Source: a virus. From it: a DNA stretch of 29,926 bases. The notes beneath the pieces were generated by a model. It saw only the letters and a list, made by a program, of their open reading frames with translations. It was not told the DNA's origin and searched no databases. Each line of letters begins with the position of its first letter. Positions within the stretch are counted from its first letter, which is position 1. The stretch spans positions 1 through 29,926 of the IMG/VR virus record IMGVR_UViG_3300025881_000059, one strand, 5' to 3'. Shown in pieces: positions 1-29,926 of the stretch. The position numbers and the translations under genes were made by a program.

Positions 1-396
1 ATCGGCAGGAATACATCAGGTACGACTGTTATCAATATTGCCACCGCTGATGGCGAGACAGAAGAGGTTAGGTATACACGTGCTGCTGAATCTCAATATG
101 ATCTTCGCATCACTTATGTGAGCAACAATACAAGCCCGTTGAACGCCAGAGAACTTCAGGCTGTCCGTGGTAATGTGAATCAGATTCTTGAGAACCAACC
201 TATCGGACAGAGTGTTACCAATGCTCAACTTGAGAGCGCTGTACTCGGTGGTGTTGCACCGGGAAGACTCCTGAGCGTCACCGTAGAGGTTAAGAGGCCA
301 ACAGCAGGTAGTGCTACATATTCCGTCAGCAATCTTGAGGCAAACTTTGATGAATTCCTTACGGTGAATGCATATGAATTTGTGAGGACAACATGA
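1..396 (+). CDS. Baseplate J-like protein, C-terminal end (partial)
   Basis: The frame is open from the first base of the window, so this is the 3' end (131 codons) of a gene starting upstream. The residues look like the C-terminal part of phage baseplate J / gp47-type wedge proteins: a short beta region (RITYVSNNTSPLNARELQAV), a helix, then an alternating beta stretch (LLSVTVEVKRP) and a final NAYEFVRTT. Baseplate J proteins build the baseplate wedge in contractile tails. The stop overlaps the next start as ATGA, so the two are translationally coupled, and the neighbour is a DUF2612-like tail protein as in Mu/P2-like baseplates. The assignment rests on position and general character because the diagnostic N-terminal part is missing. 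A GTG at 118 is internal, not the true start. Confidence 0.6.
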   Translation: MGRNTSGTTVINIATADGETEEVRYTRAAESQYDLRITYVSNNTSPLNARELQAVRGNVNQILENQPIGQSVTNAQLESAVLGGVAPGRLLSVTVEVKRPTAGSATYSVSNLEANFDEFLTVNAYEFVRTT

Positions 397-3326
397 GTGT
401 AGATTATGTAAAGGCTAATGATAATATCGTCCAAGACACCAAAGACTTGATGCTGTGGCAATTCAATGATTCTGAGAACATCCAGAAGATTCTTGAGATT
501 GTAGCAGAGGAGTACGGAAGTTACGAAGAAGCTGCTGAGCGAATCTTCACCAGTTTTCTTTTGACAGAGGCTGAAGGGTTTGCTCTGGACAGCATTGGGG
601 AGTTTCTCAACTTTCCTCGCCAAGGTCAGACCGACAGTGAGTATCGCACAGCTTTGATCTTCTCTGCTATTGGTGCCAACTCTACGATTGCCCGTGATGA
701 TATTGCAAACCTTCTGAATGTTGTTACAGGTGGTGTTGGTGGGTATATCTACCGTGGACGTTATCATGACCTTTACATCTATCTGCAACTCTCCTGTATT
801 GACAAGGAAGTTGCTACAGAGTTTCTGGATAAGTATTTGCCAATCAACACCAACGCATCTATCCTGTTTGAGTCTGGACTATCGTTTGGGTTTTTGAACA
901 ACGAGGCTGCTGGTGGGTTTGATCGTGTTAGAGCATTGCCCGCAGAGGGTGCGATTGCTATCCAATTCCCTTATGCTGATCTGGCAACTCCTTCGGGTGT
1001 TATTATCCCCAACGGAAATACCTTTGAAGACCCCGCCAATAATATCTATCGGACAGATGGTGAGGTTGATCTTGAAGACACCATGATTGGCCTTCGTTGG
1101 CTGATTAATGGATATGTCACCGGGGATTCTCTCGAATTTCTTGATCGTAATAACGAGACAGGGGAGACCATCTCAGAAACCTTCACATTCCAGAGTATTG
1201 TTCCAGAGGAACTTGCTTATGAGGTGACAAAGGTGTTGGTAGAGAATGATACACTTGTTCAGCGTGATATCTACCTGACAGAAGAAACAGATGATGTTCT
1301 GTATGTTGGTTATGAAGAAATCTCTGACCCGTCCCTGTTCTCATCTCGCTCAACATCTGCCGTAGAATACAATCAGTTTACAGAGCAAGCTACGATTGTC
1401 AGCGCAGATACTGTTCGAAACAACTATGATGAAACTGGCGCTGTCTCAGGGGTGCTCTACGAGACATACAGTAAGAACCTTCTGCCACACGGCAACTACC
1501 CGGATGATGTTACTGGTGATTGGACTGTTACTGGAACCATCGCAGCACAATCTACTGACAACACTCTTGAGTATGTCAACACAATCTCCAGCGTAACTTA
1601 CGACATCAACGTAGGAGACTCTGTGAGCGTCTCTAAGAGCGTTTCTACAGAACGTGATGGTTTCCATAGCTTCTCCTTGTTCTTGCGCCCAGAGGTGCTC
1701 ACATACACTCTCAGGAGTCGTGCTAACGAGTTTGTCTTCCAATGGGACGGCACTCAAGTTGTAGAAGTAAGTTCTGACTTTAACATCTTCGGATACTCTA
1801 TTGTCACAATCGAAGGGCAAGGGTGCCTGCGTGTGTATGTCACTGACACCTACAATGCTTCTGAGAGTGTTGATCTGGAAATCTCTGCTATAGCTGATCA
1901 AGGCTCTGCTGGAACTCTTCAAATTACTTGTGCTCAGTTTGAACCTTGGATCAGACCAACGAGCTATATCCCCACGCAAGGAAGCTCTGAAGAAAGGGCG
2001 ACGGATATCTTTGCTCTACCGACAGAACCGACCTTTGTTGGTGCCAGTGACAACCACACGTTTATCATCAGCGATGTGCAGGGTGATCTGCAAGTTCTCT
2101 CTGCTGGATTCCTAGTTTCATCTTACAAAGAAGAACGTGTTATTGACGAAGGAACTCTATTCACTCCGGTGGATTCCTACGACTTCACAATCAATTCTGT
2201 TGTAGCTTTAGATGAATGGTCTTCCGGGTTTGGTGATGAGCAAAGTTTGGACACTGATGGGTCTTCCTCAGAGAGCGGTAGGTTGTGCACAAGGGCTTCT
2301 CTAACAAGCAGAGACGTGCTTGGACTTCCTGAAGTAGCTGTTGTAGACGATGTGTTTGAGTATGAGCTTGACTCAAGATTCTCGGAAGTTATTTCTTTCG
2401 TAAGTTCAGAGGAGTCCTATGCTCGCCCAATTGTTCCTTTGACTCTGTACAGAGAATTTCGTGGACCTGCTTGGGATGGCACTCTAATTGATCCCGGTAA
2501 TCCTGATAAGATCTACAGCACCGGGGTTGCATTGAGAAGTCCAGAGGCAACAACTCAAGTGGCCTCTCCTGAGACATCCGTTATCAACACGCTTGCAAAA
2601 GTAAACTCTGGTGATCCTCTGTCGTACACTAACAATGTTGGTGACATAGAGATCCCTGAGCGTAGCTTCTACTTTGAATTTGATCTGACTAAAGTTGCAG
2701 CATCAGATGCAATCTACGAGCTATACGCCAGCGCAGACTTTGCAAAATCTACTGAGGAAACTCAGGCATCAACCACTACAACCACCGAGACTGTTCTACG
2801 GATTGCCGTTGTGTCTGAGTATCGTGAAGGTACAACGGACTATGAAGTGAGCGCTCAAGTGATTGTCCTGAACAATGTATCGGAAGTCAACTCAGTAACT
2901 GGTGTTAGCTCTGAAGAAAACTATCAGGTGATTGGTAAGCCGTATTCGCAAGTATACTCTGATCCCAATCTGGCACAACCCATCAACATCGGGTTTCTTG
3001 TAGACCCTGTTCAGAACATTATCAGGTGTTATGTGGATGGTGCTACTTACGATGGTAACGGTGGGATCGTAGAGATTACCTCTCTTGGCGCTAATCATAC
3101 TGATGGAACAGTTGTTGTGGGAGACGTCCTAGATGTTCCGGTTGCTTGGGATAACAACCTATTGTTCCAGATTGGTGGTTCTACAGACGCTTCTAAGGCA
3201 GAGCCCATGTCAATTGATGATTATGGCTCTATCAGATTCAATTATACAAAAGCACGACTTCAATATCTAGACCAGCTTCCTCAGAACACTATGGACATAT
3301 TTGGACGTATTTTAACCGGAGAGTAA
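393..3326 (+). CDS. DUF2612-like baseplate/tail protein with long C-terminal extension
   Basis: 977 residues. The first ~190 residues (QFNDSENIQKILEIVAEEYG, ALDSIGEFLNFPRQGQTDSE, then FLDKYLPINTNASILFE) resemble the DUF2612 / tail protein I type of baseplate component, which lies after baseplate J in contractile-tail clusters. The remaining ~780 residues are beta-rich, threonine/serine/valine-rich and cysteine-poor. They include a stretch around 500-540 (FEPWIRPTSYIPTQGSSEER) common in phage structural proteins with lectin-like jelly-roll domains. The usual DUF2612 protein is far shorter (about 200 residues), so this appears to be a baseplate unit fused to fibre-like or carbohydrate-binding domains. 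It starts inside the previous stop (ATGA) and ends one base before the start of the next gene. The tail role is well supported; the function of the C-terminal part is inference. Confidence 0.65.
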   Translation: MSVDYVKANDNIVQDTKDLMLWQFNDSENIQKILEIVAEEYGSYEEAAERIFTSFLLTEAEGFALDSIGEFLNFPRQGQTDSEYRTALIFSAIGANSTIARDDIANLLNVVTGGVGGYIYRGRYHDLYIYLQLSCIDKEVATEFLDKYLPINTNASILFESGLSFGFLNNEAAGGFDRVRALPAEGAIAIQFPYADLATPSGVIIPNGNTFEDPANNIYRTDGEVDLEDTMIGLRWLINGYVTGDSLEFLDRNNETGETISETFTFQSIVPEELAYEVTKVLVENDTLVQRDIYLTEETDDVLYVGYEEISDPSLFSSRSTSAVEYNQFTEQATIVSADTVRNNYDETGAVSGVLYETYSKNLLPHGNYPDDVTGDWTVTGTIAAQSTDNTLEYVNTISSVTYDINVGDSVSVSKSVSTERDGFHSFSLFLRPEVLTYTLRSRANEFVFQWDGTQVVEVSSDFNIFGYSIVTIEGQGCLRVYVTDTYNASESVDLEISAIADQGSAGTLQITCAQFEPWIRPTSYIPTQGSSEERATDIFALPTEPTFVGASDNHTFIISDVQGDLQVLSAGFLVSSYKEERVIDEGTLFTPVDSYDFTINSVVALDEWSSGFGDEQSLDTDGSSSESGRLCTRASLTSRDVLGLPEVAVVDDVFEYELDSRFSEVISFVSSEESYARPIVPLTLYREFRGPAWDGTLIDPGNPDKIYSTGVALRSPEATTQVASPETSVINTLAKVNSGDPLSYTNNVGDIEIPERSFYFEFDLTKVAASDAIYELYASADFAKSTEETQASTTTTTETVLRIAVVSEYREGTTDYEVSAQVIVLNNVSEVNSVTGVSSEENYQVIGKPYSQVYSDPNLAQPINIGFLVDPVQNIIRCYVDGATYDGNGGIVEITSLGANHTDGTVVVGDVLDVPVAWDNNLLFQIGGSTDASKAEPMSIDDYGSIRFNYTKARLQYLDQLPQNTMDIFGRILTGE

Positions 3327-3327
3327 T

Positions 3328-4110
3328 ATGGCGACAAGACCTGATTTCTTACCCCAGTTGGCATCACTTGATGTCAATCTTCCTGAAACGGGAGACATTA
3401 ATAAACTACGACCACCTCTTGAGATTCGAGAAACTGGTTATGATTTCCTTCAGAAGATCCCGGCTGAAGAATTTAACTGGTTGATGAATAACTTTGCCGA
3501 GTGGGTGCAATATCTAGATGGGCTTACTCGGGATCAAGGCATCACCGAAATTGCCACAAGAGAGCAGGCAGAACAAGGCGTCTCAATTGATACGCTGATG
3601 ACACCCCTGAGGGTTTTGCAGAGTATTCAGTATAATGCTGTTCCTCCGGGTAATGTAGAATATACAGCCCGTACCACAGCACCCGCTGGATATCTCTTTT
3701 GTGATGGTTCGGCAGTATCTCGTACAACCTACAGTCGTCTTTTTGCAGCTATCGGTACGACCTTTGGCACAGGCGATGGTTCTACCACATTTAATATCCC
3801 TGATTTGCGTGATGAGTTTATCCGTGGTGCTAATCCGGGAAGTCGTGCTGTAGGTTTGGCTGAAAATGACTCGTACCGGTCACACAATCACTCGGGGTCT
3901 ACCAACAGTGCTGGTGCTCACAGCCACTCTGTAAGTGTACCTTTGAACAGTAATGGTGGCACACCCTCTTTGGAAAGCGGCGGGCCTTCCACAAAGAGTT
4001 TCAACACTTCTACAGCGGGCGCTCACACGCACAGCTTCACCACAAATCCAACAGGTGGCTCTGAGACACGTCCACAAAACGTTGCTTTGTTACCTATCAT
4101 CAAATTTTAA
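3328..4110 (+). CDS. Phage tail collar-domain fibre protein
   Basis: 260 residues. Residues ~105-180 carry the phage tail collar signature: PPGNVEYTA, then APAGYLFCDGSAVSRTTYSR, LFAAIGTTFGTGDGSTTF and NIPDLRDEFIRG. The C-terminal part has pairs of His-X-His motifs (SHNHSG, AHSHSVS, AHTHSF). In T4 gp12 and gp37 such motifs bind metal along the fibre axis, so a trimeric, metal-stabilised tip is likely. The protein ends with NVALLPIIKF, the usual end of collar proteins. The start has GGAGAG about 6 bases upstream and follows the DUF2612 gene by one base. Its place after the baseplate genes and before lysis fits a short tail fibre or receptor-binding accessory protein. Confidence 0.88.
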   Translation: MATRPDFLPQLASLDVNLPETGDINKLRPPLEIRETGYDFLQKIPAEEFNWLMNNFAEWVQYLDGLTRDQGITEIATREQAEQGVSIDTLMTPLRVLQSIQYNAVPPGNVEYTARTTAPAGYLFCDGSAVSRTTYSRLFAAIGTTFGTGDGSTTFNIPDLRDEFIRGANPGSRAVGLAENDSYRSHNHSGSTNSAGAHSHSVSVPLNSNGGTPSLESGGPSTKSFNTSTAGAHTHSFTTNPTGGSETRPQNVALLPIIKF

Positions 4111-4121
4111 GGAGGGCTGTT

Positions 4122-4475
4122 GTGGGGGCCTATGAAGTTGTGATGGTAATCCTAACAATAGTAATAGCACTTATGGGCGTAGTTGGTAAACTTGTTTGGA
4201 ATAAAATGGGTACATACGACCGTTTACATCAAGAGGTGAGACAGGAAGTCAAAGATATTGACGAGAGGTTGGTTGCTAGGATGAATAGAGTAGAATCCCG
4301 TGCAACAACTCTTGAGTCAACTATCGTTACCAAAGATGACTTGTTCAATCTTGTGAACACTTTACGGGAAGATGGTGTCAGACGTGATGAACGAATGTAT
4401 GACAAATTAGAAGCTCTGGCATCCAAAGTTGAGGCGCTATTATATGAACGATCAAGAGACAAATCCAATCCGTAA
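4122..4475 (+). CDS. Small membrane-anchored coiled-coil protein of the lysis cluster
   Basis: 117 residues from a GTG start, chosen because GGAGGG lies at 4111-4116 with normal spacing; an ATG at 4143 in the same frame has no such site. Residues ~5-25 (VVMVILTIVIALMGVVGKLV) are one transmembrane helix. The rest is charged, with heptad-like spacing (residues ~35-110), and should form a coiled coil. It overlaps the holin gene by 32 bases and precedes holin and spanins, so a role in lysis (second holin, antiholin or holin partner, loosely like the XhlA type) is plausible. No family is firmly recognised. Confidence 0.6.
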   Translation: MGAYEVVMVILTIVIALMGVVGKLVWNKMGTYDRLHQEVRQEVKDIDERLVARMNRVESRATTLESTIVTKDDLFNLVNTLREDGVRRDERMYDKLEALASKVEALLYERSRDKSNP

Positions 4476-4698
4476 ATGGTGGCCCACGAAGTTTCTTGAG
4501 TGGGCCGAGCGAAACAAGATCATTCGTAAACTTGCGATACTTTGGGTTGCTTGGTTGATTACTATTGTTGTTCTGAATGTTACAGACCCAAGTGTTTTAA
4601 AAGATGTGAACGCTGCTGTTGCTACTATTGTTACGGGTGTTATTGGGATATTTTCTTATGTTATGGATAAACTAATCAAAGGCGACCGGGAGGAGTAG
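4444..4698 (+). CDS. Putative class II (two-helix) holin
   Basis: 84 residues. The ATG at 4444 is preferred over an in-frame TTG at 4429 because GAGG lies at 4431-4434. There are two hydrophobic helices: residues ~26-43 (LAILWVAWLITIVVLNV) and ~55-74 (VATIVTGVIGIFSYVMDKLI). They are joined by a short polar turn and followed by a charged tail (KGDREE). This size and topology match T7-type class II holins, which make inner-membrane holes to release the lysin or depolarise the membrane. The gene sits between the coiled-coil membrane protein and the spanin pair, and the next ribosome-binding site overlaps its stop. The secreted SleB-type lysin further downstream suggests the holin may act mainly as a depolarising trigger. 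Confidence 0.72.
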   Translation: MNDQETNPIRKWWPTKFLEWAERNKIIRKLAILWVAWLITIVVLNVTDPSVLKDVNAAVATIVTGVIGIFSYVMDKLIKGDREE

Positions 4699-4702
4699 AA
4701 AA

Positions 4703-5119
4703 ATGGCACTACCAACAATCATAACAACAGTTCTTAAGAATATCAAAGTAATTGGCACGGCACTGTTGATTGGTGCTGCTATTTCCTTTGGGGCTGGCTT
4801 GTATTACCACGGCAAGAAGGTGCAATCACTAGAAACGCAGATAGAACTCTTGGAGTCTCAAGCAGAAACCGAAAGAGTTGTCCGAGAGATTGTTGATGAT
4901 GCTGCTGTAAAGAACCAAGAACAACGTGAGGATATCGAGCAAGCATCCAGTGATGCTCAACGTGATATTAGAGAGGCTAAAGATGAAGATGAAAATGTTC
5001 GTGAGTATCTTTCTACTGATATTCCTGAGCGGGTGCAGTCTGTTCGTGAGCGAGCGCGTTGTATATCGCTGCCCTATACCTGCGAATCTTCTTCAGGAGA
5101 ATCGGATTCCAGCGAATGA
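4703..5119 (+). CDS. i-spanin (Rz-like inner membrane spanin subunit)
   Basis: 138 residues. Residues ~12-33 (NIKVIGTALLIGAAISFGAG) form an N-terminal signal-anchor, then comes a long charged helix (residues ~38-115, QSLETQIELLESQAETERVV onward) with coiled-coil character facing the periplasm. This is the standard Rz plan: with the o-spanin it bridges inner and outer membranes and fuses them in the last step of lysis of Gram-negative hosts. AGGAG at 4691-4695 serves its ATG. The o-spanin gene begins inside it in the +1 frame at 4983. The C-terminus is rich in serine and acidic residues. Assignment is by topology and gene nesting, since spanins share little sequence. Confidence 0.85.
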   Translation: MALPTIITTVLKNIKVIGTALLIGAAISFGAGLYYHGKKVQSLETQIELLESQAETERVVREIVDDAAVKNQEQREDIEQASSDAQRDIREAKDEDENVREYLSTDIPERVQSVRERARCISLPYTCESSSGESDSSE

Positions 5120-5243
5120 GATTAACACTGTAGAGGATTCTGAGAAAGAAGTTTTGCAGTTGTATGAGAAACTCGGGCAATGTACGATTGATAAGAAAGA
5201 GATTCAAGAGATCGTCGAACGAATCAATGAGGAATCAAAATAA
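4983..5243 (+). CDS. o-spanin (Rz1-like outer membrane lipoprotein), nested in Rz
   Basis: 86 residues, in another frame within the i-spanin gene and extending 124 bases past its end. The start at 4983 is chosen because AGAGG at 4972-4976 gives a 6-base spacing; the upstream ATG at 4926 would put a charged leader before the signal. The signal peptide MKMKMFVSIFLLIFLSGCS has a clear lipobox (LSGC) with lipidated Cys18. The mature part (~69 residues) has a proline pair (CPIPANLL) and a C-terminal helix. It is longer than lambda Rz1 (mature ~40 residues). The stop overlaps the next ATG (TAATG). Confidence 0.88.
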   Translation: MKMKMFVSIFLLIFLSGCSLFVSERVVYRCPIPANLLQENRIPANEINTVEDSEKEVLQLYEKLGQCTIDKKEIQEIVERINEESK

Positions 5244-7831
5244 TGGCAACACCTGTATATCCTGCTACAAATAACGCAGAGGCTATTGAGCTTAATATTT
5301 CTAATGCTAATCAGTTCTTCACTATCCTCCAAGGTGGAATTGATGATTTTATTGTGACCTACGAAGGTAATGGGGAGATCCCCTCGGTAGCTAGGGCGCT
5401 CCACGAGGCTGCTGCTTACAAAGCGCCACTTCCTTGGGAAACTACTGGGGAAGAGACCCAGCTTCTCCAGACATATTCTTTTGAGGGCGGGATTTACGCC
5501 CCGATAACCGTACCAGCACCCTTCAGTACAACCCCTGATAGTGATTTCTGGCGCTTACTTCAAACGAACGTTATTAAATCAACCGTTGATGCAACCTCAG
5601 ATCCCACAGTTAATAATGATGAAACCAAAGGATATTCGGTCAATTCCTTGTGGATCAATCAGAGCACATCCGAAGTATTTCGTTGTCTGGATGCTACAGT
5701 TGGTGCCGCTGTTTGGGTAAAGACTACTCTGACAATAGATGAGCTTGGTGCTTTAGCTATCGCCAACAATGCTTCCGATGTCCCTTATGATAATACTGCT
5801 TCTGGATATTCTGCAACTAACGTACAAGAGGCTATTGACAACTTTGCTGTCAATACTGCGGGCCAAGGCTCCGACCTAGTAGCCCACACCGGCACCTCTG
5901 ACACGGTGACTGAGGCGCTGGATAAGCGAGTAATCCGCGTATCCTCCCGCACCGAAATGAAAGCCTATGATGTGCCTGCGGGGTATCAGTTTAGTCTTGA
6001 GGAAGGCGGGCGATCTGGGTTGTTTGTCCGCCGCGCCGGCACGCCCCCTGCAAGTGACCCAGAAGAGGTTATTTATATTATTGCAGACTCTGGCGGCTAT
6101 GATGAGAGAATAATTGACGGGCCTTGGAGTCCGAGCTGGGCTGGTATTGACCCATCAAACGCTGACAACGCTACGGCATGGCAAAACCTTCTGAACCTTA
6201 ATCCTTCTCATGTTCACTACAGCAAGGCCGGAACTTACACATTCCTTAGCTCTTCAGACCACGCCCAAGATATTTCAATAACAGGATCAAGCGGAGTTGT
6301 CATTGACTGCACTGATGCAGGATTTACTGGCGACTACTGGACAAAAATTTCGGGCAGCATCACGGCGTTGCCGTCGCTCTCTGTATCGCCGGAGCTAGGA
6401 GCGAGGTCTGTGACATTCGCTAGCGACCCAGGGCTTTCTATCGATGATGTTTTCATAATTCATAATCCGACACCATCAAGCTGGTCCGGCTTCCGCCCTG
6501 CCTATTGCGCTGGTGAGTTTTGCCGAGCGGTCTCTGTGTCTGGCAACACCGTTACCCTTGCAGCGGAACTGTATGATAGTTACGGCTCGTCTAGCGTTGA
6601 TGTTTATAAGCTCAACTCTAGGTCAGCATCCGTTGGCGGCGGCTTTCAGATCCAGGGGTCTGCTTCCCTGAACCTGCTGGAATTTCAGTATTGCCGGAAT
6701 GTGTTCCTGTCTAACCCGAACATCTACCACCAAAACAATGCCGCTGTTGTGTTTGATAAATGCTTTAGTGTTTATGCGCAAGACCCTATTATTCACAACG
6801 CCGGGGACGGTGGCGACGATTACGGGATATCCATTGCGAACTCCCAGCACGTCAAAATCTTTGGGGGCAACATCTTTTCGCGCAGACACGCGGTCACCAC
6901 TGGCGGCGACGCACAGGCTGCTAACGTCCCTTGCCGAGATATCCGCATCATCGGGGCTACGCTGAGCAACGACATTAACTCAGGCACACATTGCGCAGAT
7001 TTTCACGGGAATACCGAAGACAGTAGTTATGAAAACTGTGAAATTTATGGTGGGGCTACATGGCAAGGAAAGGATAACGGCTTTGTCGATTGCCGCATCG
7101 GGTCGCTTGCTGTCGGCGTGTGCATTCTAGGGAGCGAGATCAAGGGCGGCACCCACTATGCGAGAGGTTGTAAGTTTCACACTACCGTGGACCCATCTGC
7201 CACTTCACGAGGAGTCATTGACGTTGGCGGAAACTCTAATGTACTAACCGCTAATACGGTTGAGGACGTTTACCTTGAGGCAATCGACAATACGCTGCTG
7301 GGTAGCAACTTTTCCGGCAGCACCTCCTTTATGCTGTTCAGAAACGCAGGCACAGAAGTTAGGGTCAACCCCACGATTGACGGGCTGTCAATGGTGCTCA
7401 ACGACATCGGCCAGATTCTTCTGACAAACTTGGACGCTGGAACTGCGAGGTCCTACAGAACTATTGTCGATAACATCAAAGATAACGGGCTCGCTGATGG
7501 AAAGTTGCTAGTGAGCCATCAGGGTGATCACTATTTGAACTTTCCTCATAAACTACAGAATCAATCTGGCTATGAAATCGTAACCACATCAACTTCATCT
7601 CCAAGTGCATCCAGTATTCCTGTCGCTTTCAAATGGGCATACCCAAGAATTCCGACTGTCGCTGTTTCTCGTAACAACAGAGGTTATATCGGCAATAGAA
7701 TCGGTATTGCTTACGCTGATCCTGTGACAGAGACAAGTCTGACTCCATACGTAACAACTGATGATGCCACTAACTTTAGCTCTGCCATTACGGTACAGCT
7801 CCACTGGCAGGCAGAGATTTCAGAGATATAA
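5243..7831 (+). CDS. Tailspike with right-handed beta-helix (receptor binding / depolymerase candidate)
   Basis: 862 residues. The N-terminal ~200 residues look like a virion-attachment part (DETKGYSVNSLWINQSTSEV is a common phage tail pattern; SATNVQEAIDNF is a repeat seen in fibres). From ~205 to ~755 a beta-helix-like region runs, with short repeated strands rich in N, G, D and V (FDKCFSVYAQDPIIHNAGDG; DIRIIGATLSN; YENCEIYGGATW). Such folds usually bind or cut surface polysaccharide. The last ~105 residues form a separate C-terminal beta domain (IPVAFKWAYPRIPTVAVS), perhaps lectin-like or for trimerisation. Composition changes sharply: 22 of 60 bases are G/C at 5281-5340, 34 of 60 at 6841-6900 and 25 of 60 at 7561-7620, so the centre was probably swapped in. 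Catalytic residues cannot be assigned by eye. Confidence 0.8.
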   Translation: MATPVYPATNNAEAIELNISNANQFFTILQGGIDDFIVTYEGNGEIPSVARALHEAAAYKAPLPWETTGEETQLLQTYSFEGGIYAPITVPAPFSTTPDSDFWRLLQTNVIKSTVDATSDPTVNNDETKGYSVNSLWINQSTSEVFRCLDATVGAAVWVKTTLTIDELGALAIANNASDVPYDNTASGYSATNVQEAIDNFAVNTAGQGSDLVAHTGTSDTVTEALDKRVIRVSSRTEMKAYDVPAGYQFSLEEGGRSGLFVRRAGTPPASDPEEVIYIIADSGGYDERIIDGPWSPSWAGIDPSNADNATAWQNLLNLNPSHVHYSKAGTYTFLSSSDHAQDISITGSSGVVIDCTDAGFTGDYWTKISGSITALPSLSVSPELGARSVTFASDPGLSIDDVFIIHNPTPSSWSGFRPAYCAGEFCRAVSVSGNTVTLAAELYDSYGSSSVDVYKLNSRSASVGGGFQIQGSASLNLLEFQYCRNVFLSNPNIYHQNNAAVVFDKCFSVYAQDPIIHNAGDGGDDYGISIANSQHVKIFGGNIFSRRHAVTTGGDAQAANVPCRDIRIIGATLSNDINSGTHCADFHGNTEDSSYENCEIYGGATWQGKDNGFVDCRIGSLAVGVCILGSEIKGGTHYARGCKFHTTVDPSATSRGVIDVGGNSNVLTANTVEDVYLEAIDNTLLGSNFSGSTSFMLFRNAGTEVRVNPTIDGLSMVLNDIGQILLTNLDAGTARSYRTIVDNIKDNGLADGKLLVSHQGDHYLNFPHKLQNQSGYEIVTTSTSSPSASSIPVAFKWAYPRIPTVAVSRNNRGYIGNRIGIAYADPVTETSLTPYVTTDDATNFSSAITVQLHWQAEISEI

Positions 7832-7969
7832 ATGACAATCCACCCCGGACAACTCAGAGAGTACGTAATCAGGCCGGTATTGCACCGGCTTGGCGGCATG
7901 GGGGCATAAATGATCTACGCCCAACACTTTGGAGCCGAAGAGTTCCTGGACTGGTCGGATGACATCTAA
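7832..7969 (+). pseudogene. Remnant of a gene of the 'YVIRP' family, followed by a 19-codon frame
   Basis: An ATG directly after the tailspike stop opens 25 codons (7832-7909) reading MTIHPGQLREYVIRPVLHRL then GGMGA. The opening resembles, from memory, the N-terminus of phage proteins of ~150-180 residues whose next segment reads like GTAAHESG and which are often near lysis or tail genes. Here the frame stops at once. A second short frame (7910-7969, MIYAQHFGAEEFLDWSDDI) follows with its ATG overlapping the stop, and has no support of its own. The most economical reading is a large internal deletion leaving only the start. A 6-bp hairpin (GCCGGT at 7873-7878, ACCGGC at 7884-7889) lies inside. 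The family link is recollection, not a search. Confidence 0.4.
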
Positions 7970-7978
7970 CAATCACAA

Positions 7979-8007
7979 TTGACCCCAGCGACATCGTAAG
8001 ATACCAT
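7979..8007 (+). promoter_or_regulatory. Weak sigma70-like promoter candidate before the lysin gene
   Basis: TTGACC at 7979-7984, a 17-base spacer, then TACCAT at 8002-8007, 33 bases before the lysin start. It matches consensus in 5 of 6 and 4 of 6 positions. It could give the lysin its own expression, but late genes may simply be read through from upstream. Confidence 0.3.
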
Positions 8008-8039
8008 GTAATCTCCATAATCAACAAAAGGCAACCCAC

Positions 8040-8597
8040 ATGAAAATTCTTACGATGATTCGCTGGCTATTCCTAACAATGCTTCTCTCGCTTTCTCTGA
8101 GCGTCTCTAGCACCTCTTACGCAACTCAGACGTACATGCCTTGGCATACTGATGAAGAGTACGCTAGAAACGCCTCAGAGAGCTTTAAACGTGACAAGGA
8201 AATCCGATGTCTAGCTTTAAATTTGTTTCATGAATCCCGTGACCAAGGAACTGAAGGATGGCTTGCTGTAGCATTTGTCACAATCAATCGTGTGATTGAC
8301 GATAGATTTCCTGACACAATTTGTGAGGTTGTATGGGAGCCTAAGCAATTCTCTTGGACACACGATGGGTTATCCAATAAGCCTGATTTGTCAAAGTATC
8401 CTGATAGAAAATCTTGGGAATACATCTTGGAATTCTCTAGGGGGTTTTATGACAATTACGAGTATATTGATGATCCGACACAGGGTAGCTTGTATTATCA
8501 TTCGACTGACGTAGAACCATTTTGGCGGGATAGCTTTGAAATTGCTGCTGAGATTGGTGAGCATATTTTTTATATTAACAGAGGTAGATACCGATGA
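8040..8597 (+). CDS. Secreted cell wall hydrolase, SleB/Hydrolase_2 family (endolysin)
   Basis: 185 residues. The N-terminal hydrophobic segment (residues ~7-25, ending SYATQ) is a Sec signal peptide or signal-anchor-release helix. The domain from ~57 matches the SleB-type Hydrolase_2 family: CLALNLFHESRDQGTEGWLA, then VAFVTINRVIDDRFPDTICE, VVWEPKQFSWT, and later GSLYYHSTDVEPFW. The Glu in FHES is the likely catalytic acid of this lytic transglycosylase/amidase-like fold, acting on peptidoglycan. It is probably the main endolysin, exported by the host Sec system, which fits a class II holin and spanin pair upstream. It is separated from these by the tailspike. AAAGG at 8027-8031 serves the ATG. 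Confidence 0.85.
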   Translation: MKILTMIRWLFLTMLLSLSLSVSSTSYATQTYMPWHTDEEYARNASESFKRDKEIRCLALNLFHESRDQGTEGWLAVAFVTINRVIDDRFPDTICEVVWEPKQFSWTHDGLSNKPDLSKYPDRKSWEYILEFSRGFYDNYEYIDDPTQGSLYYHSTDVEPFWRDSFEIAAEIGEHIFYINRGRYR

Positions 8598-8624
8598 TTT
8601 TATTTGAATATTTTTGGAGGATAC

Positions 8625-8741
8625 ATGAGTACATCTAGTGGACCCACGCTTTCCGTACCTGAATCTGCGATAGCAAACGCCGACGACTTGGCTCAGATGG
8701 CGTGGGCTGACGCGCAGGAGTTAAATAATGGCAACATCTGA
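8625..8741 (+). CDS. Small hypothetical protein (38 residues)
   Basis: An ATG preceded by TTTGGAGG (8613-8620) opens 38 codons, MSTSSGPTLSVPESAIANAD, ending in AQELNNGNI. The next gene starts 14 bases before its stop and takes its ribosome-binding site (AGGAG, 8717-8721) from inside it, so the two would be coupled. The excellent ribosome-binding site argues that it is translated. No family is recognised. It may be a leader for the frameshifted gene that follows. Confidence 0.5.
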   Translation: MSTSSGPTLSVPESAIANADDLAQMAWADAQELNNGNI

Positions 8742-9242
8742 CAGCCCATTGAGTATTGATGCAACGCGGACGCTGCAGGTGGCGGTAGGCGAGGCATCTA
8801 CACCACTGCAACACTCAACGGCGTCGATGTGTTCGACCACGTCAGTAGTCAAGCCGCGGGGACTATCAGCTTTGCCGGCGCTGTCACAGATGAGGTCGCA
8901 ACATCTGGCGAAGTAGATCTGGTGCTGGGTGATGGCACAAGCACTGAGACTTACACTGTGCAGGTGAATGTCTACGGGGTAGTGCCAAGCAATAACCCGC
9001 TTCAGAAGGATGGATCTGCACTGGTCAGGCTGACCGGTGTAGAACTACTTGTAGCAGACGGTGCAAATCTCAATGGTTCACAATTGTATTATACAGCAAC
9101 AGCAACTACAGACGCATCTGGTAATCTCTCAAACATTGATTTATCAAGCACAGCAGCATTGGATGGCGACCCGGTGGTGTTGATAATGCGTACAACAGCA
9201 GGTGATGGACTGCCTTCTGACGAGACAGTGGGGCTGATCTGA
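8728..9242 (+). pseudogene. Structural-type protein with a single-base frameshift near 8795
   Basis: A good start (ATG 8728, AGGAG at 8717-8721) gives MATSDSPLSIDATRTLQVAV then GEA, after which the frame turns into unlikely serine/threonine-rich sequence and stops at 8916. The -1 frame continues the protein sensibly from about 8796: IYTTATLNGVDVFDHVSSQ, then alternating beta sequence to 9242. The -1 frame cannot start earlier because of a TGA at 8757-8759. Together they make ~171 residues. No X XXY YYZ slippery site is visible, so a one-base loss in the genome or in the sequence is more likely than programmed shifting. If the break is real, a GTG at 8829 could start the 137-residue downstream piece. 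It overlaps the Ig-like gene (TGATG). A virion decoration or tail role is inference. Confidence 0.6.
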
Positions 9243-10498
9243 TGGCTTACAATCTAGGTTATGTTGACTCAGGTGGATATAACTTAGGATACTCTGGGGC
9301 GTACAATGGAAGTACCCCCGGATTATATCCTTATGTATTCACAGATCACGGTGTTGCAGACGACAATTCATTCTTAAAATCTGCAAAGTTCGCAAGTACA
9401 CAACAGATAGACTTTGGCGTTGTCTCTGATTTTGATAGTAATAAACTTGTGGTGGATTGGCAAGCAATTTCTGATGGGCAACTGTGGCGTTCTGATATTA
9501 ACACATTAGATGCTGTCACGGTTGTTTCTGAAGTTGATACGACAGATACTGCAACGTTACGCTATAGAATTACAGAGACAGGCTATGAGGGAACCTTTAC
9601 AGTCACTGTCAATATCACAGAGTCACTAGAGGTTGATACAACAGCCCCAACAATAACATCTGTAGATGTTCCAACAGCAAGTTATTACAAGACAGGTGAC
9701 ACTTTAACATTCACAAGCAACTTCAGTGAATCTGTAGATGTCACAGGAATCCCTGCGATAAACTTCACTGTCAATGGATCAGCAAGGCAAGCCAACTATT
9801 CATCTGGAACTGGCTCAAACGCTCTTGTGTTCACATACACGGTGCAATCTGGTGATGATACTGAAGGACTCTCTGTAACATCCCTGAGTCTCGACGGAGG
9901 TACTATTGAAGATGCTGCGGCTAATGCTGCTGATCTTACTCTGGTGTCCGTAGGAGATACGTCAGGGATCATCATAGACACTGTAGCACCGACTGTTGGT
10001 GTTGCTGACATCACAACCACAAATACTGCTCCAACAATCTCAGGAACAGCTTCTGGGGTTGATCAGGTGAGTGTTGTGGTGAATTCTGTGACATACACAC
10101 CGGCTGTTACTGGTGGTACATGGAGTCAACAGTTGCCAACATTGGCTGTCAATGATTATCCTGTGACAGTTGATGCCATAGATGATGCTGGCAATACTGC
10201 TGTGCAAGCTACAGCGACATTGAGTATTGTTGAGGCAGGCGATGGCTTCCCCGTAATTAAAGGCATCCCTTCGAATTCCATCTTTGGATCGAATGAACTG
10301 CCCACGGGAGCTATCGTGAGTTTGATTGGAGATGACAATGGAAATGTAACCATGAACTCTCTTGGCGTTATTGACACAACTGCTTCAAGTTCTGTAGCTA
10401 CCATTGATGTTGATGGGACGGTTATGGAAGTATTCGTTAGACCTGTAGGAACTCCTGTGAAGCCTTTCTACAAGATCAATTGGCAGATTATGGAGTGA
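9242..10498 (+). CDS. Protein with bacterial Ig-like domains (virion surface/adhesion candidate)
   Basis: 418 residues. After an N-terminal region with a small repeat (YNLGYVDSGGYNLGYSG) comes a domain to ~130. Two Ig-like/cadherin-like domains follow. The first is ~132-247, opening DTTAPTITSVDVPTA and including GDTLTFTSNFSESVDVTG. The second is ~248-330, opening DTVAPTVGVADI and including APTISGTASGVDQVSV and DAIDDAGNTAV. A C-terminal ~85-residue domain ends KPFYKINWQIME. Such domains are common in marine bacterial surface proteins and, in phages, decorate capsids or tails and may bind cell-surface sugars. It is the last gene of the + strand late block and is followed by a terminator. Its ATG overlaps the previous stop. 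Exact virion location is unknown. Confidence 0.7.
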   Translation: MAYNLGYVDSGGYNLGYSGAYNGSTPGLYPYVFTDHGVADDNSFLKSAKFASTQQIDFGVVSDFDSNKLVVDWQAISDGQLWRSDINTLDAVTVVSEVDTTDTATLRYRITETGYEGTFTVTVNITESLEVDTTAPTITSVDVPTASYYKTGDTLTFTSNFSESVDVTGIPAINFTVNGSARQANYSSGTGSNALVFTYTVQSGDDTEGLSVTSLSLDGGTIEDAAANAADLTLVSVGDTSGIIIDTVAPTVGVADITTTNTAPTISGTASGVDQVSVVVNSVTYTPAVTGGTWSQQLPTLAVNDYPVTVDAIDDAGNTAVQATATLSIVEAGDGFPVIKGIPSNSIFGSNELPTGAIVSLIGDDNGNVTMNSLGVIDTTASSSVATIDVDGTVMEVFVRPVGTPVKPFYKINWQIME

Positions 10499-10588
10499 CT
10501 TTGATTACGAAGTAGAGACACCTTAGGGCCGTTGTTCGCCGCAACGGTTACAATAATAATCTGTCGTGAGACAATACAGAGAAACATT

Positions 10589-10629
10589 AGCCCCTTGGAA
10601 GCCTGTGAAGGTATCCTTGGGGCTTTTTT
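10589..10629 (+). terminator. Intrinsic terminator of the late block
   Basis: Arms AGCCCC (10589-10594) and GGGGCT (10619-10624) pair. The stem continues after a two-base internal loop with GGA/TCC, and a run of six T follows (10624-10629). It lies 90 bases after the Ig-like gene and just before the end of the converging leftward genes. It works best for + strand transcription; the other strand has no T-run of similar quality. Confidence 0.8.
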
Positions 10630-10633
10630 GTGT

Positions 10634-10837
10634 CTATAGGTTTTTCAGATAATGTGCAAGGTATGCTCTACGGTATTCGTCAGAATCTTGTTCGCTGTTC
10701 TCTGAGCACTCCACGAGAAGACATTCAAAGAACTTCTGAATCTCTCTTTTGACAATTTTCTCTGAGATATCACACCGGTTTTCTGGTGGGCACGCAGGAA
10801 CGCCGTTGATGTTTCCGTGAACACAAGTGTAGTTCAT
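10634..10837 (-). CDS. Small cysteine-rich hypothetical protein, last gene of leftward operon
   Basis: 67 residues with GGAG and a short spacer before the ATG. There are five cysteines (residues 5, 16, 22, 39, 44), and the N-terminal C-X-H pattern with two further cysteines could bind a metal, but spacing does not match a known zinc finger. The C-terminal half is a charged helix (EKIVKREIQKFFECLLVECS). It begins 2 bases after the HNH nuclease stop and converges on the late-gene terminator. Not recognised. Confidence 0.6.
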   Translation of the reverse strand: MNYTCVHGNINGVPACPPENRCDISEKIVKREIQKFFECLLVECSENSEQDSDEYRRAYLAHYLKNL

Positions 10838-10839
10838 AG

Positions 10840-11379
10840 CTATTCTCCATTTTGCAAAAGATAATCAATAATCTGCTGACGTCGCTCTTTAGCATTGCTT
10901 GCTGGAGACATCCGGGCAGACTCTAGGAAATCATTGTCTCGCTTTTCTTTCTGGATTGCAATAGCTTGTTTTGTTGCTTGAGCTTCTTCGAAAGAGATTC
11001 CCATGCGGTCTTGATAGCTCTTAATTTTGTGGCAGGGCTCACAGCCTAATTGCATGTTAGACTTAGGACAAGCTATCTTCTCAATGAAATACCCTAAGTC
11101 TTCAAAGGTTGTGAAAGAACCTGCCTGTTCAATGTGATCAACTTGTAGTTTAGATGCTGGAAAGTAATTCTTGCAAAACACACACTGCCCGACCTTCTTG
11201 ACTCTACCAGACAGATTATATTTCTCACGTTGCTCTTGAGTCACAGGGAACGTATTGTCTTTCTTGAACTCATTCTTCAGTGGGTAGTTTTGCCAGATTG
11301 ATTTTCTGATTTGTCCACGAAGCCAAGTGAAGAAATCGCTACGGGTTTTCCAAGCGTCTGTTTCTTCCCAAGGATTCAT
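10840..11379 (-). CDS. HNH endonuclease
   Basis: 179 residues. A zinc-type pair (C66-X2-C69, GQCVFCKNYFP) is followed by the HNH core LQVDHIEQAG (D81, H82), then Asn108 and CEPCHKIKS (C113, C116, H117). The order C-X2-C, DH, N, C-X2-C-H is that of metal-dependent HNH nucleases. The N-terminal ~60 residues and the C-terminal helix probably bind DNA. It overlaps the 5'-3' exonuclease by ATGA and so belongs to the replication/DNA-degradation operon. Here it may cut host DNA, process branched DNA, or act as a free-standing homing nuclease. Tight coupling to the exonuclease favours a phage metabolism role. Confidence 0.85.
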   Translation of the reverse strand: MNPWEETDAWKTRSDFFTWLRGQIRKSIWQNYPLKNEFKKDNTFPVTQEQREKYNLSGRVKKVGQCVFCKNYFPASKLQVDHIEQAGSFTTFEDLGYFIEKIACPKSNMQLGCEPCHKIKSYQDRMGISFEEAQATKQAIAIQKEKRDNDFLESARMSPASNAKERRQQIIDYLLQNGE

Positions 11380-12407
11380 TTTGGTTCCTCAAATGTTTCC
11401 ATGTATCGACCGAGAAACTCTGCTTTATCGTTTTTGTCCCTAAGCATCCACAACAACCTCAAGTTCTCCCACATCACTTCCCTCCAAGTCACCTCGACAA
11501 CCTCCCCAGAGAGCGTGTGAGTGTACTTATGATTATTCCCATACCTTTCCTTGTATTTCTCACAAACGCTGTGCATGACGCTCTCAAGAGCTTTTATGGG
11601 TTCTCCTGAATACTCCTTGAGTAAGTCGTAAGCTGTCACAGCACCGCACCCTTGGACACCCTCGATATTGTCCACCTGTTTATCGCCAGCTAAGAGTTGC
11701 CAAGCAAGAAACAAATGACCATGACCAATGATCTTCTTACCAGAACGTTCAAGCACACCTACGATGTTCTTCGGTGAATACTGCGGCTTTTCCATCTCAC
11801 CTGTGATTAGATACCACGTACCGCTCACCTGTCTAGCGTCTTTATCAACCCCGATGCAGACAGCGGACTGACCCTTGCGTTCACTCATCAGTACGACGTA
11901 ATCATCTACTTCTACGGATGCAACAGCCTTGGTGATCTCCGGATATGTTAAAGCGTACTTCCTGACTGCTTCGAGGTGATGGGGTTTACGCATTCCTGAG
12001 CGATTACTTTTGTACCCATGGAGGGTTGCAACCTTCGATCTAAATGTCTTACCGCCAGACTTAGGAGATACATAGCCTTTCCACTGAGACACCCCCGCCA
12101 TCTTAAGCCACTTCTTGAGTTCACTATCGAAGACTTTGTAGCTCTCTTCAACATCCTTGATTTCAAACTCAACTTCTCTCGTAACATTCTCTAGTTCGTC
12201 TTCAGATAAACCAAAGAGTACGTCTCCGAAATCTTGACTATCCTCTAGCCATTGCTTGTGCTTCTTTGCACTATCGAAGCGTCCTACCTCTGTACCCCCA
12301 AGCATTACCTTGTACCACACTTGTTCTCCTGCGGAAGCCGCTGAGAACAGTAGTGCATCTAGGTCAAGATAACCTATTGTTGGTTTCTTGGGATTTTCTT
12401 CTGTCAT
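11376..12407 (-). CDS. 5'-3' exonuclease, T7 gp6 / flap endonuclease family
   Basis: 343 residues. Features of the FEN/5'-nuclease fold appear in order: YLDLDALLFSAA with D15/D17; the helical-arch region with GYKSNRSGMRKPHH; EVDDYVVL and IGVDKDARQV with further metal-binding aspartates; LLAGDKQVDNIEGVQGCGAV as the helix-3-turn-helix DNA-binding part; and a C-terminal helix. In T7 the equivalent enzyme removes RNA primers, degrades host DNA and takes part in recombination. AGGGG precedes the ATG at a good distance. The gene lies downstream of the polymerase/SSB genes and is separated from them by an intrinsic terminator at 12426-12450, so it may depend on read-through. Confidence 0.88.
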   Translation of the reverse strand: MTEENPKKPTIGYLDLDALLFSAASAGEQVWYKVMLGGTEVGRFDSAKKHKQWLEDSQDFGDVLFGLSEDELENVTREVEFEIKDVEESYKVFDSELKKWLKMAGVSQWKGYVSPKSGGKTFRSKVATLHGYKSNRSGMRKPHHLEAVRKYALTYPEITKAVASVEVDDYVVLMSERKGQSAVCIGVDKDARQVSGTWYLITGEMEKPQYSPKNIVGVLERSGKKIIGHGHLFLAWQLLAGDKQVDNIEGVQGCGAVTAYDLLKEYSGEPIKALESVMHSVCEKYKERYGNNHKYTHTLSGEVVEVTWREVMWENLRLLWMLRDKNDKAEFLGRYMETFEEPK

Positions 12408-12425
12408 ATTACCATTCCCCTAAAA

Positions 12426-12450
12426 CAAAAAAGGAGAGCCGAAGCTCTCC
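12426..12450 (-). terminator. Intrinsic terminator inside the replication operon
   Basis: On the - strand GGAGAGC (12450-12444), tetraloop TTCG, GCTCTCC (12439-12433), then a run of T. It is a perfect 7-bp stem with a stable UUCG loop. It lies after the 79-residue gene and 19 bases before the exonuclease start, so it should lower exonuclease and HNH expression relative to the genes upstream. Confidence 0.9.
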
Positions 12451-12468
12451 TGCGAATCTTAGAATACT

Positions 12469-12708
12469 TTAGTATCCCTCTTTGAGACTTCCATCGCCAT
12501 TATACTTACTTTGCATTCCATAGTAACGACTAACTCTCTTTAGCATCTTATTGACAAGTGCTGTACCGTCAATCTTAGGTTCATCAATCCCTCGCTGAGA
12601 GTTGACAGCATTCGCAAAGTCGAGCAAGTAACGCCGTTGTGTCTTAATATCCCCAAAGTGGTAATCGGCGGAAACAGGCTTGCCTACTTTTGGTTGTGCT
12701 CCTAACAT
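12469..12708 (-). CDS. Small hypothetical protein (79 residues)
   Basis: Starts inside the end of the homing nuclease gene (7-base overlap) with AAGGAG about 10 bases upstream, and ends just before the intrinsic terminator. The sequence is basic and mostly helical (QRRYLLDFANAVNSQRGIDE; KMLKRVSRYYGMQSKY), without cysteines or membrane segments. It is probably an original operon member that sat directly after ssb before the homing nuclease arrived. A DNA-binding or replisome-accessory role would fit but no family is recognised. Confidence 0.65.
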   Translation of the reverse strand: MLGAQPKVGKPVSADYHFGDIKTQRRYLLDFANAVNSQRGIDEPKIDGTALVNKMLKRVSRYYGMQSKYNGDGSLKEGY

Positions 12709-13673
12709 ATCTGATGTACTCCTTCTGAGGTTTTAAGTAAATTATCAATTCTTGAGTTTATAGTTCCGATATCTTGAATTCTGTAGCATTCGGTGAACCC
12801 ACCAAATTGTTTCCCTATGTACAGATTCTTTAGTGTATCGTCTCTGTGCAGTTCTTTTTCAAAAGAGAATAAAACTTCCGAATCCCCGTAAACACATCTC
12901 CTAATCTCAACTAAAGCACCATCTAACTCTTTAGATAGGTTAGAAGCTCTGTTCTTGGGACGCTTAGATATTCCCACCTTCCAGAAATTAAACCTCAAAT
13001 CTGGAGTTAACACCTGAAATACGTAGAGATAGGTCTTAGGGAATCTAATCCAATAGTCTTTATCCCACAGTTTCTCGTTACAAGATGAACAACCGGCACC
13101 CGCCATATGTGACCCCGCTCTTTGCCAGAAAATACCGTGTTCTGGACATTCTATTTCAACTTTAGTTTCTTTGTTGACGTAGACCACCGAATCGTAGTTA
13201 TATTTTTCACCATGTGTTGTTTTACACCTATCTAAGAATTCTTCAGTGCTCATCCTGTGTAACTGAGACAGTCTTTCCCTGCTGCAATTTGGACACCCAA
13301 CACCCCGTAGGTGTGCTGTCGGAGAAACCATGAAATCGCCGTGCAGTGGGCAAACCACCGTACCCTTCTCTTTGGCTGATGTAATTTCACACTTCTCGTA
13401 AGAATAACGGTCTCCATACAAGACCGTTGCTCTTTCCACGAAAGATTCCTTACTCAACCTCTTATTGTCACTAGCGGTTTCTCTAGCACAATATGGACAA
13501 CCCGCACCGTTCAAATGATTTGCCGCAGTCTGCTCAAAGGGACCGTGCCTTGCACACGTAATAGTTACCTTCTGGTCCCCACGTACATAGTCCACCATTT
13601 GATAGTCATACAAATTACCGTGCTTTTTTAATGCCCTTTCTATGAAAATACTCGTTGTCAGTTTTTTAGGCAA
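12702..13673 (-). CDS. Homing endonuclease: DUF723-type zinc repeats plus GIY-YIG-like nuclease
   Basis: 323 residues. Three repeats (~6-62, ~74-130, ~141-198) share the pattern F-[IVL]-[ED]-R, Y-X-Y, C-X2-HG-X-F, then H-L-X-G-X-GC-X2-C, with four Cys/His positions each, matching DUF723-type zinc-binding DNA-recognition units of mobile nucleases. Residues ~214-275 look GIY-YIG-like: TYLYVFQVL, then WKVGISKRPKNR, and a Glu in FEKELH as possible catalytic residue. The only usable start is TTG at 13673; no ATG occurs before residue 26, inside the first repeat. The frame is the same as that of ssb and begins 9 codons past the ssb stop. An AGGGG/CCCCT hairpin lies between the two and may mask the ribosome-binding site. 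It is probably a mobile gene inserted after ssb. Confidence 0.8.
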   Translation of the reverse strand: MPKKLTTSIFIERALKKHGNLYDYQMVDYVRGDQKVTITCARHGPFEQTAANHLNGAGCPYCARETASDNKRLSKESFVERATVLYGDRYSYEKCEITSAKEKGTVVCPLHGDFMVSPTAHLRGVGCPNCSRERLSQLHRMSTEEFLDRCKTTHGEKYNYDSVVYVNKETKVEIECPEHGIFWQRAGSHMAGAGCSSCNEKLWDKDYWIRFPKTYLYVFQVLTPDLRFNFWKVGISKRPKNRASNLSKELDGALVEIRRCVYGDSEVLFSFEKELHRDDTLKNLYIGKQFGGFTECYRIQDIGTINSRIDNLLKTSEGVHQIC

Positions 13674-13700
13674 AGTAACAGGGGCCGAAACCCCTCCTCC

Positions 13701-14300
13701 TTAGTAGATATCACCGTCATCTGCGTCGTCTTCGTCTGGCTCAAACGGAGCATCGTCATCTTCAGATTCTTCAGCAACTGCCAGATCCTCAAAAGAATCT
13801 TCATCAACATCACCAAGTTCACTGAGGTCTGCACCGCCGCCCTCATATGGAACTAAAGTATCCACACGAGCGTTTGCCAGTTTAGCTGAGATTGTTTCCC
13901 ATTTACGAGATTCAACTTCTGTGATTTGTACAACTCCCAAGCTTCCATTTCCTACGTCGAACTTCTTCGTGACATCTTGTAGCTTACCGTTGTCCCCAGC
14001 CATCAGGACACGCGGAGGACGCCCAAAAGGCTTACCGTTGATCTTGCATGATTGCTTGAGAGTCACAGTATAATGCTCATCGCCTTTGCTGATCTGCGGA
14101 TCAACCTTGTACTTAGCCTTGAACTCTTCTGTGTCGTACTCTTTCACAGAGCGATCTTGTGACTTGTACTTCTTCTTGAATGCTTTGGCGTCTGCCTTGG
14201 TGATCTCTACGTCTACTTTCCACTGTTTCTCATCAGACTGGTAAGCATTCTGCGGTCGAGAAATACAAACGTAATGAAGTGCGCCTTTGATAGTTGCCAT
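13701..14300 (-). CDS. Single-stranded DNA-binding protein, T7 gp2.5-like
   Basis: 199 residues. The N-terminal ~145 residues form the likely OB-fold core (ALHYVCISRPQNAYQ; DEHYTVTLKQSCKINGKPFG; RPPRVLMAGDNGKL). The C-terminal ~45 residues are a strongly acidic tail ending in an aromatic residue (DDADDGDIY). T7 gp2.5 has the same plan: its acidic tail with a final Phe binds polymerase and helicase and coordinates both strands. Here Tyr takes that last place. It is the first gene after a strong promoter at 14427-14455, which suits a protein needed in large amounts. The protein protects single strands and organises the replisome. Confidence 0.85.
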   Translation of the reverse strand: MATIKGALHYVCISRPQNAYQSDEKQWKVDVEITKADAKAFKKKYKSQDRSVKEYDTEEFKAKYKVDPQISKGDEHYTVTLKQSCKINGKPFGRPPRVLMAGDNGKLQDVTKKFDVGNGSLGVVQITEVESRKWETISAKLANARVDTLVPYEGGGADLSELGDVDEDSFEDLAVAEESEDDDAPFEPDEDDADDGDIY

Positions 14301-14426
14301 AGATTTAATTACCTCTTGATCAAGTTTTAATTTACAGTTGTGTCTTCTGTGAGAACGAATCGCCTATCTCATGCGTCCCCGTAGAAGGTTGTTGTGAGAG
14401 ACATTTGCCCCTCTCCATGATTACTA

Positions 14427-14455
14427 AGTATGCCTTAGATTGCTTTGGTTGTCAA
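14427..14455 (-). promoter_or_regulatory. sigma70-like promoter for ssb and downstream genes
   Basis: On the - strand TTGACA (14455-14450), a 17-base spacer, then CATACT (14432-14427; 4 of 6). It lies about 125 bases before the ssb start in the 200-base gap after the polymerase gene. The transcript would have a long leader. The rest of the gap (14301-14426 and 14456-14500) shows nothing else clear. Confidence 0.7.
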
Positions 14456-14500
14456 TAGGTTGTCTAGGAAATCTGTTAACTCTCTCGTCTCCGTACTCCA

Positions 14501-16807
14501 TTAATGACATTCCTTCCAATTTGTACCTATTTGATAATCCCCGTCAAACGGAATCCTCATGTTGTAAAGCTCAGCAGCATCGATAATTGCTTGAGACATC
14601 GCCTCGCCTACCTTGGAATACCCTGTGATAAAACTATCACCTTTGTGGGTGACATCGGCAGTTCGGCCTTTCCGAGAGCGATACGTTTTTGCTTCTTCTT
14701 CAGAGCGATACTCTAGCACGTCTACTAAAGATTTACAAACTTGGAGCTGGTATTCATCGTGATAATGAATCATCTCAGCCGCTTTCCCTAGCATGCTCGC
14801 GTCCTTGAAAGGGTTGAACAGCAAACCCTCTTGTTCGAGCCAACGGTCTAGCAGAACAGCGGCTTGTTTCATAATAATAACACCACACGACTGGAACAGA
14901 AGATTTACTAAACTGTGCTTCGACCGAGCCATAAGTTTTCGCCCGTCAATACCTTTGATGTATTTCCGCTGCCCTTTAGTTCCCCAGTATCTCTCCACAC
15001 GCTCTTTCAAATCCCTCAGAGGTGCAGCCGCCTCCCAAAAATCATTAAACACTTTCTTAGCTTTCGGCAAGGGCCAGTCCATCTGCTTAGCTACTTTAGG
15101 TGGTTGTGCCCCGTAAGAAATAGCATATTTTAGAGTTTTTGCTACGTCTCGGGTAACATCCATCTTCCTTGCAGTTGCCGAGTGAATGTCATTAGGTTTC
15201 TCTCCAAGAAGATTTTGCGCATACTCCTCGCCATTGTACGGCAAAGTATAGTGCGCCTCTACCCTTGCCTCAAGACCTGCGGCATCACAACCTATCTGAT
15301 AAAAGCCCTCTGGAACCCCGAACAGCTCTCGCATAGGAGCACCATACAAGCTCGTTGGTCTTGGTATGTTGCAAACAACATTATGTCGCATCCTGCTTGT
15401 TGAAGCCCCACACGTAATAGCTGGAGTTTGTATGCGACCATCAATACCGACTCTCGGTTGTGCCAAGAACCCCGTCCCTTTCGGACTCAAAATACTATTC
15501 CTGCGGTGCCGGTAAGTTAGCCAGTTAACTACGTCGCGGACAAACTCAACACGCTCGCCCAATTTTTCAAGATTAGGGCAAATATCCTTGTCTTGATTAA
15601 CTGTGTATTTAGGGGACGTGAGTACACGCACAGGTCTGTCTCTATCCCCTATCATCAGTTTCCGGTAAAGCTCTTTTACGCTTGTCACCTGCTGTTGCTC
15701 AAGACGGAATGGCTTGAAAGCACTGGTTTGTGTTTCTGTGCAATACCTGTGTACAGCTTCTTTGTACTTTTCATAAGGAACCTTTTGTTTTTTCTGGTTC
15801 ACTGACAGGTCGTTGTCCCCCCACACTGTGGGTTTCCACCCGAGATCCACTAAGTGTTGTTTTAAGTCACTCTGGTTTGCCAGCGTCATCGGCTCGTGTG
15901 TCTCTAACGGTTCCGTTGGAAGAGGCAGCTCGTGTGTTTTCCCTTTGTACCAAAAACTCCAATCCCCCACACCACCTCGGATTTCCCCTCCTACACGTTC
16001 AGCAAACTTCTCCATATTGGCAGACGGGTGTCCGTCTTTCTTAAACTGAAGTTTAGGTGGGACAAAGGATTTCGCTGCTGTCTTGCTAATACGCTTCTCT
16101 GGCAACAGCGGCTCCACCCTATCTTCGATGTCTGCCATCTTAGCATTCAAGTCTCCTAGAGTCGCCTCGGCTTGGTTCTTATCAAAAGCAAACCCAAAGT
16201 GTTCTTGCCGGAAGATTACTTCCGCAATAGCTTGCTCCATGCAGATTGCCGGTTCCCACTCCCAAGACCCCCTTTCTTTCTCAAGTGCCTTAAAAACCTC
16301 GTGTGTAACTTCAACGTCTTGGACACAGTATTCTAACATTTCTTGAGAAAATGTGTCCCAAGCTTCCTCTTGTTGTCCGTAACTACCTTTAAGTACGCCA
16401 AGGTGTTTACCCCATTCCTTCAAAGAATGCCCGAAAGGGCGATCAGGCCAGAGCGTGCGAGACACTAGCGCGGTATCTGTGATTTTACAAGGTCTCCCGT
16501 TAATCAAATCCTGCCCGTCTAGGCGGGAGCGTACTTTGTAACTCACGCCAAAGTATAGCATCAGCACGGGGAGGTCGTAACCTATGCCGTTATGGAAAAT
16601 AACCTCCGTCGCGTTCGAGAGGAATTCGTTGATTGCTTTTTTGGTCAACGACTCTTGGTAAAACTTGTAGATTTCCCCTGTGTCAATATCTTTTGCAACT
16701 AAGCAATGCACTTTGAACGTGTCTTTCAGTTTGAAAGGGTACTTGGAATAATCCAAAGTTGTGTGGTCGAGTAGACCAGATGCTTCAATGTCTGCTACTA
16801 ATCGCAT
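14501..16807 (-). CDS. DNA polymerase, family A (T7 gp5-like) with 3'-5' exonuclease
   Basis: 768 residues (T7 gp5 has 704). Exonuclease motifs: D6/E8 in VADIEASG, D78 in FHNGIGYDLPVL, and YCVQDVEVTH at ~160-169, all with catalytic acids present, so proofreading is expected. Polymerase motifs: A at 507-514 (CDAAGLEA, D508/E513); B/O-helix R553-X3-K557-X3-Y561-X3-Y565-G, spaced exactly as in T7; C at 681-685 (HYHDE, D684/E685). It replicates the phage genome with the downstream primase-helicase and SSB. No thioredoxin-binding loop can be judged by eye, and residues ~215-345 hold sequence not obviously shared with T7. GAGGAG precedes the ATG. Confidence 0.95.
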   Translation of the reverse strand: MRLVADIEASGLLDHTTLDYSKYPFKLKDTFKVHCLVAKDIDTGEIYKFYQESLTKKAINEFLSNATEVIFHNGIGYDLPVLMLYFGVSYKVRSRLDGQDLINGRPCKITDTALVSRTLWPDRPFGHSLKEWGKHLGVLKGSYGQQEEAWDTFSQEMLEYCVQDVEVTHEVFKALEKERGSWEWEPAICMEQAIAEVIFRQEHFGFAFDKNQAEATLGDLNAKMADIEDRVEPLLPEKRISKTAAKSFVPPKLQFKKDGHPSANMEKFAERVGGEIRGGVGDWSFWYKGKTHELPLPTEPLETHEPMTLANQSDLKQHLVDLGWKPTVWGDNDLSVNQKKQKVPYEKYKEAVHRYCTETQTSAFKPFRLEQQQVTSVKELYRKLMIGDRDRPVRVLTSPKYTVNQDKDICPNLEKLGERVEFVRDVVNWLTYRHRRNSILSPKGTGFLAQPRVGIDGRIQTPAITCGASTSRMRHNVVCNIPRPTSLYGAPMRELFGVPEGFYQIGCDAAGLEARVEAHYTLPYNGEEYAQNLLGEKPNDIHSATARKMDVTRDVAKTLKYAISYGAQPPKVAKQMDWPLPKAKKVFNDFWEAAAPLRDLKERVERYWGTKGQRKYIKGIDGRKLMARSKHSLVNLLFQSCGVIIMKQAAVLLDRWLEQEGLLFNPFKDASMLGKAAEMIHYHDEYQLQVCKSLVDVLEYRSEEEAKTYRSRKGRTADVTHKGDSFITGYSKVGEAMSQAIIDAAELYNMRIPFDGDYQIGTNWKECH

Positions 16808-16854
16808 TACTTCTCCTCGGCTTTTATACTGTCGAATAAACCGTGTGGGTGTGT

Positions 16855-18564
16855 TTATGTGTACTCTATATCTTCCTCGAATTGTTTCAGTTCTTCTTCA
16901 GAAATCTCTCCTCCTTCGCCTAATGCTGCGTGGTATTTATCTAGCGTCTTCTGGTCTGGTTCAAGGTACTCCCCTGTCTCTGTATTGTAGGACACAGGGA
17001 ATCGCACCGTGTTGCCAAACATACGATCTTCAAGAAGCACAACGTGTGACATATTACGAACAACCTCGGGCAGATCGGGTGACTTATCTCGCTCAATACC
17101 GAGCATGTAATAGGTGCTCTCCATCATGGCCCTTGAGCCACGGAATTGCTCACTTACCACATGACCGCCCTGAGAGTGTGGTTTGCCAAACGCTGGTGAT
17201 TTCAAGTGGCAAAAGCAATAGTATGTAAACCCAAGGTCTTTTGCCAGCTTAGAGATTTCATCAGAGAACTTACGTAATTCTGTATCGGTTTCTGAGGCGT
17301 CCATACCTGCTGTCAACCGTGTGATTGGATCAATGATAACGTCTTCTGATCCTTGTACCACAACAGCGTATGTGATCGCCTTCTTGAGCTTTTCCCAAGA
17401 GGTTGCACCGTAGCTGTCGTAAGTGAGCACCTTGCCTTTAAGGCTAATCACAGCAGTCTCAAGTTCTTCTTTAGTGAAGTAATGTTCTAGTTCTTCGTCG
17501 GGAATCTTATCTCCCCTGAAATCTAGTCCATCTAGGTTCACCCTGTCTGGCTTGTGAAACTGTTTGCCCCGCTGCTTACCGGCAATTTTACGATAAGTCA
17601 TGGCGGGTTTCTCTTCCAGCTTAAAAAGGCTTACTGGTTTATTCTCGGTCTTGACTACGTGATCAACAAGTTGATTGACAAACTCTGATTTTCCAATCTT
17701 AACCCCCGCCCCGACGTAATATCCTTCGCCCTTACGACGACCGTAAGTAACTTTCGTGAGTGAAGGCCAGGGCCACTCTTTCCCCATCTTGGGAATAGAT
17801 GTTGCTTCCTCAAAAACATCTTCAATTTCTACGAACCCATCTGGCTTAAAATCAATTGGCTTCATTAGCTGCCAATATAAATCCGTTTTACGTTTCTCCA
17901 AGAGATATTCGTTGGGGTCTTTCAAGTCCTTGAGATCAACAACCTTACTCTTGTGCATGAACAAAGCAGTGAGTTCTTCGGTTGCCTCCTTGCCTTTCTT
18001 GATATTCTTCTTTCGTTCTTCTGCTGTAGCTTCATCGTTGTCTAGGCAGAACACAACCTCTTTAAAATTATCCAGAGCGTTGAAGTTGTCTTTATAGCCC
18101 ACACACTTCGTAGCGTTACCTGTGCCGAGAGGAAGACCTACGACCTGTGGGTCAAAATTGTCTTGATTGGAGCCAGACTTCAGTGCCCACCATGTTGCGA
18201 GTACATCAAACTCACCTTCAGCTACCCAGACACGCTTGCCGCCAATACCTTTGCGAAAGCCAAACAACTGACTCTCGCCGTTGATTGTGCCAATAGCTGT
18301 GAAGTGCCATTTATGATCCTTCGGTTTGGTAAAGTCTCTCTTTTTGTAACCTGTGATCTCCCCTTGTTGGTTCTTGTAAGGGAAGTATACCGCTTCGATA
18401 GTCTTACCGTCTTCTTGTGAAAGAGCAACCTTAACACCAAATGTGTCTAGTGCTTCTTTTGGTATCCTTCGATCTGGCAAATTCGCAGAGGGGTAGGTTT
18501 TGATGTCTTCTACAGTTTCTTTAGTTGTTGCCACTTCTAACTCCTTTGTGAAATCATACGCCAT
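16855..18564 (-). CDS. Primase-helicase, T7 gp4-like, lacking the zinc-binding domain
   Basis: 569 residues. The primase (TOPRIM) part has YKNQQGEITGYKKR, E116 in WVAEGEFDVL and D175/D177 in VFCLDNDEAT. The helicase part has the Walker A region GAGVKIGKS (285-293), the catalytic Glu pair in FKLEEKP (317-318), the Walker B-like DVIIDPITRL (D412), FCHLKSP (H453) and the FRGSRAM region with arginines 475 and 478. Order and spacing follow T7 gp4. Only ~34 residues precede the part matching the gp4 RNA-polymerase domain, and there is no cysteine cluster, so the N-terminal zinc-binding domain used by T7 gp4A to read the priming site is absent. It resembles the short helicase-only form gp4B, yet TOPRIM acids are kept. 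ATG overlaps the previous stop (TAATG). Confidence 0.92.
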   Translation of the reverse strand: MAYDFTKELEVATTKETVEDIKTYPSANLPDRRIPKEALDTFGVKVALSQEDGKTIEAVYFPYKNQQGEITGYKKRDFTKPKDHKWHFTAIGTINGESQLFGFRKGIGGKRVWVAEGEFDVLATWWALKSGSNQDNFDPQVVGLPLGTGNATKCVGYKDNFNALDNFKEVVFCLDNDEATAEERKKNIKKGKEATEELTALFMHKSKVVDLKDLKDPNEYLLEKRKTDLYWQLMKPIDFKPDGFVEIEDVFEEATSIPKMGKEWPWPSLTKVTYGRRKGEGYYVGAGVKIGKSEFVNQLVDHVVKTENKPVSLFKLEEKPAMTYRKIAGKQRGKQFHKPDRVNLDGLDFRGDKIPDEELEHYFTKEELETAVISLKGKVLTYDSYGATSWEKLKKAITYAVVVQGSEDVIIDPITRLTAGMDASETDTELRKFSDEISKLAKDLGFTYYCFCHLKSPAFGKPHSQGGHVVSEQFRGSRAMMESTYYMLGIERDKSPDLPEVVRNMSHVVLLEDRMFGNTVRFPVSYNTETGEYLEPDQKTLDKYHAALGEGGEISEEELKQFEEDIEYT

Positions 18565-18788
18565 TAATGCCCCACCTCAATTTCCCGCATAACCATATCC
18601 AAAGCACCTTCAATAGCATTCACATGCTCTACAAGAGGACTTACGATCTGATAGCCAGATTGCAAGACAATCAAAGGTTGTCCATAAAGTTCCGGCAAAC
18701 CATCTTCGTTCTCTTTGTCAAACAAATGAACATCAATAGCGGCTATTTGAGATGGCTCAACGTACACCCCTGCAATTTTCTTTAGCAT
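18564..18788 (-). CDS. Small hypothetical protein upstream of the primase-helicase
   Basis: 74 residues, AGGAG before the ATG. The sequence is mixed and acidic (SQIAAIDVHLFDKENEDGLP; ALDMVMREIEVGH at the end), soluble, with no cysteines. Its stop overlaps the primase-helicase start, so it is translated together with it. It cannot supply the missing zinc-binding domain because it lacks Cys and CXXC motifs. Function not recognised; an accessory replication role is only inferred from coupling. Confidence 0.6.
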   Translation of the reverse strand: MLKKIAGVYVEPSQIAAIDVHLFDKENEDGLPELYGQPLIVLQSGYQIVSPLVEHVNAIEGALDMVMREIEVGH

Positions 18789-18799
18789 TCTTTTGTCTC

Positions 18800-19108
18800 C
18801 TATGCAACTAAAAAGTCATCAATGTAAATTTCACGCAAACTTTCGTTGCCGTCGTATTCATCAATCTCAAATGGTTGTCCTTCTTGCACCCATTGTACAA
18901 CACAATCTTCAACACCCCCTGCATATTGATTGTTCCAATTATTTGCTGCAATAAGTTCAAGGTCTTCTAGTGGCCTCTCGTCAAGAATAGCCTGAGCCAA
19001 CTCACCGTCTAAGCAACTCTCAGCTTCTCCCCACGTAGACCAACCGGCACCATATCCCGGCGACACAATCACCGCAACTTTACCATCAGCGTTCTTTAGT
19101 TTATACAT
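18800..19108 (-). CDS. Conserved small phage-type protein with GYGAGWSTW motif
   Basis: 102 residues. ATG at 19108 is preferred to the TTG at 19111 because GGAGAGG is then at proper spacing and the ATG overlaps the stop of the gene before (TGATG). The N-terminal part has VSPGYGAGWSTWG, a motif I recall from small uncharacterised proteins of phages and some bacteria. It is followed by an acidic second half (EYDGNESLREIYIDDFLV). Two cysteines are present. Function unknown. Confidence 0.65.
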   Translation of the reverse strand: MYKLKNADGKVAVIVSPGYGAGWSTWGEAESCLDGELAQAILDERPLEDLELIAANNWNNQYAGGVEDCVVQWVQEGQPFEIDEYDGNESLREIYIDDFLVA

Positions 19109-19323
19109 CAAACCTCTCCATTAACATTGTACATCATTTCATCAATTTGATCTCGAATGTCATCCCAAGATTCCGGGTGAAAACATATACGTTCTGAACT
19201 AGAATCAACGTAAACGTAGCCACCAGACTCTTCGGATACGTGAGTTCCTATAGTATATTCAGTCTCGCTGTCGTCATCCCATACGTGTGTGACAGTGATC
19301 TTTGAAATTTTAGACCTTGGCAT
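19108..19323 (-). CDS. Small hypothetical protein (71 residues)
   Basis: GAGGAT precedes the ATG. It looks like a small beta-rich domain: ITVTHVWDDDSETEYTIG, then YVYVDSSSERICFHPESW, then a short helix DDIRDQIDEMMYNV. It is coupled to both neighbours (1 base after the previous stop; 1-base overlap with the next start). Not recognised. Confidence 0.55.
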   Translation of the reverse strand: MPRSKISKITVTHVWDDDSETEYTIGTHVSEESGGYVYVDSSSERICFHPESWDDIRDQIDEMMYNVNGEV

Positions 19324-19324
19324 A

Positions 19325-19567
19325 TCAATTATCCTCTACGAAATAAACAACAGAATTCTCAAGCAACGCCTTAGTCAACACAAGCAGTTGCTTACCTTCA
19401 GTCTCAAGGTACACAGGGCGACCACTCTTGAGCACCTTCTCGATAGCCTTCTTAAGCTTCTCTTCATCATCTCGGATTGTAAATGTGTGACTCACAAGAG
19501 TTCCCATAAGTTCATCATTAGGTTTTCTCTGGGCTTGTTGACTGGTGATTATCAGTGTTTTCTTCAT
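19325..19567 (-). CDS. Small hypothetical protein (80 residues)
   Basis: The ATG overlaps the stop of the HNH-AP2 nuclease gene (ATGA), so it is coupled to it. Sequence: KKTLIITSQQAQRKPNDELM, then a helix rich in K and E (EEKLKKAIEKVLKSG) and a hydrophobic strand region (KQLLVLTKALLENSVVYFVE). Alpha/beta, soluble, no cysteines. Not recognised. Confidence 0.55.
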   Translation of the reverse strand: MKKTLIITSQQAQRKPNDELMGTLVSHTFTIRDDEEKLKKAIEKVLKSGRPVYLETEGKQLLVLTKALLENSVVYFVEDN

Positions 19568-20091
19568 TGTTCTGCTTCTCCTATATTGCTGTAATCCTTA
19601 TGGTATCGCCTACTGGCCTTACAATACGCCTGATAGGCTTTCTCAATGTCTTTAAAAGTGCCTAGGTAAATAACTTCGCCGTTTACGTTAATCTCTGCCT
19701 GCCACTTTCTTAATTTTTTGTTCCAACACACTCCTCGGTAACCAGAGGTGTTATCCAACCTTTTGCGAGAATTTCTTATATTTTCGGTGTGACTACAAAC
19801 CCGCAAATTACTCTTGCGATTATTTAGTCCATTATGGTCTCGGTGATCTACAACCTGTTTTTCACTTGGGTTGGCCACAACTCGATGCATCAGTATAGTT
19901 TTACGCTTACCTGTGACGCGCTCGTTACGAGCAGCATACACAAGGTTTTCTCCGCAAAACATAACATACCAGTTGTACCCTGAGGCCATCCCTGCGTCCT
20001 CAATATCCACGATAGCCTCATAACCTCGTGTAAGAGGTACATAAGCAACGTCACCCTCGATTCTCAGCTTTCTAGTTTCCACATCTAACAA
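19564..20091 (-). CDS. HNH nuclease with AP2 DNA-binding domain (homing endonuclease)
   Basis: About 172-175 residues. Residues ~66-108 hold an HNH_3-type core: ILMHRVVANP (H69), QVVDHRDHNGLNN (D82, H83) and SNLRVCSHTENIRNS. Residues ~116-165 are an AP2 domain: SGYRGVCWNKKLRKWQAEI, then VIYLGTFKDIEKAYQAYCKA. This pairing is typical of phage homing endonucleases. No ATG starts the frame: the choices are TTG at 20091 and GTG at 20082, the latter better spaced from GGGGG. It follows a promoter-like element and a palindrome, and an unrelated small gene overlaps its stop. It may be a mobile insertion that became coupled to its neighbour. Confidence 0.85.
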   Translation of the reverse strand: MLDVETRKLRIEGDVAYVPLTRGYEAIVDIEDAGMASGYNWYVMFCGENLVYAARNERVTGKRKTILMHRVVANPSEKQVVDHRDHNGLNNRKSNLRVCSHTENIRNSRKRLDNTSGYRGVCWNKKLRKWQAEINVNGEVIYLGTFKDIEKAYQAYCKASRRYHKDYSNIGEAEQ

Positions 20092-20144
20092 CCCCCGTCA
20101 GTAAATTTGAGCCAATCTCAAACACATTTTCAGAATTGGCCCCG

Positions 20145-20159
20145 TCTCAAGTATTGAGA
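20145..20159. repeat. Palindrome TCTCAA-GTA-TTGAGA overlapping a promoter
   Basis: Perfect 6-bp inverted repeat with a 3-base centre. It overlaps the -10 element at 20157-20162 and the expected transcription start. A further TCTCAA half-site lies at 20116-20121. The position suits an operator; no regulator is known in the window. Confidence 0.5.
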
Positions 20160-20186
20160 TTAGCATAAGTGGGGTGCTGGTGTCAA
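20157..20186 (-). promoter_or_regulatory. sigma70-like extended -10 promoter, leftward
   Basis: On the - strand TTGACA (20186-20181), an 18-base spacer ending TGC, then TAATCT (20162-20157). The TG before the -10 is the extended -10 signature. The -35 lies at the very end of the nucleotidyltransferase gene. It would drive the HNH-AP2 gene and the small genes leading to the primase-helicase. Confidence 0.6.
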
Positions 20187-20794
20187 TCAAACCCCCGCAG
20201 AGCCTCCCTCACGAGTTTACTCTGTGCTTGCTCCTTCGTACCACAAGAGAAACGCTCGAATCTCTCTCGCATTTTCAACGGGTGCTTGTCCGACCAACTG
20301 TTACCATTCGGGAGGAACATGATGTCGGTAGCAAGTGTTAATTTGAAGTTATCTGACAATACAACAGCGTCCTTATAATGGTTGTACCAACACTGGCAGA
20401 TGCTCACGTCCATCGCTGAGACAACATCAAACTGTCTTTTATTTTCCTCTAGCTGGATGAATTGCACTTTCAACCCACCCACCTGTGTCTCGTAGACTCG
20501 CCGTAGAAACTTCATAGAGTTGTACACTTCCCTGTGTTCATCTACAGATTTATTCTCGAACCGTTCACTCCGATTTGTGAAAGTCACGTGTGGAAAGAGT
20601 GATTGTAGCTGACCTTTCGACGCACTGATTGTATCACCGTTACTATAATAGTAAACGTCAAGATCGTTACAGGGATTTCCAAAGTACCAGTCCCTCGGTG
20701 CGCCTCCAGCAAGCAAAGCATACGGGTCAATAATCTTAATACCGTCCATTACATCTCTAGCGATATTCTTTTGCTGCTCAACAGTCATGTCCAT
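20183..20794 (-). CDS. Nucleotidyltransferase-fold protein (pol beta superfamily)
   Basis: 203 residues. The core ALLAGGAPRDWYFG then NPCNDLDVYYY has the G-G, R-D and D-L-D pattern (G30, G31, R34, D35, D44, D46) of the CCA-adding/poly(A) polymerase head and other pol beta-type nucleotidyltransferases. D44 and D46 would bind the metal. The rest (VQFIQLEENKRQFDVVSAMD; MKFLRRVYETQVGG) lacks the usual tRNA-binding body, and at 203 residues it is much shorter than tRNA nucleotidyltransferases. Free-standing phage proteins of this kind exist; substrate is unknown (tRNA, protein or small molecule). AGGAGG precedes the ATG at 20794; a second Met at codon 3 is possible. Confidence 0.75.
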   Translation of the reverse strand: MDMTVEQQKNIARDVMDGIKIIDPYALLAGGAPRDWYFGNPCNDLDVYYYSNGDTISASKGQLQSLFPHVTFTNRSERFENKSVDEHREVYNSMKFLRRVYETQVGGLKVQFIQLEENKRQFDVVSAMDVSICQCWYNHYKDAVVLSDNFKLTLATDIMFLPNGNSWSDKHPLKMRERFERFSCGTKEQAQSKLVREALRGFD

Positions 20795-20805
20795 GATCTT
20801 TCCTC

Positions 20806-21096
20806 CTAAACTTTTGTATCAACAATGGCCCCGATTCTATGGACAAGATCGTTCAGATAATCCTGCTCGTCCTCAAGTTGCTCAATTGTGTCTTCCACCT
20901 TGTCAAGACGTTTCTGTGACCTCTTCAGAATATGCCTGAGCCAACCACTCAATCCACCAAAACGTTCATAATAGTCACCGTTGACACACTCGGCTATGCG
21001 TTGGTCAAAGTAAGTATAAAGAAAATTTCTGCCTTGCCAACGAGTTACATAAAAATGTCCGTTGTCTTCCACAACCTCCCCGTAAACTTCACTCAT
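20806..21096 (-). CDS. Small protein with C-terminal coiled coil
   Basis: 96 residues; AGGAGGG before the ATG. The N-terminal ~45 residues are beta-like with many aromatic residues (GHFYVTRWQGRNFLYTYFDQ). Residues ~52-85 form a charged helix (HILKRSQKRLDKVEDTIEQL) with heptad spacing that may make a dimer. No membrane segment. Lies between two unknown/accessory genes in the leftward early part. Not recognised. Confidence 0.55.
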   Translation of the reverse strand: MSEVYGEVVEDNGHFYVTRWQGRNFLYTYFDQRIAECVNGDYYERFGGLSGWLRHILKRSQKRLDKVEDTIEQLEDEQDYLNDLVHRIGAIVDTKV

Positions 21097-21105
21097 AATT
21101 CCCTC

Positions 21106-21840
21106 CTAAATCCCAATAACCTTTTCAACACTAAACAACAACCTGTCTGTGTGTCCCAAAGAATGCTCACCAGTTCTCCAATAATTCAATTGATGAACAC
21201 TCGCACCCCAGCCACCAATGTGATCCCCGTTGTACGTCAGACGAATATCCAGACAAGACGCTGTTGTGTCCACATGATTCTCAATGTATCTCTCAAGAAT
21301 CCTGACAACATCTTTAAGCTGATCCAGCGACATCTCATGTAACTCAAGCTGATTGTGCTGGTTGTATTTACCAGAACCTTCTATGAATTGGTAGAGGATT
21401 TCTGCTGATACGCCCGAAGTATTTCCCATAAGTTCTCCGTTGCGATACATACGAATACCTTCTGCATTTTCATCTGCAACATTCCTGTGGATACCCAAGC
21501 ATGTGTGAGATGCCTTGAAAATACCATCAAGGGTTCCTACAGAGCCCTCAGAGAGCTTTTCAGCGTCATCTTGACCAGACATACTGGGTATGTCTTGTGT
21601 GTCTACTGTAGGCTCTGAGATTAGCTGTACGTGTCCGGCTTCAATATCTTCCATGTAAAAAATAATTGAAGGGTTATCACAATCCCGTGATAAATTATAA
21701 GCCCTCCAACTTTGAGATTCGTTGTCTGAACAAAAAGCGATCTGGAGAAAATCTCCGGTTTTAGTTTCGAATGGACAACTGAACCCATCCTCATCAACCA
21801 CACGATACTTCTGACCAACTTTAATCTCTGGTGTTTTCAT
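21106..21840 (-). CDS. Hypothetical protein (244 residues)
   Basis: ATG at 21840 is chosen because AGGAGAAT lies at 21847-21852 with 6-7 bases spacing; the longer frame starting at 21861 has no such site. The N-terminus (MKTPEIKVGQKYRVVDEDGF) suggests a small SH3-like beta barrel up to ~80. A linker rich in S, D and T (~80-110) follows, then a second domain with SLDQLKDVVRILERYIENHV and a C-terminal beta part (IRLTYNGDHIGGWGASVHQL). Function not recognised. It belongs to the group of accessory genes read from the divergent control region. Confidence 0.6.
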   Translation of the reverse strand: MKTPEIKVGQKYRVVDEDGFSCPFETKTGDFLQIAFCSDNESQSWRAYNLSRDCDNPSIIFYMEDIEAGHVQLISEPTVDTQDIPSMSGQDDAEKLSEGSVGTLDGIFKASHTCLGIHRNVADENAEGIRMYRNGELMGNTSGVSAEILYQFIEGSGKYNQHNQLELHEMSLDQLKDVVRILERYIENHVDTTASCLDIRLTYNGDHIGGWGASVHQLNYWRTGEHSLGHTDRLLFSVEKVIGI

Positions 21841-21853
21841 TTGTATTCTCCTA

Positions 21854-22138
21854 TTACTCATCTACATTCTCAAACAGATTCATACGATACACATGTTCTC
21901 TACGAAATGCAAGCTGACTCTTCAGAGTTTCGTAAGCACTGTGTACAGGCTTGTTCTCAACCGTCCAAGAGAACACCCACCACCCTAGAGTTTTCTGCCC
22001 TAGAGCTTTGTAAAAGCCTTCAACAGCTTCTTCAAGCTCCTTCAGATGTTCTTCTGTGTCTGCCGAAGCAATCTTGTCGAGAAGCTGGTAATACTTTTGC
22101 ACCCAATAGGGCCGGTCTACTATGTACTCTTTGGTCAT
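21854..22138 (-). CDS. Small hypothetical protein (94 residues)
   Basis: The ATG overlaps the stop of the preceding gene (ATGA). Largely helical and aromatic: RPYWVQKYYQLLDKIASADT, LKELEEAVEGFYKALGQKTL, GWWVFSWTVENKP. No cysteine and no clear membrane segment although one tryptophan-rich stretch is hydrophobic. Second gene of the leftward transcript. Not recognised. Confidence 0.6.
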   Translation of the reverse strand: MTKEYIVDRPYWVQKYYQLLDKIASADTEEHLKELEEAVEGFYKALGQKTLGWWVFSWTVENKPVHSAYETLKSQLAFRREHVYRMNLFENVDE

Positions 22139-22656
22139 TGTCTAGGCTCCAGTGTAAAGCGGGACAGGATGGCGTCGGCAGTTACTTGCGAGGTGAACCA
22201 ACGATTGCGATCTATAACCGAAATCAACTCCTCCCGCTGTCGCTCGTGTTGGGATTTTATGGGACGAAAGTCTGAGGGGTTACGGGAACCTTCGTACCCT
22301 TCGCCGTCAATAGCCACAACACAAGCCGGGCCGTCATATCCGACAACTTTTGCGCTCACCCACATCCTGTTAAATATGAACTCACACTCCACGCCCACAG
22401 GCGGCAACCCACCCTCCCACGACAGTGGTTCCTCTCGCTTGGTTGGGCGGGGGATGGCCTCATCCCTTGTAATTCTTAGCGGCACTGAAGCGGCCTGCCA
22501 CTTACGCCCCGTAAAATTCCAAGTAAGGGTATGGTCGCCGCAATCCTGATACCAATCGCCAGAAGGCTCCCAGTGGTGCGTGGCTCCCAATGGCGCAACC
22601 TCAGCCCAGTAATCCGCGTCCACCTTCAACCATCCAATATTAATCTTACTCATCAT
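22135..22656 (-). CDS. Hypothetical phage protein, first gene of the leftward transcript
   Basis: 173 residues; AGAGGAG gives the ATG at 22656 a spacing of 5 (a second ATG follows at once). The N-terminal third is tryptophan-rich (YWAEVAPLGATHHWEPSGDW). The middle has LPPVGVECEFIFNRMWVSAK, VVGYDGPACVVAIDGEGYEG and a DFRPI stretch, the pattern of a small uncharacterised family seen in many phages and prophages. The gene is slightly GC-richer than its neighbours, suggesting a recent arrival. It lies right behind the leftward promoter at 22691-22719. Function unknown. Confidence 0.65.
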   Translation of the reverse strand: MMSKINIGWLKVDADYWAEVAPLGATHHWEPSGDWYQDCGDHTLTWNFTGRKWQAASVPLRITRDEAIPRPTKREEPLSWEGGLPPVGVECEFIFNRMWVSAKVVGYDGPACVVAIDGEGYEGSRNPSDFRPIKSQHERQREELISVIDRNRWFTSQVTADAILSRFTLEPRQ

Positions 22657-22690
22657 CTATTCTCCTCTGTTGTTAACCCTACAATTCCAA

Positions 22691-22719
22691 AGTCTACACA
22701 CAAGCACCTTCTGTGTCAA
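22691..22719 (-). promoter_or_regulatory. Main leftward early promoter
   Basis: On the - strand TTGACA (22719-22714), 17 bases, TAGACT (22696-22691; 4 of 6). It starts the leftward transcript about 30 bases before the first gene. Close to consensus and divergent from two rightward promoters. Confidence 0.75.
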
Positions 22720-22755
22720 CACTAAAGTTCTTTCAAAGAATCTTCTCTGTAGGTA

Positions 22756-22784
22756 TTGACAGAATTCCATTCTCAGGATACACT
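22756..22784 (+). promoter_or_regulatory. Rightward early promoter 1
   Basis: TTGACA at 22756-22761, a 17-base spacer, TACACT at 22779-22784 (4 of 6). It faces the early gene block and would give a leader of over 200 bases that includes the direct repeats. Confidence 0.72.
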
Positions 22785-22842
22785 ATGATCAATAGAAGAG
22801 CATAGAAATGCAGGAACATACTCACGCACACACAAGATGTTC

Positions 22843-22866
22843 TAAAGAACTTTCCAAAGAACTTTC
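22843..22866 (+). repeat. Tandem 12-base repeat (T/C)AAAGAACTTTC
   Basis: TAAAGAACTTTC (22843-22854) is followed directly by CAAAGAACTTTC (22855-22866). The core AAAGAACTTT occurs inverted at 22724-22733. A 12-base period does not quite match one helical turn. Likely binding sites for a regulator or initiator protein. Confidence 0.75.
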
Positions 22867-22943
22867 TTAAGAGTACACAAACACAAGGAATAAAAAAGAA
22901 AAGAAAACTCTCAAGAATTCCTAAGATATTCTTTAGAATAGTC

Positions 22944-22972
22944 TTGACAAAAGGGAGATGGGATGAAACAAT
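22944..22972 (+). promoter_or_regulatory. Rightward early promoter 2
   Basis: TTGACA at 22944-22949, 17 bases, AACAAT at 22967-22972 (4 of 6), about 37 bases before the AGGAG of the first rightward gene. An inverted repeat covers its spacer and -10. Confidence 0.62.
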
Positions 22973-22977
22973 CTCCC
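22953..22977. repeat. Inverted repeat GGGAGAT...ATCTCCC over a promoter
   Basis: Perfect 7-bp arms (22953-22959 and 22971-22977) separated by 11 bases, spanning the spacer and the -10 of rightward promoter 2. Centre-to-centre distance of the arms is 18 bases, close to two helical turns, as expected for a dimeric repressor site. It could also form an RNA hairpin if read from promoter 1. Confidence 0.6.
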
Positions 22978-23016
22978 ACTCACAAGAACCTACTAAAGAA
23001 CGCTTAGGAGAATACT

Positions 23017-23292
23017 ATGGATGACTCTGGACTTGCATCGCTAGGATTTGCTGTTGTGTGTATCTTTTCTGTTGTGCTATTCTTTGGGATAATGTTACTG
23101 CCTGTGCTACTCTTGGTGTACGCTCTGGTGTCACGTCCTACGGACGATATTCCAGAGGAATCCCAAGAAACCCTACAGGTAACACAAGCCACACCAGAAC
23201 AGCCTGTAGAGAACACCAGAGAAGCTGCTAGGGAACGTCTGAAAGCTCTCGGTGTCAATATTCGTTCAGATGTGGTTGTCAAGAGAGGATAG
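23017..23292 (+). CDS. Single-pass membrane protein, first rightward early gene
   Basis: 91 residues; AGGAG at 23006-23010 with 6-base spacing. Residues ~6-38 (LGFAVVCIFSVVLFFGIMLL onward) are one long hydrophobic segment, possibly a helical hairpin. The rest is a soluble cytoplasmic or periplasmic tail with many Q, E, T and P (EESQETLQVTQATPEQPVEN) and a basic end (DVVVKRG). First gene after the divergent promoters, so among the earliest made. A role at the host membrane such as superinfection exclusion or takeover would fit but is not shown. Confidence 0.65.
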   Translation: MDDSGLASLGFAVVCIFSVVLFFGIMLLPVLLLVYALVSRPTDDIPEESQETLQVTQATPEQPVENTREAARERLKALGVNIRSDVVVKRG

Positions 23293-23337
23293 GTGTGCTA
23301 ACCTCTGTAGTTGTAAGATCAATAAAAGGAGAACCAA

Positions 23338-23586
23338 ATGAAAACTATTGAAAAGCTCATCCAAGAATACTATAGTAAGCATAGCAACATAGAGCAGTAC
23401 CGAATGGGGCAGTGGTGGTGTAATGAATACGGGTGGGACCTTGGTGTCTGTCCATGGTCACAACTTTTCTATTGTGAAAGCACAGTTGAGTGTGTTAAGA
23501 TCCTTGACCAGTGGTTGCGTGATAATGGCTATGAGAACCGTAACTTACCTAAGAAAACACAGGAGAAAACAAATGATTCTGAATGA
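23338..23586 (+). CDS. Small hypothetical protein rich in Trp, Tyr and Cys
   Basis: 82 residues; AAAGGAG before the ATG. The central part is aromatic (MGQWWCNEYGWDLGVCPWSQ, LFYCESTVECVKILDQWL) with four cysteines at irregular spacing. The C-terminus is charged and overlaps the start of the next gene. Compact early gene. Not recognised. Confidence 0.6.
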   Translation: MKTIEKLIQEYYSKHSNIEQYRMGQWWCNEYGWDLGVCPWSQLFYCESTVECVKILDQWLRDNGYENRNLPKKTQEKTNDSE

Positions 23587-23836
23587 CAAATGGGAAATCC
23601 GTACAGGCCCAATGGGGAACGACTACATGCTCATTGAGAAACGAGAGTATTTCTCAGACAAACACGGGGAAACCCGCATCAGAGAAACACCAAGGTACTA
23701 CCCGAACATGCAAACTCTGGTGAGTCGTATGGTTGACATTGAGGGTGTAGATGTTGTAGCTTTGGAAACTGTTCAGGAAGTGCTGGAGAAACTTGAGGGA
23801 GTGAAGCAGAGTATTCTCAAGAACATTCAGAGCTAA
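23573..23836 (+). CDS. Small hypothetical protein (87 residues)
   Basis: The ATG at 23573 (AGGAG at 23561-23565) is chosen; the frame is open further upstream without a ribosome-binding site. N-terminal beta-hairpin (NDKWEIRTGPMGNDYMLIEK), then RYYPNMQTLVSRMVD and a helix VALETVQEVLEKLEGVKQSI. This layout recalls small phage proteins that start with a beta unit ending in Y-Y and go on with a helix (some called DUF5405), but the match is weak. It overlaps the preceding gene by 14 bases. Function unknown. Confidence 0.62.
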   Translation: MILNDKWEIRTGPMGNDYMLIEKREYFSDKHGETRIRETPRYYPNMQTLVSRMVDIEGVDVVALETVQEVLEKLEGVKQSILKNIQS

Positions 23837-23843
23837 TCTGAGA

Positions 23844-23912
23844 GCCTACAAGGGCATTCTAAGGTGTACCACTAGGGTAGCCTAGGTATGACCAAGAAAA
23901 TCCCTTGCAGGC
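23844..23912 (+). ncRNA. Possible structured RNA element between early genes
   Basis: In the 127-base gap GCCTACAAGGG (23844-23854) pairs with CCCTTGCAGGC (23902-23912), 10 of 11 positions, closing a 47-base interior. Inside, CTAGG (23872-23876) pairs with CCTAG (23881-23885) over GTAG. No T-run follows, so it is not an intrinsic terminator. It has no tRNA layout. It may be an RNA-processing signal, a leader structure or a small RNA. Confidence 0.35.
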
Positions 23913-23963
23913 TTCTGTACGAGCTTCTACAGCTATTCAAATGATATTAGAGAGGACTTTATT

Positions 23964-24182
23964 ATGAACCAAACGAAAACCGTCGAGATATACAACGCGA
24001 ACACCCGAAAAGTCACACTAAGTCGTCACGAAGGGTGGACTTGGGCATATTACAGTGAGGATAAGAAAGTTTGCGCATCTCTTTCCGATCTGTGCGAGGA
24101 TAACGACTGGATATGCTTGGATGCTCTCGAAGAGCTTGTTAGAAAGATGAGAGAATTTGATAGCGAAACGAAGGAGGTGTGA
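23964..24182 (+). CDS. Small hypothetical protein (72 residues)
   Basis: The ribosome-binding site is modest (AGAGGA about 10 bases upstream). The sequence begins with a beta unit (KTVEIYNANTRKVTLSRHEG), then WTWAYYSEDKKVCASLSDLC and a helix CLDALEELVRKMREF. Beta-beta-alpha layout resembles the gene at 23573 and may reflect distant duplication, though identity is low. The stop overlaps the strong site AAGGAGGT used by the next gene. Confidence 0.58.
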   Translation: MNQTKTVEIYNANTRKVTLSRHEGWTWAYYSEDKKVCASLSDLCEDNDWICLDALEELVRKMREFDSETKEV

Positions 24183-24184
24183 TT

Positions 24185-24409
24185 GTGAATACGCTAGAAG
24201 ATACCTTCCAAAATCTCTATTACACCAATGTGATCGTTAAACGAGTCCTTGATGAACACAAGTACAACGGTGTCCCGTTGGAGGATTCTTTGAAGGTTGC
24301 TGTTGTGGCTCTTGCAAAGTCCCAGAAGACAACGGAAGACTCGTATTTGGATTTACTTATGAAAATGTTTTGGAGGTCAAATGAAATTCCTACGCCTAGC
24401 AATAGATAA
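24185..24409 (+). CDS. Small hypothetical protein (74 residues, GTG start)
   Basis: AAGGAGGT at 24171-24178 sits 6 bases before GTG 24185, so this start is preferred over the GTG at 24179, which directly abuts it. Mostly helical (NTLEDTFQNLYYTNVIVKRV; SLKVAVVALAKSQKTTEDSY). No membrane segment. Overlaps the following gene by 29 bases. Not recognised. Confidence 0.6.
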   Translation: MNTLEDTFQNLYYTNVIVKRVLDEHKYNGVPLEDSLKVAVVALAKSQKTTEDSYLDLLMKMFWRSNEIPTPSNR

Positions 24410-24599
24410 ACAAGCAAATGTGTCTCTGTCGCTTATTCAGGATGGCCCCACTGTCTACCTGTACAGACGTGTGAACAAACAGCAGAATCTTTCTGAGCAT
24501 TACACGAGCATTACAAAAGCTCTCAAAGCGTTTGACAGGCGTGTTGATGATGACTATGATTCGTTGGGTGTTTATTATGACTCTTTTAGTGTTGAGTAG
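24381..24599 (+). CDS. Small hypothetical protein (72 residues)
   Basis: TTTGGAGG is well placed before the ATG, inside the end of the previous gene. Beta-rich start (KFLRLAIDKQANVSLSLIQD; TVYLYRRVNKQQ), then ITKALKAFDRRVDDDY and an acidic end. Not recognised. Confidence 0.58.
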   Translation: MKFLRLAIDKQANVSLSLIQDGPTVYLYRRVNKQQNLSEHYTSITKALKAFDRRVDDDYDSLGVYYDSFSVE

Positions 24600-24609
24600 G
24601 AGATAAATT

Positions 24610-24783
24610 ATGGGATATCGTGTGAACATTCTGGAAGCATGTGACGGATTTACTTTGCAAGTTATTGATGAGGATGACATTCTTGTTGATCGTTGGCACT
24701 TTGATCAAGAAGATTCTGTTGAAACTATGACAGAATTCTTTGATAAGCTTGGGATTCAATCTCAGTACGAGGAGGATTATTAA
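24610..24783 (+). CDS. Small acidic hypothetical protein (57 residues)
   Basis: Begins MGYRVNILEACDGFTLQVID and ends with an acidic tail (SQYEEDY). TAGGAGAT upstream serves the ATG. Layout (beta hairpin then helix SVETMTEFFDKLG) again resembles the neighbouring small genes at 23573, 23964 and 24381. Its stop immediately precedes the ATG of the next gene. Not recognised. Confidence 0.6.
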   Translation: MGYRVNILEACDGFTLQVIDEDDILVDRWHFDQEDSVETMTEFFDKLGIQSQYEEDY

Positions 24784-25080
24784 ATGACCAAGAAATCCAA
24801 CGAAACATTCCAGCATCTACGCGATATTATCATGGAAGAGATTTTCGACAACAAGGTAGCACTCAAGGCCCTTGTTCATCTGAACAATCTTGAGATAGAC
24901 CTTCAGCTAACACTGGATTCTGTGAGTGATCGTGAGAATACAGCAGATGATCGTCTGATGGAACTTCAGATTGAGCATGAAAAAGCCTTGAGTTTGCTGA
25001 AAGATATGTGTAAGGTAATTCAGAATGATCGTGGGGCAGACTATCATCTGCTTTATCAGTATGAAGATTTGGTGAAATAA
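24784..25080 (+). CDS. Helical hypothetical protein (98 residues)
   Basis: The ribosome-binding site GAGGAGG lies in the end of the previous gene. Almost entirely helical and charged (ALKALVHLNNLEIDLQLTLD; RLMELQIEHEKALSLLKDMC), with coiled-coil character in the second half. May dimerise. No catalytic motif. Not recognised. Confidence 0.6.
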   Translation: MTKKSNETFQHLRDIIMEEIFDNKVALKALVHLNNLEIDLQLTLDSVSDRENTADDRLMELQIEHEKALSLLKDMCKVIQNDRGADYHLLYQYEDLVK

Positions 25081-25091
25081 GGAGAACCTAA

Positions 25092-25358
25092 ATGAGTGAT
25101 GCAAACGTAGTAGCAAGACTAATTGACTCAGCGGGTACACGTATGATTTTTCTTGAATATATCAAGAAATCAGGTGAGAAAAGCTCCGGTGTGTTTCATC
25201 CGAAGGTTGTCAAACATCTCCGTGGTGGTGAAGACTCTACAAAACACCTAGCGCATTACCGGAATTTATTTAACCAATCCAAGGGACGCTATGCTAAAAT
25301 TGACATGCGCAAGGTGACACGAGCAAGGATCAACGGACAAACTTACAAATTCGCATAA
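25092..25358 (+). CDS. Small basic hypothetical protein (88 residues)
   Basis: AAGGAG precedes the ATG. N-terminal VVARLIDSAGTRMIFLEYIK reads as a beta hairpin, followed by GVFHPKVVKHLRGGEDSTKH and a basic end (KIDMRKVTRARINGQTYKFA). Overall basic, so nucleic acid or ribosome binding is conceivable. Followed by a hairpin and a new promoter, so it ends this transcription unit. Not recognised. Confidence 0.58.
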   Translation: MSDANVVARLIDSAGTRMIFLEYIKKSGEKSSGVFHPKVVKHLRGGEDSTKHLAHYRNLFNQSKGRYAKIDMRKVTRARINGQTYKFA

Positions 25359-25374
25359 TACTCTGGAAATACAG

Positions 25375-25402
25375 CCCGAAGCGTCTGCAAAGATTCTTCG
25401 GG
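25375..25402 (+). terminator. Hairpin, possible terminator
   Basis: CCCGAAG (25375-25381) pairs perfectly with CTTCGGG (25396-25402) over a 14-base loop and is followed by TTCTCT. The weak T-run makes it a partial terminator at best. It lies right before a promoter, forming a terminator-promoter junction. Confidence 0.5.
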
Positions 25403-25420
25403 TTCTCTGTATCTATTCCC

Positions 25421-25449
25421 TTGACACAGGAAATTCCAAGGTGTATCTT
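25421..25449 (+). promoter_or_regulatory. sigma70-like promoter, rightward, internal
   Basis: TTGACA at 25421-25426, 17 bases, TATCTT at 25444-25449 (4 of 6). It drives the genes from 25483 on. Confidence 0.7.
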
Positions 25450-25482
25450 TAGAATCATACACAAATATACAGGAGAGATTTT

Positions 25483-25770
25483 ATGGAAACTATTGATTGG
25501 ATTAACGAAGACACTAAGAACTCACTTATGGCATATTTTCTACTTGAATCTATGACTCAGAAAGGCATCGAACATTTCAAAGGGTTTGACAGCACTGCAC
25601 TAGAAGTCTCTATGCAAGTGAACGGGATTGACGTGAGCTTCACCCATGTAATGGGACTTATTCAGAATCAGCTAAACGACATGGGTGCAGAGGAACGCCA
25701 GAAAGGTTATGAAAAGGCACTAGAAGATGCAGCAAGAAGTATCGAACTCCTTTCAGACTCAGGCTGTTAA
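25483..25770 (+). CDS. Hypothetical protein (95 residues)
   Basis: Preceded by GGAGAG. Helical: NSLMAYFLLESMTQKGIEHF, VMGLIQNQLNDMGAEERQKG, YEKALEDAARSIELL. First gene after the internal promoter. Soluble, acidic. Not recognised. Confidence 0.6.
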   Translation: METIDWINEDTKNSLMAYFLLESMTQKGIEHFKGFDSTALEVSMQVNGIDVSFTHVMGLIQNQLNDMGAEERQKGYEKALEDAARSIELLSDSGC

Positions 25771-25793
25771 AAATTAGAATATAGGAGGAACAT

Positions 25794-26261
25794 ATGAGTA
25801 ATTACCAGATCACCCACAAAACCAATGTCCACGACAACTCTATTGACAACCTTGAGATTGTTGAGAAGCCAATGTACGAAGTGACAGACCAAAACATCCC
25901 AGAGAATGATCCAGAGGTTGTTCAAGTGGAATTCTACACACAAGAAGATGTGGAAGGACTTTACCCATACGTCCTGACAATCACTTATGACATTTTCTAC
26001 GAGCATCAAGAACCTGACCCGTTCTGTACTGATAGTGACATTGACTACTATGGCTTCACCGACTGTGATGCTCAGGTGCATCAGATTGAGATTCATAAGC
26101 GTGACACAGATGCTGACACAAGGTATGAATGGGGCTTGGGTGAACGTGTTGACGATATTAATGTGGATGATGTACTATCCAAGGAAGATTGGAAGAGGAT
26201 TCAACAGCACGTTGAGGAAAACTATTGTGAGTATGTTTCAAAGATGCGGGAGGAATTCTGA
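25794..26261 (+). CDS. Very acidic hypothetical protein
   Basis: 155 residues; TAGGAGG before the ATG. By count it has 20 Asp and 19 Glu against 6 Lys and 5 Arg, spread along the chain rather than in one tail, with many aromatic residues (EGLYPYVLTITYDIFYEHQE; DSDIDYYGFTD). Early phage proteins with such charge are sometimes DNA mimics (T7 Ocr is the model), which block restriction or nucleoid proteins. Nothing in the sequence proves this. The stop overlaps the next ATG (TGATG). Confidence 0.6.
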   Translation: MSNYQITHKTNVHDNSIDNLEIVEKPMYEVTDQNIPENDPEVVQVEFYTQEDVEGLYPYVLTITYDIFYEHQEPDPFCTDSDIDYYGFTDCDAQVHQIEIHKRDTDADTRYEWGLGERVDDINVDDVLSKEDWKRIQQHVEENYCEYVSKMREEF

Positions 26262-26740
26262 TGACACATTTGAAGAACATTTGCCTACTGTTGCTGACGC
26301 TGGTTATCGTAAGTTGCCAACCATCATACGCTGAGAGCTTCCTAGATGCTCCTGACAAACCTTTGGAAGACCAGTGGATCTTTGGTGTAGGGGGTTGGAG
26401 CAAGCATGTTCTAGGGCTCTCTAGCGGCATTACAAACGAGACGCACAATATCTTTGCTGTAGAGCACAACAGCTATTCTGCTGGGTATTTTAAGAATTCG
26501 TATGGCAATGATACAGTGTTCGTAGCTAAGACGTGGCGCAAGGAATTCTTTGAGCATATTGAGGGATCGTTCAGCTTGGGGGTGAACTATGGTTATGAAG
26601 AATGCTTTGGTCATGGTGATGGTACAAAGAATGTCTGTCCTCATGGTTGGATCGGAGTGTCTTACACAAAGTTCAAGGTGGTTGGGTCACTCAAGTTTCT
26701 ATCGGGAGTTATTCTATTTTCACCAGAGGTGAGGTTCTAA
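26261..26740 (+). CDS. Secreted, probably outer-membrane beta-barrel-like protein
   Basis: 159 residues. The signal peptide (HLKNICLLLLTLVIVSCQPS) can be read two ways: lipoprotein lipobox IVSC, or Sec cleavage after SYA. The mature part alternates polar and aromatic residues (WIFGVGGWSKHVLG; HNIFAVEHNSYSAGYFKNSY; SFSLGVNYGYEEC; GWIGVSYTKFKVVGSLKFLS) and ends with a strand and terminal Phe (LFSPEVRF), as in small outer-membrane barrels such as PagP-like proteins. Two cysteines (C-F-G-H-G-D, N-V-C-P-H-G) could form a disulphide. An early phage protein on the cell surface may alter LPS or exclude superinfecting phage. The barrel reading is inference. Confidence 0.65.
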   Translation: MTHLKNICLLLLTLVIVSCQPSYAESFLDAPDKPLEDQWIFGVGGWSKHVLGLSSGITNETHNIFAVEHNSYSAGYFKNSYGNDTVFVAKTWRKEFFEHIEGSFSLGVNYGYEECFGHGDGTKNVCPHGWIGVSYTKFKVVGSLKFLSGVILFSPEVRF

Positions 26741-27468
26741 TGAAAATAAAAGAGGGCGGTGTTTACGAAACAGAAAAATATGGACCCATTAAAGTGTTAA
26801 AGTATTCCAAATGGGACGACGTTGATATTAAGTTTCTAAGGACAGACAGTATTAAGAAAGTAGAAGCGTCGTATGTTAGAAGGGGCAATATACGCGATTT
26901 AGAATCAAAAACAATATTTGGCGTTGGATTTAATTGTGAAAGATCAGACACAACCAGCCGTGCGGGGATTAGTGCACAAAAAGTATGGTACGGTATGCTT
27001 TCTAGATGCTACGATGAGAATTCTAAGGCATACCCAAATTACGGTGGTAGGGGTGTGCATGTTTGCAAAGATTGGCATGATTTTAAAAAATACGAACAAT
27101 GGTTTGTTAAAAATTACAGAGAGGGTTTTTTCGTAGATAAAGACATTATTAAATACGGGAATAAAATTTATTGTCCAGATTATTGTAGGTTTGTTCCTCC
27201 AGAAATAAATGCAATGGTTCAGAACAATAAAAGACAAAGAAAATCTAATCTTAAACCGGGAGTTTGCTATAGAAACAAAAAATACATAGCACGTTATAGT
27301 GACAGAGGTCAACGTATATATTTAGGACGTTTTAATACAGAAGATGAGGCTTACTCTGCTTATTTGGACGCCAAGAGCAGTGCTATACAACGGGTCGCCG
27401 AAGATTATTACTTGAGAGGAAATATAGACTTTGATGTTTACCAATCGTTGATCAAGTGGACGGTGTAA
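26740..27468 (+). CDS. HNH-like nuclease with AP2 domain (mobile gene)
   Basis: 242 residues. ATG 26740 overlaps the previous stop; the frame is open further upstream inside that gene. Residues ~83-160 match a phage homing nuclease pattern: VWYGMLSRCYDENSKAYPNY, then GGRGVHVCKDWHDFKKYEQW, and a later CPDYCRFVPPEIN. The usual D-R-I-D-N-X-G-X-Y segment is altered to VDKDIIKYGNKIY. Residues ~170-222 are an AP2 unit (KPGVCYRNKKYIARY; IYLGRFNTEDEAYSAYLDAK). The gene is clearly AT-richer than its surroundings (16 of 60 bases G/C at 27061-27120). Probably a recently inserted homing endonuclease; activity uncertain because of the altered motif. Confidence 0.8.
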   Translation: MKIKEGGVYETEKYGPIKVLKYSKWDDVDIKFLRTDSIKKVEASYVRRGNIRDLESKTIFGVGFNCERSDTTSRAGISAQKVWYGMLSRCYDENSKAYPNYGGRGVHVCKDWHDFKKYEQWFVKNYREGFFVDKDIIKYGNKIYCPDYCRFVPPEINAMVQNNKRQRKSNLKPGVCYRNKKYIARYSDRGQRIYLGRFNTEDEAYSAYLDAKSSAIQRVAEDYYLRGNIDFDVYQSLIKWTV

Positions 27469-27491
27469 AATGAGACAATACGGGAGGAGAA

Positions 27492-27665
27492 ATGATCTTA
27501 TACAAAATCTACATCGATGGAGAATGTGCTTGTGAAATTCCTGAGAAATCTGCCAGAGTTTGGTTGACGGACTTCTACGGTGATGCTAAGGTAGATTCAT
27601 TGATTAAACGCTTGCAGGCTGGTGAGGTTGTACGGCTTAGCAAGAAATCTGAGATGAGGGTTTAG
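27492..27665 (+). CDS. Small hypothetical protein (57 residues)
   Basis: GGGAGG is well placed before the ATG. MILYKIYIDGECACEIPEKS, then RVWLTDFYGDAKVDSLIKRL. Ferredoxin-like beta-alpha layout is possible; two cysteines close together (C-A-C). Its end contains the ribosome-binding site of the next gene. Not recognised. Confidence 0.6.
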   Translation: MILYKIYIDGECACEIPEKSARVWLTDFYGDAKVDSLIKRLQAGEVVRLSKKSEMRV

Positions 27666-27678
27666 GAGGACAAACACT

Positions 27679-27885
27679 ATGAGTTACCAGCAAGATTACA
27701 TCCAAAGGCTGTCTAATGAATTCAACAAAGATTATGTTCGTGCTGGCTTCTCTAGCCAACCTACAGATTGGATGTTAGCAGCATTGGCAGCACGTCAGTT
27801 AGTAGATGAGCTTGCAAACATGGGTATCCTTCAAGATAATTTCCACGAAGTTTACAAGAAAGAACAGGAGATAACCGGTGAGTAA
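27679..27885 (+). CDS. Small helical hypothetical protein (68 residues)
   Basis: TTTAGGAGG upstream of the ATG. Helical throughout: YQQDYIQRLSNEFNKDYVRA, DWMLAALAARQLVDELANMG, DNFHEVYKKEQE. Overlaps the next gene by 8 bases. Not recognised. Confidence 0.58.
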   Translation: MSYQQDYIQRLSNEFNKDYVRAGFSSQPTDWMLAALAARQLVDELANMGILQDNFHEVYKKEQEITGE

Positions 27886-28222
27886 ACTAGATAAATTCTA
27901 CGAAGCAATCCTAAAGCCCATGAACGCTTGTGATTATACAGGTGTCGAGACAATGCAATCTATGGAGGTCATTGGACATTACGCTTTGGTAACTTATGTG
28001 GACAACGTAGGAAACACACGAGCAAACATTGTGCTTGACGGGGAAGTGATTTCTGGTATGCTTGTCGATCATACAGGAGAGATTGCAAGGCGCTACACCA
28101 AGGAGCAGCATCGGGGTCAACGATTGACAAAGCAGATGGTGGCGTATATGAGCTATAAATATCCTGAGATGAATCTTAGGCATTCAAAGAATCTTACGAC
28201 AGCGGGGTCAGCATCGATATGA
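27878..28222 (+). CDS. Putative GNAT-like acyltransferase (small, tentative)
   Basis: 114 residues from a GTG with CAGGAG upstream. Beta strands VIGHYALVTYVDNVGNTRA, VLDGEVISGMLVDHTG are followed by IARRYTKEQHRGQRLTKQMV and NLRHSKNLTTAGSASI. The R-G-Q-R-L-T segment, with the helix after it, recalls the acetyl-CoA loop of GNAT enzymes (Q/R-X-X-G-X-G/A), and HSKNLTTAG recalls the end of small phage GNAT-like proteins. The fit is partial: the second Gly of the loop is not present and the protein is shorter than most. Overlaps the next gene by 4 bases. Confidence 0.45.
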   Translation: MSKLDKFYEAILKPMNACDYTGVETMQSMEVIGHYALVTYVDNVGNTRANIVLDGEVISGMLVDHTGEIARRYTKEQHRGQRLTKQMVAYMSYKYPEMNLRHSKNLTTAGSASI

Positions 28223-28452
28223 ACGATTTACATTTAACCAAGAGGTATATCAAAGAGCGTCTTGATACATACCAGAGTAAGCAAACGTGGCATCTGTTGC
28301 ATTTGATTCTGACGCTTGTGACCGTTCTATGGGGTGTTGTCTGGATTGTTGTCTGGATTAACAATAAAGAGCAGCAAGTGAAAGCTATGGAAGACATTCG
28401 AGCAATTGTAGATGACGAATATGTTGGAGAGACAGTTGACAAACCAGAATAA
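28219..28452 (+). CDS. Small single-pass membrane protein (77 residues)
   Basis: The ATG overlaps the stop of the previous gene (ATGA). Residues ~25-47 (LLHLILTLVTVLWGVVWIVV) form one transmembrane helix, with a basic N-terminal part (KRYIKERLDTYQSKQTW) inside the cell and an acidic C-terminal tail. Function unknown; small early membrane protein. Confidence 0.62.
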   Translation: MNDLHLTKRYIKERLDTYQSKQTWHLLHLILTLVTVLWGVVWIVVWINNKEQQVKAMEDIRAIVDDEYVGETVDKPE

Positions 28453-28459
28453 AGAAAAC

Positions 28460-28537
28460 ATGAGCAAATCCCAGCGAAAGGAACACAAGAATCGTCGCAA
28501 GGAACGTAGGAACAAGAAAGATCGTTGGAATTCATAG
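28460..28537 (+). CDS. Tiny very basic peptide (25 residues)
   Basis: MSKSQRKEHKNRRKERRNKK then DRWNS. Twelve of 25 residues are Lys or Arg. It starts 8 bases after the stop of the membrane protein and its end contains the AGAGG used by the next gene, so it sits in an operon position. Its own ribosome-binding site (AAAGAAAA) is poor. It could bind RNA or DNA. Coding is plausible but not certain. Confidence 0.42.
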   Translation: MSKSQRKEHKNRRKERRNKKDRWNS

Positions 28538-28548
28538 AGGATATTATC

Positions 28549-28719
28549 ATGAATCTCATTAAAGAACTTGAACAAGACCTGAGTATGCTCTATAGTTTGT
28601 ACAAGAAGCACCCAGAATCTGCCGAGACAATAGCAGAGCAGATTGAGAGGTTGGAAGAGTATCTTGAAATGTGTGATGATACTCAAAATGTTCATCGATA
28701 TTTGCAGGAGGTAGCATGA
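28549..28719 (+). CDS. Small coiled-coil hypothetical protein (56 residues)
   Basis: The ATG at 28549 has AGAGG (28536-28540) at good spacing; an upstream in-frame TTG at 28525 has none. One long helix: MNLIKELEQDLSMLYSLYKK, then ETIAEQIERLEEYLEMCD. Likely dimer. Not recognised. It overlaps the lipoprotein gene by 4 bases. Confidence 0.58.
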   Translation: MNLIKELEQDLSMLYSLYKKHPESAETIAEQIERLEEYLEMCDDTQNVHRYLQEVA

Positions 28720-28904
28720 GTGTAGCAGGGATAGTTCTAGCAATTATCGCCATAATCCTATCGGGATGTTCTGACCCATCTCTTGAGAAAGCTCTACAGC
28801 AAGAGCAGCAGATGTATTGTGATATGGTGAAGATTGGGATAGAGTCTGATGGTGAATATGGATGGAATGACTATAACCATAACTATAGCGAGGTGTGCAA
28901 ATGA
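28716..28904 (+). CDS. Small lipoprotein
   Basis: 62 residues. Signal peptide MSVAGIVLAIIAIILSGCSD with lipobox LSGC (Cys18). Mature part ~45 residues: EKALQQEQQMYCDMVKIGIE, then GEYGWNDYNHNYSEVCK. The pattern Y-C-X-M-V, G-X-X-G-W-X-D-Y and a final V-C-K resembles small phage proteins I recall from many tailed phages (function unknown). It is far from the lysis genes and already has a separate o-spanin counterpart at 4983, so it is not expected to be Rz1. Tight ATGA overlap before and a 4-base overlap with the next gene. Confidence 0.7.
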   Translation: MSVAGIVLAIIAIILSGCSDPSLEKALQQEQQMYCDMVKIGIESDGEYGWNDYNHNYSEVCK

Positions 28905-29680
28905 AAGATTCAAAAGTATTTCTGAAGTGTGTAAAGACTCACAGCAGTTATCTGAAAGAAGGTAAAGTGTATCCAGCAACATTAGAAAGCGACGGAAACG
29001 GTTATTATTTTACCACAGATTCCAACGAACCAGTCTATCAGTGGAAACTCATAGGTTCACATGCAGACTTTGAAATCGTACAAGAAAACGAAGAGGGATC
29101 TATGACCAGTGTTTTAACATTAACCCCAGAATCTCTTGGTTGTTTTCAGCAAGTGGCTGATGTGATTGGTGTTGAAAGTGCTCGTGAAGAATTGCAGAGG
29201 GTTATTGATTATCATGGGAACAACTTTGATTCCCCGTTCGGTCCCGAAAACGAACTTGATGCATGCTTTGAGTGGGCTGAGACAAGACAAGGGGATTGTT
29301 TTTGGGGTACAATTAGCAATGGAGAAATCCCAGAAGGATTCACACCAAAGAGTCAGTTACGATCTCAAGAATTGTCTGAGCCTAAGTTTGGTGATTTGCT
29401 TAATGGCAATGGTGTTTGCTACGTGTTTATTCGTGTAGACAACAATGGTGATTGTATGGTTATAGATGATAAGGGGAATTTTGTCTTTGCGTCATTGGAT
29501 TTCTTTGACGAATATAAACCGGACCCCGCACAAGAGCTTCGCAATCGCATCCTTGCTAGGTGGCAGTCTAAGACATTAGACAGTGCGTTTGACACGGAAG
29601 TTTGTATTGTTGAAATGCGTATGGGTGATTTGATTAACTTTGTTATTGAAAATTTAAACCACGAGTTTGCGGATAATTAA
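28901..29680 (+). CDS. Hypothetical protein (259 residues)
   Basis: ATG 28901 is used, with GAGG at 28890-28893; an in-frame GTG at 28895 is too close to it. N-terminal SH3-like start (KVFLKCVKTHSSYLKEGKVY, then PATLESDGNGYYFT). A central helix with SLGCFQQVADVIGVESAREE and an acidic part follow, then another beta section (KFGDLLNGNGVCYVFIRVDN) and a C-terminal helix. The K-X-G-K-X-Y start resembles the KVGQKYRVVDE start of the gene at 21106, so small SH3-like heads may be shared. Function unknown. Confidence 0.62.
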   Translation: MKDSKVFLKCVKTHSSYLKEGKVYPATLESDGNGYYFTTDSNEPVYQWKLIGSHADFEIVQENEEGSMTSVLTLTPESLGCFQQVADVIGVESAREELQRVIDYHGNNFDSPFGPENELDACFEWAETRQGDCFWGTISNGEIPEGFTPKSQLRSQELSEPKFGDLLNGNGVCYVFIRVDNNGDCMVIDDKGNFVFASLDFFDEYKPDPAQELRNRILARWQSKTLDSAFDTEVCIVEMRMGDLINFVIENLNHEFADN

Positions 29681-29700
29681 AAACTTTCTGTTTAGCTCTT

Positions 29701-29838
29701 ATGAATAGGCATGGAAAATTTATTGCAGATGAAGGCTTCTCAAGTGAACCTAGGTTTATAGCAGGTGGGCGTGTGTATCGTTGGGAATTCAAGAGTATCG
29801 GTGGTGGGATGTGGGAAGTACGTTTGGGAGATTTGTGA
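29701..29838 (+). CDS. Small hypothetical protein (45 residues)
   Basis: MNRHGKFIADEGFSSEPRFI, then GGRVYRWEFKSIGGGMWEVR. Beta-rich and basic. No convincing ribosome-binding site before the ATG (TTAGCTCTT), but the stop overlaps the start of the following gene (TGATG), which supports it as an operon member. Confidence 0.5.
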   Translation: MNRHGKFIADEGFSSEPRFIAGGRVYRWEFKSIGGGMWEVRLGDL

Positions 29839-29926
29839 TGGCACAGTGTGCTAAATTATCAGCGGATCAAATAAACATGCTTGGATTCTCCACGTATCCG
29901 GGTGAGATTGTGATGATTGATTATGA
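29838..29926 (+). CDS. Start of a hypothetical gene, cut by the window end
   Basis: ATG overlaps the previous stop and has GGGAG upstream. 29 whole codons are visible: MAQCAKLSADQINMLGFSTY, then PGEIVMIDY. No stop before the window ends. Not recognised. Confidence 0.5.
   Translation, partial: MAQCAKLSADQINMLGFSTYPGEIVMIDY

Follow-up and report, generated by a model that had tools for sequence, protein, structure and literature searches.

Control region between divergent gene blocks of a tailed phage

Short repeats crowded around two divergent promoters can be read as binding sites, as a replication origin or as part of a transcript. The intergenic region at 22657-23016 raises the question of which. 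Our window spans an entire IMG/VR virus record (G000; 29,926 bases), which comes from an unclassified tailed phage and probably covers just part of its genome. Structural genes lie at the left of the window, followed from 10.6 to 22.7 kb by a leftward block that encodes an exonuclease, a DNA polymerase, a primase/helicase, and small genes (names assigned partly by eye). Small genes form a rightward block at 23.0-29.7 kb. Inside the replication block, 12702-13673 and 19564-20091 look, judged by eye from the sequence, like two selfish genes – a zinc-ribbon-repeat protein and an HNH/AP2-type endonuclease.

Phage records contain thousands of relatives of the DNA polymerase, none above 60% identity, with the best in Vibrio phage 11895-B1 (47%). 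Two close polymerase relatives were identified in viral contigs: L004 (87%), which ends short of the control region, and L005 (76%), which lies within contig G001 (87,036 bases). No close match turned up for the polymerase in bacterial genomes, for the DNA in phage and plasmid records, or for the 173-aa leftward gene. This 173-aa gene looks inserted between the operon and the control region; it is missing at the matching place in L005, and L004 has a different sequence there. The features of the region are collected in Table 1.

Table 1. Features in and around the control region (positions in the window).
Feature	Position	Strand	Remarks
First leftward gene, 173 aa	22135-22656	-	PHROGs of unknown function; weak match to 3483/7798
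Leftward sigma70-type promoter TTGACA-17-TAGACT, towards replication genes	22691-22719	-	Orthologous TTGACA-17-TAGAGT in L005
AAAGTTCTTTCAAAGAATCTTC, inverted copy between both promoters	22724-22745	.	One exact AAAGAACTTT at the corresponding place in G001 (12922-12931)
Rightward sigma70-type promoter TTGACA-17-TACACT	22756-22784	+	Same spacing in G001 copies 1 and 2 and in G003
Conserved leader start (ATCAATAGAAGAGCATAGAAATGCAG ... ACACAAG)	22788-22838	+	Four-way alignment
Three tandem palindromes TTCTAAAGAA / TTCCAAAGAA / TTCTTAAGAG, 12-bp spacing	22840-22873	+	Tandem repeat of the original prediction
Three further palindromes CTCTCAAGAA, TTCCTAAGAT, TTCTTTAGAA	22908-22938	+	
Hairpin B: stems of 7, 8, 5, and 7 bp, mostly ~5x5 internal loops	22919-23009	+	z-score -6.1
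TTGACA, part of the third stem of hairpin B	22944-22949	+	Conserved at this position in 3/4 modules; -35 of a doubtful promoter
Apical stem-loop GGGAGAT-GGGATGAAACA-ATCTCCC of hairpin B	22953-22977	+	
Palindrome TACTAAAGAA, right arm of hairpin B	22991-23000	+	
First rightward gene, small membrane-like protein	23017-23292	+	Relative in L005
Second periodic hairpin, stems of 5, 6, 6, and 5 bp, inside the first rightward gene	23101-23179	+	

Two conserved promoters and a palindromic element

The original prediction described a divergent control region with three promoters. Sigma70-like matches do occur at all three places, and the first two retain their spacing in a relative. The third (22944-22972, the second rightward one) is doubtful as a promoter: its TTGACA is conserved and its -10 is not. 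The divergent control region as a whole is supported: its two promoters are conserved in the relative, the region is conserved independently of the genes beside it, and the other divergent junction described below carries it again. Folding indicates that a small stem, GAACAT/ATGTTC, can form at 22814-22842.

The repeats that drew attention to the region were all recovered. AAAGAACTTTC is present twice without mismatch as a tandem repeat (22844-22854 and 22856-22866), and an inverted copy with a single mismatch lies on the minus strand (22723-22733). The related elements correspond to TTCTTTAGAA (22929) and TACTAAAGAA (22991). All three exact AAAGAACTTT copies of the 29.9-kb record fall in this region. 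Across the window, the 11-mer at two mismatches is only mildly enriched (21 sites vs 13.9 expected). We found that the 11-mer represents the seam between palindromes TTCTWWAGAA that are spaced 12 bp apart. The relative retains TTCTWWAGAA but only one copy of the 11-mer core, and we replaced AAAGAACTTTC with the palindrome as the element. A search of viral contigs for the exact tandem pattern returned none.

Three copies of TTCTWWAGAA stand at exact 12-bp spacing (22840, 22852, 22864), followed by copies at 22929 and 22991. With at most one mismatch allowed, this amounts to 5 sites in 360 bp, where the remainder of the window would predict 0.12, and none of 1000 dinucleotide shuffles of the region reached five. 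The matching region of G001 (copy 1; 12,806-13,289) contains six sites, again with 0/1000 shuffles. TTCTWWAGAA ranks first among 256 palindromes of the same form in the window region and in the matching region of G001; the palindrome was chosen after both regions had been viewed, so the G001 figures are not a fully independent test.

Recurrence of the module at divergent junctions

A scan of the whole G001 contig gave a first peak of palindromes at 12.8-13.3 kb and only one other comparable cluster, at 51.4-52.0 kb. These two clusters are the two main divergent junctions that gene strands define in G001. The promoter of the second cluster, TTGACGGTTATCAGAAATTCCGTTAGACT, equals that of the first in 28/29 bases and is followed by a related leader. 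Searching with a pattern based on the leader start added one further phage, represented by two nearly identical contigs (G003 and G004). The G003 module also lies at a divergent junction, beside relatives of the genes that flank the second G001 module, and outside it the window has no DNA match to G003 (46.8 kb).

The resulting sample is four modules from three phages (window, G001 twice, G003), which share a sigma70-type promoter, the leader start, and a ~90-nt hairpin. The more distant relatives L017, L018, L090, and 11895-B1 have neither palindrome cluster nor hairpin. Over promoter and leader start, the window and G003 are 88% identical and the two G001 copies 80%; corresponding copies compared between lineages reach 70% and 60%, below the within-pair values. 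If the window and G003 came from one kind of phage, these identities would suggest that the two copies evolve in concert.

A hairpin of constant geometry

The conserved hairpin, hairpin B, has the same geometry in 4/4 modules: four stems, each 5-8 bp long and following one another every 10-11 nt, with 4-6 nt of internal loop on either side (2-6 counting longer stems), an apical stem of 6-7 bp, and an apical loop of 10-12 nt. Stem and loop lengths are nearly constant. In the window, its apical stem is the 7-bp inverted repeat that had been noted over the second rightward -10 (GGGAGAT/ATCTCCC, 22953-22959 / 22971-22977). The tandem palindromes contribute the left arm of a weaker hairpin A (22836-22942). 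A sequence repeat noticed by eye can thus be the trace of a conserved fold.

Aligned across the four copies, hairpin B comprises 24 pairs with 96.8% of cells paired, and eight pairs are changed on both sides. None of 500 shuffles matched this pairing, which collapses when slid by 1-3 columns. Because the alignment was built by hand to fit the structure, we added alignment-independent tests. When chains of three or more stems (at least 5 bp each, loops of 2-7 nt) were sought without regard to letters, the window's best chain was hairpin B (27 bp) and the top two of G001 were its two hairpins B (26 and 25 bp), compared with a maximum of 23 bp in fifteen shuffles. The G003 hairpin B, which needs a G-U pair and has mismatches, was missed by this strict scan; as a whole it is not the minimum-energy fold of its copy, for which at best two inner stems are predicted. 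The third best G001 chain lies in the gene corresponding to the window's first rightward gene, and it and the second periodic hairpin of the window are weaker, within or near the shuffle range.

A covariance model found, within these regions, two hairpins outside its training set: the opposite leader of the second G001 module (E 1e-4) and a second G003 hairpin, hairpin C, which has unrelated stems such as CATAGG/CCTATG (E 0.0014, z -4.5). Each hairpin lies downstream of a promoter. At L083 19212-19453, in the leader opposite that of the second module of G003, we also observed a separate promoter-like TTGACG-17-TATACT together with a strong hairpin (z -5.4). Rfam gave no convincing family match up to E 10.

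A probable control leader, acting as RNA or as DNA

The reading that we favor, at about an even chance, is an early promoter with a structured control leader that probably acts at the RNA level. The region would be one of two copies of a tailed-phage master control module, with a pair of host-type promoters driving transcription leftward into the replication genes and rightward into the small early genes. The rightward transcript would open with an untranslated leader folding into one hairpin or several, of constant geometry (5-8-bp stems about every 11 nt, ~5x5 internal loops, a 6-7-bp apical stem). We infer that the folded leader would influence the early transcript in cis, its likeliest target being elongation/termination or transcript stability, and units starting at the modules would then be controlled together.

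The position of the module downstream of the promoters suggests an RNA role. We place the RNA reading first, with moderate confidence, because the paired letters vary with pairing kept, which a sequence-reading protein would not require. A DNA-level role, as an operator or a cruciform, is also possible: the opposite strand folds about as well as the sense strand; A-C mismatches number 28 vs 15 G-U, so that this strand test does not favor sense RNA as the acting form; some palindromes are placed between the promoters; and permuting site order alone did not weaken folding in 3/4 leaders.

The DNA-level alternative that survives best is an operator array, which we consider possible but rather unlikely. 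A dimeric phage or host protein would bind adjacent 10-bp palindromes (core CTWWAG), spaced by one helical turn, and shut down or time both early promoters; the hairpins would then be a by-product of palindrome repetition. Repeated two-fold symmetric sites at helical spacing do stand beside the promoters, the strong palindrome signal and 10-12-bp spacing extend to all modules, some elements lie outside either transcript, and the two strands are equivalent. Palindromes alone, however, fail to yield a four-stem chain or to explain the nested complementary stems. When sites were redrawn from their own profile and gaps were shuffled, the observed chains were reached in 0/400 simulations each for the window and G001 copies 1 and 2; with gaps kept, they were reached in 1-2/400. 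The apical stems, moreover, differ from the palindrome and change letters without losing pairing, and hairpin C of G003 is built from unrelated letters.

An operator would also call for a cognate protein. The original prediction recognized no regulator gene nearby, and our Pfam and PHROGs scans of the flanking small genes agree, naming no DNA-binding protein; nor was any gene found to be linked to the repeat sites, which the product of a small unknown gene may nonetheless bind, as had been suggested. Among the small genes compared, the most conserved encodes a small basic 88-aa early protein (25092-25358; phrog_2267, of unknown function) that is 86% identical to its L005 relative, compared with 76% for the polymerase. 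Its predicted structure is unusable (pLDDT 43).

The region had also been proposed as a replication origin, which we now regard as improbable. At T4-like origins, an R-loop forms at a promoter; here the promoter would make an R-loop over the AT-rich, hairpin-forming stretch, where replication would start. AT-rich repeats do adjoin the replication genes, and cumulative GC skew has its minimum at ~22.9 kb in the window, with a local minimum at ~12.8 kb and the global minimum at 52.0 kb in G001. Skew, however, flips with gene strand everywhere, including at the convergent junction at ~10.5 kb; read on the sense strand, it is 0.16 on the left and 0.17 on the right. Because skew tracks gene strand at divergent and convergent junctions alike, it needs no origin and is uninformative on replication; with no switch seen independently of gene orientation, we rejected it as origin evidence. 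The presence of two such modules per genome and the lack of a recognized initiator gene also argue against an origin.

Least probable of all is translational control by a leader peptide, in which the apical stem would hide a Shine-Dalgarno-like GGGAG and the loop would carry an ATG (MKQSPTHKNLLKNA in the window): a loop ATG follows GGGAG/GGGAAGG in 3/4 modules, but it is missing from the loop of G001 copy 1 hairpin B, the peptides are too unlike to align, and the exact overlap with the hairpin makes the two inseparable. The short reading frame itself, MKQSPTHKNLLKNA*, spans 22964-23008 with the GGGAG inside the apical stem, and ATG positions are similar in two of the other three modules.

Comparison with known control systems

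We return to the RNA reading, in which the hairpin leader is probably a regulatory RNA of an undescribed type. Our searches turned up no description of transcription control in this phage group, and literature on T4-type promoter cassettes and phage leader hairpins yielded nothing directly on point. In the promoter plus terminator cassettes of T4-type phages, the stem-loop is an intrinsic terminator with a U run. No terminator-like site occurs in 22300-23500, which argues against that role for the stem-loops here.

Vibrio phage 11895-B1 (HQ634157) has two divergent TTGACA promoter-like sites in the same position, upstream of small genes, primase/helicase, and polymerase, but lacks the palindrome cluster and any hairpin match. 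The divergent early-promoter operators of phages, where a repressor binds tandem palindromes, likewise combine two divergent promoters with palindromes at helical-turn spacing. In the module described here, by contrast, most sites lie downstream of the transcription start and are nested as complementary pairs, and no repressor gene was seen.

Only a handful of phage leader RNAs have been found to regulate transcription with no protein partner. This compact module, present in two copies and constant in geometry while its letters vary freely, is a testable candidate for protein-free leader control. The closest layout that we found is that of putL and putR in the lambdoid phage HK022 – cis-acting antitermination RNAs, in two ~70-nt leaders of two stem-loops each after the two early promoters, that need no dedicated protein and act via the zinc-binding domain of the RNA polymerase beta' subunit (PMC9378689). 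Both systems are duplicated within the genome, and in both a copy with interrupted stem-loops in the leader follows an early promoter; that the module would lie in an early-promoter transcript fits its position downstream of conserved promoters. Size and geometry of the predicted hairpins differ: the hairpins here are ~90-110 nt with regular ~5x5 loops, they belong to a large-genome phage whose two divergent junctions lie ~38 kb apart in the relative G001, and antitermination is, of the two, known for put. We therefore would not call the module a put RNA on its sequence features, given that the layout is alike and the size and geometry are not. More tentatively, and with considerable doubt, we suggest a new class of phage regulatory RNA, in which short stems once per A-form turn would head the early units radiating from two divergent junctions and, in the manner of put, would target the transcription complex of the phage itself, the two copies staying similar inside each genome.
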